51,296 nucleotides of DNA, taken from assembly GCA_902765395.1 (NCBI GenBank), contig CACWZP010000022.1:1-51296 (forward strand). The letters run 5' to 3'. Shown piece after piece: positions 1 to 51,296 of this stretch. Position 1 is the first letter of the stretch; every line of letters starts with the position of its first letter. This DNA comes from an uncultured Eubacteriales bacterium. GTDB lineage: Bacteria; Bacillota; Clostridia; Christensenellales; Aristaeellaceae. The notes beneath the pieces were generated by a model that saw only the letters and a list, made by a program, of their open reading frames with translations, did no database searches and was not told the origin of the DNA. Made by a program: the position numbers and the translations under genes.

Positions 1-1962
<1,962 letters not shown>

Positions 1963-1995
1963 AGCCGCCTTTCGTTCGGTTGAATGATTATAAAG

Positions 1996-2028
1996 ATGGA
2001 GGACGGGGATTCAATCCCCGTCCTCCAT
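1996..2028 (-). terminator. Perfect 15-bp hairpin at convergent gene ends
   Basis: Bases 1996-2010 and 2014-2028 are exact reverse complements, separated by a 3-nt loop that is the stop codon of the response-regulator gene. On the minus strand the stem is followed by a moderately U-rich stretch (CTTTATAAT), which suits an intrinsic terminator for the exporter operon. On the plus strand there is no T-run, so it would act there mainly as a 3'-end stabiliser for the kinase mRNA. Confidence 0.7.
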
Positions 2029-2823
2029 TGCCCAGTTGATCTCGTCCAGCTCGGCGTGCAGCGTCTCCGCCCAGCTGTACTGGTTCATGTAATCGCCCAG
2101 ATACTGGTATCTGGACGCTTTCTTTTTGGCCAGCCAGTCGTACAGGTCGCACTCGATCCTGTCCGCCGCGATGCCCATGCTGCCCCGCTGCTTGACGATG
2201 ACGCCGTTCAGCTTGAGCTTCGTCATGGTGTTCTGCAGATCCTGGCGCAGGTTGCTCAGGTAAGAGGCCTTCTTTTCCGGGTCGCCGTCGTCCTCCCACA
2301 GCGCGGCGATGATCTCGCCGTTGGTGGTCTGCGCGCCGCGGTTGTTCACCAGCAGCGCCACGATCTCCTTGGTGCGGGTGTACTTGAAGGCCACCGGCTG
2401 TCCGTCCACGAACAGCTCGAAGTTGCCGAAGGTCTGGGCAAACACCCGCTTGTCGAATTCCTGAGGCGCGGGGTGGCGCAGGTCGTCTAATTCCATCCGC
2501 AGGGCGCCCTCCTCCGCGGGACGCAGCACATAGCCGCTGGCGTGCAGCGCGAAGGCGTTCATGGCGTGATCCGCGCCGTCTGAAAGGAAGATCAGGTTCA
2601 CCTGCGGATACATGTCCTTCAGGTAACGGCCCAGGTCCAGGCCGCTCAACTCCGGCATGGCCGTCGAGAGAAACGCCGCATCGATCTCCTTCTTTCGCGC
2701 TGCGGCCAGGGCGGTCGGGCTGTCCGTGAAGGCGAGCAGTTCCGCCTTCGGGCGCAGCGCCGCGACCAGCTTCGAAAGCCTGTCCAGCGCGCCGGCGTCC
2801 CGTTCCAGCAACAGTATGGTCAC
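2011..2823 (-). CDS. SARP-like transcriptional regulator with degenerate receiver domain
   Basis: A 270-aa protein with an N-terminal receiver-like domain (about 1-115), a winged-helix Trans_reg_C-like domain (about 128-215, FGNFELFVDGQPVAF, TKEIVALL, EIIAALW) and a short C-terminal part ending in the QYSWAE signature I associate with Clostridia SARP-type response regulators. The position that normally carries the phosphorylated Asp (FLDxxMP) is Ser53 (FLSTAMP), and the usual Lys of the KP pair is Arg101, so phosphorelay control is doubtful. The start is GTG at 2823, preceded by GAAGGAGGG and overlapping the upstream stop as GTGA, which implies translational coupling. It is the last gene of the exporter operon and a natural candidate for controlling it. 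Its target is unknown; direct repeats with 11-bp spacing at 8853-8869 fit this regulator type. Confidence 0.85.
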   Translation of the reverse strand: MTILLLERDAGALDRLSKLVAALRPKAELLAFTDSPTALAAARKKEIDAAFLSTAMPELSGLDLGRYLKDMYPQVNLIFLSDGADHAMNAFALHASGYVLRPAEEGALRMELDDLRHPAPQEFDKRVFAQTFGNFELFVDGQPVAFKYTRTKEIVALLVNNRGAQTTNGEIIAALWEDDGDPEKKASYLSNLRQDLQNTMTKLKLNGVIVKQRGSMGIAADRIECDLYDWLAKKKASRYQYLGDYMNQYSWAETLHAELDEINWAMEDGD

Positions 2824-3314
2824 AGCAAGCCCTCCTTCAGGTCCACCGGCCGCACCTGCTGGTTGCGGCGCTGTTCCGGCGTCATGTGCAGCGGATCCGG
2901 CTCGCCCACCAGCAGCATGTCGCCGCCGGAGAGCATGGAATCGTGCAGCGGCCCGGCGCTCAGGTCGGAGATCACCAGCGCGGCAAAGCGGTCGTAGTTG
3001 TCCTCGTCGATGACGGGGAAGCGGTGGCCCATGCGATACCAGTGGGCCGGGTCAAAGCCCGCCTCGCCGGTGTACAGCCGGTCGGCGGTGGCCTCCACCT
3101 CGTCCGGGCCGGCCTGCTGGCCGGGAGCCAGCATGAAGTCGTCGCAGAACAGCATTGCGTAGGCGCGCAGCACCTGCGAGCGCACGGTCATTTCCCGCCC
3201 GCCGCGCTGGACGGTGGAATCCATGATGCGATAGTAGGCCTCCTGGGCGGACTCGTCCCCGTCAAAGCGGACGATCGCGTCATACAGCTCGCGATTGATG
3301 TACGGATGTGCCAT
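2820..3314 (-). CDS. Hypothetical protein of the peptide-export operon
   Basis: I do not recognise this 164-aa protein. It has no signal peptide or membrane helix, is acidic, and shows no obvious catalytic motif; the N-terminal half looks helical (INRELYDAIVRFDGDESAQEAYYRIMDST). The ATG at 3314 has a GGAGGG site 6 nt upstream. The gene lies 18 nt downstream of the second ABC exporter and overlaps the regulator gene by 4 nt, so it is co-expressed and probably translationally coupled with both. Position suggests a cytoplasmic accessory role in export, immunity or regulation; nothing in the sequence decides between these. Confidence 0.75.
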   Translation of the reverse strand: MAHPYINRELYDAIVRFDGDESAQEAYYRIMDSTVQRGGREMTVRSQVLRAYAMLFCDDFMLAPGQQAGPDEVEATADRLYTGEAGFDPAHWYRMGHRFPVIDEDNYDRFAALVISDLSAGPLHDSMLSGGDMLLVGEPDPLHMTPEQRRNQQVRPVDLKEGLL

Positions 3315-3332
3315 GTCGATCCCTCCGGTTTG

Positions 3333-5525
3333 TCAGTTCTCTCCCGCGTCCAGCCGCTGGCGGGCGACCAGGTCGGCAAACGCGCCCTTCCTCTCGATCA
3401 GCTGGTCGTAGGTGCCGTCCTCGATGATCGCGCCCTTGTCCATCACCAGGATGCGGTCGCAGTTGCGAATGGTGGACAGCCGATGGGCGATGACGACGCG
3501 GGTGCATTTCAGCCGGTCCAGCGCCTCGGACACCTGCTTCTGGGTCACGTTGTCCAGCGCGCTGGTGGCCTCGTCCAGGATCAATATGCGGGGCTTGGGG
3601 GCGATGGCCCGGGCGATCAGGAGCCGCTGCTTCTGGCCGCCGGAGATGCCGCCCTGGCCCTCGGAGATCATGGTCTGCATGCCCATGGGCATATCCCTTA
3701 TGTCGTCGGCGATGCCCGCCGTCTCGGCGGCCTCCCAGGCCGCGTCCAGCGTCAGCCACGGCGCGGACAGCGTGATGTTGGAGAAGATGTCGCCCTGCAT
3801 CAGCTGGCCGTTCTGGATGACCACGCCCATGTTACGGCGCAGGGAGCGGGGGTCGATGCCCGCCAGATCCCGGCCGTCGTACAGCACCGAGCCCCGCTGG
3901 GGCTTTTCAAACCCCAGCAGCAGCCGCACCAGCGTGGACTTGCCGCAGCCGGTGCGCCCCACGATGGCCACGTACTCCCCGGCATTGATCTTCAGCGACA
4001 GGTCGGTGAGCACGTCGGGGGTGTCCGGCGCATACCGGAAGGTGACGTGGCTCAGCTCGATGCTGCCGGACAACTGCCGAGCCTGTTCCTTGTCCGCGGT
4101 GATCTCCGGCTCGGTCTTCAGGATCGGCTCCGCCATCTCGAGGATCGGGCGTATGGACGCGGCGGAGATGGCGATGCCGGCCAGGGCCGTGAACGCGCCC
4201 ATAACCCTTCCGTAGGCGGCGGTGAAGCCGTAGTACTGGCTGGGGTCGACGCCGGAGCGCACCGACAGGTAGTACAGCGCGATGTTGCCCACCAGGGAGA
4301 TGGCCAGCGTGATGACCCTGCTCAGCTTGATGAAGGTCGGGGGATTGTACTCCAGCTCCGTGTTTTGGGCGTAGAGCCGTGCCCAGCGGGCGAAGGCGCG
4401 CTTTTCCGAGCCGGACAGCTTGATCTTCTGGATGCCGCTGACCATGGCGTAGCTCATGCCGCTCTCCTGGGCGGCCAGCTTCATCTTCCTTCGGGTGATG
4501 CCGATCTGGGCCAGGGAGACGGCCAGGCTCATGCCCACGGTGACGACGATGATGAGTATGGACGGCCACACCAACAGCGGCGCGAAGCGGAAGATCTCGC
4601 CGATATAGATCAGGGACAGCAGGCTGGTCAGCCCGATGGACATCACGCTGCTGAGCATCATGTCGCACAGCGAGCCCACGGAGTCCGCCCGGCTGGACAG
4701 CTCGCCGGAGGCGAATTGCCGGAAGAAGCTGACCGGTAGGGAGAGTATGCGCATCATCACGGAGGACTCCACCGCCAGCGATGTCTTGGTGGTGAGCCGC
4801 TCCGTCAGCAGGTCGCTGACCACGTTGATCAGCTCCGACGCCACCGCGGCGCACAGCAGGAACACCGCCATGCCGATGAGCATGGACGCGCTCTTGCTCT
4901 GGAGCACCGGCCCGGTGATGGCTTGGTAGACCCTCGGCTCGATCAGCCCCACCAGCGTCACGGCCAGCATGGACAGCACGATCAGGGCGATGTCCCCGGC
5001 GGTGACGCACTTCTTCATGTACAGCAATAGATCCGGGATGCCCAGCTTCTTCATGGGCAGGGGCTGGTAGAAGCACAGGGCCTCCGCATCCAGCCGCTTC
5101 GCCGTCTTGCGGTTCACCCGCACCCGCGCGCCGGTGGTCGGGTCGCGGAAAGTGTAGCCCTGAAGCGTCCCGGGCAGCAGGGCCACCGCCGCGCCGCTGT
5201 CCTTCAGGAAGCCCAGCATCGGCCCGTAGGCGTCCCTGTACCAGCCCTCGGTCAGCTCCACGTCCCGGGTCATCATGCCCAGGGGACGCAGCGCATACTC
5301 CAGCTGGTCGTTCACGTCCGTGATGTCCTCCGGGATTTCCACGGGCTTCTTGTGATAGTATTTCAATATCTCGTCCAGCGCCTCCCGGGCGACCAGGCGC
5401 TCATCCTTGAGGCGCGCCGCCACTCGGCTGCCCAGAACCGAGGCCGCCACCTGCTCGAAGGCGTCCTCGAAGGTTTTTTCGTCGTGCTGTATCCGCTGTC
5501 TGATCTGTTTGTCAAACCAACCCAT
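3333..5525 (-). CDS. NHLM-type ABC exporter, ATP-binding/permease, without peptidase
   Basis: A 730-aa half-transporter. An N-terminal region of about 165 residues (no C39 Cys-His pair) precedes an ABC_membrane domain with about six helices (from about 180 to 450) and an ATPase with Walker A GRTGCGKSTL, signature ISGGQKQR, Walker B ILILDEATSALD and the switch His in IAHRLS. The layout matches the non-peptidase ABC protein of NHLM bacteriocin-type secretion systems. The ATG at 5525 is preceded by AGGAGG with 8-nt spacing. It lies 17 nt downstream of the peptidase-bearing exporter, and the two probably form a heterodimer or act in sequence on the same cargo. Family assignment is from overall architecture and neighbourhood. 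Confidence 0.9.
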   Translation of the reverse strand: MGWFDKQIRQRIQHDEKTFEDAFEQVAASVLGSRVAARLKDERLVAREALDEILKYYHKKPVEIPEDITDVNDQLEYALRPLGMMTRDVELTEGWYRDAYGPMLGFLKDSGAAVALLPGTLQGYTFRDPTTGARVRVNRKTAKRLDAEALCFYQPLPMKKLGIPDLLLYMKKCVTAGDIALIVLSMLAVTLVGLIEPRVYQAITGPVLQSKSASMLIGMAVFLLCAAVASELINVVSDLLTERLTTKTSLAVESSVMMRILSLPVSFFRQFASGELSSRADSVGSLCDMMLSSVMSIGLTSLLSLIYIGEIFRFAPLLVWPSILIIVVTVGMSLAVSLAQIGITRRKMKLAAQESGMSYAMVSGIQKIKLSGSEKRAFARWARLYAQNTELEYNPPTFIKLSRVITLAISLVGNIALYYLSVRSGVDPSQYYGFTAAYGRVMGAFTALAGIAISAASIRPILEMAEPILKTEPEITADKEQARQLSGSIELSHVTFRYAPDTPDVLTDLSLKINAGEYVAIVGRTGCGKSTLVRLLLGFEKPQRGSVLYDGRDLAGIDPRSLRRNMGVVIQNGQLMQGDIFSNITLSAPWLTLDAAWEAAETAGIADDIRDMPMGMQTMISEGQGGISGGQKQRLLIARAIAPKPRILILDEATSALDNVTQKQVSEALDRLKCTRVVIAHRLSTIRNCDRILVMDKGAIIEDGTYDQLIERKGAFADLVARQRLDAGEN

Positions 5526-5542
5526 TCAAAGCGCCTCCTTTC

Positions 5543-7723
5543 TCAATCGCTGGTGACCAGTTTCGCGTAAACGCCGCCGAGGGCATACAGCTCCTCGTGA
5601 GTGCCGTGCTCCACCACCACGCCCTTGTCCAGCACGATGATCTGGTCGCAGTCGCGGATGGTGGACAGCCGGTGGGCGATGACGATGGTGGTAATGCCCC
5701 GGTCCTGGATGGCCTTTACCACGTCGTATTCCGTCTTGGCGTCCAGGGCGCTGGTGGCCTCGTCCAGTATGATGATGGACGGGTCCTGGGCCAGCACACG
5801 GGCGATCTCCATCCGCTGCCGCTGGCCGCCGGACAGGTCGCGCCCGTTCTCGTTCAGGCGATTCTGATAGCCGCCGGGGCGCTGGAGGATGTCGTCGTGG
5901 ATCTGGGCGTCCCGGGCCGCGAGGATCACCTCGAAGTCCTCGATGGAATCGTCCCACATGCGGATGTTGTTGGCAATGGTGTCCTCAAAGAGTATGATAT
6001 CCTGGTCCACCACGGCCAGGGAGCCGGTGAACACGGGGCGGGGGATGGCGGAGATGGGCTTGCCGTCAAACAGAATCTCGCCCTCCCAGGGCCTGTAAAG
6101 CCCGGAGATCAGCTTGGATAGCGTGGACTTGCCGCAGCCGCTGGCGCCCACGATGGCCACGCGCTCGCCGGAGCGGATGTTCAGGGAAAAGTCGGTGATG
6201 ACGGGCTTGCCCAGGCGGGAGTAGCCGAATGTAACGTGCTTCAATTCCACATTGCCCTTCAGCTTGGCGCAGTCCACGTCCTCGCCGACGGGATCAAAGC
6301 GCACGTTGGGATCCGATGGGTATTGCAGCACGTCCTCCACCCGCTCCATCTGGGTGCGCATCTCCTGAATGGTCTGGCTGGCGCCGATCAATGTCTGGGC
6401 CGGGCCGGTGAAGGCGCTCAAAAGGCCCTGGAACAGCGCGATGGCGCCCAGGGTGAACTTTCCCTCCATGGCCAGCCGCACGCCCGCGAACAGTACCAGG
6501 TAATTGGCGGCGGTATTGATCAGCGACGGGATCAGCCCCATCCGGGCGTTCATGCGCGCGTACTTCACCGACTGGGCGTTCACCGAAGCCTGATAGCCCG
6601 CCCACTTGCGGAAGAATCCGTTTTCCGCGCCGCTGGCCTTGATGGTCTCGGTCATGCTGATGCCGGCCAGCGTCGCCGATGCCAGCTTGCCCTCGTCCCG
6701 GGCCTGCACCCGCGTCAGGTTGATCCGGCGCATGGAGACAAATTGGGCCACCAGCAGGTTCGCGGCGATGGATATGAGGCCGATCAGGGTCATCACCAGG
6801 CTGTGCCGCAGCATCAGCACCAGATAGAACACCATCATGACGGTGTTCAACAGCAGCGGCGCGATGGTCTGCACCAGGGTGCCCGCGATGGCGGCGTTGG
6901 TGCTCTGACGCTGCAGGATGTCGCCCGCCATGCGCTGGGAGAAGAAGTCCATGGGCAGGCCCAGCACCTTCCACATGAAGGACGTGCTGCCCACCACGGC
7001 CAGCTTTCCGTTGATCTTCAGGGAATAGACCGTCCGGGCCCATTCCACGATCAACTGCACCGCGCACAAGAGCGCCATCAAACCGATGAACGGGCGAAGC
7101 CAATCCGGGTTGCGGCCGGACAGCAGCCGGTCGAAGAATACCCGGGACATGGCCGGGTTGATGACATCGAACAGATAGGATATGACGGTGGTCAGCGCCA
7201 CGAAGGCTGCCGCCGGTCCCGCGCCGCGCAGGCGCCTGCGGGCAAAGGCCAGCGTGCTCTTGCGCTTGCCGGAGGGGGAGAAGCCCTCCGCGGGGCTGAA
7301 TGTGATGACGACGCCGGTGAAGGCGCGGTCAAACTGCTCCATGGGCACCTTCACGATGCCCCGGGCCGGGTCGTTGATCACGGCCCTGCCGCCCCTGAAG
7401 CCGTCCAGCACCACGAAGTGGTCGAATTCCCAGTGGATGATGCAGGGGAAGGTGGCACTCTCCTTCAGCGCGTCCAGCTCCATGCGGTAGCCGTGCACCT
7501 CGAAGCCGTGGTGCTTCGCGGCCAGCATGATGTTTCTGGCGTTGGAGCCGTCCCGGGATACGCCGCAGTCCACGCGCACGATCTCCAGCGGCACCCACTT
7601 CTGGTACCAGGCCATCACCATGGCCAGGCAGGCCGCGCCGCACTCCAGCGCCTCCATCTGCATGACCACGGGCACCCGCGCCACGCCCCGGGTGAGGGGC
7701 TGCTTGATCTTAACAGAAGGCAA
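5543..7723 (-). CDS. Peptidase-containing ABC exporter (C39, NHLM type)
   Basis: A bifunctional exporter of about 726 aa that cleaves double-glycine leaders and exports the mature peptide. The N-terminal C39 peptidase has Cys28 (ALECGAACLAM), His102 (FDHFVVLDGF) and Asp118 (INDPARG). It is followed by six membrane helices (about 170-440) and an ATPase with Walker A GASGCGKSTL, signature LSGGQRQR and Walker B IIILDEATSALD. The start chosen is TTG at 7723, because GGGAGG lies 8 nt upstream of it; the GTG at 7732 would overlap that ribosome site. It sits 15 nt downstream of the short adaptor. The substrate is very probably the GG-leader protein at the head of the operon. Confidence 0.95.
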   Translation of the reverse strand: MPSVKIKQPLTRGVARVPVVMQMEALECGAACLAMVMAWYQKWVPLEIVRVDCGVSRDGSNARNIMLAAKHHGFEVHGYRMELDALKESATFPCIIHWEFDHFVVLDGFRGGRAVINDPARGIVKVPMEQFDRAFTGVVITFSPAEGFSPSGKRKSTLAFARRRLRGAGPAAAFVALTTVISYLFDVINPAMSRVFFDRLLSGRNPDWLRPFIGLMALLCAVQLIVEWARTVYSLKINGKLAVVGSTSFMWKVLGLPMDFFSQRMAGDILQRQSTNAAIAGTLVQTIAPLLLNTVMMVFYLVLMLRHSLVMTLIGLISIAANLLVAQFVSMRRINLTRVQARDEGKLASATLAGISMTETIKASGAENGFFRKWAGYQASVNAQSVKYARMNARMGLIPSLINTAANYLVLFAGVRLAMEGKFTLGAIALFQGLLSAFTGPAQTLIGASQTIQEMRTQMERVEDVLQYPSDPNVRFDPVGEDVDCAKLKGNVELKHVTFGYSRLGKPVITDFSLNIRSGERVAIVGASGCGKSTLSKLISGLYRPWEGEILFDGKPISAIPRPVFTGSLAVVDQDIILFEDTIANNIRMWDDSIEDFEVILAARDAQIHDDILQRPGGYQNRLNENGRDLSGGQRQRMEIARVLAQDPSIIILDEATSALDAKTEYDVVKAIQDRGITTIVIAHRLSTIRDCDQIIVLDKGVVVEHGTHEELYALGGVYAKLVTSD

Positions 7724-7738
7724 GAATGACACCTCCCG

Positions 7739-8170
7739 TCAATTCATCAGGAAGCTGATGGGGCTCAGGGTCTCGGTGACGATTTGCACGTCGTAAACGC
7801 CCGCGGGCAGCGCGTCGCCTGAATCGTCCAGCGAGGCGGTCACCTTCACGACATCGCCGTCCTGGTACGCGTAATCCACGCGTCCGCTCCGGCCGCCCGC
7901 GCGCACGATCATGCCCTCGTCAATCAGCGCGCCGTCCCCCTCGGGCAGCTCCATCACGATCACGGTGCCATCCGCGTCGAGGGTTCCCTTCGCGGACACC
8001 GTCGTCTCCACCTTCACCAGCGCCGAAGCCACCAGCAGCCCGGCCAGCAGCGCGATCACCGCCGCCAGCACCATCCAGATGCCGGGGCTGGCCACCCGCA
8101 TGTAATCCTGCAATTGCTCCGGGGACGATATGCGCTCCACGCTCTTTTTCCTGAACAGCTGGCTTTGCAT
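7739..8170 (-). CDS. Short HlyD/NHLM-type secretion adaptor
   Basis: A 143-aa membrane protein. The N-terminus (QLFRKKSVERISSPEQLQDYM, first half shown by this motif) matches the start of NHLM secretion (HlyD-type) adaptors. One membrane helix (about 33-53) follows, then a short external beta-rich part. Typical members of the family are around 400 residues and carry a lipoyl domain interrupted by a long coiled-coil hairpin; that hairpin is absent here. The reading frame ends normally, so this looks like a minimal form rather than an obvious frameshift remnant. A Gram-positive exporter needs no periplasm-spanning hairpin, which may explain the size. The start is ATG with GGAGG 7 nt upstream. 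Confidence 0.8.
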   Translation of the reverse strand: MQSQLFRKKSVERISSPEQLQDYMRVASPGIWMVLAAVIALLAGLLVASALVKVETTVSAKGTLDADGTVIVMELPEGDGALIDEGMIVRAGGRSGRVDYAYQDGDVVKVTASLDDSGDALPAGVYDVQIVTETLSPISFLMN

Positions 8171-8488
8171 CTTCCTGCCTCCGTGAACACTCTTCTCGGT
8201 TTAAACCAGCGTTTCCGTGGTCATCTTTTTTCTTCCGGGTCGCGTCAGGCTCCCTTGACTTGCCGCCGGCAAGCCTGCGGGGCTGTTCTTGCCAGAGCGA
8301 AAAACCTGCTCCGCAGCTTTCGCTGTTTAACCTGAGAATGGTGTAATTCTCTGATACGCCAACATGTGGCGAGGCTTGTGCCCCGCCACGAATTGGCATT
8401 GGGTGATTAACCTGTTTCGCTTTTTGGACGCCGCCACCGAATCGAAAGCATGGATTCGCGATCGCGCCGTGGCGGCCCTCTGATCGGC
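8171..8488 (-). other. 318-nt structured spacer between cargo gene and exporter genes
   Basis: No plausible gene is seen here. The stretch is rich in inverted repeats: gtggcg/cgccac (8366-8371 with 8384-8389) nested inside gccaa/ttggc (8358-8362 with 8393-8397); gtggcggc/gccgccac (8430-8437 with 8469-8476) enclosing cgaatc/gattcg (8438-8443 with 8453-8458); and a cttgcc-gcc-ggcaag palindrome near 8259-8273. None is followed by a U-run on the minus strand, so they look like mRNA-stabilising or processing structures that could keep cargo mRNA above exporter mRNA. No known riboswitch was recognised. Confidence 0.5.
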
Positions 8489-8782
8489 TCAGAAGCGCAC
8501 GTACTTGGCGTCCACGTAGCCGTACTTGTCCTTGGCGGGGGAGTAGGCCAGCAGATAGCCCTTCTCCAGGAAGTTCTGGTTGACCTTGATGCTGTCGCCG
8601 TCCTTGTACTTGATGGACATGAACGCGCCGCCCGCGGTCTTCTGCATTACCAGGTAGGTGCCCTTGGGGACGCTCACCTTCGCGGTGACAAAGTTCTTCA
8701 GGTCATGCACGTCATCCTTCTTCTTGCCGCCCGTGACTTCCTCCAGCTCTTCCAGGTTCAGCTCGTTGATCTCGTTGCTCAT
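8489..8782 (-). CDS. Double-glycine-leader protein with SH3-like core (exporter cargo)
   Basis: A 97-aa precursor. Residues 1-19 form a classic GG leader (ELNLEELEEVTGG), with cleavage expected after Gly19 by the C39 peptidase encoded downstream. The 78-aa mature part is lysine-rich, has no Cys, and its second half (GGAFMSIKYKDGD, GYLLAYSPAKDKYGYVDAKYVRF region) looks like a bacterial SH3 domain: short strands ending in a GYVxxKYV motif. The ATG at 8782 is chosen because GGAGGG (8790-8795) lies 7 nt upstream; the in-frame ATG at 8788 is too close. It heads the exporter operon and no lanthipeptide, radical-SAM or cyclodehydratase gene is nearby, so an unmodified secreted protein is most likely. 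Bacteriocin, cell-wall binder and signal are all possible roles. Confidence 0.88.
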   Translation of the reverse strand: MSNEINELNLEELEEVTGGKKKDDVHDLKNFVTAKVSVPKGTYLVMQKTAGGAFMSIKYKDGDSIKVNQNFLEKGYLLAYSPAKDKYGYVDAKYVRF

Positions 8783-8835
8783 TTTCATACCCTCCATTTT
8801 TATGTTGTCGACTGGTTTTGCTTGGTTACGGGCAT

Positions 8836-8869
8836 ATTGTATCATGCCTTTTATCACAGAACTGTCACA
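8836..8869 (-). promoter_or_regulatory. Promoter of the peptide-export operon with 11-bp direct repeats
   Basis: Reading the minus strand, TGTGAC (8869-8864) and TGTGAT (8858-8853) are spaced 11 bp apart, followed 11 nt later by a TACAAT -10 box (8841-8836). There is no good -35 hexamer, which suits an activator-dependent promoter. Tandem half-sites with one-helical-turn spacing next to a -10 are typical targets of OmpR/SARP winged-helix activators. A 17-nt identical core recurs at 13442-13458. Confidence 0.6.
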
Positions 8870-8876
8870 CTCACGC

Positions 8877-8905
8877 GTGACAATTCCCAATCCTGATTAT
8901 ACTAT
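8877..8905 (+). promoter_or_regulatory. Possible distal promoter for the C11 peptidases
   Basis: GTGACA (8877-8882) and TACTAT (8900-8905) are 17 bp apart. The -35 overlaps the TCACGCGTGA palindrome, so a regulator bound there could influence both divergent promoters. It would give a leader of about 260 nt. Confidence 0.35.
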
Positions 8906-9068
8906 ATGCGGCAGCCGATTTGTCAAGGGAATCAATCCCGGCAGGCGCAGATTTCACGGGTTTGCCATCATATGGTTACGAATATGCCGCAACCAGGCGC
9001 CGTGGATGGCGGGCGGCGTGTTTTTTTCAAACACCCCTCCCGGAGGGGGTGTCAGAATCGGAGCGATG

Positions 9069-9077
9069 TGGTATAAT
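9069..9077 (+). promoter_or_regulatory. Extended -10 promoter of the C11 peptidase pair
   Basis: TGG followed directly by a perfect TATAAT (9072-9077) forms an extended -10 element about 100 nt upstream of the first peptidase start. No convincing -35 is visible. Confidence 0.55.
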
Positions 9078-9175
9078 AGAAATGGATTCTATAATATGGA
9101 AGTTTGCTGCCGCCGCATGGCAGTGCGCTTCGTTCCCAAGACATGGAAGCCTGAGAGGGCGTGAAGGGGATTAAC

Positions 9176-11281
9176 ATGAGAAATATTGCCTTGACACTGA
9201 CGGCGGGGGTTCTCCTGCTGATGCTACTTTGCGGCGCGTCGGCGATGGCGGAGGGCGTCGAAGACGACCTGGACGAGTGGACGGTGATGCTCTACGTCTG
9301 CGGCTCCGACCTGGAGAGCAAGTATGCCTATGCCACCGGCAACCTGGAGGAAATGGAACTCATCAATGTCCCGGTCAACTATATGGGCATTGAAAGGGGC
9401 TTGATTGACATGTCCCAGCTCCAGGACGACAGCGGCAGGTTTGGAGAGGTCAACATCGTGATGCAGACCGGGGGCAGCAGCCAGTGGCACACCGAGGATC
9501 TGCTCATGGACATTGACCCTGGTGCCCTGCAGCGCTGGCACTTTGCACTGTATCCCTTCAGCGGGATGGGGGGAAAAAAGGGAGATGGCTTTGAGTTGGA
9601 GGAAACGCTTCCGCTTGCGAGCATGGCCGATCCCGATACGCTCTCGGATTACGTCCGCTGGGCGGCTGAGAACTATCCCGCGAAGAAGTACGCGCTGGTG
9701 CTTTGGGACCACGGGGACGGCGCGCGCAGCGGCCTTTTCATCGACGAGCTGTTTGACAAGGACGTCATGTACCTCTACGAACTGAAGCAGGCGCTTTTGG
9801 ACGGCGGAACCCATTTCGATGCCGTGATCATCGACGCCTGCCTGATGGCTAACATCGAGACGGCCTGGAACCTGAAGGACTCCGCCGACTGGATGGTGGC
9901 CTCGGAGGAGGTCGTGCCCGGCAAGGGCACCGCCATCGGCGAATGGCTGCAGGAGCTGATCTGCTACCCGGAGTGCGACGGGGAATGGCTGGGCCGCTGC
10001 GTGTGCGACACCACCAGCATCAAGTATGCCAACGAGGAGTCGGAGGAGGCCAGGTCGGTTCTCACCTGGTCGGTGGTGAACCTTTCCAGGGTGGACGCGG
10101 TGGTCAAGTCCTTTGAAAGCTTTTTCCAGACGGTGGGGGACACGCTGAGGGACAATTCTGAATCGTCCAACCTGTTTACGCGGATGATCTTCGAAGCCAA
10201 CGAGTACGGCGACGGCCAGCAGAACATGCGGGACCTTGGCAGCCTGATCTACAACCGCGACATGATGTACAGTATGGAAATGATGGAGCGAAACGCGGCG
10301 GTGAAGGCCCTCTCCGACGCGGTGGATTACTGCGTGCGCGGCGCTGGCCGCGCCGAGGCTCGTGGCCTGACATTCTGCTATCCGATGGAGTTTGACGATG
10401 AAGAGCTGGATGTCTACGCCAAGAACTTTCCCATTCCCGCGTATCTCGCCTATATCGACGCCGTTTCAACCTGGACCGCGCCGGACTGGGTGTACGACAG
10501 CGTGGAGCGCCTGCCGGAGATCGACGACATCGAGGAGTTGAAGATCCAAATCAAAAGGAAGATAAGCGAGGCCGGCATGCCCGGCGTCATGTTCCACAGC
10601 CCGGAGCCGAACCTCGACAATGTCTACTATACGCTTTACCAAAAGGACGAAGAGACGGGCGAGGTGCTGAAGCTGGGCCGCACAAACTGCGGCTTTGAAT
10701 CCACGGAAGACTTCACGGGCCAGATCTGGCGGGCGAACGATCCCATGCACTGGCCGGCCATCGACGGGCAGCTGATCTGCATGGACTTCCTGAAAGAGGT
10801 ATTCACGAAGAAACTGTACAACGTGCCGGTGCAGCTCGATTCAAAGACCTGCCTGCTGCGCTGCGGCCGCGACATCAATTACGACGACGAAGGCACTGCG
10901 AAGCAGGAATACGAGATTTACGGCCTGTGGGAGGGCTATGACGAGAACAGCACGCTGCTGAACCGCAGCGTGGAGCCGCTGTCCAAGCTGTCCGGGCGGG
11001 AGTATCGGCTGCTGTATCCCATCGACGGCACGGAAAAGAGCGGCAAGACCGATTATCAAGCCGGCGAGCCGCTGACGATGTATCGGGCACTGAACGTTGA
11101 GGAGATCCCGGTCCCCGCGGGGACATACTATCTGGAATACGAGGTCGACGATCTGTTCATGCGCAGGACCGTGCTGGAGCGCATCGAAATCCAGTGGGAT
11201 GGCCAGAACATGACCTTCCCTGGTGCGGAGCAGTGGGACGACGAGGACTGGGTGGATCTGAAGGAACTGGGCCAACCCTGA
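9176..11281 (+). CDS. Secreted clostripain-family (C11) cysteine peptidase, copy 1
   Basis: A 701-aa exported protein with a signal peptide (RNIALTLTAGVLLLMLLCG, likely cleavage after AMA near residue 25). The C11 catalytic pair is His179 (LVLWDHGDGA) and Cys222 (IIDACLMAN), with the typical N-terminal strand DEWTVMLYVCGSDLES. Known C11 enzymes cleave after basic residues. A C-terminal half of about 300 residues has no domain I recognise. The ATG at 9176 follows AAGGGGA by 5 nt; the upstream GTG at 9161 lies within the ribosome-site region and is less likely. It is followed after 27 nt by a paralogue, and diverges from the export operon, so it could act on the same surface or cargo. Confidence 0.92.
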   Translation: MRNIALTLTAGVLLLMLLCGASAMAEGVEDDLDEWTVMLYVCGSDLESKYAYATGNLEEMELINVPVNYMGIERGLIDMSQLQDDSGRFGEVNIVMQTGGSSQWHTEDLLMDIDPGALQRWHFALYPFSGMGGKKGDGFELEETLPLASMADPDTLSDYVRWAAENYPAKKYALVLWDHGDGARSGLFIDELFDKDVMYLYELKQALLDGGTHFDAVIIDACLMANIETAWNLKDSADWMVASEEVVPGKGTAIGEWLQELICYPECDGEWLGRCVCDTTSIKYANEESEEARSVLTWSVVNLSRVDAVVKSFESFFQTVGDTLRDNSESSNLFTRMIFEANEYGDGQQNMRDLGSLIYNRDMMYSMEMMERNAAVKALSDAVDYCVRGAGRAEARGLTFCYPMEFDDEELDVYAKNFPIPAYLAYIDAVSTWTAPDWVYDSVERLPEIDDIEELKIQIKRKISEAGMPGVMFHSPEPNLDNVYYTLYQKDEETGEVLKLGRTNCGFESTEDFTGQIWRANDPMHWPAIDGQLICMDFLKEVFTKKLYNVPVQLDSKTCLLRCGRDINYDDEGTAKQEYEIYGLWEGYDENSTLLNRSVEPLSKLSGREYRLLYPIDGTEKSGKTDYQAGEPLTMYRALNVEEIPVPAGTYYLEYEVDDLFMRRTVLERIEIQWDGQNMTFPGAEQWDDEDWVDLKELGQP

Positions 11282-11308
11282 TCCGGGCAGACCTTTGAGG
11301 GGAATTTC

Positions 11309-13423
11309 ATGAAAAAAACGATTATGATGCTGCTGTCCGCGCTGGTGCTGCTGATCCTTTGCGGCGCGGCGGCCATCGCCGAAGCAACCGTAGGGGAAGA
11401 GGACGAGTGGACGGTGCTGTTCTACTTCTGCGGCTCAGACCTTGAGAGCAAGTACAGCTATGCATCGGACAGCCTGGCGCAGATCAACAAGACGTACTAC
11501 GCCTCCGACTTCATGGCGAATTACGTCCGTTCAGACGGCGCCAGCGTGGACAGCGGCATGCTTGAGAAAAAGGGAAAGGTCAACGTGCTCATCGAGACCG
11601 GCGGCAGCGCCCAGTGGCACGCCCAGGACGCTGGCATGGATATCGACCCGAAGGCCCTGCAGCGCTGGAGCTACGATACTATTCTGGAAGGGGAGGCCAC
11701 CGAAGATGGCATTCCCTGTGGATTCAATCTGATCGAGTCCCTGCCGCTGGCGAGCATGGCCGATCCGGAAACGCTGGCGGATTTCATCCGCTGGGGCGTC
11801 GAGACGCGGCCCGCGAAGAAGTACGCGCTGGTGCTGTGGGACCATGGCGACGGCGCGCGCTCGGGCCTGTTCATCGACGAACTGTTCGATCTGGACGTGA
11901 TGTATCTCTACGAGCTGAACCAGGCGCTGGCGGACGGCGGCGCGCACTTTGACACTATCATCATCGACGCCTGCCTGATGGCCAACCTGGAGACGGCATG
12001 GAATCTCAAGGATTACGCAGACTGGATGGTGGCCTCGGAGGAGATCGTGCCTGGCGAGGGCACCGCCGTGGGACAGTGGATGCAGCAGCTGCTTGTCTAT
12101 GCGGAGTGCGACGGTGAATTCCTGAGCCGCATGGTTTGCGATACCACCGCCGTGAAGTACGCCAACAACGCTTCCGCCGAGGGCAAGACCAATCTCACCT
12201 GGTCGGTGATCGACCTGAGCAAGGTGAATGCTCTGGTGGAAGCATTTGAGGGGGTATTCCAGGAAGTGGGCAACGCGCTCAGGAACTATCCCAGCGTGGC
12301 CAAGGTGTACGTTCGAGCGCTGTTCAACGCCAGGGGATACGGAGAGGATCTCCAGTGCATGAGAGACCTGGGGAGCTTCCTTCTCAATGAAGAGCTGTCC
12401 ATCTTCACGCGGTTCAGGCTGCGCAACGAGGCTCTGGGGGCACTGATAGAGGCGGTGGACTATTGCGTGCGCGGCCCCGGGCGCAGTGAGGCCATGGGGT
12501 TGACCTTCTGCTATCCGGTGACGGCCAGCGACGAGCAGCTGGATATCTACGCCAAAAACTTTCCAATGCCGCATTACCTGGCCTTTCTCGACAGCATTTC
12601 CGACTGGATCGCGCCGGAACAGGTGTATGCGTCTGCGGAGCGCCTGCCGAGCCTCTACGGCATCGACGATTTCGATATCCTGGTGCGCAGGACGTACTGT
12701 TCGGACGGCATGCCGGCAATCGAGGTCGACCTGGACACGAACGATAACATGGACAATGTCTACTATTGCCTGTATCGCCTGGACGAGGAGACGAATGAGA
12801 TCGTGCGCCTGGGCCGCACGGACTGTGGTTACGAGGTGCGCCGCGACGGGGACAAAACCGAGCTGATCCGGCGCGCGGGAGACCCCATGCATTGGCCGTC
12901 CATCGACGGTGAATTGATCTGCATGGATCTGGTGCAGACAGATTACATCAACAAGCTGTACAACGTTCCCGTGATGATCGATTCCCAGCTGTGCATGCTG
13001 CGCTGCGGCCGATATTTGGATGGTTTCCAGGGGAACGGCGATGTGGGGAGCAACGACTACGAGGTTTATGGCCTTTGGGTGGGCTATGAGGAGAACAGCG
13101 CGCTGCTGAACCGCAGCGTGAGGCCGCTGTCCGCGCTGACCGGACAGGAGTACCAGCTGCTCTATCCCATCTACGGCGGCGCGGACTACCAATTCAGCAA
13201 GGCGCTGTCGATGTATCGCAGCCTGGACGTGCAGGAGATCCCGCTGCCCCCGGGCACCTACTACCTGCAATACGAGATCGACGACGTGTTCCTGCGCCAA
13301 ACCTTTGCCGAAATGATCGAAATCCACTGGGACGGCGAGAAGATGACCTTCCGGGAGGATATGGAATGGGAGGACGGCGACTGGGTCAGTCTCCGGGAAG
13401 CGAGCGCGCCATTTGAACCCTGA
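11309..13423 (+). CDS. Secreted clostripain-family (C11) cysteine peptidase, copy 2
   Basis: A 704-aa tandem paralogue of the preceding gene along its whole length, including the C-terminal half. It has a signal peptide (KKTIMMLLSALVLLILCGAA), His179 (VLWDHGDGA) and Cys222 (IIDACLMAN) at exactly the same residue numbers as copy 1, and the DEWTVLFYFCGSDLES strand. GAGGGG precedes the ATG at good spacing. The 27-nt gap implies a two-gene operon made by tandem duplication. Divergence is spread across the gene, so the duplication is not recent and the two copies may have different cleavage preferences. Confidence 0.92.
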   Translation: MKKTIMMLLSALVLLILCGAAAIAEATVGEEDEWTVLFYFCGSDLESKYSYASDSLAQINKTYYASDFMANYVRSDGASVDSGMLEKKGKVNVLIETGGSAQWHAQDAGMDIDPKALQRWSYDTILEGEATEDGIPCGFNLIESLPLASMADPETLADFIRWGVETRPAKKYALVLWDHGDGARSGLFIDELFDLDVMYLYELNQALADGGAHFDTIIIDACLMANLETAWNLKDYADWMVASEEIVPGEGTAVGQWMQQLLVYAECDGEFLSRMVCDTTAVKYANNASAEGKTNLTWSVIDLSKVNALVEAFEGVFQEVGNALRNYPSVAKVYVRALFNARGYGEDLQCMRDLGSFLLNEELSIFTRFRLRNEALGALIEAVDYCVRGPGRSEAMGLTFCYPVTASDEQLDIYAKNFPMPHYLAFLDSISDWIAPEQVYASAERLPSLYGIDDFDILVRRTYCSDGMPAIEVDLDTNDNMDNVYYCLYRLDEETNEIVRLGRTDCGYEVRRDGDKTELIRRAGDPMHWPSIDGELICMDLVQTDYINKLYNVPVMIDSQLCMLRCGRYLDGFQGNGDVGSNDYEVYGLWVGYEENSALLNRSVRPLSALTGQEYQLLYPIYGGADYQFSKALSMYRSLDVQEIPLPPGTYYLQYEIDDVFLRQTFAEMIEIHWDGEKMTFREDMEWEDGDWVSLREASAPFEP

Positions 13424-13442
13424 AAATCGCCGCCCGACGCCG

Positions 13443-13476
13443 TGTGACAGTTCTGTGACGCGCCCCGTGTTAAGAT
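13443..13476 (+). promoter_or_regulatory. Second copy of the 11-bp direct-repeat promoter motif
   Basis: TGTGAC at 13443-13448 and TGTGAC at 13454-13459 are 11 bp apart and are followed 11 nt later by TAAGAT (13471-13476). The core GTGTGACAGTTCTGTGA (13442-13458) is identical over 17 nt to the element before the GG-leader gene, with the same distance to the -10 box. It points toward the transporter operon about 230 nt downstream. Confidence 0.55.
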
Positions 13477-13646
13477 CATGGCGGAAACCACGGTATGCGC
13501 CTCTGCGACCGCGGCAACGTATGCGATCGGGGCCCGCAGCCGCCTGAAAGGCGCGCCCATCACGGTTCAGGAGGAATCGAAAAACCCGCAGATCGCGAAT
13601 GCCCACGGGCCTTGCGGGCAGCTGTTACGGTTTTGAACGCCTTGGC

Positions 13647-13655
13647 TGTTATAAT
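13647..13655 (+). promoter_or_regulatory. Extended -10 promoter of the amino-acid transporter operon
   Basis: TGT followed by TATAAT (13650-13655) lies about 54 nt upstream of the transporter start. No -35 hexamer at 16-18 bp is convincing, as usual for extended -10 promoters. Confidence 0.5.
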
Positions 13656-13708
13656 GGAAGCAAGAGAATGGGAATCTTTCTGACCGACGCTTCAAAGGAT
13701 GTATGTTT

Positions 13709-16708
13709 ATGCTGAAGAGATTTGCGCTCCTGCTTGCGATGCTGCTTGCGTTGGGCGCTGCGGCTTGCGCGGAGGGCGACGTCGGTGCGCTTTCCTGGCT
13801 GGACGACCCGGGCGTGAGGATCGGCGTCGACCAGGGCAGCGCCGCCGAGGGCATTGCCCGGGGGCAGTTCCCCAGGGCCAGGATCGAATATTTCACCGAC
13901 AAGCCCTCCGGTTATCAGGCCGTCGCCCAGGGCAAGATCGACGCCTTTATCTACGATTACAACCAGATGCGCGTCGCCATCGAGAGCGGCCTGCAGGGCG
14001 TTCGATTGCTGGACGAAACCCTGGGCGAGCCGGTGCGCATCGCCGTGGGCATCTCACCGGTGACGAAGATCCCGGATTTCACGGGCAGGCTCAATCAGTT
14101 CATCGCCGAAATCCGCGCCGACGGGACGCTGGAGGACATGTACGCGCGCTGGGTGATCCAGGGCGACGAGACCATGCCGGACATTCCCGTGCCCGAGACC
14201 TCTCAGCTCCACCTGACGGTGGGCACCTCCGGCATTGTGCCGCCCTACAGCTACTATATCGGCACGGGGCTGTCGGGCTACGACATCGAGCTGGCGCGGC
14301 GCTTTGCCGCGTGGCTCGGCGCGGAACTGGAGTTCAAGGTCTACGACTACGGCGCCATTACCTCCGCGGCGGTTACCGGCGACGTGGACTGCGTGATGGC
14401 AAACCTGAACGTGACGCCCGAGCGCGCCGAATCGCTGCCCTACTCCGACGTGCTGTACGAGGAGAAGATCGGCGTGATGGTGCGGGGCGAGGCGGAAGCC
14501 GCGACGAAATCGGATACTGCCTTTACATCCCTGGCCCAGCTGAACGGCAGACGCATCGGCGTGCAGACCGGCTCCAGCTTCGACGCGATGATCGCGGAGC
14601 AGCTGCCTCAGGCCCAGCTGGAATACTACAACGGCAAGGCCGACCTGGTGGCGGCGCTCACCGGGCAGAAGATCGACGCGTTCGTGGTCGACGAGCCGGT
14701 GGCCCAGATTCTGGCGCGGGAGAGCGACCAGCTGACCTGGCTGCCGGAGTACCTGGACAGCTTTGAGTCCGCCCTCGTGTTTCCCAAGAGCGAGGCGGGG
14801 GAGGCCCTGCGGGATCAGTTCAACGCCTTTATGGAGCAGCTCCCCGAAGGCGAGCTGGAGCGGCTTGCGGCCAAGTGGTTCGGCGAGGACGAGACGGCGA
14901 AAACCATGCCGGACATCGCCGCCCTGAGCGCCGAAAACGGCACGCTTCGCCTGGCGACGGAATCGGGCTACGCGCCGTTTGAGTATGTGCGCGACGGCCA
15001 GGTGGTGGGCTACGACATGGAGATCGCCGCCCTGTTCTGCGAATACGCCGGTTATGGCCTGGAGATCGTGGACATGAACTTCGACGGAATCCTGCCCGCG
15101 GTGCAGACCGGCAAGTGCGACTTCGCGGCGGCCGGCATCGGCATCACGCCGGAGCGCGCGGAGAGCGTGCTGTTCTCCGTACCGAATTTCTCCAGCGGCA
15201 CGGTGGCCGTGGTATTGAAGGATGCTCAGGACGCCTCATCGGGCGTTCGACCGGAATTCACCGAATTCTCCGATCTCTCAGGCAAGACCGTCTCCATGCT
15301 CACCGGCGCGCCCTTTGAGGAGCTGGTGAAGAGCAAGGCCCCGGATGTGGGCGAGTTCACCTTCTTCAACAGCACTCCGGACATGATCCAGGCGTTGAAG
15401 AGCCAAAAGACGGATGCCTTCCTGATGAACAATGCCGTCGGCCGGCTGGCGCTCAACCGAGATACGGACCTTGCGCTGTTCCCCCAGAGCCTCCAGGACG
15501 GCGCCTTCGGCATCGCATTTGCCAAGGACGACCCCAGAAGGGATGAATGGCAGGCGGCTTACGACGCGATCCCCCGGTCTGAGATCGAGGCGGCGTGGGA
15601 AAAGTGGACCGGGGCTGACGACAGCATAAAGTTCCTCCCCGAACAGGATTGGCCTGGCCTGAATGGCACGGTCAAGGTGGCGGCCTGCGACACGCTGGAG
15701 CCCATGAGCTATGTCGGGGGAGACAACGCGCTGAAGGGCTTTGACCTCGAGATTATCCTGATGATGGCGCGGGAGATGGACGTGAAGGTTGAGTTCACCG
15801 GCATGGAGTTTTCCGCCATACTGGCTGCGGTGCAATCCGGGAAGGCCGACCTCGGCGCGGGCAGCATCATCATAACGGAGGAGCGCTCCCAGGCCGTCGA
15901 TTTCGTGGAATACTATCCGGCAGCCTTTGTGCTCATCGTTCGGACGGTCAAGGCCGGGGCAGCGGAAACGATGGAAGATGGCGCCGCGCCAAGCGGCATC
16001 GCGACCAGCTTTGAAAAGACCTTCCTGCGGGAAGGCCGCTGGAAGCTGTTCGCAGAGGGCGTGCTGACCACGCTTCTGATAACGGTTTTGAGCATACTGT
16101 TCGGCACGGCCCTGGGCTTCGGAGTGCTCATGCTGTGCCGGGGCGGCAACCCCGTGGCGAACTTCGTCACCCGGTTCTGCCTGTGGCTCGTGCAGGGCAT
16201 GCCGATGGTGGTGCTGCTGATGATCCTGTACTACATCATCTTCGGCTCTGTGGCCATCAGCGGCATCGCCGTGGCGGTGATCGGCTTCACGCTCACCTTC
16301 GGCGCCTCGGTGTTCGGGCTTCTGAAGATGGGCGTCGGCGCGGTGGACAACGGCCAGTATGAGGCCGCCTGCGCCCTGGGATACTCCGATCGGCGCACCT
16401 TCTTCAAGATCGTGCTGCCCCAGGCGCTGCCCCACGTGCTGCCCGCCTACAGGGGCGAGATCGTGGGTCTCATCAAGGCCACGGCCATCGTGGGCTACAT
16501 CGCCGTGCAGGACCTGACCAAGATGGGCGACATCGTGCGCAGCAGAACCTACGAGGCGTTCTTCCCGCTGATCGCGGTGACGATCATCTACTTCCTGCTG
16601 GAGGGGCTGATCGGCTTCATGATCGGGCGCATTGCCATTGATTTCAACCCGAAGCGCCGCAAACCCGCCGACATCCTGAAGGGGGTGAAGACCGATGATC
16701 CGGATTGA
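13709..16708 (+). CDS. Amino-acid ABC transporter: multiple SBP3 domains fused to permease
   Basis: About 999 aa. A signal peptide (LKRFALLLAMLLALGAAAC) is followed by binding-protein (SBP_bac_3) segments: about 25-155 resembles only the second half of an SBP3 domain, about 165-395 and 410-640 are complete domains, and about 653-750 is only a first half (GFDLEIILMMAREM, ADLGAGSIIITEERS). A HisM/GlnP-type permease follows (about 780-990) with the EAA loop YEAACALGYSDRRTFFKIVLPQALP region. So ligand-binding domains are tethered to the membrane channel. The start at 13709 is preferred over 13703 because AAAGGA is 9 nt upstream. It overlaps the ATPase gene by 14 nt. The ligand is probably a polar or aromatic amino acid; the sequence does not say which. 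Confidence 0.9.
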   Translation: MLKRFALLLAMLLALGAAACAEGDVGALSWLDDPGVRIGVDQGSAAEGIARGQFPRARIEYFTDKPSGYQAVAQGKIDAFIYDYNQMRVAIESGLQGVRLLDETLGEPVRIAVGISPVTKIPDFTGRLNQFIAEIRADGTLEDMYARWVIQGDETMPDIPVPETSQLHLTVGTSGIVPPYSYYIGTGLSGYDIELARRFAAWLGAELEFKVYDYGAITSAAVTGDVDCVMANLNVTPERAESLPYSDVLYEEKIGVMVRGEAEAATKSDTAFTSLAQLNGRRIGVQTGSSFDAMIAEQLPQAQLEYYNGKADLVAALTGQKIDAFVVDEPVAQILARESDQLTWLPEYLDSFESALVFPKSEAGEALRDQFNAFMEQLPEGELERLAAKWFGEDETAKTMPDIAALSAENGTLRLATESGYAPFEYVRDGQVVGYDMEIAALFCEYAGYGLEIVDMNFDGILPAVQTGKCDFAAAGIGITPERAESVLFSVPNFSSGTVAVVLKDAQDASSGVRPEFTEFSDLSGKTVSMLTGAPFEELVKSKAPDVGEFTFFNSTPDMIQALKSQKTDAFLMNNAVGRLALNRDTDLALFPQSLQDGAFGIAFAKDDPRRDEWQAAYDAIPRSEIEAAWEKWTGADDSIKFLPEQDWPGLNGTVKVAACDTLEPMSYVGGDNALKGFDLEIILMMAREMDVKVEFTGMEFSAILAAVQSGKADLGAGSIIITEERSQAVDFVEYYPAAFVLIVRTVKAGAAETMEDGAAPSGIATSFEKTFLREGRWKLFAEGVLTTLLITVLSILFGTALGFGVLMLCRGGNPVANFVTRFCLWLVQGMPMVVLLMILYYIIFGSVAISGIAVAVIGFTLTFGASVFGLLKMGVGAVDNGQYEAACALGYSDRRTFFKIVLPQALPHVLPAYRGEIVGLIKATAIVGYIAVQDLTKMGDIVRSRTYEAFFPLIAVTIIYFLLEGLIGFMIGRIAIDFNPKRRKPADILKGVKTDDPD

Positions 16709-17786
16709 ACACCTGAAGAAGGCGTATCCGAACGTAACGCCGCTGAAGGACGTGAGCGTCGAGATCCACGACGGCGACGTCATCTCCGTCATCGGCCCCT
16801 CCGGCACGGGCAAGAGCACGCTGCTGCGCTGCATCAACCAGCTGGAAAAGCCCACGGCGGGGAAGATCTGGGTGGACGATGTAGAAATCACCGATCCGAA
16901 GTGCGACATGAACAAGGTACGGCAGAAGATGGGCATGGTGTTCCAGAGCTTCAACCTGTTCGGGCACAAGACGGTGATCGAAAACATCATGCTGGCGCCC
17001 ATGGACCTGCTGGGCGTACCGAAGCAGCAGGCCTATGATACCGGCATGCGGCTATTGCGCACGGTGGGCCTGGCGGAAAAGGCGCTGAACTACCCGGACG
17101 AGCTGTCCGGCGGGCAGAAGCAGCGCATCGCCATCGCGCGCACGCTGGCCATGGACCCGGATGTGATCCTGCTGGACGAGCCCACCAGCGCCCTGGACCC
17201 CACGATGGTGGGAGAGGTGCAGGCGGTCATAAGGGATTTGGCCAAAACCGGCAAGACCATGATGATCGTCACCCACGAGATGAACTTTGCCAGGGCCATC
17301 TCCAACCGGGTGTTTTACATGGACGAGGGCGGCGTATACGAGGACGGCAGCCCGGAGCAGATCTTCGACCATCCCCTGCGGGAGAACACGCGGCGGTTTG
17401 TGCGCCGGCTCAAGGTGCTGGAGTTGAACATAGAGAGCCGCGACTGGGACTTCCTGGGCATGGCGGGGGAGATCGTCGCCTGGTGCAACCGGAACCAGAT
17501 CGCACCGAAGCTGGCCAGTCGCGTGCAGCTGGTGTTCGAGGAGGCCACGCAGCTGCTGGTGCCCGCGCTGGAAACCCCGCGCGTCCAGGCGGTCTGCGAG
17601 TATTCCGAGGCCGAGGAGAGTGCGGAGTGGACGATCCGCTACGCCGGGTCCTGTATGGACGTGACCGCGCCGGACGGCGACCTGTCGCTGGCGGTGCTGA
17701 AGGGCATGACGGAGACCATGGAGCACGCCTGGCAGGCGGATGAGGAACTGCCCAACCGGCTCGCGCTTCGCATCAGGCGCGCTTGA
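16695..17786 (+). CDS. Amino-acid ABC transporter ATPase with extra C-terminal domain
   Basis: 363 aa. Residues 1-240 are a GlnQ/HisP-type ATPase: Walker A GPSGTGKSTL, Q-loop VFQSFNLF, signature LSGGQKQR, Walker B VILLDEPTSALD, switch His in VTHEM. Usual family members end at about 240-250 residues. The extra 115 residues (about 248-363) include RVQLVFEEATQLLVPAL, which resembles the N-box helix of RsbW-like GHKL ATPases, but the glycine-rich G1/G2 motifs are poor, so it would be a degenerate, possibly regulatory domain. That link is inference. The 14-nt overlap with the permease gene couples their translation. It energises the fused binding-protein/permease encoded upstream. Confidence 0.9.
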   Translation: MIRIEHLKKAYPNVTPLKDVSVEIHDGDVISVIGPSGTGKSTLLRCINQLEKPTAGKIWVDDVEITDPKCDMNKVRQKMGMVFQSFNLFGHKTVIENIMLAPMDLLGVPKQQAYDTGMRLLRTVGLAEKALNYPDELSGGQKQRIAIARTLAMDPDVILLDEPTSALDPTMVGEVQAVIRDLAKTGKTMMIVTHEMNFARAISNRVFYMDEGGVYEDGSPEQIFDHPLRENTRRFVRRLKVLELNIESRDWDFLGMAGEIVAWCNRNQIAPKLASRVQLVFEEATQLLVPALETPRVQAVCEYSEAEESAEWTIRYAGSCMDVTAPDGDLSLAVLKGMTETMEHAWQADEELPNRLALRIRRA

Positions 17787-17816
17787 GCGCCTGGACATGG
17801 AAAGGGAGATGTAACT

Positions 17817-18692
17817 ATGCGCACAAGGATCGCGGCATTGGCCATGTGCCTGGCGCTGCTGGGCACGGCCGGGCTCGCGGAAAATGTCAGCTACCTGGGC
17901 CCGGCGGGCACCTACACCGAGGAGGCCGCGCAATTATACTTCACCGATGGCGAGATGCTGAACCCCCGGGAGACGGTGAATGACGCCATCGACGACCTGC
18001 TCTCCGGCGCGGCGGATTTCGCCGTGATCCCCCAGGAGAACACCGTGGGCGGCGCGGTGGTGAACTACGTGGACGCGCTGATCGCCGCGGAGGATGCCTT
18101 CGTGGTGGGCGAGGTGATCCTGCCCATCAGCCAGACGCTCATGGGCGTGCCCGGCACGTCGCTGGAGGACATCAAGACCGTCTGCTCCCATGCCCAGGGC
18201 CTGACCCAGAGCGAGAAGTGGCGCTCGGAGCACCTGCCCGACGCCGACACCCAGGAGATGGCCAGCACCGCCGCCGCGGCCAGCTACGTGGCCGAGACGG
18301 AGGATGCGACCATCGCCGCCGTCGCCGCGCCGGGAGCCGCCGCGCTGTACGGCCTTCAGGTGCTGGCGGAGAACGTGCAGATCACCGACGCCAACAAGAC
18401 CCGCTTCTATGTGCTCTCCCGCCAGATGGGCGAAGGGGACGGGTTGACCCGGGCGGTGCTCGTGGCCACCTGCGAAGCCAGTCGCATCGATGACATCATC
18501 GTCTCCCTGCACGAAGCCGGGCTGGAGCTGGTGGCCCTGCACGATCGGCCCGAGGGCAGCGCACTGGGCAGCTATCACTATGTGATCGAGGTGGAGAATG
18601 AAGGCGGCGTCACGCCTGAGCAGCTGGACGTGGCCCGCGCCCTGGAGGGTGTGCGGCTGGCCGGGTGCTTCGATCCCGTTGAAAAGCGCTGA
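17817..18692 (+). CDS. Exported prephenate dehydratase with ACT domain
   Basis: 291 aa. Prephenate dehydratase converts prephenate to phenylpyruvate in phenylalanine synthesis and is normally cytoplasmic. This one starts with a signal peptide (IAALAMCLALLGTAGLA, cleavage near residue 21). The PDT domain (about 23-205) keeps YLGPAGTYTEEAA, PQEN (72-75), a SHAQGLTQ-like motif (124-131) and the catalytic TRF (195-197); an ACT domain follows (about 210-285) with LHDRPEGS in place of the usual ESRP. Catalysis therefore seems possible, but outside the membrane. AAGGGAG precedes the ATG. It lies 30 nt after the amino-acid ABC ATPase gene, so it may work with that importer. Because PDT has a type II periplasmic-binding-protein-like fold, a ligand-binding role is an alternative. 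Confidence 0.9.
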   Translation: MRTRIAALAMCLALLGTAGLAENVSYLGPAGTYTEEAAQLYFTDGEMLNPRETVNDAIDDLLSGAADFAVIPQENTVGGAVVNYVDALIAAEDAFVVGEVILPISQTLMGVPGTSLEDIKTVCSHAQGLTQSEKWRSEHLPDADTQEMASTAAAASYVAETEDATIAAVAAPGAAALYGLQVLAENVQITDANKTRFYVLSRQMGEGDGLTRAVLVATCEASRIDDIIVSLHEAGLELVALHDRPEGSALGSYHYVIEVENEGGVTPEQLDVARALEGVRLAGCFDPVEKR

Positions 18693-18757
18693 TGACTTAT
18701 GCTTCGAGACCAGCCGCTTCGGCGGGCAATCCATTTATAAAGGAAACGTGAAAGACC

Positions 18758-21328
18758 ATGCGCACGATCAAGAGAATACTGTCGTTGACCCTGACACTGT
18801 GCCTGCTGCTCGGCGCGATGCCCCTGGCCGTGTCAGCGGAGGATGCTTCAAACCCCGTCGTCTATGAACATGACGGGCGGGTGACGCTGATCGACGGCGC
18901 GACCGTGGACACGCCCATAGTCGACATGGACGCCGCCACCCGCGTGGTGGAGGGCGCATTAAACCAGCTGGGCGGCGACGAACGCACCAAACTCGAGCCT
19001 TGGCGCACGTTGACGGACGCCTGCGGCAACCGCTACTACGTGTTCCAGCAGATGTACGACAACGCCACCGTTCTGGGCGGGGCTGTGAAGGTCATTGCCG
19101 ATGGAGAAGGCCATATGCTGGGGCTCACCAGCAGCATTGTGTCCGAACTGCCCGAAGCGGAACAGGGCGAGGGCATCAGCGCCGAAGAGGCGGAAACTGC
19201 GGTGCTGGAGCACGTCGACCGGACGCGGCAGCAGACGCTGACCGTGATGGAGGGCTTTACCGACCGGATGATCCTGCCTGTGGCGCTGGAGATCGACGTG
19301 GAGGCCGAGGACGACGGGGGCAGCCGCTGGGTCTGGGTGGTCTATACCGACAACCCCGACAGCAGCCAGCCCCAATCCTCCAACCTGCCGTACCTGGCCC
19401 ACTACGTGACCCTTTCCGGCGAATACCTGTACAGCCTGCCCACCATCATGCCCGGCGACGAGGCCGGCGTCAGCGGCTTTGACGCCAGCTATGTGTTCGA
19501 GTTCATGGAGCCGGTGGACTACACTGGCTATGTGGACCTGTCTACCGGCGGCGAGAAGGAGCTGACCGTCACCGTGATGCGGGACAAGCGCACCGGCATG
19601 TACTACCTGGGCAACATCGAGCGCCGGATCGTCGTGGCCGACTGCTGGGATTTCCTCTACGGCGGCGGCCGGGTCACGCTGGCCTACAGCCCGGACAACC
19701 GCCAGTGGGACCAGGTGGGCCTGCTGAGCCTGTACAACTACTGCAAGGCCTATGACTACTACAAGGCCATCGGCTGGTCGGGCGGGGACGGCCTGGACAC
19801 GCCGATCCTGATCCTGAACAACTACTGCGACATCGACCACAAGCCCGTGGACAACGCGGCCTATGTGGGCGGCTATCTGGGCTGGCAGATCTTCCTGGCC
19901 AGCTATGGCAACGACTATTCCCAGTGCCTGGACGTGCTGGCCCATGAGTACACCCACTGCGTAACCGACTCCGTGATGACCTACACCGCCTACATGAACG
20001 ACTACGGCGCCATCAACGAGGCCATCAGCGACATCCAGGGCAAGACCTGCCAAATGATGATGGAGCCGGACGCCACCTGGACGCTGGGGGATAAGAGCAC
20101 GACGCAGGTTCGCAGCATGAGCGATCCCCACGAGTTCCAGCAGCCGGAGTTCACCTGGGACGTGTATTATGTGCCCGGCGTGCGAACGCCCACCATGTTG
20201 AACGACCAGGGCGGCGTGCACAGCAATTCATCGCTTCTGAACTATCTGGCCTGGCGGCTGTATGAAAAGGGCGGCATGACCCTTGAGGAGGGCCGCAGCT
20301 TCTGGTTCACCGTGGACTGCGCCATGGTGCCGGGTACGGACTATCCCCAGCTGGCCGAGCTGCTGCCCTGGGCGCTGCGGGCCTCGGGGCTTGAAAAGTA
20401 CGATGTCGAGCTGCGCCGAGCGCTGGACGCCACCCGCCTGGGCGTGGACCAGATGCCGGAGGTGTTCGATGACGACCGGGCGCTGTTGACCCTCACGCTG
20501 CCGGAGAACGAAATCTTCGACGACGAACAGTGGATCCTCTATGTGTTCAGCGTGGACGTGAACAAGCTGGTCGGAACGGTGAGCGACATATTCTTCCAGG
20601 TACTGTCCGGCGACTACAGCGTGCTCCCTCCCTTCGTGCAGAACATGCTGAACACCCCGGAAAACGGGGATGGCGGCCTGCTCGGGGTGCTCACCAGGCT
20701 GTTGTTTGGCAGCAGCGATGATGGGGAGTCCGGCGGCCTGGCGAACATGGATGTCGAGCTGCTGGAGTGGGTGATGGAGCGCTTTGAGGGAGTGTTCTAC
20801 TTCGCCAGCACCAACGCCGGCCAGGACGGGCGCACCATGCGCATGGTGTGCGTCCCGGGCCACGCGCTGCCGGTGCTGATCCACGGCGTCTACAATATGA
20901 AGACCGACGACCTGGACGACGCCCACGTGCTCGCCTACATTGCCGGCACCTGGTTCGACATCGGCGCGATGACTGAACAGCTGGAGGTCGAGGGCGACAC
21001 GGAGGACGGCGAAGTCGAGATCAGCCCGGAGACGGAGGCCTATATCAATCAGGTGATCGATGAGATCGGCAACGATTACAGCTTGGAGAATATCCTGAGC
21101 CTCTTCCTGTACCAGATCAAGGGAGGCGCGGTCAACGAGCTGCCCACTGCAGGGCTGGAGGACATCCGGCCGGTGATCTCGGATATGTTCAGCGGGGACG
21201 TGGAAGAGGAGGAGATTCCCCAGCCGCGGCTGTCCCGGCCCAAGGAAACCCCTGCGGAGGATGAAGTGTCAGGGGAGACCGACATGATCACGGAGGAAAT
21301 GGACGAACACCCCGCCGACGCGGCATAA
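18758..21328 (+). CDS. Secreted M4 (thermolysin-like) zinc metallopeptidase
   Basis: 856 aa with a signal peptide (IKRILSLTLTLCLLLGAM). An N-terminal propeptide (FTP/PepSY-like, about 40-240) is followed by the M4 catalytic domain: HEYTH with His396 and His400 as zinc ligands, Glu421 in GAINEAISDIQG as third ligand, and His488 in GGVHSNSSLLNYLAW as transition-state His. After about residue 570 comes a C-terminal extension of roughly 280 residues that I do not recognise, ending in an acidic Pro/Glu-rich tail. The 65-nt gap upstream contains a CCGC-TTCG-GCGG hairpin (18714-18725) but no clear terminator. With two C11 peptidases upstream, it points to strong extracellular proteolysis. Confidence 0.92.
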   Translation: MRTIKRILSLTLTLCLLLGAMPLAVSAEDASNPVVYEHDGRVTLIDGATVDTPIVDMDAATRVVEGALNQLGGDERTKLEPWRTLTDACGNRYYVFQQMYDNATVLGGAVKVIADGEGHMLGLTSSIVSELPEAEQGEGISAEEAETAVLEHVDRTRQQTLTVMEGFTDRMILPVALEIDVEAEDDGGSRWVWVVYTDNPDSSQPQSSNLPYLAHYVTLSGEYLYSLPTIMPGDEAGVSGFDASYVFEFMEPVDYTGYVDLSTGGEKELTVTVMRDKRTGMYYLGNIERRIVVADCWDFLYGGGRVTLAYSPDNRQWDQVGLLSLYNYCKAYDYYKAIGWSGGDGLDTPILILNNYCDIDHKPVDNAAYVGGYLGWQIFLASYGNDYSQCLDVLAHEYTHCVTDSVMTYTAYMNDYGAINEAISDIQGKTCQMMMEPDATWTLGDKSTTQVRSMSDPHEFQQPEFTWDVYYVPGVRTPTMLNDQGGVHSNSSLLNYLAWRLYEKGGMTLEEGRSFWFTVDCAMVPGTDYPQLAELLPWALRASGLEKYDVELRRALDATRLGVDQMPEVFDDDRALLTLTLPENEIFDDEQWILYVFSVDVNKLVGTVSDIFFQVLSGDYSVLPPFVQNMLNTPENGDGGLLGVLTRLLFGSSDDGESGGLANMDVELLEWVMERFEGVFYFASTNAGQDGRTMRMVCVPGHALPVLIHGVYNMKTDDLDDAHVLAYIAGTWFDIGAMTEQLEVEGDTEDGEVEISPETEAYINQVIDEIGNDYSLENILSLFLYQIKGGAVNELPTAGLEDIRPVISDMFSGDVEEEEIPQPRLSRPKETPAEDEVSGETDMITEEMDEHPADAA

Positions 21329-21363
21329 ACCAATTGAGCATCGCGATTAAGGAGGAGATCAAC

Positions 21364-22521
21364 ATGATGAAACGCATTCTGGCTCTGGCGCTGTGCCTGG
21401 CGCTGCTGGGCGGCTTTGCCGCGCTGGCGGAGGACGTGACCCTGTCGAGAGACGCTTCGGACTTCGTGCTTCTGAGCGAGGCCGTGCCGGACGCGATCCT
21501 GGAGATCCGCTACTATTCCACCTACAACTTCGTGGGCGACCGCATCGACGGCTACGAGGAGCCGCTGGCCTTCCTGACGAAGGAGGCCGCACAGGCGCTG
21601 CGCGAAGTGAGCGACGACGTGGTCAGCCAGGGCTACCGGCTGAAAATCTACGACGCCTACCGCCCCCAGATGGCCGTGACCAACTTCATGAACTGGGCGC
21701 TTGACATGGACGACGTGCGCATGAAAGAATACTTCTATCCGGAGCTTGACAAGGACGTGCTGTTCCCCCAGGGCTACATCGCCGAGCACTCCGGCCACAG
21801 CCGGGGCAGCACCGTGGACCTGACGCTGTTTGACATGACCACCGAGAAGGAGGTGGACATGGGCGGCACCTTTGACTACTTCGGCGAACTGTCCCACCCG
21901 GACTTCACCGGCATCACCGAGGAGCAGTACGCCAACCGCATGATCCTGCGCGAGGCCATGCTTGCCCACGGCTTCAAGCCCCTGGCGGAGGAGTGGTGGC
22001 ACTTCACACTGGCGGACGAGCCCTTCCCGGACACCTACTTCACCTTCCCGGTGAACAGCGATTCCGTGGCGGATGAGGGCTTCCAGTCGTCCGAGCCCGG
22101 CGAGGCCCCCACGATCGACGAGTTTGTGGAAGGCTATTTTGCCCCGCTGGCGATCGTGGAGGAGGGCACTGCGGGCGCCTCCCTGAAGGCCGCCCAAGCT
22201 GCCGCCGACGTGTGCGCCTTCGCCATGGGCCACGGCATGTGGGACGTGGAAGAAAACATGCAGACCATGCGTGACAACATGCTCGCGGCCTTCGAGTCCC
22301 TGGACGCGGATACCCAGGCGCGCGCGCTGGAGGGCTTCAACGCCGTGCGCGCGCTGCTGGACGACTGCCTGGAGGACTACGAAGCCAACCGGGCCGTGTT
22401 CGAGGACGCCGGCGTGGCCGAGACCATGGATGAGGTGATGTATGACCCGCTGAACCGGCTGGCTTGGGAAAACCTGCGGGATCACACCCTGACCATGGGC
22501 AACGACGAGAACGTGGGCTGA
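21364..22521 (+). CDS. Secreted VanX-like D-Ala-D-Ala dipeptidase (M15D) with C-terminal extension
   Basis: 385 aa. A signal peptide (KRILALALCLALLGGFAALA) precedes an M15D domain (about 25-230) with Arg100 (DAYRP), zinc ligands His145 and Asp152 (SGHSRGSTVD), Glu210 as catalytic base and His213 as third ligand (EEWWHF). These match VanX-type dipeptidases, which hydrolyse D-Ala-D-Ala. VanX itself is cytoplasmic; an exported form would act on free dipeptides or wall fragments. The last 140 residues are helical and unrecognised. The start at 21364 is 6 nt after AAGGAGGAG; the upstream ATG at 21334 would precede that site. A paralogue without a signal peptide lies at 30.0 kb. Confidence 0.9.
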   Translation: MMKRILALALCLALLGGFAALAEDVTLSRDASDFVLLSEAVPDAILEIRYYSTYNFVGDRIDGYEEPLAFLTKEAAQALREVSDDVVSQGYRLKIYDAYRPQMAVTNFMNWALDMDDVRMKEYFYPELDKDVLFPQGYIAEHSGHSRGSTVDLTLFDMTTEKEVDMGGTFDYFGELSHPDFTGITEEQYANRMILREAMLAHGFKPLAEEWWHFTLADEPFPDTYFTFPVNSDSVADEGFQSSEPGEAPTIDEFVEGYFAPLAIVEEGTAGASLKAAQAAADVCAFAMGHGMWDVEENMQTMRDNMLAAFESLDADTQARALEGFNAVRALLDDCLEDYEANRAVFEDAGVAETMDEVMYDPLNRLAWENLRDHTLTMGNDENVG

Positions 22522-22538
22522 CGGTGGGACGGCACGAA

Positions 22539-22562
22539 AAATCGAGCCTGCGGCATCGATTT
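22539..22562 (+). terminator. Weak hairpin after the dipeptidase gene
   Basis: AAATCGA and TCGATTT form a 7-bp stem around a GCC/GGC inner stem, followed by only a short T-containing stretch. It may be a weak terminator ahead of the preA promoter. Confidence 0.35.
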
Positions 22563-22566
22563 CTGC

Positions 22567-22595
22567 TTGACAATCGTCGAACATTCACCTATCAT
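22567..22595 (+). promoter_or_regulatory. Consensus-type promoter of preA
   Basis: A perfect TTGACA (22567-22572) is separated by 17 bp from TATCAT (22590-22595). It is the best sigma-A type promoter in the window and lies about 100 nt upstream of preA. Confidence 0.75.
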
Positions 22596-22609
22596 GAGTA
22601 GGAGAACAA

Positions 22610-22669
22610 ATGGGCCCTGAACGGGATGGAGCGGGTATGTCGATAAGGCTTCCCGCTTTGTGCCGTTGA
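22610..22669 (+). CDS. Possible 19-codon leader peptide upstream of preA
   Basis: Immediately after the preA promoter, AGGAG (22600-22604) with 5-nt spacing precedes ATG at 22610 and a 19-codon frame (MGPERDGAGMSIRLPALCR) that ends 23 nt before the preA start. The ribosome site is better than that of preA itself, so this may be a translated upstream frame that tunes preA. No regulatory codon run is obvious. It may equally be a chance frame. Confidence 0.3.
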   Translation: MGPERDGAGMSIRLPALCR

Positions 22670-22692
22670 CCAAGGTATGGAGACGAGTGCAG

Positions 22693-24201
22693 ATGATCCA
22701 AAATGAACCCGTCATCCGGCGGAGTGATATGATCCGCTGCGCGCTGTGCGGCGACGCCCCCTGCGACGGGGCCTGCGGAAGGTTTGCACCCTCCCGGCTG
22801 CTGCGCGGACTCTGGTTTGGAAATGAACAGGGCATGGCAAGCCGCCTGCCGGAGGCAAACCCCTGCGCGGACTGTGACGCCCCCTGCCAGAGGGCTTGCG
22901 TGCGCCCGGGCGAGGTTCCTGTCCAGGGCCTGGTGAATCGGCTTTACGCCGAGGTGAAGCCGAAGGTTGAGACGGCGCTGCCCCCGGACGAGAGCCGCCT
23001 GAAGTGCGACCTGTGCGGCGTTGAGCTTGAAAACCCGTTCCTGCTGTCCTCCTCTGTGGTGGCCAGCACCTACGATATGTGCGCCCGGGCCTTTGAAGCC
23101 GGTTGGGCAGGGGCTTGCTTCAAGACCATCTGCACGCTGGACATCCACGAAGCCTCGCCCCGCTTCTCCGCCCTGGAGGGTGACGGCGGCGGATTCGTCG
23201 GCTTCAAGAACATCGAACAGCTTTCCGACCACAGCGTCGAAGAGAATATGGAGGTATTCCGGCGGCTGAAATCGAATTATCCCTCCAAGTTCATCCTCGC
23301 CTCCATCATGGGCCAGGATGAGGCTGAATGGAGGACACTGGCGCGGCTGTGCGAGGAAAACGGCGCGGATGCGGTGGAGCTGAATTTCTCCTGCCCCAAC
23401 ATGGCCGAGGGAGGCCTGGGCTCGGACATCGGCCAGGTGCCGGAACTGGTGGAGCGGTTCACCGCCGCGGCCAAGCGCGCCTGCGGCATTCCGGTGCTGG
23501 CGAAGCTGACGCCCAACGTGGCCAGCATGAGCCCCGCCGCCGAGGCCGCAAGGCGTGGCGGCGCGGATGGCATCGCCGCCATCAACACCATCAAGTCGGT
23601 GGTGGGCGTCGACCTGCACACCTTCGTTTCCAGACCCGCCGTGCACGGCCACAGCGCCGTGGGCGGCTACAGTGGCAGCGCCGTGAAGCCCATCGCCCTG
23701 CGATTTATCGCGGAGCTTGGCCAGAACCCCTCGCTGAACGGCATGCACATCAGCGCCATGGGCGGTGTGGAAACCTGGCGGGACGCCCTGGAGTTCATCC
23801 TGATGGGCGGCGGCTCGATCCAGGTGACCACCGCTGTCATGCAGTACGGCTATCGGATCATCGACGATCTGAAGGAAGGCCTGAACCTCTACCTGGCGGA
23901 AAAGGGCTTTGGCAGCGTCCGGGAAGCCGTGGGCCTTGGGCTGGATTCCCTGAGCGCTACCACGGACTCCCTGGAGCGGGACACGGTGCTCTATCCAAGG
24001 TTCAATCGCGACAGGTGCGTCGGCTGTGGACGGTGCGTGGTCTCCTGCGCAGACGGCGGCCACCAGGCCATCCGCCTGAATGGGCAGCGACGCCCTGTGC
24101 TTGACGGCAGGAAATGCGTGGGCTGCCATTTGTGCCTGCTGGTCTGTCCCCAGCGAGCCATCACCCCCGGTCGAAGGCGCGTATCCCCCGGGAAGCGCTG
24201 A
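22693..24201 (+). CDS. preA: PreA-like NAD-dependent dihydropyrimidine dehydrogenase / dihydroorotate dehydrogenase family
   Basis: About 502 aa. A Cys-rich N-terminal segment (about 12-65: CALCGDAPCDGAC, CADCDAPCQRAC) resembles the N-terminus of the large DPD subunit. A TIM-barrel FMN domain follows (about 90-400; LSSSVVAST, FKTICTL, VELNFSCPNM, LAKLTPNV, ISAMGGVETWRDA) and two C-terminal 4Fe-4S ferredoxin clusters (CVGCGRCVVSC, CVGCHLCLLVCP). PreA with PreT reduces uracil and thymine using NADH. No PreT-like flavoprotein is visible nearby, so the electron donor is unknown. The start at 22693 is 10 nt after a GGAG site. It is cytoplasmic and has its own promoter. Confidence 0.88.
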   Translation: MIQNEPVIRRSDMIRCALCGDAPCDGACGRFAPSRLLRGLWFGNEQGMASRLPEANPCADCDAPCQRACVRPGEVPVQGLVNRLYAEVKPKVETALPPDESRLKCDLCGVELENPFLLSSSVVASTYDMCARAFEAGWAGACFKTICTLDIHEASPRFSALEGDGGGFVGFKNIEQLSDHSVEENMEVFRRLKSNYPSKFILASIMGQDEAEWRTLARLCEENGADAVELNFSCPNMAEGGLGSDIGQVPELVERFTAAAKRACGIPVLAKLTPNVASMSPAAEAARRGGADGIAAINTIKSVVGVDLHTFVSRPAVHGHSAVGGYSGSAVKPIALRFIAELGQNPSLNGMHISAMGGVETWRDALEFILMGGGSIQVTTAVMQYGYRIIDDLKEGLNLYLAEKGFGSVREAVGLGLDSLSATTDSLERDTVLYPRFNRDRCVGCGRCVVSCADGGHQAIRLNGQRRPVLDGRKCVGCHLCLLVCPQRAITPGRRRVSPGKR

Positions 24202-24231
24202 AAGATAAATAACAACATAGGAGCATGTCAT

Positions 24232-25629
24232 ATGAAAAAGAACAGGATTTCCCTGGCATCCCTGCTGGTTGCCCTGGTGTTGGCGTTGTCGATGCTGACG
24301 GGCTTTGCCATTGCGGAGGAGACCGCGACAGAGCCGGCGGTTGAGGAGACTGTGGCGGAGGAAACCGCTGCGGAGGAAACCGCTGCGGAGGAAACCACTG
24401 CGGAAGAGCCCGCCGCCGAGGAGCCCGCCGCCGAGGAACCTGCCGCTGAGGCGCCCGAGGCTGCGGAAGGCGCCGAGGTGGAGGAGACCACCAACGGCGA
24501 TGTCGCCACGGACGCGCCCCTGGCGAACGATCCCGGGGAGCTGGATATCGACGCTGAAGCGGTTGAGGCCGAGGTCGCCGTCGAGGAGGAAGAGGACGTC
24601 GAGTATGAGGACGCCTTCGAGTTCTGGAACGAGGACGCTCCGGCGCTGAATGCGCTGATCGACTACGTGGAGGACGTGACCGACGAAGAGTCGCCCAACT
24701 TCATCCCGGAGATGGACCGCATCGCCGTGTTCGACATGGACGGCACGCTGATGGGCGAGCTGTACCCCACCTATCTGGAGTACTACCTGCTGGCCCGACG
24801 CATCCTGACGGACGAGAGCTATCAGCCGGATGCCGAGATGCTGGAGTTCGGCCGCATGCTGCGCGACCATGCGCTGGACAAGTCCTTCCCGGACCACATG
24901 GACATGCTGCACGCCACCCACGCGGCCCGCGCCTATGCCGGCATGACCCTTGGCGAGTTCTCCGACTTCGTCACCCGCGAGCTGGTGCGCGAGGTGGACG
25001 GCTTTGAGGGCATGACCTACGCCGATTCCTTCTACCTGCCCATGGTGGAGGTCATCGAGTATCTGCAGGACTACGGCTTCAAGTGCTATGTCTGCTCCGG
25101 CAGCGACCGCTTCATCTGCCGCGTGTTCATCGAGGGCATGGTGGAGATCCCCTATGAGAACATCATCGGCATGGACGTGCAGCTGGAGGCCACGAACCAG
25201 GGCGATGCGGATGGCCTGGACTACGTGTTCAGCGTGAACGACGACATCATTCGCACGGATCACCTGCTCATCAAGAACCTGAAGACCAACAAGGTGCTGC
25301 AGATCGCCCAGGAGATCGGCCGCCAGCCGGTGCTGTCCTTCGGCAATTCCAGCGGCGACGTGAGCATGCACAACTACACCATCAACAACAACGTCTACAA
25401 GAGCGCGGCCTTCATGCTGATCGCGGACGACGAGGTGCGCGACTACGGCAACGCCGAGAAGGCGGCCGAGCTTCGCGAGAAGTGGGAAGGCAGCGGCTAC
25501 AACGTGATCTCCATGGCCAACGACTGGAAGACCATCTACGGCGAAGAAGTGGTCAAGACCGGCGAGTTCCACTGGCTGGAGGACCTGGCGGAGGACCGCG
25601 TGCCCGTGGAGGAGACCACCGCTGAATAA
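24232..25629 (+). CDS. Secreted HAD-family phosphatase with Glu/Ala/Pro repeat linker
   Basis: 465 aa. A signal peptide (LASLLVALVLALSMLTGFAIA) is followed by a very acidic low-complexity stretch (about 30-130) built of EETAA/EEPAA repeats. The HAD domain occupies about 155-430: motif I AVFDMDGTL with Asp168 and Asp170, motif II VCSGSDRF, and the acidic motif SFGNSSGDVSM. It resembles exported phosphoserine/phosphorylcholine phosphatase-like HAD proteins, but the substrate cannot be told. A short VEETTAE tail echoes the linker. AGGAG precedes the ATG. It is 12 nt upstream of an RsbW-like gene, so a secreted enzyme is apparently co-transcribed with a partner-switching pair. Confidence 0.88.
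   Translation: MKKNRISLASLLVALVLALSMLTGFAIAEETATEPAVEETVAEETAAEETAAEETTAEEPAAEEPAAEEPAAEAPEAAEGAEVEETTNGDVATDAPLANDPGELDIDAEAVEAEVAVEEEEDVEYEDAFEFWNEDAPALNALIDYVEDVTDEESPNFIPEMDRIAVFDMDGTLMGELYPTYLEYYLLARRILTDESYQPDAEMLEFGRMLRDHALDKSFPDHMDMLHATHAARAYAGMTLGEFSDFVTRELVREVDGFEGMTYADSFYLPMVEVIEYLQDYGFKCYVCSGSDRFICRVFIEGMVEIPYENIIGMDVQLEATNQGDADGLDYVFSVNDDIIRTDHLLIKNLKTNKVLQIAQEIGRQPVLSFGNSSGDVSMHNYTINNNVYKSAAFMLIADDEVRDYGNAEKAAELREKWEGSGYNVISMANDWKTIYGEEVVKTGEFHWLEDLAEDRVPVEETTAE
24340..24459 (+). repeat. 15-nt tandem repeat encoding EETAA/EEPAA units
   Basis: About eight 15-nt units run in frame. Two are identical (24355-24369 and 24370-24384, GCGGAGGAAACCGCT), a third differs at one base, and later units drift to Pro-containing versions. 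It encodes an acidic spacer between signal peptide and HAD domain, and its length is likely to vary between strains by slippage. Confidence 0.85.
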
Positions 25630-25641
25630 GGGGGCGGCTCT

Positions 25642-26049
25642 ATGACAGAATTGACCGTACAGGCGATTGTCGACAACCTCCCGAAGGTGACGGAATTCAT
25701 CGACGCGCAGCTGGAGGCCCTGGATTGCGCCATGCGCCCCCAGATGCAGATCGACGTGGCCATCGACGAGCTGTTCGCCAACATTGCCCGCTACGCCTAT
25801 GGCGGCGAAACCGGCGAAGCAACAGTGCGCTTCGACTTTGACCCCGCAGACCGCATGGCGAGCGTCACCTTCGTGGACAGCGGCGTGCCCTTTGACCCGT
25901 TGAAAAAGGTCGATCCGGACGTGACGCTCTCCGCGGAGCAGCGCGAGATCGGCGGCCTGGGCATATTCCTGGTCAAGAAGACCATGGACAACATGACGTA
26001 TCGGTATGAGGACGGCAAGAACGTTCTGACCATATACAAGCACATCTGA
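25642..26049 (+). CDS. RsbW-like ATP-binding anti-sigma/switch kinase
   Basis: 135 aa, HATPase_c_2 family. The N-box is QIDVAIDELFANIARYAY, the G1-like motif is FVDSGVPFDP and the G2-like motif is GGLGIFLVKKTMD, all present and in order. Such proteins bind a sigma factor or other target and phosphorylate a STAS antagonist, here most likely the protein encoded 18 nt downstream. A GGGGG ribosome site precedes the ATG. No sigma factor or SpoIIE-type phosphatase is seen in the window, so the output is unknown. Confidence 0.9.
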   Translation: MTELTVQAIVDNLPKVTEFIDAQLEALDCAMRPQMQIDVAIDELFANIARYAYGGETGEATVRFDFDPADRMASVTFVDSGVPFDPLKKVDPDVTLSAEQREIGGLGIFLVKKTMDNMTYRYEDGKNVLTIYKHI

Positions 26050-26067
26050 CTATAGGAGGAAACAGAT

Positions 26068-26364
26068 ATGAAAATCACCAAGAACCTGAATGGCAACGCG
26101 CTGGATATCGCCCTGGAGGGCCGCCTGGACACCACTACCGCGCCGGAGCTGGAGAACGAGCTCAAGGGCAGCCTGGAGGGCGTCACCGAATTGACGATGG
26201 ACTTCTCCAAGCTGGATTACATCTCCTCCGCAGGCCTGCGCGTGCTGCTGAGCGCCCACAAGATCATGCGCGACAGGGGCGGCATGAAGGTGACCCATGT
26301 GAACGAGATCGTCAAAGAGGTGTTCGATGTCACCGGCTTTGCCGACATCCTGAACATCGAATAA
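26068..26364 (+). CDS. RsbV-like STAS anti-sigma-factor antagonist
   Basis: 98 aa, a single STAS domain. LEGRLDTTTAPELE and MDFSKLDYISSAGLRVL carry the conserved loop; Ser53/Ser54 are the expected phosphorylation site by the neighbouring RsbW-like kinase. TAGGAGG precedes the ATG. In the unphosphorylated form it would bind the kinase and free its target. The pair forms a compact partner switch. Confidence 0.92.
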   Translation: MKITKNLNGNALDIALEGRLDTTTAPELENELKGSLEGVTELTMDFSKLDYISSAGLRVLLSAHKIMRDRGGMKVTHVNEIVKEVFDVTGFADILNIE

Positions 26365-26561
26365 GCCGGGGTAATCCCGAGCCGGGAGGGATGGCACGGG
26401 CGGGGAAGGGCTTTCCGCCCAGGAGCCGTCCATCGCGAGGCGGTCGACCGCGCCGGATTCGGCAGGGCGGGCGGCCCTGTGTCGCAGCGCGCTGAACGCA
26501 GCGCCTCCGTTCCCGGCGGGATCCTTTGCGCATTAACAGTGAGACATTGGAGGACATGAGA
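26365..26561 (+). other. 197-nt structured spacer within the partner-switch cluster
   Basis: No gene is seen. A GC-rich inverted repeat at about 26399-26417 (GGGCGGGGAA with TTTCCGCCC) lies within weaker outer pairing (atgg..acgg with ccgtccat), which could be a partial terminator or mRNA-stability element between the STAS gene and the next gene. No T-run follows it. Confidence 0.4.
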
Positions 26562-27185
26562 ATGATTGTTTCGGACAAATTCATGGTCAACAGCGATGCC
26601 GAGCGCATGGCCGCGGCGCGCTATGCCACGGAAAACTTCGCCTGGCAGGCCAAGCTGGACAAGCGGGACACGCTGCGCCTGGATCTGCTGGTGGAGGAGA
26701 CGCTGGGCATGGTCAAGACCACGCTGGAAGACTTCTACGGCCAGATCTGGTTCACGGCAGACGGCAAGACCTGCGAGATTCACTTCGAGGCCACCTCAGA
26801 CATGAACACGGGCAAGAAGCAGGAGCTGCTGTCCGTCTCCAGCACCGGCAAGAACGCCGCCGCCAAGGGCTTCATGGCGAAGCTGGGCGAGGTGATCTCC
26901 GGTGCGCTGCACAGCATGGGCAACACCATGGACGCCTATGGCCAGCAGACGATGGACTACGGCATCGTACACACCCCCGGTACGATGATGCCCAACAGCG
27001 AGATGATGACCATCTGGACGCTGCAGACCTACCGCGACGACCTGAAGCAGGCCCGTCATTCCGTGGACGCCGTGGACGAGGCCCTGGACGAGCTGGAGAA
27101 GTCCATCGTGGCCAAGATCGCGGACGACGTGGTGGTGGGCGTCAAGGGCGACCGCATCGACCTGGTGATCAGAAAGGCGTTCTGA
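26562..27185 (+). CDS. GHKL-like protein linked to the RsbV/RsbW pair
   Basis: About 207 aa, cytoplasmic. TLRLDLLVEETLGMVKT resembles the N-box helix of RsbW/GHKL ATPases, but the glycine-rich boxes are not recognisable, so nucleotide binding is uncertain. The middle (about 85-145) is a Gly/Met-rich insert, and the C-terminal part is helical (residues near DDLKQARHSVDAVDEALDELEKS) and ends with a strand DRIDLVIRKAF. The start at 26562 is 8 nt after GGAGG; the ATG at 26556 is too close and the TTG at 26526 lies upstream of the site. It may be a third component of the neighbouring switch. Function unknown. Confidence 0.7.
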   Translation: MIVSDKFMVNSDAERMAAARYATENFAWQAKLDKRDTLRLDLLVEETLGMVKTTLEDFYGQIWFTADGKTCEIHFEATSDMNTGKKQELLSVSSTGKNAAAKGFMAKLGEVISGALHSMGNTMDAYGQQTMDYGIVHTPGTMMPNSEMMTIWTLQTYRDDLKQARHSVDAVDEALDELEKSIVAKIADDVVVGVKGDRIDLVIRKAF

Positions 27186-27255
27186 CCGGGAGCGCAGCGG
27201 CCTGGAGCCACGGGGAAGAGAAGCCCGAACCGCTGAGAAAAGGGAGGAATGGAAC

Positions 27256-28257
27256 ATGAGAAAGAGGATATGCGCGCTGTTCGCGGCGCTTCTCGCACTG
27301 GTGACGCTTCTGGGCGCCGCGTCCGCCGATGTCGTCGCGCTTCCGACCAGCCCCGTGGTGGGCATCGCCTGGCGCGCGGACACCGATTCCGAGTTCTTCA
27401 CCAACATCTGCCGCTCCGTGGAGGAAGCGGGCGGCACCTGGGTGATGCTGGATCAGGTCACCTCGCCCGACCTGGCCTATGACGACGCGGGCAGGCTGAC
27501 CGCGGGTGTCGCGGAGACCGGCGCGCTGGACGAGCCCGCCGGAAAGCTCGTGCGGTGCAACACCTGGCACGGTTCCAACGCGGCGGAGGCCGTGGGCAGC
27601 GTGAGTATCGTGCTGTTCACCGGCGGCGAGGACATCAGCCCCACGCTCTACTACGCGCCCGAACCCTGGCATGGCATCGAGGAGGAGCTGGACTACAACG
27701 CCGAACGGGACGTGTCCGACTACCTGACCATGAGCTACTGCCTGGACAATGACATCCCCGTGATGGGCTTCTGCCGGGGCATGCAGATGCTGTCGGTGAT
27801 CTCCGGCGGCGAGGTCATCCAGGACATTCCCACCTGGTTTGAGGAGCAGTCCATCGACTACGACTACACCCACCGCAACCAGAAGGCAACGCCCGATTCC
27901 TACCGGGACTATGCGCCCCACGCGGTGGAGGTGGCGGAGGACTCCCTGCTGTTCAGCATCGTGGGCACCGCAACCCTCGAGGGCTGTCCCTCCTGGCACC
28001 ACCAGGCCGTGAAGAACGTGGACAACACCCGGCTGCGCGTCACAGGCGTCACCGAGACGAACGGCGTTCAGATGATCGAGGCCGTGGAGCGCACCGACAA
28101 GACCTTTGCCGTGGGCCTGCAGTTCCACCCGGAGGCCGCGCTGGTGAAGAACCTGGACGACGCGGCCAACAAGGGCGATTTCATGGACTACGACATGGCC
28201 CTGAGCTTCTTCCAGACCATCGTCCACGGCATGGCAGCCCTGGACGCGGCCGCCTGA
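27256..28257 (+). CDS. Exported class-I glutamine amidotransferase-like hydrolase (C26, PuuD-like)
   Basis: 333 aa. A signal peptide (KRICALFAALLALVTLLGAASA) precedes a C26/gamma-glutamyl hydrolase-type domain: nucleophile Cys173 in MGFCRGMQ, and His291 and Glu293 in FHPEAA, with the supporting motif LFTGGEDISP. Cytoplasmic relatives cleave gamma-glutamyl-GABA and similar amides. Export is unusual and suggests action on gamma-glutamyl peptides or peptidoglycan-derived amides outside the cell. GGGAGG precedes the ATG by 8 nt. It is the last of the HAD-RsbW-RsbV-GHKL series on this strand, with a 70-nt gap before it. Confidence 0.88.
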   Translation: MRKRICALFAALLALVTLLGAASADVVALPTSPVVGIAWRADTDSEFFTNICRSVEEAGGTWVMLDQVTSPDLAYDDAGRLTAGVAETGALDEPAGKLVRCNTWHGSNAAEAVGSVSIVLFTGGEDISPTLYYAPEPWHGIEEELDYNAERDVSDYLTMSYCLDNDIPVMGFCRGMQMLSVISGGEVIQDIPTWFEEQSIDYDYTHRNQKATPDSYRDYAPHAVEVAEDSLLFSIVGTATLEGCPSWHHQAVKNVDNTRLRVTGVTETNGVQMIEAVERTDKTFAVGLQFHPEAALVKNLDDAANKGDFMDYDMALSFFQTIVHGMAALDAAA

Positions 28258-28279
28258 TCTGACCGGGAATGATCCGAAT

Positions 28280-28312
28280 GGACCGCCGACGGGGCTTACC
28301 GCCGGCGGTTCT
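28280..28312 (+). terminator. Putative terminator after the amidotransferase-like gene
   Basis: ACCGCCG and CGGCGGT form a 7-bp stem around a 13-nt loop, followed by TCTTC. The T-run is short, so efficiency is doubtful, but a new promoter starts 50 nt further on. Confidence 0.45.
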
Positions 28313-28364
28313 TCGTGGAATCCGGCGAAATGGCACGAAAAGCGACAAATTAAGTGTATTTTGG

Positions 28365-28393
28365 TTGCGCGGCGGGTCGAAGTATGCTAAAAT
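28365..28393 (+). promoter_or_regulatory. Promoter of the LURP-MscS-VanX-CstA operon
   Basis: TTGCGC (28365-28370), a 17-bp spacer and TAAAAT (28388-28393), with TGC directly before the -10 as an extended element. It lies about 58 nt upstream of the first gene. Confidence 0.6.
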
Positions 28394-28451
28394 CCGGATG
28401 AAGAGATTTGGACGACGCAAGTTGTCCTCATTTGAATGAGGAGGGGAAACC

Positions 28452-29057
28452 ATGGGTGTTTTTTCCAAGTACCATCGCTTCCGCGAGGCCGGCGAGGCGG
28501 CGAATGTCAACAACGTGGCGCGCTTTGGTGAGCCGGATCATTCCCTGTTCACCACGTCGAAGGTCTTCACGCTGCACAAGCATATCGACATCACCGACGC
28601 GCAGGAGCGGGTACTCTACGAGGCCAACACCAAGTTCCCGTCGCTGCACGACAAGACGGACATCACCGACGCCCAGGGCAACCACGTGGCCCACATACAG
28701 CGGAAGATCCTGACGCTGCACCAGCGCCACTTCGTCACCATGGCCGACGGCACGCGGTTTGAGGTATCCAACGAGCTGTGGCACCTGGTCAAGGACATCA
28801 ATAACATCGAGGGCCTTGGCTGGCAGCTGCGGGGCAACATCATGGCCCTGAACTTTGAACTCTATGACAGAGACAACAGCATCATCGCCGTCATCGGCCA
28901 GAAGATGTTTTCTCTGCACGACAAGTACAGCATCGACATCTATCGGCCCGAGTATGAGGACAAGGTGGTCGCTATACTCGTCACGCTGCAGCACATGATC
29001 AGGGATCGCGAGGCATCCAGCGCGGTGTCCTCGTCGTCTTCCTCGTCCAACAACTGA
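28452..29057 (+). CDS. LURP-one-related (tubby-like C-terminal) protein
   Basis: 201 aa, cytoplasmic. Repeated short strands such as KVFTLHKHIDITDAQ, KTDITDAQGNHVAHIQRK and KMFSLHDKYSIDIY are typical of LURP-one/YxjI proteins, which fold as a tubby-like beta barrel around a helix. Their role is poorly known; membrane or phosphoinositide binding has been suggested for relatives. The Ser-rich tail (SSAVSSSSSSSNN) is low-complexity. GAGGAGGGG precedes the ATG. It opens an apparent operon with a mechanosensitive channel, 47 nt downstream. Confidence 0.82.
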   Translation: MGVFSKYHRFREAGEAANVNNVARFGEPDHSLFTTSKVFTLHKHIDITDAQERVLYEANTKFPSLHDKTDITDAQGNHVAHIQRKILTLHQRHFVTMADGTRFEVSNELWHLVKDINNIEGLGWQLRGNIMALNFELYDRDNSIIAVIGQKMFSLHDKYSIDIYRPEYEDKVVAILVTLQHMIRDREASSAVSSSSSSSNN

Positions 29058-29104
29058 CACAGGGGCGGGCCGGGAACATATGAACCCGCCGCACGAGAGG
29101 CATT

Positions 29105-29983
29105 ATGCATGAGCTTACAGAATTGCTGAAGAACCAAACCATTTTATGGAATTCCACCAAGCTGGTGATCACGGCGGTGGTGACGACCATCATCGTCATT
29201 CTCCTGCTGCGCATGGAGAAGAAGCTGGCCAAGAAGCTGCTGGACAAGAAGCGGAACATCAACCTGCGCTTTGTGGAGAGCATCATTCGATTCGTCGTGA
29301 TCCTGCTGGCGGTGGAGTTCGTGGTGATGAGCTCGCCGCTGACGCAGACCTTTGGCAAGGTGCTGTTCCAGGGGACCACGGTGCTGGCCGCCATCGCGGG
29401 CTTCGCCGCCCAGCCGGTCATCGCGGACATCATCTGCGGACTGATGATGTCCGCCACCCGGCCCTTTGACCTGGGCGACCGCATCGAGATGGAGGACGGC
29501 ACGGCGGGCATCGTGAAGGACATCACCCTTCGCCACGTCGTGCTGCAGGGCATCGACACCCAGAAGTTCATCGTGCCCAACAGCAAGCTGAACGGCATGA
29601 AGATCACCAACCTGAGCTACGAGACGCAGACGCGCTCGATCCCGTTCCGGTTCCACGTGGCCTACGACACGGACGTGGACAAGGCCATGGCGGTGATCCG
29701 CCGCGCGGTGGAGGACAGCCCCTATACCGTGGCGGGAAAGCCGGTGGGAGAGGACTATGAATACGGCCCGGTGTATTTCATCGAGTACGCGGCCAGCAGC
29801 CTGGTGATGGCCACCACCGTGTATTATGAGCCGAAGAACCCCACGGAGGTCGTCAAGAGCGACATCAACTGCCGGGTGAGGCGGGCGCTGAACAAGAGCG
29901 GCATCGAGATCCCCTACGAATACGTCAACGTCGTGATGAACACCAGGGACGCGGCGCAGCCCGGGGACGCGGACGAGCCCTGA
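29105..29983 (+). CDS. MscS-family small-conductance mechanosensitive channel
   Basis: 292 aa, inner membrane. Helices are seen at about 16-37, 55-78 and 90-115; the last, pore-lining helix (TTVLAAIAGFAAQPVIADIICGLMM, in parts) shows the small-residue pattern of MscS TM3. The beta domain follows (RPFDLGDRIEMEDGTAGIVKDITLR, in parts) with the conserved VPNSKLNGMKITNLS. It relieves turgor on osmotic downshock. ATG at 29105 follows GAGAGG. A VanX-like gene lies 34 nt downstream in the same operon. Confidence 0.94.
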   Translation: MHELTELLKNQTILWNSTKLVITAVVTTIIVILLLRMEKKLAKKLLDKKRNINLRFVESIIRFVVILLAVEFVVMSSPLTQTFGKVLFQGTTVLAAIAGFAAQPVIADIICGLMMSATRPFDLGDRIEMEDGTAGIVKDITLRHVVLQGIDTQKFIVPNSKLNGMKITNLSYETQTRSIPFRFHVAYDTDVDKAMAVIRRAVEDSPYTVAGKPVGEDYEYGPVYFIEYAASSLVMATTVYYEPKNPTEVVKSDINCRVRRALNKSGIEIPYEYVNVVMNTRDAAQPGDADEP

Positions 29984-30017
29984 CCGATTCCCGACATGCA
30001 AAAAGGACGGTACTGAC

Positions 30018-30671
30018 ATGGATTACAAGCGCAGCGTGACGATGGATTCCTCCGGCTTTGTGCTGCTGGCGGATTTCGTGCCCGGCATCGTGCAGGAGAT
30101 CCGGTACTACTCCACCTATAACTTCATCGGCGACCGCGTGGACGGCTACGAGCAGCCCGTGGCGCTGCTTCGGGTGGAGGCAGCCAGGGCGCTGAAGGCC
30201 GTGGCGGGGGAGGTGAACGCCCAGGGGTATCGCCTGAAGGTGTTTGACGCCTATCGGCCCGCCTGCGCGGTGAAGCACTTTGTGCTGTGGGGCATCGAGG
30301 ACCTGGACCTGCGCATGAAGCCCTATTTCTATCCTGACCTTGAGAAGCAGGAGCTGTTCAAGCAGGGCTACATCGCCAGCCAGTCCTCCCACAGCCGGGG
30401 CAGCGCCGTGGACCTGACGCTGCTGGACATGCGCACGGGCAGGGAGGTGGACATGGGCAGCCCCTTCGACCTGTTCAGCGAGGTTTCCCACCCGGATTCG
30501 CGGGCCGTGATCAATGAGCAGTATGAAAACCGGATGTTCCTGCAGCGCGCCATGACCCGCAACGGCTTCAAGCCCATCGACTGCGAATGGTGGCACTTCT
30601 CCCTGCAGGACGAGCCCTGTCCGGACATTTACTTTGAATTCCCGGTTTCCCAGCAGTATTTGAAAAGATAG
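30018..30671 (+). CDS. Cytoplasmic VanX-like D-Ala-D-Ala dipeptidase
   Basis: 217 aa without signal peptide, the usual length for VanX/DdpX. It keeps DAYRP, zinc ligands His125 and Asp132 (SSHSRGSAVD), catalytic Glu190 and His193 (CEWWHF). There are no vanH, vanA or vanRS genes nearby, so this looks like dipeptide catabolism (as proposed for E. coli DdpX) rather than vancomycin resistance. AAAGGA lies upstream of the ATG. It ends 12 nt before cstA, a peptide/pyruvate carrier gene, which supports use of D-Ala-D-Ala as a nutrient. Confidence 0.9.
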   Translation: MDYKRSVTMDSSGFVLLADFVPGIVQEIRYYSTYNFIGDRVDGYEQPVALLRVEAARALKAVAGEVNAQGYRLKVFDAYRPACAVKHFVLWGIEDLDLRMKPYFYPDLEKQELFKQGYIASQSSHSRGSAVDLTLLDMRTGREVDMGSPFDLFSEVSHPDSRAVINEQYENRMFLQRAMTRNGFKPIDCEWWHFSLQDEPCPDIYFEFPVSQQYLKR

Positions 30672-30683
30672 AAGGTGGCAGCT

Positions 30684-32102
30684 ATGATTTCACTGATTCT
30701 CGCCCTGGTGGTCCTCCTGGTGGGCTTTGCCGTGTACGGCAAGGTGGTCGAGCGGGTGTTTGGCCCGGATGACCGCCAGACCCCCGCCATCGCCATCAAC
30801 GACGGCGTGGACTGCGTGCCCATGAAGCCCTGGAAGGCGTTCCTGGTGCAGCTTCTGAACATCGCCGGCACAGGCCCGATCTTCGGCGCGCTGATGGGCG
30901 CGTGCTTCGGCCCGGTGGTGTTCCTGTGGATCGTGTTCGGCTCCATACTGGGCGGCGCGGTGCACGACTATATGTCCGGCATGATCTCCTGCCGCCACGG
31001 CGGCGACTCCATCGCGGAGCTGTCCGGCGTGTACCTGGGAAGTGCGGCCAAGTGGATCATGCGCGTGTTCTCCATCGTGCTGCTCACGCTGACGGGCACC
31101 GTGTTCGTGAACAGCCCGGCGGCGCTGATCGCCCGGCTGACCCCCGCGGTGCTGAACGAGAAGTTCTGGATCGTGGTGATCCTGGTGTACTACGTGCTGG
31201 CCACGCTGCTGCCCATCGACAAGCTGATCGGCAAGCTGTATCCCATCTTCGGCGTCATACTGATCGTCATGGCCGTGAGCGTGCTGGGCGGCATCTTCTT
31301 CGGCGGCTACAAGATCCCCGAAGTCACCCTGGCCGACCTGCATCCCGAGGGCCTGCCCGTGTGGCCGTTCATGTTCGTCACCGTGGCCTGCGGCGCCATC
31401 TCCGGCTTCCACGCCACCCAGTCGCCGATGATCGCCAAGTGCATCACCAGCGAAAAGCAGGGCCGGGCCATATTCTACGGCGCGATGATCGCCGAGTCCG
31501 TGATCGCCCTGATCTGGGCGGCCGCGGGCGTGGCCTTCTACGGCGCGACGGACGTGTTGAACAACGCCATCTCCACGCTGGGCCAGTCCGGCACGGTGTA
31601 TGAGATCTCCAACACCATGCTGGGCGTGGTGGGCGGCGCGCTGGCGGTGGTCGGCGTGGTGGTCTGCCCGATCACCTCCGGCGACACGGCCTTCCGCAGC
31701 GCCCGTCTGATCCTGGCGGAGATCACCCACTTGGACCAGAAGAAGATCAAGAACCGGCTCATCATCACGCTGCCGCTGCTGGCGGTGGGCGCGGTGCTGA
31801 CCCAGCTGGACTTCAACGTGCTCTGGCGCTACTTCTCCTGGAGCAACCAGACCCTGGCGATGATCTCTCTGTGGGTGGCCACGGCCTACCTGGTCAAGGA
31901 GGGCAAGCATCCCTGGGCCTCGCTGCTCACGGCGCTGCCCGCCGCGTTCATGTCCGCCGTCAGCATGACCTATATCCTGATGGCGTCAGAGGGCTTCGGC
32001 CTGTCGCAGGGCATTGCCTATCCGGTTGGCGCGGTGTTCGCCGTGGCGCTGTTCGTCACCTATGTGGTGCTGATGCGCAAAGTGTCGAGCCAGAAGAATT
32101 AA
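30684..32102 (+). CDS. cstA: CstA-family carbon-starvation peptide/pyruvate transporter
   Basis: 472 aa with about 12-14 membrane helices. Conserved CstA segments include AINDGVDCVPMKPWKAFLVQ (in part), NIAGTGPIFGALMGA, GGAVHDYMSGM and the ISGFHATQSPM stretch. E. coli CstA is longer (about 700 aa); this is the shorter Clostridia form. CstA proteins import peptides or pyruvate under carbon starvation. The start is ATG at 30684 behind GAAGGTGG; the GTG at 30675 is inside that site. Paired with the VanX-like gene, it may bring in the dipeptides that enzyme cleaves. Confidence 0.93.
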   Translation: MISLILALVVLLVGFAVYGKVVERVFGPDDRQTPAIAINDGVDCVPMKPWKAFLVQLLNIAGTGPIFGALMGACFGPVVFLWIVFGSILGGAVHDYMSGMISCRHGGDSIAELSGVYLGSAAKWIMRVFSIVLLTLTGTVFVNSPAALIARLTPAVLNEKFWIVVILVYYVLATLLPIDKLIGKLYPIFGVILIVMAVSVLGGIFFGGYKIPEVTLADLHPEGLPVWPFMFVTVACGAISGFHATQSPMIAKCITSEKQGRAIFYGAMIAESVIALIWAAAGVAFYGATDVLNNAISTLGQSGTVYEISNTMLGVVGGALAVVGVVVCPITSGDTAFRSARLILAEITHLDQKKIKNRLIITLPLLAVGAVLTQLDFNVLWRYFSWSNQTLAMISLWVATAYLVKEGKHPWASLLTALPAAFMSAVSMTYILMASEGFGLSQGIAYPVGAVFAVALFVTYVVLMRKVSSQKN

Positions 32103-32113
32103 AACCCAAAATG

Positions 32114-32151
32114 AAAACGAGGGCTTGTCGATCAGACAGCCCTCGTTTTTT
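32114..32151. terminator. Bidirectional intrinsic terminator
   Basis: AAAACGAGGGCT and AGCCCTCGTTTT form a 12-bp stem, extended inward by TGTC/GACA, and followed by TTTTTT on the plus strand and an A/T-rich end on the minus strand. It serves the convergent cstA and EAL genes. Confidence 0.9.
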
Positions 32152-32157
32152 GTCGCC

Positions 32158-34815
32158 TCACCCCTGGGCCTGGGAATTGATGGTCATCAGGTACAGGGAA
32201 TGGTCCTTGCAGGTGTACAGCATGAATATCCGCGCACCCATATCCGCCCCGATGCAATGCACCGTGCCGGAGACGCCATCGCCGGGGTGATGATCCGCCC
32301 GCTCCAGCGCTCGGGTGAAGAAGTCGGCGTTGCGGTCGATGAAGCCGTCCGCGCCGTCCATGTCCCGCCCGATGCCGGCCAGGGCCTTGTACTGCTCGTT
32401 CACCTGCATGAAGGCGAGCCGTCCGCCCTCTCGCTTCAGCACCGCGGTGGGGCCGATCAGGTTGTCCAGCAGCGAGCCGCTGAGCACGCCGCTGTGCACC
32501 ATGTCCCTGAAGTGCAGCCGGTTCTGAATCTGGGGCGTGGCCTTCTTGTAGCTCTCGCCCAGCAGCTCCGGCTGGCGCAGCAGCGCCTCGAACTCTTCCA
32601 CCGGCATGGGGTGGTAGAACAGGAAGCCCTGCGCGTAGTTTTCGCCCATGGACAGCAGGCTCTCCCGCTGGGATTCGGTCTCGATGCCCTCGGTGATCAC
32701 GATCATGCCGATCATGTGGGCCATGCTCACCACGGATTCCACGATGGAGATGGCCTTCACGTCCGAATTGGACATGGACATGAAGTGCACGTCCGTCTTG
32801 AGCACGTCCAGGTTCATGCTGTGCAGCATGCTCAGGGAGGAATATCCGCTGCCGAAGTCGTCCATCAGCACCTGGAAGCCCGCGTCGTGCAGCTTTTCCA
32901 CCGCGTCCATCAGCAGGTCCATGTTGTCGGCGAAGGCGCTTTCGGTGATCTCCACGCCCAGCAGGCCCGGATCGACGCCGTATTTCTCCGCAAGGTCGAT
33001 GAAGTGCTGGGCGATGTCGGTGAAGAAGAAGTCGATCCGCGACACGTTCACGGAGATGGGCAGCATGGGAATATTCCGATCCTTCAGGCTCTTGAGCCAC
33101 CGGCAGGCCTTCTCCCACACGATGCAGTCCACTTCGAAGATCGTGCCGGTCTTTTCCAGCGTTGGAATGAACTGGCCGGGGCTGATGAGGCTGCCCTTGT
33201 GGACCCAGCGGCAAAGCGCCTCCGCGCCCACCACCTTGCCGGTCTGTTCGTGCACCTGGGGCTGGAGATAGAACAGGAACTCGTCGTTCTCAATGCCCTC
33301 GCGCACGTCCATCAGCAGCAGCTTGTCGTCCCGGTCCCGCAGGTAGCGGTCCGGGTCGTAGAAGCGGATGTGCTCCATGTAGCTGCCCTTGATCTCCTGC
33401 AGGGCGATCAGCGCGTGGTCGTACATGGCGGTCAGCGGGTCGCCCGGGGTGGAGACGTACACGCCCACGGCGGGGGAGAACCCATCGGGATAGGACAGCT
33501 GGCCGTAGAGCCCCTCGGCAAAGGGCATGGGATCGTCGGCTTCGTCGGCGCTCAGCGGCATCAGCAGTATGAAGTTGTCCCCGCCCAGATAGCCGCAGAT
33601 GCCCCCGTGTTGCTCCGTCAGATGCAGCAGCGACGCGGCAATGCGCTCCAGGAACCGGTTGCCCGCCTCCCGGCCAAAGATGTCGTTGTACAGCTTGAAG
33701 TAGTTGAGATCGATCACGGCAGTGAACATGGCCGCGCCCGGATGGTTGCGGATGAACCTTTCCGCCAGGGCGAAGAAGGCGTCGGAGCGGTGCAGGGAGA
33801 TGTCCGCCTTGAAGCTGCCGGATTCGCCGGCCGGGCCCGCTGGCACGGCGGCACGGGGTTCCAGCCGGCGCGCGAAATCGTCATGGGCGGCCAGGTGGGC
33901 CTGGTGGATCAAATCATCCGGCTCGCTTCCCGCCCGCTGGCGGCTGACGGAGCCCACGCCGCAGAGCAGGTCGTGCTCGGCCAGCAGCTTCGTCATCTGG
34001 CCCACGCGGCGGTTGAAGGCGGCTTCGATGCCGTCCCACAGCACCAGGAATTCGCTGGCGGTCACGCGGAACACGCTGCCCTGGCCGAACAGCCCGATCA
34101 GCACCTCGCCGCAGCGGATCAGTGCCTGCTCCATCTGCAGCGCGGCGGGCGCGCCCTTGTCGCTGGCCCATCCGGCCACTTCCACATAGCATGCGCCCAT
34201 GAAAGCGTCCTCGGGCCAGCCCTCCAGGCACTTTCGCATGCTCTCATGGCTGCCGGTGCCCGTCAGCTTGTCCTGCTGGTTGATGGAGGTCATGCGGCGG
34301 ATCAGGTGCTCGTGGTAGACCATGGAGGAGAGTATGTAGCGCATGCCCGGCATGATGATGGAGGCGTCGCAGAGCGTTTCCTCGCCGGGGTTTTCCATGA
34401 TGAAGAAGCCGATGTCGTGGCCGTGGAAGGCCAGGCGGGAGGCCACGAAGCTGCGCACGCCCTGGGCCTCAAATATGGCGGCCAGCTCCGGAAGCGCGTC
34501 CCGCAGGGTGGCGATGTCCCGCACGCGCAGGTAATCCTGGCGGTGCAGCTGGCCCATCCACTGGCTGAACAGCTCCGCAGGCAGGGACCGCATCAGCTCC
34601 CGCATCCGGTCGGACGCATCCCGGCACCACTCGTAGGTGTTGTCGCAGGTGCCGTCCACGCGCAGTTCGAAGATGCTGATGCGCTGGCACTCCAGCTCCT
34701 CGCCGATGCAGGCGAGCAGATCGTCCATGGTCTGGCGGGCGTCGGCATGGGAAAAGGCTTTCTGGAAGGCCCGGTTCAGCGATTCCAATTCCTGCAGCTG
34801 GCGAATCTGTTCCAT
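32158..34815 (-). CDS. c-di-GMP phosphodiesterase: GAF-like, degenerate GGDEF, EAL, PAS-like
   Basis: 885 aa, no membrane helix. In order: GAF-like sensor (about 1-185), a first very degenerate GGDEF segment (about 190-320; FRVTASEFLVL where RxGGDEF is expected), a second GGDEF with GYLGGDNF (Glu to Asn, so cyclase activity is unlikely), then an EAL domain (about 500-750) with intact AEAL, NVSR, EITES, DDFGSGYSS, K-T-D, TEGIET and QGF motifs. A PAS-like tail of about 110 residues closes it. It should hydrolyse c-di-GMP to pGpG. The start is ATG at 34815 behind AGAAGGA; upstream in-frame codons lie beyond the promoter and are not used. Confidence 0.92.
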   Translation of the reverse strand: MEQIRQLQELESLNRAFQKAFSHADARQTMDDLLACIGEELECQRISIFELRVDGTCDNTYEWCRDASDRMRELMRSLPAELFSQWMGQLHRQDYLRVRDIATLRDALPELAAIFEAQGVRSFVASRLAFHGHDIGFFIMENPGEETLCDASIIMPGMRYILSSMVYHEHLIRRMTSINQQDKLTGTGSHESMRKCLEGWPEDAFMGACYVEVAGWASDKGAPAALQMEQALIRCGEVLIGLFGQGSVFRVTASEFLVLWDGIEAAFNRRVGQMTKLLAEHDLLCGVGSVSRQRAGSEPDDLIHQAHLAAHDDFARRLEPRAAVPAGPAGESGSFKADISLHRSDAFFALAERFIRNHPGAAMFTAVIDLNYFKLYNDIFGREAGNRFLERIAASLLHLTEQHGGICGYLGGDNFILLMPLSADEADDPMPFAEGLYGQLSYPDGFSPAVGVYVSTPGDPLTAMYDHALIALQEIKGSYMEHIRFYDPDRYLRDRDDKLLLMDVREGIENDEFLFYLQPQVHEQTGKVVGAEALCRWVHKGSLISPGQFIPTLEKTGTIFEVDCIVWEKACRWLKSLKDRNIPMLPISVNVSRIDFFFTDIAQHFIDLAEKYGVDPGLLGVEITESAFADNMDLLMDAVEKLHDAGFQVLMDDFGSGYSSLSMLHSMNLDVLKTDVHFMSMSNSDVKAISIVESVVSMAHMIGMIVITEGIETESQRESLLSMGENYAQGFLFYHPMPVEEFEALLRQPELLGESYKKATPQIQNRLHFRDMVHSGVLSGSLLDNLIGPTAVLKREGGRLAFMQVNEQYKALAGIGRDMDGADGFIDRNADFFTRALERADHHPGDGVSGTVHCIGADMGARIFMLYTCKDHSLYLMTINSQAQG

Positions 34816-34857
34816 GATGATACATCCTTCTGTGAATGTGTGGTCTTTCTGGATATC

Positions 34858-34866
34858 ATTATAGCA
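34858..34866 (-). promoter_or_regulatory. Extended -10 promoter of the EAL gene
   Basis: On the minus strand TGC is followed by TATAAT about 43 nt upstream of the start. It is divergent from the nitroreductase promoter about 90 bp away. Confidence 0.55.
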
Positions 34867-34944
34867 CATAAACCTATCTCTGCACCAGTTAATTTCTCCG
34901 TTTTTTCCACTGGACTGATAAAAATGAACTTCACAATAACCCCC

Positions 34945-34974
34945 TTGCCCCGATGGCCCGGGGCGGGTTATAAT
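34945..34974 (+). promoter_or_regulatory. Promoter of the nitroreductase-to-HD operon
   Basis: TTGCCC (34945-34950) and TATAAT (34969-34974) are separated by 18 bp, about 60 nt upstream of the first start. A GC-rich stretch with CCCCG/CGGGG pairing sits in the spacer and could be an operator. Confidence 0.55.
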
Positions 34975-35033
34975 GATGTTGTCGCAACTGGATTGGACAC
35001 GACCGACCCCACAGCGACGGGAGGTGTCGCAAT

Positions 35034-35699
35034 ATGATGGACATGATGGAAGCCATCCGCGCGCGCCACAGCGTGCGGCAGTACCTGGACAGGCCCATTC
35101 CCGCCGACGTCCGCGCCGCGCTGGACGAAGCGGCGGCGGCATTGAACCGGGAGGGCGGACTGAACATGCAGGTGATCTACGACGAACCGGAATGCTTCAA
35201 TTCCCGGCTGGCCCACTACGGCAAGTTTGAAAACGCCCGCAACTACATCTCCCTGGTGGGCGCGAAGGCCCCGGACCTGGAGGAGCGCTGCGGCTACTAC
35301 GGCGAAAGGGTGGTGCTCACGGCGCAGGCGCTGGGCCTGAACACCTGCTGGGTGGCGCTCACCCACGGCAAGAGCAAGGCCGCCGTCGCGGAAGGGAAGC
35401 GGGAGGTCATCATTATCTCGCTGGGCTACGGCGCCACCCAGGGCAGCCCCCGCAGGAGCAAATCCGCCGCTGACGTCAGCAACCTGGACGCCGGCGCGCC
35501 GGAATGGTTCCGTCGGGGCGTGGAAGCCGCGCTGCTGGCGCCCACCGCCGTGAACCAGCAGAAGTTCCGCTTTGACCGCGACGGCAGCCGGGTGACCGCT
35601 CGGGCCGGGCGCTTCGGCACGCAGCTGAAGGTGGACCTGGGCATCGTCAAGTGCCACTTTGAAATCGGCGCAGGCAGGGAAAACTTCACCTGGGCCTGA
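35034..35699 (+). CDS. Nitroreductase-family flavoprotein
   Basis: 221 aa. AIRARHSVRQYLDRPI is the FMN-phosphate-binding start of the family, and YGERVVLTAQALGLNTCWV is the typical central helix. The C-terminal part (LLAPTAVNQQKFRF, VDLGIVKCHFEIGA) matches the Clostridia nitroreductase subgroup. Such enzymes reduce nitro groups, quinones or enones with NAD(P)H; the natural substrate is unknown. GGGAGG precedes the ATG. It leads a seven-gene operon whose other members suggest a detoxification or stress theme. Confidence 0.9.
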   Translation: MMDMMEAIRARHSVRQYLDRPIPADVRAALDEAAAALNREGGLNMQVIYDEPECFNSRLAHYGKFENARNYISLVGAKAPDLEERCGYYGERVVLTAQALGLNTCWVALTHGKSKAAVAEGKREVIIISLGYGATQGSPRRSKSAADVSNLDAGAPEWFRRGVEAALLAPTAVNQQKFRFDRDGSRVTARAGRFGTQLKVDLGIVKCHFEIGAGRENFTWA

Positions 35700-35724
35700 A
35701 TTTGACACACGAGGACGGATTGCA

Positions 35725-38235
35725 TTGAATCAAAAGGAATACATGGCCCCCGCCGCCATCGAGGTGCGCGGCGGCCGGGTGCACAACTTGAAAAACATAG
35801 ACGTGGACATCCCGCTGAACCGCATCGTGGGCATCGCTGGCGTGTCCGGCTCGGGCAAGTCCTCCCTGGCACTGGGAATCCTCTACGCCGAGGGCTCCCG
35901 GCGCTACCTGGAATCCCTGTCCACCTATACCCGCCGTCGCATGACCCAGGCGGAGAAGGCACAGGTGGACGCGGTGATGCACGTGCCGGCGGCGCTGGCG
36001 CTGCGCCAGCGGCCGGGCGTGCCGGGCATCCGCAGCACCTTCGGGACGGGCACGGAGCTATTGAACATACTCCGACTGATGTTTTCCCGCCTGGCCAGCC
36101 ATCGCTGTCCCAACGGGCACTATGTCCAGCCCTCGATGAACGTGGCGGCGGAGCGTCCCTTAATGTGCCCGGAATGCGGGACGACCTTCTTCGCCCCCGG
36201 CGCGGAGGAGCTGGCCTTCAACAGCCAGGGCGCCTGCAAGCGCTGCGACGGCACCGGCGTCATCCGCACCGTGGACGAATCCACGCTGGTGCCGGACGAG
36301 ACGCTGACCATTGACGAGGGCGCGGTGGCCCCGTGGCAGACGCTGATGTGGTCGCTGATGAAGGACATCGCCCGGGAGATGGGCGTGCGCACGGACGTGC
36401 CCTTCCGTGAGCTGACGGAAAGGGAGCGGGATATCGTGTTCCACGGCCCCGCGGTGAAGAAGAACATCATCTACCAGAACAAGACCAGCGGCGCGGCGGG
36501 GGACATGGACTTCACCTACTTCAACGCCACCTATACCGTCGAAAACGCCCTGTCCAAGGTGAAGGACGAGAAGGGCATGAAGCGTGTGGAGAAGTTCCTG
36601 CGCCAGGGCGTCTGCCCGGACTGCGGCGGCACCCGGCTCTCGGACGCCGCCCGCGCGCCCAGGCTCCGGGGGATCTCGCTGGCTCAGGCCTGCGAGATGA
36701 CGCTCGCCGACCTGTGCGACTGGGTGGAGGGCGTGCCGGATTCTCTGCCGGAGGAGATGCGTCCCATGGCCAGGAGCATCCGCGATTCCTTCCGCGGCGC
36801 GTCCCGGCGGCTGATGGACCTCGGGCTTTCCTACCTGACGCTGGATCGCTCCGCCTCCACGCTGTCCACCGGCGAGCGCCAGCGCATGCAGCTGGCCCGG
36901 GCCGTGCGCAACCGCACCACAGGCGTGCTCTACGTGCTGGACGAGCCGTCCATCGGCCTGCATCCCTCCAACCTGGAGGGCCTCAAGGGCGTGATGAGGG
37001 ACCTGCTCGCCGACGGCAACACGGTGGTGCTCGTGGATCACGACACCCAGGTGCTCCGTGAGGCGGACTGGCTGATCGAGCTGGGGCCGGAGGCCGGGGC
37101 GAAAGGCGGCACGATCATCGCCCAGGGGAGCCTGAACGACGTGACGGACAACCCCGCCTCCCGCATCGGGGGCTTCCTGTCCGGCAGGCGGCGCATCGAG
37201 GTGCGCACCCGCGCCGGTAAAGAGGAGATGTTCGCCCTCGGCACCATCCATTTGTCCACGTCTCACATCCACACCGTCAGGCCCCTGGAGGCGGATTTCC
37301 CGAAGGGACGGCTGATCGCGGTCACCGGCGTGTCCGGCTCCGGCAAGACCACCATGGTGCTGGAGAGCCTGATCCCGGCGCTGTCGGCGTCCATCAGGGG
37401 CGAAAAGCTGCCGGGGCACGTGAAGGCCGTGACGGCAGAGGGCATCCGCCAGGTGAAGCTGATCGACGCCACGCCCATCGGCATCAACGTGCGCTCCACC
37501 GTGGCCACCTATGCCGACGTGCACGACGAGCTGCGCAAGGTCTACGCCCGCACCGCCGACGCGAAGGCTCGCGGCTTCAGGGCGGGGGATTTCTCCTACA
37601 ACACCGGCTCGCTGCGCTGCCCGACCTGCGACGGCACCGGCTCCATCAACCTGGACGTGCAATTCCTGCCGGACGTGCAGATCCCCTGTCCGGACTGCGG
37701 CGGCTCCCGCTATGCCCGCGAGGCCAACCTCATCCGCCGCGTCCCGAAGAAGGCTGTCAACGGATACACCCTGCCGGAGCTGATGGACATGAGCGTGGAC
37801 GAGGCCATCGAAGCTTGCGGGGACCTGCCCGTCGTGGCGAAGAAGCTGTCGGTGCTCCGCGACCTGGGGCTGGGCTACCTGACGCTGGGGGAGGAGACGC
37901 CCAGCCTGTCTGGCGGCGAGGCCCAGCGGCTCAAGCTGGCCAGCGAGATGGGCCGGGGCCAGTCGGACGCGGTGTTCGTGTTCGACGAGCCCACCATCGG
38001 CCTGCACCCGCTGGACGTGGAGACGCTGCTCAACGTGTTCCAGCGGCTGATCGACAACGGCGCCACGGTGATCGTCATCGAGCACGACCTGGACGTGATC
38101 CGAAACGCCGACTACATCATCGACATGGGCCCCGGCGGCGGCGAAGAGGGCGGGCGGATCGTCGCGGCGGGCACCGCGGCGCAGATCGCGGCCTGCCCCG
38201 AGAGCCGGACGGGGAAATACATCGAAGGAGAATGA
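35725..38235 (+). CDS. UvrA-like ABC ATPase (short, UvrA2 type)
   Basis: About 836 aa, shorter than repair UvrA (about 940). It has two ABC modules: Walker [11 protein letters not shown] and [10 protein letters not shown], signatures LSTGERQR and LSGGEAQR, Walker [12 protein letters not shown] and [11 protein letters not shown], plus zinc-finger cysteines ([20 protein letters not shown]). It lacks the full UvrB-interaction insert of class I proteins, as in UvrA2/DrrC-type proteins linked to tolerance of DNA-binding drugs. The start chosen is TTG at 35725 (GAGGA 9 nt upstream, giving the family-like NQKEYM); ATG at 35743 is an alternative. It overlaps nothing, but is 25 nt from the nitroreductase gene. 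Confidence 0.9.
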
Positions 38236-38237
38236 AC

Positions 38238-39395
38238 ATGGTCCATATCGGCGCGAGCGTCGCGCTTCCCGCGAAGCGCGAAGAGAAAAAGGTGGAATAC
38301 CTGGAGCTGATCTATGACCTGATCTTCGTCTACATCATCGGCCGGAACAATTCGCTGCTCCATTCGGTGACGGGCGGCTTTGTGAGCCTGCAACAGTTCC
38401 TGGCCTACGCCATCGGCACGCTGGCCGTGATCCAGATCTGGAACTTCTCCACCTATTACATCAACATGTTTGGCCGCAATGGCGTGCGGGACCATGTGTT
38501 CCTGTTCGTGAACATGTACCTGCTCTACTACATCGGCGAGGGCACGCGCCTGCGCTGGGAGGGCTTCTGGACGCAGTATCACGTGGCCTGGGCGCTGATC
38601 CTGGCCAACATCGCCCTGCAGTATGCCATCGAGCTGCGCCACCACAGGGACGCGCCAGACGCGGCGCGCACCATTCGCCGGATGATCGCTACGCTCGTTG
38701 GCGAGGCGGTGCTGGTGCTGGCGGCCACATGGATCACCGCCGGGGGTTTCCCGGTGATGACGCTGGCGGCCATACTGTTCGGCATGGCCATGACCGGGCT
38801 GCTCGGCGGGGAGAAAAAGGCGTCCCTTGTTGACTTTGGCCACCTGTCCGAGCGGGCCATGCTCTATGTGGTGTTCACCTTCGGCGAGATGATCATCGCC
38901 ATCGCGTCCTATTTCGAGGGCTGGCTGACGCTGAACTCCGTCTACTTTTCGCTGATGGCGTTCCTGATCGTCGTGGCGCTGTTCCTGGGCTATGAGGTCC
39001 TCTACAACCGCATCATCGACCGGACGAGAACCGATTCCGGCCTCGGCTTCATGCTGATCCACATCTTCCTGGTCTTTGCCATGAACAACCTGACCACCGC
39101 GCTGGAATTCATGCAGGATACGGCGGTGCGGCTCTGGCCAAAGACGCTGTTCCTGCTGGGCGCGTTCCTGCTGTACTACCTGTGCCTCATCGCGCTGATG
39201 CGCTTCGCCCGCAAGGGCCTGGGGCTGTGCCGCCGCTTTCTCGTGCCCGCGCTGGCCGTGACGGCGGCCTTCGTAGCGGGAATGCTGATCCTGAGGGAAA
39301 ACATGTTTTTGAACATCGCGCTTTCCGTGGCCTATGTATACGCCATGTTCGCGCGGATGCTCGTGTTCGCCCGGCGGGCAGGCCGGGATGACTAA
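38238..39395 (+). CDS. LtrA-family membrane protein
   Basis: 385 aa with about 12 membrane helices. VEYLELIYDLIFVYIIGR at the start corresponds to the ELFFDLVFVF signature of low-temperature-requirement A proteins. The biochemical role of the family is unknown. The start at 38238 is 7 nt after GAAGGAG; the ATG at 38232 overlaps the uvrA-like stop but is too close to the site. It lies in the middle of the operon. Confidence 0.85.
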   Translation: MVHIGASVALPAKREEKKVEYLELIYDLIFVYIIGRNNSLLHSVTGGFVSLQQFLAYAIGTLAVIQIWNFSTYYINMFGRNGVRDHVFLFVNMYLLYYIGEGTRLRWEGFWTQYHVAWALILANIALQYAIELRHHRDAPDAARTIRRMIATLVGEAVLVLAATWITAGGFPVMTLAAILFGMAMTGLLGGEKKASLVDFGHLSERAMLYVVFTFGEMIIAIASYFEGWLTLNSVYFSLMAFLIVVALFLGYEVLYNRIIDRTRTDSGLGFMLIHIFLVFAMNNLTTALEFMQDTAVRLWPKTLFLLGAFLLYYLCLIALMRFARKGLGLCRRFLVPALAVTAAFVAGMLILRENMFLNIALSVAYVYAMFARMLVFARRAGRDD

Positions 39396-39415
39396 TGTGA
39401 TAAGGAGGTATGACC

Positions 39416-39943
39416 ATGTTCAGACCCATGCGCCGAATCGGCCAGCAGATTTCGCAGCAGGAGTGCGAGGAGATCCTCGCCCGGGCCACGTCGGGGGTGC
39501 TGGGGCTGCACGGGGACGACGGCTATCCCTACACCGTGCCCGTCAGCTTCGTCTACAAGCCCGCGGATGAGGGCTTTGGCACCATCGGCTTTCACTGCGC
39601 CAAGGTGGGCCACAAGATCGACGCCATCCGCCGCAACGGGAAGGTGTCCTTCACGGTGATCGACCGGGACGAAGTGATGCCCAGGGAGCGCACCACGAAG
39701 TTTGTTAGCGTCATCGCCTTTGGCCGCGCGCACATCATCGAGAACGAGGACGAGCTGCGCCGCGCGGCGAACGAGGTGGGCGCGAAGTATTCCAAGGGCT
39801 TTGAGGACCTGTACATGCAGGAGACGGAGGACACCATCCGCGAGGGCCGCCTGTGCTGCGTGGAGATCGCCATCGACCACATGACCGGCAAGGTGGGCCG
39901 CGAGGTGCTGAAGGAGCGACGGAGGGCGGCGCATGAGGATTGA
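39416..39943 (+). CDS. FMN-binding split-barrel protein (pyridoxamine-phosphate-oxidase-like, NimA type)
   Basis: 175 aa. IGQQISQQECEEILARATSGVLGLHGDDGYPYTVPVSF (in parts) is the characteristic start of NimA-like split-barrel flavoproteins, followed by IGFHCAKVGHKIDAIRRN and KVSFTVI. Relatives bind FMN or haem and some reduce 5-nitroimidazoles. The start at 39416 is 7 nt after AGGAGGT. It overlaps the next gene by 11 nt. Together with the nitroreductase it gives the operon two flavin reductase-type enzymes. Confidence 0.9.
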   Translation: MFRPMRRIGQQISQQECEEILARATSGVLGLHGDDGYPYTVPVSFVYKPADEGFGTIGFHCAKVGHKIDAIRRNGKVSFTVIDRDEVMPRERTTKFVSVIAFGRAHIIENEDELRRAANEVGAKYSKGFEDLYMQETEDTIREGRLCCVEIAIDHMTGKVGREVLKERRRAAHED

Positions 39944-40313
39944 GCACGTGGCGCTTTACGTCAACGACGTGGAGGCCGCCCGGGACTTCTTCGTTAAGTA
40001 CCTGGGCGGCGCCTCCAACACGGGCTATCGCAATCCCAACACCGGCTTCCGGTCGTACTTCATCACCTTCGAAGGCGGCGCGCGGCTGGAGGTGATGTCC
40101 AAGCCCGGCATAGAGGACATGGACAAACCGGAGCGCACGGGCTACGCCCACGTGGCCTTCTCCCTGGGCAGCCGGGAGCGGGTGGACGCCCTCACGGAAA
40201 GGATGGCGGCGGACGGCTATGCGGTGGCCAGCAGTCCGCGGGTGACTGGCGACGGGTACTACGAAAGCTGCGTCGTGGCCATCGAGGGAAACCGGATCGA
40301 ACTGACGGTATAG
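39933..40313 (+). CDS. VOC/glyoxalase-family protein
   Basis: 126 aa, one vicinal-oxygen-chelate fold made of two beta-alpha-beta-beta-beta units: IEHVALYVNDVEAARDFFVKYLG at the start and GYAHVAFSLGSRERVDAL in the second half, ending in the metal-site strand GNRIELTV. Members are glyoxalases, dioxygenases or antibiotic-binding proteins; the substrate cannot be assigned. It is translationally coupled to the flavoprotein by an 11-nt overlap. Confidence 0.88.
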   Translation: MRIEHVALYVNDVEAARDFFVKYLGGASNTGYRNPNTGFRSYFITFEGGARLEVMSKPGIEDMDKPERTGYAHVAFSLGSRERVDALTERMAADGYAVASSPRVTGDGYYESCVVAIEGNRIELTV

Positions 40314-40323
40314 GAGAATCACC

Positions 40324-40809
40324 ATGGAGATACGTCGACTGACCCCGGAGCACGACGCCGCGCTGGCGGCGCTGATCCGCGCGAACCTCAAGGCCCACGG
40401 GCTGGACATCCCCGGCACGGTGTACTTTGACGCGGGGCTGGACCACCTGAGCGAATTCTACTCCGCTGACCCGGCCAGGCGGGACTATTTCGTCCTCCTG
40501 GACGACGGCAGGCTGGTGGGCGGCATCGGCCTGGCGGAGATCGACCTGTTTGAAGACTGCGCGGAGCTTCAAAAGCTTTACCTGGACGACAGTGTAAAGG
40601 GACGCGGCCTGGGCTATCGGCTGATCGAGCAGGTGGAGGACGCGGCACGGGCGCTGGGCTATGAGCGCATGTACCTGGAGACCCACACGAACCTCCAGGC
40701 CGCCATCCACATCTATGAGAAGTCCGGCTATGTGGAAATCGACAAGCCGGAGGCCGTGGTGCACGCCACGATGAACCGCTTTTACCTGAAAGAGCTGGCG
40801 GAACGATGA
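40324..40809 (+). CDS. GNAT-family N-acetyltransferase
   Basis: 161 aa. The acetyl-CoA binding motif A is ELQKLYLDDSVKGRGLGYRLIEQV, with RGLG as the pyrophosphate loop, and motif B is YLETHTNLQAAIHIYEKSGY. It transfers acetyl groups to an amine of unknown identity. GGAG precedes the ATG. It overlaps the HD-domain gene by 4 nt (ATGA). Confidence 0.9.
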   Translation: MEIRRLTPEHDAALAALIRANLKAHGLDIPGTVYFDAGLDHLSEFYSADPARRDYFVLLDDGRLVGGIGLAEIDLFEDCAELQKLYLDDSVKGRGLGYRLIEQVEDAARALGYERMYLETHTNLQAAIHIYEKSGYVEIDKPEAVVHATMNRFYLKELAER

Positions 40810-41795
40810 ACCACTGGACGATCTATCACGGAGAAAAGCCCGCCTTCCTTGAGGATTACCTGGCGCTTCCGCCCCTCGCCAGGCTTCGGGACGTGGGCAT
40901 GAACTGCGGCTGCGAGTACACATCGTTTACGCGGTTTCGTGGGCTTGCGCCCTATTCGAGATACGATCACAGCCTGGGCGTGGCGCTGATCGTCTGGCGC
41001 TTCACCGGCGACAGGGCGCAGGCCCTGGCCGGGCTCCTGCACGACGTTGCCACGCCGGTGTTCGCCCACGTGGTGGACTTCATGCGCGGCGACCACCTGC
41101 GCCAGGAGGCCACCGAGGACGGCACGGAGGCGATCATCGCGGGTTCGGCCGAATTGCAGGCGCTGCTCAGGCGGGACGGACTGACCACGGCGGACGTGTG
41201 CGACTACCACCGCTATCCCATCGCGGACAACGACTCGCCCCGCCTGTCCGCCGACCGGCTGGAATACACGCTGAGCAACGCCGTCAACTACGGGTTTTGC
41301 GCGCTGGACGAGGCCGCCCGGCTGTACGGCGACCTGCGCGTCGGCACGGGGGAGGACGGCCGGCCGGAGCTGGCGTTTGCCCGCGCGGAATGTGCGGAAC
41401 GCTTTGCCAATGTTGCGCTTGAATGCGCGAAGGTCTACGTATCCGACGAGGATCGCCTGTCCATGCAGTACCTGGCGGAGCTCATGAAGGCTGCCGTGGA
41501 GCGCGGGATCATCGCCGAGGAGGATCTGTACGCTACCGAGCCGGAGGTCATCGCAAAGCTGATGTCCGATCAAGCAATGGCGTCGGCGTGGCGCGACTAC
41601 CGCGCCCTCAGCCGCGTCATGCGCGCGGAAGCGCCGGGGCCGGAGCCCGGCTGGCGCAGGATATTCGCCAAGAAGCGCTGTATCGACCCGCTTTCGCTGG
41701 AGGGCGGCCGGGTCAGCGGGCGTTCGACCGGCTTCCGGGAGCGCCTGAACGCCTTTCGAGGAGCGTCCCAGGATGTCTGGATACGGGGCGAGTAA
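40806..41795 (+). CDS. HD-domain phosphohydrolase
   Basis: 329 aa, cytoplasmic. SRYDHSLGVALIVW supplies the first metal His (His55), and LAGLLHDVATPVFAHVVDF the HD pair (His79, Asp80), followed by a helical domain (SADRLEYTLSNAVNYG). The pattern is close to dGTPase/SAMHD-like or nucleotidase HD proteins, so a nucleotide or phosphoester substrate is likely. The C-terminal 60 residues are basic and family-atypical. It is the last gene of the seven-gene operon. Confidence 0.85.
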   Translation: MNHWTIYHGEKPAFLEDYLALPPLARLRDVGMNCGCEYTSFTRFRGLAPYSRYDHSLGVALIVWRFTGDRAQALAGLLHDVATPVFAHVVDFMRGDHLRQEATEDGTEAIIAGSAELQALLRRDGLTTADVCDYHRYPIADNDSPRLSADRLEYTLSNAVNYGFCALDEAARLYGDLRVGTGEDGRPELAFARAECAERFANVALECAKVYVSDEDRLSMQYLAELMKAAVERGIIAEEDLYATEPEVIAKLMSDQAMASAWRDYRALSRVMRAEAPGPEPGWRRIFAKKRCIDPLSLEGGRVSGRSTGFRERLNAFRGASQDVWIRGE

Positions 41796-41877
41796 ACCCT
41801 GTTATCGGGATGAACCGGCCCGCTGCGGCTGCCGTTCTTCCATTAGAAAAACTTATCCAGATGCACGGAAAAACCAA

Positions 41878-41906
41878 TTGATTCCATCGGAACCATTTTG
41901 TATAAT
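41878..41906 (+). promoter_or_regulatory. Promoter of the aldo/keto reductase
   Basis: TTGATT (41878-41883), a 17-bp spacer and a perfect TATAAT (41901-41906) lie about 50 nt upstream of the start. It is one of the clearest sigma-A promoters in the window. Confidence 0.75.
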
Positions 41907-41955
41907 GGATCTACAATAACACGCGTGTCTCTTCGCACGGGACAAGGAGGCCTCC

Positions 41956-43089
41956 ATGATTCAGAATCGCTTTTTCCCGGAGATCCACGGCAACTTCGGC
42001 TTTGGATGCATGCGCCTGCCCATGAAGGGCGGCCAGGTGGACCATGACCAGTTCTGCCGGATGGCGGACGCATTCATCGACGCCGGCCTCAACTACTTCG
42101 ATACCGCCCACGGCTACATCGGCGGCCAGTCCGAGACGGCCATCCGGGACTGCGTGGTCAGGCGCTATGACCGCAGCCGCTTCCTGCTCACCGACAAGCT
42201 GACCGACCCGTACTTCAAGCGGCAGGAGGACATCCGCCCCTTCTTTGAAAAGCAGCTTAACTGGTGCGGCGTGGACTACTTTGACTTCTATCTGATGCAC
42301 GCCCAGGACCACGACAATTATAAAAAGTTCAAGCGCTGCAAAGCCTACGAGACGGCGATGGAGCTGAAGGCGGAGGGCAAGATCCGCCACTTCGGCATCT
42401 CCTTCCACGACAAGGCCGAGGTGCTGGACATGATCCTCACCGAGCACCCGGAGATCGAGGTGGTGCAGATCCAATTCAACTACGTGGACTACGAGGACGC
42501 CTCCGTGGAGTCAAAGAAGGTCTACGAGGTCTGCGAGAAGCACGGCAAGCCCGTCATCGTCATGGAGCCGGTGAAGGGCGGCAGCCTTGTGAACCTGCCC
42601 GAGGAGGCCGACAGGATCCTTCGGGAGCTGAACGGCGGCAGCAACGCCAGCTACGCCATCCGCTTCGCGGCGAGCTTCCCCAACATGGCCATGGTGCTCT
42701 CCGGCATGAGCGACATGGCCCAAATGACCGACAACCTGTCCGCCATGGCCGACTTCAAGCCCCTGGACGCGCGGGAAATGGAGGCGGTCAGGAAGGTGAA
42801 CGACATCTTCCACGGCCTCAACCTGGTGCCCTGCACCGCCTGCCGCTACTGCGTGGAGGAGAGCGAGTGCCCCCGGGGCATCCGCATCCCGGACATGTTC
42901 GCGGCGCTGAACGCCCACGAGGCCTTCCACAACTGGAACACGGGCTTTTATTACAGCAGCGTGCTCACCGGCAACGGCCACGGGAAGGCCTCCGACTGTA
43001 TCCGGTGCGGCAAGTGCGAGAAGGTCTGCCCCCAGCACCTGCCCATCCGCAAGCTGCTCCAGGACGTGGCCCGGACGTTTGACAGGTGA
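41956..43089 (+). CDS. Aldo/keto reductase with C-terminal 4Fe-4S clusters
   Basis: 377 aa. The N-terminal AKR barrel (about 1-270) shows FGFGCMRLP, NYFDTAHGY (catalytic Asp and Tyr), LTDKL (Lys) and LMHAQ (His). The C-terminal part carries CTACRYCVEESECPRGI and CIRCGKCEKVCP, that is a ferredoxin-like region that could pass electrons. Such proteins are common in anaerobes; the substrate is unknown. AAGGAGG precedes the ATG and its own promoter and terminator make it monocistronic. Confidence 0.92.
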   Translation: MIQNRFFPEIHGNFGFGCMRLPMKGGQVDHDQFCRMADAFIDAGLNYFDTAHGYIGGQSETAIRDCVVRRYDRSRFLLTDKLTDPYFKRQEDIRPFFEKQLNWCGVDYFDFYLMHAQDHDNYKKFKRCKAYETAMELKAEGKIRHFGISFHDKAEVLDMILTEHPEIEVVQIQFNYVDYEDASVESKKVYEVCEKHGKPVIVMEPVKGGSLVNLPEEADRILRELNGGSNASYAIRFAASFPNMAMVLSGMSDMAQMTDNLSAMADFKPLDAREMEAVRKVNDIFHGLNLVPCTACRYCVEESECPRGIRIPDMFAALNAHEAFHNWNTGFYYSSVLTGNGHGKASDCIRCGKCEKVCPQHLPIRKLLQDVARTFDR

Positions 43090-43099
43090 CGAACCGCAC

Positions 43100-43129
43100 A
43101 AAACGGACGCCGTTTGGCGTCCGTTTTTT
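43100..43129 (+). terminator. Intrinsic terminator of the aldo/keto reductase gene
   Basis: AAAACGGACGCC and GGCGTCCGTTTT form a perfect 12-bp stem with a GTTT loop and end in TTTTTT, 11 nt after the stop codon. Confidence 0.92.
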
Positions 43130-43149
43130 CCACTTGACTGTTTTTCAGG

Positions 43150-43259
43150 TGTTCGAACCTCCTCACGTGGGAGAGGCAAGAGGGATAGAGCATCGCGGAA
43201 GCCTTGGCTCGCCCCCCGTGAGGGGGAGAGCTGGCAGCCGAATGCTGACTGAGAGGGGG
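43150..43259. repeat. Palindromic intergenic repeat element
   Basis: The stretch GGCTCGCCCCCCGTGAGGGG (from 43206), followed by a CTGGCAGCCGAATGCTGACTG segment and GAGAGGG, forms two neighbouring hairpins (CCCCC-GTGA-GGGGG and CAGC-CGAAT-GCTG). It resembles, from memory, small intergenic palindromes repeated through many gut Clostridia genomes. The preceding 43155-43190 (CCTCCTCACGTGGGAGAGG) may be a degenerate second unit. Only this copy is in the window, so repetition in the genome is inference. Confidence 0.5.
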
Positions 43260-43286
43260 CATTCCCCGGAAAGCGGGATGAATCAT

Positions 43287-45167
43287 TTATTTTCCATACT
43301 TCTCCAGGAACTCCTCCATGGGAAGCGGCCTTGAGAACAGGTAACCCTGCAGGTAGTCTGCGCCGATGCCGGTGAGTACATCGGCCATCTCCTTCGTCTC
43401 GATGCCCTCGGCGGTGATGGAGAAGCCCATCTTCTTGAAGCCCTGTATGATCGTGGGCAGCAGGCTGTCCCGGTCCCGGAAGTAGTCCCAGACCACCTCC
43501 ATGTCCAGCTTGATGTTGATGAAGGGATAGTGCTTCACCCGCGTCAGGTTGGAATAGCCGCTGCCGTAGTCGTCCAGCACAAACTGGAAGCCGGCGTCCT
43601 GCAGCTGGCGGATCTGCCTCTGCAGCATCGAATAATCCACCATCGACTGCTCCGTGATCTCCAGGTGGATGCTCTCGACAGGGGTGTTGTGCCGCTTCAG
43701 GATCTCGCCGAAGCGCTTGGCCAGATCCCGCTGCATACACTGGATGGGGGACAGGTTCACGTTGATCCAGCTCAGGCCAAGGCCGGCCAGGTCGTGGCCG
43801 CTGATGAACGCGCAGGTCTTTTCAAACACCTGCTCGCCCAGCTGGTTGATAAAGCCGCCGCGCTCCGCGATGGGAATGAACAGCCCCGGCGGGATGACGC
43901 GGCCCTGGTCGTCGCGGATGCGGGCCAGCGCTTCCGCAGCGACGATGCCTCCGGTATGGCTGTCCACCACCGGCTGCAGGAACACCTCAACGGCGTCCCG
44001 CTCCAGCGCCCGCTCCAGCGAGCGCAGGATGTCTACCTGCTGGTCGATTTCCTGGAGGCTGGCGCTGGCGTCCTCGCCAAATGTGGTCGCAGCGTGGGAC
44101 ATATCCTCAAAGGCCAGGGTGAGATTCGATATGATCCTGTCGGCGCTGGAAAGGTTGGATTCGGAAGTGATGGAGGCGAATGTGATGCCCAGGTAGATGG
44201 GCGCGTTCCTGCCCGGCCAGCCGCTCTGGAAGCGTTCGGCGATCTCCCGCTGGATGGCGGCCCAGGGGGCGCTGGCCTTGCCCAGCAGTACAAAGCGCCC
44301 GCTGCGCAGGTAGAAGGGCAGCGCCTCCGGGAAGGAACGGGACAGATAATGGTTGATCTGGGTAATGCCCTGGTCCATCTGGTCGCCGCCCAGTATGCTG
44401 CGCTCCTGGCTGTAGTTTTGCAGTATAAAGCCCAGTATGTGATACTTCCGGTGCGGCGATATCTCGCTCAGCACTGCCTGGAAGCCGCGCATGTTGAAAG
44501 CCGGGCCCCGGTCGGTCAGGTAGAGATCCGGGTTCAAAAACGCCAGGTAGATGACCTGTATGGCGATCATGGAGAAGGTGCCCATGATCAGGTAGTTGGA
44601 AAAGATCAGCCGCGCCACGTTGCCCACCAGCAGCACGATGTTGTAGCCCAGCGCCGCGGCCATGAGCGTGGGCTTCATGTGCCGACCGTGCAGGAGGATC
44701 ATGGCGATGGAGAGCAGGCAGTAGAAGAAGCTGCAGAAGTAGATGATGTCATACAGGGGCCCGCGGGCGTACATGCCGTCCCGGATGGTGAACACCAGCC
44801 CGGTGAAGCAGCTGGACGCCGCCACCAGCTCTGAAAACGCGAAGGGCAGGGTGGACAGGATCATCATCAGCCTGCCGGGCCTTGCGTCCAGGATGGTCAT
44901 CGTGAACAGGTAGAACCAGAAGATGCGCGCCAGGTAAAATATGAAGAAAGCTGTGTTCAGGGCATAGAGCTGCCCGGCGGTATGAAGGGCATAGTTTTCA
45001 TCCGCCCGGGAGGAAATGATGTCAAACAGCACCACGCACAGGTGTACCAGCAGCACGCCCAGGAAGACGCGGTTCATCCGTATGGGCAGCCGGCGGCGCG
45101 CCAGGAAGAACACCAGCAGCGTGAGCATCACCAGTACGCTGGGAAACACAAAGCTATAATTCCACAT
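43287..45167 (-). CDS. Membrane-bound EAL-domain c-di-GMP phosphodiesterase
   Basis: 626 aa. About seven membrane helices fill residues 1-215 (WNYSFVFPSVLVMLTLLVFFL first, in parts), forming a 7TM-type sensor. A degenerate GGDEF-like region (FYLRSGRFVLL instead of RxGGDEF) is followed by an EAL domain (about 375-620) with AEAL, NVNLSPIQ, EITEQ, DDYGSGYSN, K-L-D, AEGIET and QGYLFSRPLP all in place. It should degrade c-di-GMP in response to a membrane or external cue. The start at 45167 follows GAGG by 5-6 nt; the in-frame ATG at 45236 overlaps the -10 box. Confidence 0.92.
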   Translation of the reverse strand: MWNYSFVFPSVLVMLTLLVFFLARRRLPIRMNRVFLGVLLVHLCVVLFDIISSRADENYALHTAGQLYALNTAFFIFYLARIFWFYLFTMTILDARPGRLMMILSTLPFAFSELVAASSCFTGLVFTIRDGMYARGPLYDIIYFCSFFYCLLSIAMILLHGRHMKPTLMAAALGYNIVLLVGNVARLIFSNYLIMGTFSMIAIQVIYLAFLNPDLYLTDRGPAFNMRGFQAVLSEISPHRKYHILGFILQNYSQERSILGGDQMDQGITQINHYLSRSFPEALPFYLRSGRFVLLGKASAPWAAIQREIAERFQSGWPGRNAPIYLGITFASITSESNLSSADRIISNLTLAFEDMSHAATTFGEDASASLQEIDQQVDILRSLERALERDAVEVFLQPVVDSHTGGIVAAEALARIRDDQGRVIPPGLFIPIAERGGFINQLGEQVFEKTCAFISGHDLAGLGLSWINVNLSPIQCMQRDLAKRFGEILKRHNTPVESIHLEITEQSMVDYSMLQRQIRQLQDAGFQFVLDDYGSGYSNLTRVKHYPFINIKLDMEVVWDYFRDRDSLLPTIIQGFKKMGFSITAEGIETKEMADVLTGIGADYLQGYLFSRPLPMEEFLEKYGK

Positions 45168-45234
45168 AGATACCTCGCAGGTTGATCTCGCCTTCGGGGT
45201 GTCGGCGTCTTGGGGGTCATACCCACCCAAATTC

Positions 45235-45243
45235 ATTATAACA
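45235..45243 (-). promoter_or_regulatory. Extended -10 promoter of the membrane EAL gene
   Basis: On the minus strand TGT is followed by TATAAT (45240-45235), with an A/T-rich stretch upstream that could act as an UP-like element. It lies about 68 nt before the chosen start. Confidence 0.55.
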
Positions 45244-45375
45244 TATTTATTTTAAATTTACCACACAATATTTGTCTCTGAATGCGCAAATTATACATGG
45301 TTCGGTCTGATACAGCAAGAAATGGGATATGGTATATTCGGCGGAGAAAAAAGGCACTCTGCGCGCACAAAGTTT

Positions 45376-45414
45376 GAATGAGGTATATTCATTCGCGGCG
45401 TTTGGTGGTATAAT
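45376..45414 (+). promoter_or_regulatory. GH2 gene promoter with operator-like palindrome
   Basis: GAATGA (45376-45381) and TCATTC (45389-45394) form an inverted repeat with 7-bp spacing across the -35 region. The -10 is TATAAT (45409-45414) extended by TGG. A repressor or activator of a sugar-responsive family may bind here. No regulator gene is adjacent. Confidence 0.55.
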
Positions 45415-45449
45415 AGTCTCATACACTTAGGTGCGAAGGGAGAGCAACC

Positions 45450-47945
45450 ATGCGGACGACAGACATCAACCAGGGCTGGCACTTCGGGCACGGTCTGGTG
45501 GACCATGCCAGGCGGCTGACGGGCAGGCTGGACGAGCGCGTCGTGGATCTGCCCCACGACTACATGATCGAGGGCGACGTGTACCCCCAGGCGCCCTCCG
45601 GCATGGCCAGCGGCTATTACAACGCCGCCGTGGCCCACTACTGGAAGCAGATCGACATTCCCGCCGAATGGGCGGGGGAACGGGTGGCCTTGCGCACGGA
45701 CGGCGCGATGATGAACGCAACCGTCGAGGTGAACGGCGCCAAGGCGGCGCTGCACCACTACGGCTATTCGCCCTTTGAGGTGGACATCACCCAGCTGGTC
45801 TACCCGGGCCGGGCGAATACCATCGTCATCACGCTGAACCCCAGCATGCAGCCCAATTCCAGGTGGTACTCCGGCGCGGGCCTGTTCCGGGGGATCCAGC
45901 TTCTGCACATGCCGAAGCTGCACGCGGCCTTCGGGGGCCTTGCCGGATATACGAGGAAGATCGAATACGCGGCGGACGGCAGCGCGGAGACCGCCTACCT
46001 GCAGGTGTCTGCGGAAATCAGGAACGAATACTCCGAGAACCGCCTGGCCGAGGTGACCTTCTCGCTCATCGACGACGAGACCGACGGGATCGTCCGCGAG
46101 AGCCGGACGATGGTCCAGGTGCCGCCCATGGACGCGGCCACGGCCTATATGACCCTGACCGTGGACGCACCGAAGCTCTGGAGCGCCGAGGCGCCGAACC
46201 TCTACAGGCTCCGCGCGAAGGTGCGGGACGCGGGCACCTACAAGACCCACATCATCCCGACTGCCGACCCCACCGTGGACGAAGAGAGCGTGCTGTTCGG
46301 CATCCGTACCGTGGAGGCGGACGTGAAGCACGGCCTGCGCGTCAACGGCAGGGTGGTAAAGCTGAAGGGCGGCTGCGTGCACCACGACAACGGCCTCATC
46401 GGCTCCGTCAGCCTCTACGACGCCGAAGCGCGGCGGGTGCGCACGCTGAAGGAAGTGGGCTTCAACGCCATCCGCACCACCCACAACCCGCCCTCCGCGG
46501 CGCTGATCGAGGCCTGCGACCGGCTGGGCCTGTACGTGTTCGACGAAGCCTTCGACGTCTGGGGCATGGGCAAGCAGCCCGGCGACTACAACCAGTTCTT
46601 CGACAGCGACTGGCAGAAGGACCTGCGCGACTTCGTCTGCCGCGACCGCTGCCATCCCAGCGTGATCCTCTGGTCCATCGGCAATGAGATCACCGAGCGC
46701 GCGGGCCTGAACGACGGCTATGTGAGGGCCACGAAGCTGGCCGAGGCCGTGCGCGCGCTGGACCCCAGCCGCCCGGTCTCCAACGGCGTCTGCTCCTTCT
46801 GGAACGGCCTGGACGACGAGCTGATGACCGAGCAGTACCGCATCTGGAACGAAGCCGCCTCCCAGCAGAACGCCAGCGTGGACAGCACGGACCTGCGCTG
46901 GGAGAATTTCACCGAGGCCTACGTCAACAGCCTGGACGTGGTGGGCTACAACTACCTGGAGGACAAGTACGAGCAGGATCACGACATGTTCCCGGAGAGG
47001 GTGATCCTCGGCTCGGAGAACTATCCCGTGCAGATCGGCCGGCACTGGCCGATGATCGAGAAGACCCCCTGGGTGATCGGCGAGTTCACCTGGACAGCCT
47101 GGGACTACATCGGCGAGGCCGGCATCGGCCGGGCCATGTACTACGACCCCGACGTGAAGAAGGTGCCCAGCGTATGGGAGGTGGGCGCGCCCTATCCCTG
47201 GCGCACGGCCAACGATTCGGACGTCGACCTCACAGGCCTGATCCGCCCCCAGGGCTGCTATCGCCGCATCGTGTTCGGCAGCGACGAGACCGCCCTGTTC
47301 AGCTACGATCCCGCCGTGTACGGCAAGCGGGAGGTGCTCTCGCCCTGGGGCTTCCCGGGCGTGTGGCAGCGCTGGAACTGGCCGGGCTGCGAGGGAAGGC
47401 CCGTGGACGTGCTGGCGTTCAGCGGCGCGGAGGAAGTGGAGCTCCTGCTGAACGGCAAGAGCCTCGGCCGCGTCCGGGCAGGCGAGGCCATCGTGCACGA
47501 CATGCCCAAGAGCTTCCTGTTCCGAATCCAGTACGCTCCCGGCACGCTGGAGGCGGTGAGCTACACCGGCGGCAGGGAGGTGTCCCGGGCGAAGCTGGCC
47601 ACCACCGGCCCCGCGGCGGCATTGAGGCAGGTGCCGGAGGCGGAGAAGCTGCGCGGCGACGGCAGCGGCCTGGGATATGTCCGGGTGGAGGTCGTGGACG
47701 CGAATGGCTGCCTGGTGCCGGACGCAGCCGTGAAGTTGACGGCGGAGGTCTCCGGCGCGGCGACGTTGATGGGCTTCGGCTCGGCCAACCCCATCACCGA
47801 CGAGAACTACACCAAGGGCGCGTTTACCAGCTACTGCGGCAAGGCGATGGCGGTGCTGCGCGCGGGCCGCGAGCCGGGCGAGGCGGTGCTGCGCGTGACG
47901 GGCGAGGGCATCGGCACGGCGCAGATCGCGATCCCCGTGGAGTAA
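45450..47945 (+). CDS. GH2 glycosidase (beta-galactosidase/beta-glucuronidase-like)
   Basis: 831 aa without signal peptide. An N-terminal jelly-roll (about 1-165: QGWHFGHG, VVDLPHDY, SGYYNAAVAHYWK), an immunoglobulin-like domain, then the TIM barrel with acid/base Glu413 in LWSIGNEI and probable nucleophile Glu523 in LGSENYP. The sugar-binding stretch TTHNPPSAALIEACDRLGLYV is typical. C-terminal domains (about 610-831) are bacterial Ig-like. It cleaves beta-linked galactosides or related glycosides in the cytoplasm; exact specificity is not clear. GAAGGGAG precedes the ATG and a terminator follows, so it is transcribed alone. Confidence 0.92.
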   Translation: MRTTDINQGWHFGHGLVDHARRLTGRLDERVVDLPHDYMIEGDVYPQAPSGMASGYYNAAVAHYWKQIDIPAEWAGERVALRTDGAMMNATVEVNGAKAALHHYGYSPFEVDITQLVYPGRANTIVITLNPSMQPNSRWYSGAGLFRGIQLLHMPKLHAAFGGLAGYTRKIEYAADGSAETAYLQVSAEIRNEYSENRLAEVTFSLIDDETDGIVRESRTMVQVPPMDAATAYMTLTVDAPKLWSAEAPNLYRLRAKVRDAGTYKTHIIPTADPTVDEESVLFGIRTVEADVKHGLRVNGRVVKLKGGCVHHDNGLIGSVSLYDAEARRVRTLKEVGFNAIRTTHNPPSAALIEACDRLGLYVFDEAFDVWGMGKQPGDYNQFFDSDWQKDLRDFVCRDRCHPSVILWSIGNEITERAGLNDGYVRATKLAEAVRALDPSRPVSNGVCSFWNGLDDELMTEQYRIWNEAASQQNASVDSTDLRWENFTEAYVNSLDVVGYNYLEDKYEQDHDMFPERVILGSENYPVQIGRHWPMIEKTPWVIGEFTWTAWDYIGEAGIGRAMYYDPDVKKVPSVWEVGAPYPWRTANDSDVDLTGLIRPQGCYRRIVFGSDETALFSYDPAVYGKREVLSPWGFPGVWQRWNWPGCEGRPVDVLAFSGAEEVELLLNGKSLGRVRAGEAIVHDMPKSFLFRIQYAPGTLEAVSYTGGREVSRAKLATTGPAAALRQVPEAEKLRGDGSGLGYVRVEVVDANGCLVPDAAVKLTAEVSGAATLMGFGSANPITDENYTKGAFTSYCGKAMAVLRAGREPGEAVLRVTGEGIGTAQIAIPVE

Positions 47946-47956
47946 AACCAATGACG

Positions 47957-47996
47957 ATGGCGGGTCCATCCAACGATGGGCCCGCCATTAAAATTG
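47957..47996 (+). terminator. Terminator after the GH2 gene
   Basis: ATGGCGGG-TCCAT pairs with ATGG-GCCCGCCAT around a CCAACG loop, followed by TAAAATTGTT. The T-run is imperfect but the stem is strong. Confidence 0.7.
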
Positions 47997-48043
47997 TTCA
48001 ATCGTTTTAACATTCCTTGAATACGGCTCCAATGTTTGGGACG

Positions 48044-48049
48044 TATAAT
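48044..48049 (+). promoter_or_regulatory. -10 box before the flippase-like gene
   Basis: A perfect TATAAT lies 30 nt upstream of the GTG start at 48080. The best -35-like hexamer is spaced too far, so the promoter is only partly supported. Its position rules out a start codon further upstream. Confidence 0.5.
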
Positions 48050-48079
48050 ACAAATATTAAGCCCAGCGAGGTGAGAACC

Positions 48080-49153
48080 GTGAAGCCAGCCGTCCGGAAG
48101 ATACTCTACGCCGCGTTCATCGTCGGAACGCTGGGCGTGGTGCTGTTCCTGGCGGTTCAGAGCGGCGACCTGGCCTCGTCCATCGCGGCCATCGGCGGCA
48201 TCCCGCTGTGGTACGTGGGGCTGGGCGCGGTGCTGACCTTCGGCGCGATCTTCGCCCAGACCCTCAGCGCATGCTCCGCCCTGCGCTGCATGGGCCATTC
48301 CGTGGGGCTTCTGACCATGTTCCGCATCTCCATACTGGGCGAGTTCTACTGCTACATCACCCCTGGGGCCTCCGGCGGGCAGCCCATGGTCATCTATCAG
48401 CTGTACAAGCGGAAGGTGCCCGTGGGGGACGGCACGTCGGTGCAGCTGGCGCACCACCTGTTCTTCCAGATCGCGCTGACGGTCATCACCACGGTGCTGG
48501 GCGTCCTCTACCGGGATTTCATCGTCCGCCAGGTGGGGCCGAGCCTGCCGGTGCTGGTGGTCGGCTACTGTTTCAACGTGCTGGTGGTCATCCTGCTGCT
48601 TTTGCTGTGCCTGACCCGCAGGCCCGTGCGCTGGGCGGTGAAGCTGGTGGCGCTGCTGGCGGGCAAGCTGCGCATCCAAAAGCTGGCGGAGCTGGAGGAG
48701 ACGATGCTGGACACCGCCGACCAGTTCTACGCCGCCACCCAGCGACTCAAGCGCAACAAGCCGGAGATCGCGCGACAGCTGGTCATCGGCGCGCTGCGCG
48801 TGGTGTCCCTGAACAGCGTGATGTACCTCGTCTATCGGGGGCTTGGCCTCTCCGGCTATGGCTACGGCCAGCTGCTGGCCATGAGCGTGATGCTGTACAA
48901 CTCGGCGGCCTACGCGCCCATGCCCGGCGCCTCCGGGGCCCAGGAGGGCGTATTCGCGCTGTACTTCGCGGGTATCTTCCAGGACAGCCTGCTGTTCTCC
49001 GGCATGTTGGCCTGGCGGTTCATCACCTTCTATCTGGTGCTGGCCGTGGGCGTCGTGGTGATGCTCAGCATGGGCGCAAACCGCCAGGAGAAAGAGGTGG
49101 AGGCGCTGAAGCACAAGGAACACGAGCTCAAAGCGGAACAGGCTGTCGAATGA
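48080..49153 (+). CDS. Flippase-like membrane protein (lysyl-PG synthase TM-domain/UPF0104 family)
   Basis: 357 aa with about eight membrane helices. EFYCYITPGASGGQPMVIYQLYKR and MPGASGAQEGVFALYF are the signature repeats of the MprF-type flippase domain family. MprF also carries a synthase domain; that is absent, so this protein may move a lipid or act in polysaccharide or lipid export. The GTG start at 48080 is 5-6 nt after GAGGTGA and just downstream of a -10 box. It is transcribed alone between two terminators. Confidence 0.88.
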   Translation: MKPAVRKILYAAFIVGTLGVVLFLAVQSGDLASSIAAIGGIPLWYVGLGAVLTFGAIFAQTLSACSALRCMGHSVGLLTMFRISILGEFYCYITPGASGGQPMVIYQLYKRKVPVGDGTSVQLAHHLFFQIALTVITTVLGVLYRDFIVRQVGPSLPVLVVGYCFNVLVVILLLLLCLTRRPVRWAVKLVALLAGKLRIQKLAELEETMLDTADQFYAATQRLKRNKPEIARQLVIGALRVVSLNSVMYLVYRGLGLSGYGYGQLLAMSVMLYNSAAYAPMPGASGAQEGVFALYFAGIFQDSLLFSGMLAWRFITFYLVLAVGVVVMLSMGANRQEKEVEALKHKEHELKAEQAVE

Positions 49154-49160
49154 TAGAATC

Positions 49161-49200
49161 AAAAATCGCCGCCCGGACAAATGATCCGGGCGGCAATTTT
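49161..49200. terminator. Bidirectional intrinsic terminator
   Basis: GCCGCCCGGA and TCCGGGCGGC form a perfect 10-bp stem with a CAAATGA loop, flanked by AAAAAT on the left and ATTTT on the right. It serves the flippase-like gene and the convergent GH32 gene. Confidence 0.9.
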
Positions 49201-49210
49201 CGTGCCGTCC

Positions 49211-50692
49211 TCACAGGGAGAGCGGATAGAACCTGACGCTGAACTTCAGGCTTCCGTCGGCGAAGAACGCGATGCCGTCGGCGGCCAGGTCGGTGTACAG
49301 CGTGGCGGACATCACCTTTTCGCCGTCGTTGACGAACACCTCCACGCTGTAGCGGTCCAGGATCAGCCGCAGCTTCAGCCGGCCGCGCTCGTGGTCCACC
49401 TTGGCCCTGCGCTGGTGGATGATGGCCCGGCGGGAGCCGGAGAACTTGCGGTCCACCTTCAGCACCGACTCGCCCGGTCGGAAGCTGACGGTGGTGTGGA
49501 ACCGGTCGTCCTTGGCGAAGCGTACCGCGAAGCGGTTGAAGGGCGATTCGCCAGGCTCCAGTTCGATCTCCATGTCCGCCATGCGGCCGGAAACGCCGGG
49601 AAGGCTGATCTCTTCATTGCACAGGGTCACGTGCTCGTGGACCACCGCCGCGCCGCGCAGCGCCTCCAGCTCGCGCAGGGGCTTCTGGTACAGCCGTCCG
49701 TTCTTAACGGACAGCTCCCTGGGCAGGCTCATCTGGCCGAACCAGGGGGTTGAGGGGGTGTGCAGGTTGCAGGTGTCCCAGTTCTGCATCCAGCCGATCA
49801 TCACCCGGCGGCCGTCCGGCGTCAGAATCGTCTGCGGCGCGTAGAAGTCGATGCCGTAGTCGATGGCGTGGTCGGATTCCTCGGTGAACGCGCCGCTTTC
49901 CCGGTCGAAATCGCCCAGCAGGTAAAACGTGCCGTTGCCGTTGTGGTACTCAAAGCCCCTGGGCAGCATGTCCTGGGCGCTGCCCAACAGCACGTGCTTC
50001 CCGTCCAGCTCGAAGAAGTCCGGGCATTCCCACATCCTGCCGAGGCGATCCCGGTTTTCCGCCAGCGCGCCGACGTATTCCCAGCGCTTCAGGTCGTCGC
50101 TCTTGTACAGCAGCATCCGCCCGCCGCCGTCCGCGTGGTCGTTGGCGATCAGCGCGCGGAAGCTGCCGTCCGCCTCCTGCCACAGCTTCGGGTCGCGGAA
50201 GTCGCAGCGGCTTCCGCCCGCGGGCAGGTCGGCGGCGGTGATGACCGGGTTCCTTTCATATTTCACATACTCCGCCCCGTCGCCGAAGGCCAGGTTCTGG
50301 GTCTGCACCTGGAGGCGCGTTCCGTCCGGGCCGATCTCCTCGGCCACGCCGGTGTACATCAGCGCGTGCCGCCCGTCGGACAGGGCGATGGCGCTGCCGG
50401 AAAAGCAGCCCTCCCGGTCGTAGGGCATGTCCGGGGCCATGGCGCAGGGCAGGTGCCGCCAGCGAAGCAGGTCCTCCGACACCGCGTGGCCCCAGTGCAT
50501 CGGCCCCCAGTGGGAGTCGTAGGGGTGGTACTGATAGAACATGTGGTAAAGCCCGCCGAAGCGGCTGAACCCGTTGGGGTCGTTCATCCAGCCGACGCGG
50601 GCGGACAGGTGAAAGCCGGGCCGATCCTCTGGCGCGATGGCGCGCTCCTGTTCCTCCTCATAGTGCCTTGCGTCACGAAGCATCTGGCTCAT
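49211..50692 (-). CDS. GH32 beta-fructosidase (sucrose-6-phosphate hydrolase type)
   Basis: 493 aa, no signal peptide, so it acts inside the cell. The five-bladed propeller shows the nucleophile Asp38 in WMNDPNG, the stabilising Asp in FRDPK and the acid/base Glu in WECPDFF; a C-terminal beta-sandwich (about 345-493) completes the family layout. It cleaves sucrose, sucrose-6-phosphate or short fructans. The start at 50692 follows AAGGA by 10 nt; the GTG at 50701 is too close to that site. It lies 20 nt downstream of a HAD hydrolase gene and is probably co-transcribed with it. Confidence 0.93.
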   Translation of the reverse strand: MSQMLRDARHYEEEQERAIAPEDRPGFHLSARVGWMNDPNGFSRFGGLYHMFYQYHPYDSHWGPMHWGHAVSEDLLRWRHLPCAMAPDMPYDREGCFSGSAIALSDGRHALMYTGVAEEIGPDGTRLQVQTQNLAFGDGAEYVKYERNPVITAADLPAGGSRCDFRDPKLWQEADGSFRALIANDHADGGGRMLLYKSDDLKRWEYVGALAENRDRLGRMWECPDFFELDGKHVLLGSAQDMLPRGFEYHNGNGTFYLLGDFDRESGAFTEESDHAIDYGIDFYAPQTILTPDGRRVMIGWMQNWDTCNLHTPSTPWFGQMSLPRELSVKNGRLYQKPLRELEALRGAAVVHEHVTLCNEEISLPGVSGRMADMEIELEPGESPFNRFAVRFAKDDRFHTTVSFRPGESVLKVDRKFSGSRRAIIHQRRAKVDHERGRLKLRLILDRYSVEVFVNDGEKVMSATLYTDLAADGIAFFADGSLKFSVRFYPLSL

Positions 50693-50712
50693 TGGTCGCA
50701 CATCCTTATCAT

Positions 50713-51296
50713 TTAATCATTCATGCTGTCTTCCAGCGCGTCCACGATGGTGTCCACCACCTTCGTGGCTTTTTTCTGGCAGATCTCCGGGGCATAGGGG
50801 AAGGTGTAGGACACGTCCGCGGCCTCCAGCAGCGGAAGGTCGTTGATGGAATCGCCGATGCCGTACAGGGTGATGTTCCCGTAGGCGGAGCGCATGTGCT
50901 CCCGCAGCGCCTCGACGCCCTTGCCCTTGCTGCAGCCCCGCGGGGCAATGTCGATCTCGATCACGTTCTGGAACGCCTCGATTCTGTCGCCGAAACGCCG
51001 ATTGATGTCCGCCGACAGTCGCGCCGCGTCCTCCAGACTCTCCGTGTGCACGCTCACCTGGTGGATCAGCCCCTCAGGCGCGTCGTCCACGCCGGTGATC
51101 ACGTAGTACTTGCCGGGATAGTCCATCTTCGCGAAAACGCAGATGTCGCCCTCCACGTCCAGCGTCAGCCGGTAGCCCAGGGGGTTCAGCTCCCTGACCA
51201 GCGCATCCGCCACGTCCCGGTCCACACCCCGCTTCAGTATGGGCTGCATGTCGCCGTCAACGATGTTCGCGCCGCTGGAGGTGATGTAGAAGTCCG
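50713..51296 (-). CDS. Cof-type HAD phosphatase (N-terminus beyond right edge)
   Basis: The frame stays open to the window edge; upstream of the internal Met at 51249 it reads FYITSSGANIVDGD, the typical Cof/YidA 'tSNGA' segment, so the true start and HAD motif I are outside. Motif III/IV are seen as CSKGKGVEAL and GIGDSINDLPLLEAAD. Members dephosphorylate sugar phosphates or cofactor intermediates. The neighbouring fructosidase suggests a sugar-phosphate substrate. Confidence 0.88.
   Translation of the reverse strand, partial: DFYITSSGANIVDGDMQPILKRGVDRDVADALVRELNPLGYRLTLDVEGDICVFAKMDYPGKYYVITGVDDAPEGLIHQVSVHTESLEDAARLSADINRRFGDRIEAFQNVIEIDIAPRGCSKGKGVEALREHMRSAYGNITLYGIGDSINDLPLLEAADVSYTFPYAPEICQKKATKVVDTIVDALEDSMND

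What the first reader, a model, noticed from the sequence alone, without database searches (positions are those of the whole stretch)
2011..8782. NHLM-type export locus dedicated to a small SH3-fold protein, with no modifying enzyme
Seen: a GG-leader precursor whose 78-residue core looks like a bacterial SH3 domain, followed on one strand by a mini-HlyD adaptor, a C39-peptidase exporter, a second NHLM-type ABC protein, an unknown 164-aa protein and a SARP-like regulator. Known: NHLM loci usually export modified peptides and carry a LanM, radical-SAM or cyclodehydratase gene. None is present here. Inference: this is a leader-directed secretion route for an unmodified wall-binding or signalling domain, possibly an undescribed class.
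Basis: partly seen in the sequence, partly recalled or inferred. Interest (0 to 1): 0.75.

Follow-up and report, generated by a model that had tools for sequence, protein, structure and literature searches.

The report
Exporter dedicated to lone SH3 domains
A gut bacterium appears to use a peptide-antibiotic-type export machine not for a modified peptide but for a small folded SH3 domain of the kind found in cell-wall proteins, and its relatives carry several such leader-tagged domains per genome, which points to a secretion habit for which I found no description.

Summary
Six minus-strand genes (2011-8782) encode a 97-aa precursor (19-residue GG leader, 78-residue core), a 143-aa mini-adaptor, an NHLM ABC1 with C39 peptidase, an NHLM ABC2, a 164-aa orphan and a receiver-like regulator. 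AlphaFold2 folds residues 31-97 confidently and its solved matches are SH3 domains, bacterial ones first. The core has no cysteine; P0003 is the only C39 peptidase found in the genome.

The set recurs in four sister species. In the genus, 55 further leader-plus-SH3_3 precursors lie in 16 of 28 genomes. GG-SH3 of either type is in 16 of 18 genomes with ABC2 and 3 of 10 without: p 0.003, but p 0.09 in the 14 best assemblies, uncorrected for phylogeny. Outside the genus, a genome titled Lachnospiraceae has an SH3-like GG precursor directly before the same trio, and another genus of the window's family has GG-leader LysM precursors.

Best reading: leader-directed NHLM export of unmodified, probably wall-binding, single domains. 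Export, cleavage and binding are inferred. The 164-aa protein is unexplained. New variant of a known kind.

The parts
8489..8782 (-). P0001, precursor: 19-aa GG leader (8726-8782) and 78-aa SH3-like core (8492-8725), no Cys
   Evidence: leader has V-4, L-7, L-12; AF2 about 96 pLDDT for residues 31-97; SH3 matches
7739..8170 (-). P0002, 143-aa mini-HlyD adaptor with one hydrophobic helix (judged by eye)
   Evidence: TIGR03794 positions 1-76 only, below cut-off; adaptors of 115-164 aa stand before ABC1 in most relatives, four are 199-300 aa
5543..7732 (-). P0003, NHLM ABC1: C39 peptidase + permease + ATPase; likely true start TTG at 7723; only C39 found in the genome
3333..5525 (-). P0004, NHLM ABC2: permease + ATPase without peptidase
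   Evidence: 729.7 bits, cut-off 709.4
2820..3314 (-). P0005, conserved 164-aa protein, no family; overlaps P0006 by 4 bases; function unknown
   Evidence: AF2 model poor, pLDDT 57.8
2011..2823 (-). P0006, receiver-like plus winged-helix/SARP-like regulator with degenerate phospho-site
8346..8400 (-). intercistronic hairpin between precursor and adaptor, its inner stem kept in 5 of 5 loci
   Evidence: fold of 8330-8400 -36.9 kcal/mol, z -7.96
8899..8926 (-). sigma-70-like promoter TTGACA-16-TAGTAT before the precursor
   Evidence: consensus scan only
1996..2028 (-). terminator-like hairpin (15-bp stem) after P0006
   Evidence: consensus scan only; the number of terminator-like sites is no more than in shuffles

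Best explanation
The locus exports a free, unmodified SH3 domain by an NHLM-type route. The acidic leader is held by the C39 domain of P0003 through Leu-12, Leu-7 and Val-4, cut after Gly19, and the 78-residue cationic core (8.8 kDa, calculated pI 9.6) leaves through the P0003/P0004 ABC pair with the mini-adaptor P0002. Outside it folds to a bacterial SH3 domain and most likely attaches to wall polymer (peptidoglycan or teichoic acid) of the producer or its neighbours. P0006, a regulator with a non-canonical receiver, and P0005 form an accessory or control module. Shown by computation: gene set, leader code, sole C39, predicted fold, recurrence, adjacency to the exporter in several species. 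Inferred: cleavage, export, folding outside, wall binding, regulation.
For: ABC1 and ABC2 pass curated cut-offs. The own genome and each of the other four set-bearing genomes have one C39 match, the NHLM ABC1. Leader residues -4, -7 and -12 are hydrophobic in 36 of 36 leaders examined (-4 was imposed by my pattern), matching the PCAT1 code in passages of PMC6959990. Core predicted as SH3. Relatives carry the same domain in 2-5 tandem copies behind a Sec-like signal, i.e. as an extracellular domain. 53 leader+SH3_3 precursors in 14 of 28 genus genomes, separated by a score gap from leaderless SH3, plus two more in two genomes. GG-SH3 in 16 of 18 genomes with ABC2, 3 of 10 without, Fisher p 0.003. 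GG-SH3 stands next to the adaptor in G000, G018, G013, G026, G014, G011, G006 and outside the genus in G815. No Cys in the core; no RiPP enzyme among 33 scanned window ORFs.
Against: No export, cleavage or binding data exist. P0001-type and SH3_3-type cores are not shown homologous by profile comparison (hhalign probability 0.35); Foldseek E-values are weak (best 9.9e-3). The co-occurrence test ignores shared ancestry and assembly gaps; in the 14 genomes at least 90% complete and at most 5% contaminated it is 10 of 11 against 1 of 3, p 0.09. Three genomes (G025 with six genes, G015, G023) have GG-SH3 and no ABC2 at E 1e-180; whether they hold another C39 exporter was not searched. G020 and G021 have ABC2 and no GG-SH3. 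Beyond the genus the SH3_3-type precursors were not found: 3 of 396 order genomes, all of this genus, and 0 of 391 class genomes, where the tool warns that an empty answer shows nothing. No whole-genome search for LanM, YcaO or ATP-grasp enzymes was made. P0005 is unexplained.
Confidence: 0.7

Rival explanations
1. The core is a class-II-like bacteriocin that kills relatives, with P0005 as immunity protein.
For: GG leader, C39 exporter and a neighbouring orphan gene are the usual bacteriocin layout; weak, below-cut-off matches of the leader to bacteriocin families. A conserved hairpin separates precursor from exporter genes, as recalled for bacteriocin operons. P0005 lies near a GG-SH3 gene in 7 genomes.
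Against: In the stretches held, most GG-SH3 genes have no P0005 homologue beside them, though many stretches were only about 3 kb and P0005 was not searched in every genus genome. The core is a conserved domain predicted to fold (82-94% identity to the three non-identical orthologues), not a short hypervariable peptide. Up to seven paralogues per genome.
Confidence: 0.17
2. The core is modified after translation by an enzyme encoded elsewhere, so this is an ordinary RiPP with an odd core.
For: NHLP precursors can be distant from modification and export genes (PMC2887384, passages). The genome holds three SPASM radical-SAM matches. LanM, YcaO and ATP-grasp were not searched genome-wide.
Against: No Cys in the core; the homologous domain is used in Sec-type proteins; no RiPP enzyme among 33 window ORFs. 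The strongest SPASM match has like-scoring counterparts in three of the other four genomes on contigs other than the locus, as a housekeeping protein would.
Confidence: 0.08
3. The SH3 domain works as a diffusible signal or as a ligand for host or neighbour surface proteins rather than for wall polymer.
For: A regulator lies in the same operon; SH3 folds also bind peptides (recalled); another GG-leader protein product, MAM of Faecalibacterium, is studied for effects on the host (passages of PMC8836110).
Against: P0006 lacks the phospho-acceptor Asp. High-ranking solved folds include wall-hydrolase and teichoic-acid-binding SH3-like domains, though a shared fold shows no function.
Confidence: 0.15
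4. The leader-like start is incidental and the protein stays in the cell.
For: No experiment shows export.
Against: 36 of 36 leaders keep the PCAT code; 53 matches keep leader plus SH3; adjacency to the adaptor in 8 genomes, one of them outside the genus.
Confidence: 0.03

Closest known systems
NHLM / NHLP-Nif11 export systems (TIGR03794, TIGR03796, TIGR03797; Haft, Basu and Mitchell 2010, PMC2887384, passages read)
   Same: ABC1 with C39 and ABC2 pass the curated cut-offs; GG-leader cargo; a HlyD-like protein precedes ABC1.
   Different: P0001 matches neither the NHLP nor the Nif11 leader model; its leader is 19 residues (21-28 in the 28 aligned paralogues), against average GG positions of 83 and 70 in that paper; the adaptor is about a third of the 421-position model and matches 76 positions; the core is predicted to be a folded SH3 domain; no modification gene seen.
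Peptidase-containing ABC transporters and GG peptides, e.g. PCAT1 with CtA (PMC6959990, passages read)
   Same: Leader code Leu-12, Leu-7, residue -4, GG; C39-ABC exporter. The SH3 core (about 10,900 cubic A at the same density) would fit the reported 15,000 cubic A cavity.
   Different: CtA cargo is described as unstructured; here the cargo is a domain predicted to fold, and a second ABC and an adaptor are present.
MAM of Faecalibacterium prausnitzii (PMC8836110, passages read)
   Same: A GG-leader product (GG at 20-21) that in some strains lies near a PCAT gene and a HlyD-type adaptor, in others far from the PCAT.
   Different: Not described as an SH3 domain in the passages read; sequence relation not tested here.
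Bacterial SH3 (SH3b / SH3_3) cell-wall domains of hydrolases and S-layer proteins
   Same: Predicted fold; matches include C. perfringens SH3 domains 2krs and 2kt8, endolysin 4krt, NlpC proteins, and SlpA domains titled teichoic-acid-binding (8alu) or LTA-binding (7qeh).
   Different: Those are parts of larger proteins; here the domain is alone and carries a GG leader.

Membership tests
NHLM export system | C39-peptidase ABC transporter, TIGR03796 over cut-off | tested here: met
   P0003 887.1 bits, cut-off 853.3
NHLM export system | second ABC protein, TIGR03797 over cut-off | tested here: met
   P0004 729.7 bits, cut-off 709.4
NHLM export system | HlyD-like adaptor, TIGR03794 over cut-off | tested here: not met
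   P0002 36.2 bits, cut-off 156.2, positions 1-76 of 421. Short adaptors stand before ABC1 in most fetched relatives, so I call the locus NHLM-type rather than a full member.
NHLP / Nif11-leader precursor (TIGR03793, TIGR03798) | long NHase- or Nif11-related leader | tested here: not met
   no match to either model for P0001 at E 1
PCAT-exported GG protein | hydrophobic -4, -7, -12 and GG at -2, -1 | tested here: met
PCAT-exported GG protein | cleavage after GG and export | not testable with these tools
   needs experiment
RiPP | post-translational modification enzyme acting on the core | tested here: inconclusive
   none among 33 scanned window ORFs; SPASM matches elsewhere; other enzyme classes not searched genome-wide
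Bacterial SH3 domain | SH3 fold | tested here: met
Bacterial SH3 domain (Pfam models) | Pfam SH3 model over its gathering score | tested here: not met
   no SH3 family for P0001 at E 1; tandem relatives only below cut-off; sister precursors L039:9315-9599, L039:10020-10340 and L041:9429-9746 pass SH3_3
Class II bacteriocin | antibacterial activity with an immunity gene | not testable with these tools
   activity needs an assay; P0005's role is open

The most novel reading that the evidence does not exclude
In some gut Clostridia the NHLM-type exporter has become a general secretion route for single, unmodified cell-wall-binding domains: SH3 in the window's genus and in genomes titled Lachnospiraceae, LysM in another genus of the window's family (L083). 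Cells release a set of up to seven paralogous leader-tagged domains that coat their own or neighbours' walls as decoys, protectants or adhesive tags. The same domain can switch between Sec export as tandem repeats and NHLM export as a monomer: the P0001-type domain is GG-tagged in 5 and Sec-borne in 7 of 28 genus genomes, never both (Sec signals judged by eye).
Probability: 0.35. Interest if true: 0.8.

Novelty: new variant of a known kind. Interest (0 to 1): 0.62.

Why it matters
NHLM and PCAT systems are mostly read as RiPP or bacteriocin machines, and genome mining looks beside them for short peptides and modification enzymes. If the same machine exports folded wall-binding domains, some 'orphan' exporters in gut genomes may have unrecognised protein cargo. 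It also makes a clear test possible of whether a GG-leader exporter can move a domain that folds, and of what free SH3 domains do to bacterial walls.

Tried and rejected
Charge switch: are GG-type domains more cationic than Sec-type ones? SH3_3 type: median +7 (n 28) against +6 (n 15 own-genome domains), p 0.15; P0001 type: 7 against 45, p 0.06, and the three Lachnospiraceae ones are negative. Rejected as a distinguishing feature.

Co-occurrence: my first table (16 of 18 against 1 of 10, p 7e-5) left out two borderline matches, G015:C35 and G023:C35. On reading them both are GG-leader SH3 proteins, identical in the shared part, in genomes without an ABC2 hit. The table is now 16 of 18 against 3 of 10, p 0.003; in the 14 best assemblies p 0.09.

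Homology of P0001-type and SH3_3-type cores by profile: not shown. PDB sequence searches with P0001, A1 and P0005 gave nothing usable. P0005 against L083's 164-aa protein: no similarity. P0005 structure: pLDDT 57.8 from five near-identical sequences, not used for a fold search. dN/dS of the core: 0 to about 0.8 over ten pairs, too few sites to conclude. Rfam: nothing at gathering score in the window. PADLOC and PHROGs: nothing for P0001, P0002, P0005. Plasmids: no match to P0001. P0005 in 396 order genomes: 5, of which one (G203) is weak and probably chance. Clostripain genes next door are not seen beside the locus in L039 or L040 (by gene sizes).
Full report
Observation. Six minus-strand genes lie at 2011-8782 as described. 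Gaps from P0002 to P0005 are 6-18 bases, P0005 and P0006 overlap by 4, and 318 bases separate the precursor from P0002. P0003 passes TIGR03796 and P0004 TIGR03797; P0002 is a 143-aa protein that matches only the first 76 of 421 positions of TIGR03794. A sigma-70-like promoter lies before the precursor and a 15-bp terminator-like hairpin after P0006 (consensus only). Between precursor and adaptor stands a hairpin (GTGGCGGGGC-N4-GCCTCGCCAC) present in all five loci of this type; among the 248 loci then held, 24 have an exact hit, all overlapping copies of those five places. It folds at -36.9 kcal/mol, z -7.96. The window copy has about 140 more bases after the hairpin than its nearest sister.

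The wider class. G013 has two more GG-leader proteins flanking its P0001 orthologue and G014 one; all three pass Pfam SH3_3. A profile of 28 such precursors (A4; all 28 match SH3_3 at E 0.001) finds in the 28 genus genomes 53 matches that include the leader (93.9 bits or more, starting at model position 7 or before; one has a stop inside the match) in 14 genomes, up to seven per genome; the next match is 84.9 bits and starts at position 22 (the list is cut below about 55 bits). 28 of the 53 built the profile; of the other 25 I read 17, all with a GG leader; eight were not read. Two weaker matches, in G015 and G023 (about 63 bits, from position 9), also prove to be GG-leader SH3 proteins, making 55 in 16 genomes. 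In the order sample hits with the leader are confined to this genus (3 of 396); class sample 0 of 391 (which the tool says shows nothing by itself).

Link to the exporter. TIGR03797 at E 1e-180 or better is in 18 of 28 genus genomes (16 over cut-off). GG-SH3 of either type is in 19. Overlap 16; G025, G015 and G023 have GG-SH3 only; G020 and G021 the exporter only; 7 have neither. Fisher p 0.003; restricted to the 14 genomes at least 90% complete and at most 5% contaminated, 10 of 11 against 1 of 3, p 0.09. Neither is corrected for relatedness. So the statistical link is suggestive; adjacency carries more weight. GG-SH3 stands beside the mini-adaptor in the five P0001 loci, in G011 (L249) and in G006 (L177, contig ends after the adaptor). 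Outside the genus, the genome of L101 (G815, not among the 28) has one C39 match; its locus L263 runs GG-precursor, adaptor 46%, ABC1 73%, ABC2 65%. That precursor is SH3-like by my profiles at E 1e-5 but only 19.6 bits on Pfam SH3_3, below 27. The genomes of L102 and L105 also hold a single C39, in a locus with ABC1 and adaptor. In the own genome and the four sisters the C39 is single too, so P0003 is the only known candidate for leader cleavage. All 36 leaders examined keep V/I at -4, L/M at -7, L/V/I at -12 (-4 imposed by selection), the code described for PCAT1 (PMC6959990, passages).

Modification. The core has no Cys. Among 33 window ORF translations no RiPP enzyme was found; not every window ORF was scanned. 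Three SPASM matches lie on contigs C4, C12 and C6. Other enzyme classes were not searched in the whole genome.

P0005 and P0006. The pair occurs in 8 genus genomes among the loci held: the five, plus G001 (next to adaptor and ABCs), G011 (divergent from GG-SH3, adaptor and ABCs) and G019 (divergent from a GG-SH3, ABCs on another contig). P0006 and its seven homologues have S, A or E at the phospho-acceptor site, while a paralogue in L085 keeps D (site by recalled motif). P0005 has no family and no trustworthy model. I read the pair as a control or accessory module; this is inference.

Other cargo. NHLM ABC1 is in 24 of 396 order genomes at E 1e-200. GG-leader ORFs near it include two LysM proteins in L083 (43.1 and 40.5 bits, cut-off 20.9), zinc-ribbon-like and Cys-rich cores (L084, L076, L095) and others. 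So this exporter family seems to carry several kinds of small protein cargo here; several loci had no recognisable GG ORF nearby by my pattern, which also misses some (it missed the LysM pair).

Literature. Nine full-text searches listed no paper whose title or abstract start describes GG-leader SH3 domains exported by NHLM or PCAT systems; listings were partial in four of them and subscription journals are largely outside the library. Passages read: PMC2887384, PMC8836110, PMC6959990, PMC3482391, PMC3140520, PMC12648078; term search without hits in PMC13289728. PMC3482391 suggests that SH3 domains anchor certain secreted toxins to the producer's wall, which fits a wall role.

Verdict. A real, recurrent system; the export reading is well supported, the wall-binding role plausible, the biological purpose open.

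Noticed in passing
L083:4636-4863 and 5022-5249 (-), with 5806-6318 (-): Two GG-leader single LysM proteins downstream of an NHLM ABC pair, with an ECF sigma factor and an unknown 164-aa protein between.
   Followed up: partly
L095, several ORFs between 11868 and 16925 (-): A family of GG-leader cores built of about three repeats of a C-x-C ... GGG-like motif beside an NHLM pair; no idea what they are.
   Followed up: no
L084:2967-5313 (-), L174:2086-2271 (+), L105:14710-15039 (+): GG-leader proteins with zinc-ribbon-like CxxC pairs as cores, several in L084; an ECF sigma factor follows ABC2 in L084.
   Followed up: partly
G015:C35 (L261) and G023:C35 (L262): Identical GG-leader SH3 proteins in two genus genomes without an ABC2 hit; which exporter would serve them is unknown.
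   Followed up: partly
window 9161-11281 and 11309-13423 (+): Two tandem clostripain-family (C11) peptidase genes, divergent from the locus.
   Followed up: partly
window 184-1962 (+): Hybrid histidine kinase with receiver domains, convergent with P0006; conservation beside the locus not tested.
   Followed up: no
window 21334-22521 and 30018-30671 (+): Two D-Ala-D-Ala dipeptidase (M15) genes about 8 kb apart.
   Followed up: no
L106:8845-10233 (+), L103, L108, L112, L113: Secreted-looking proteins of Blautia and Lachnospiraceae built of 3-5 tandem copies of the P0001-type domain and little else.
   Followed up: partly
L182 and L184 (G010:C47, G016:C2): SH3-containing frames of 245 aa matched the GG-SH3 query without its leader; not read further.
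   Followed up: no
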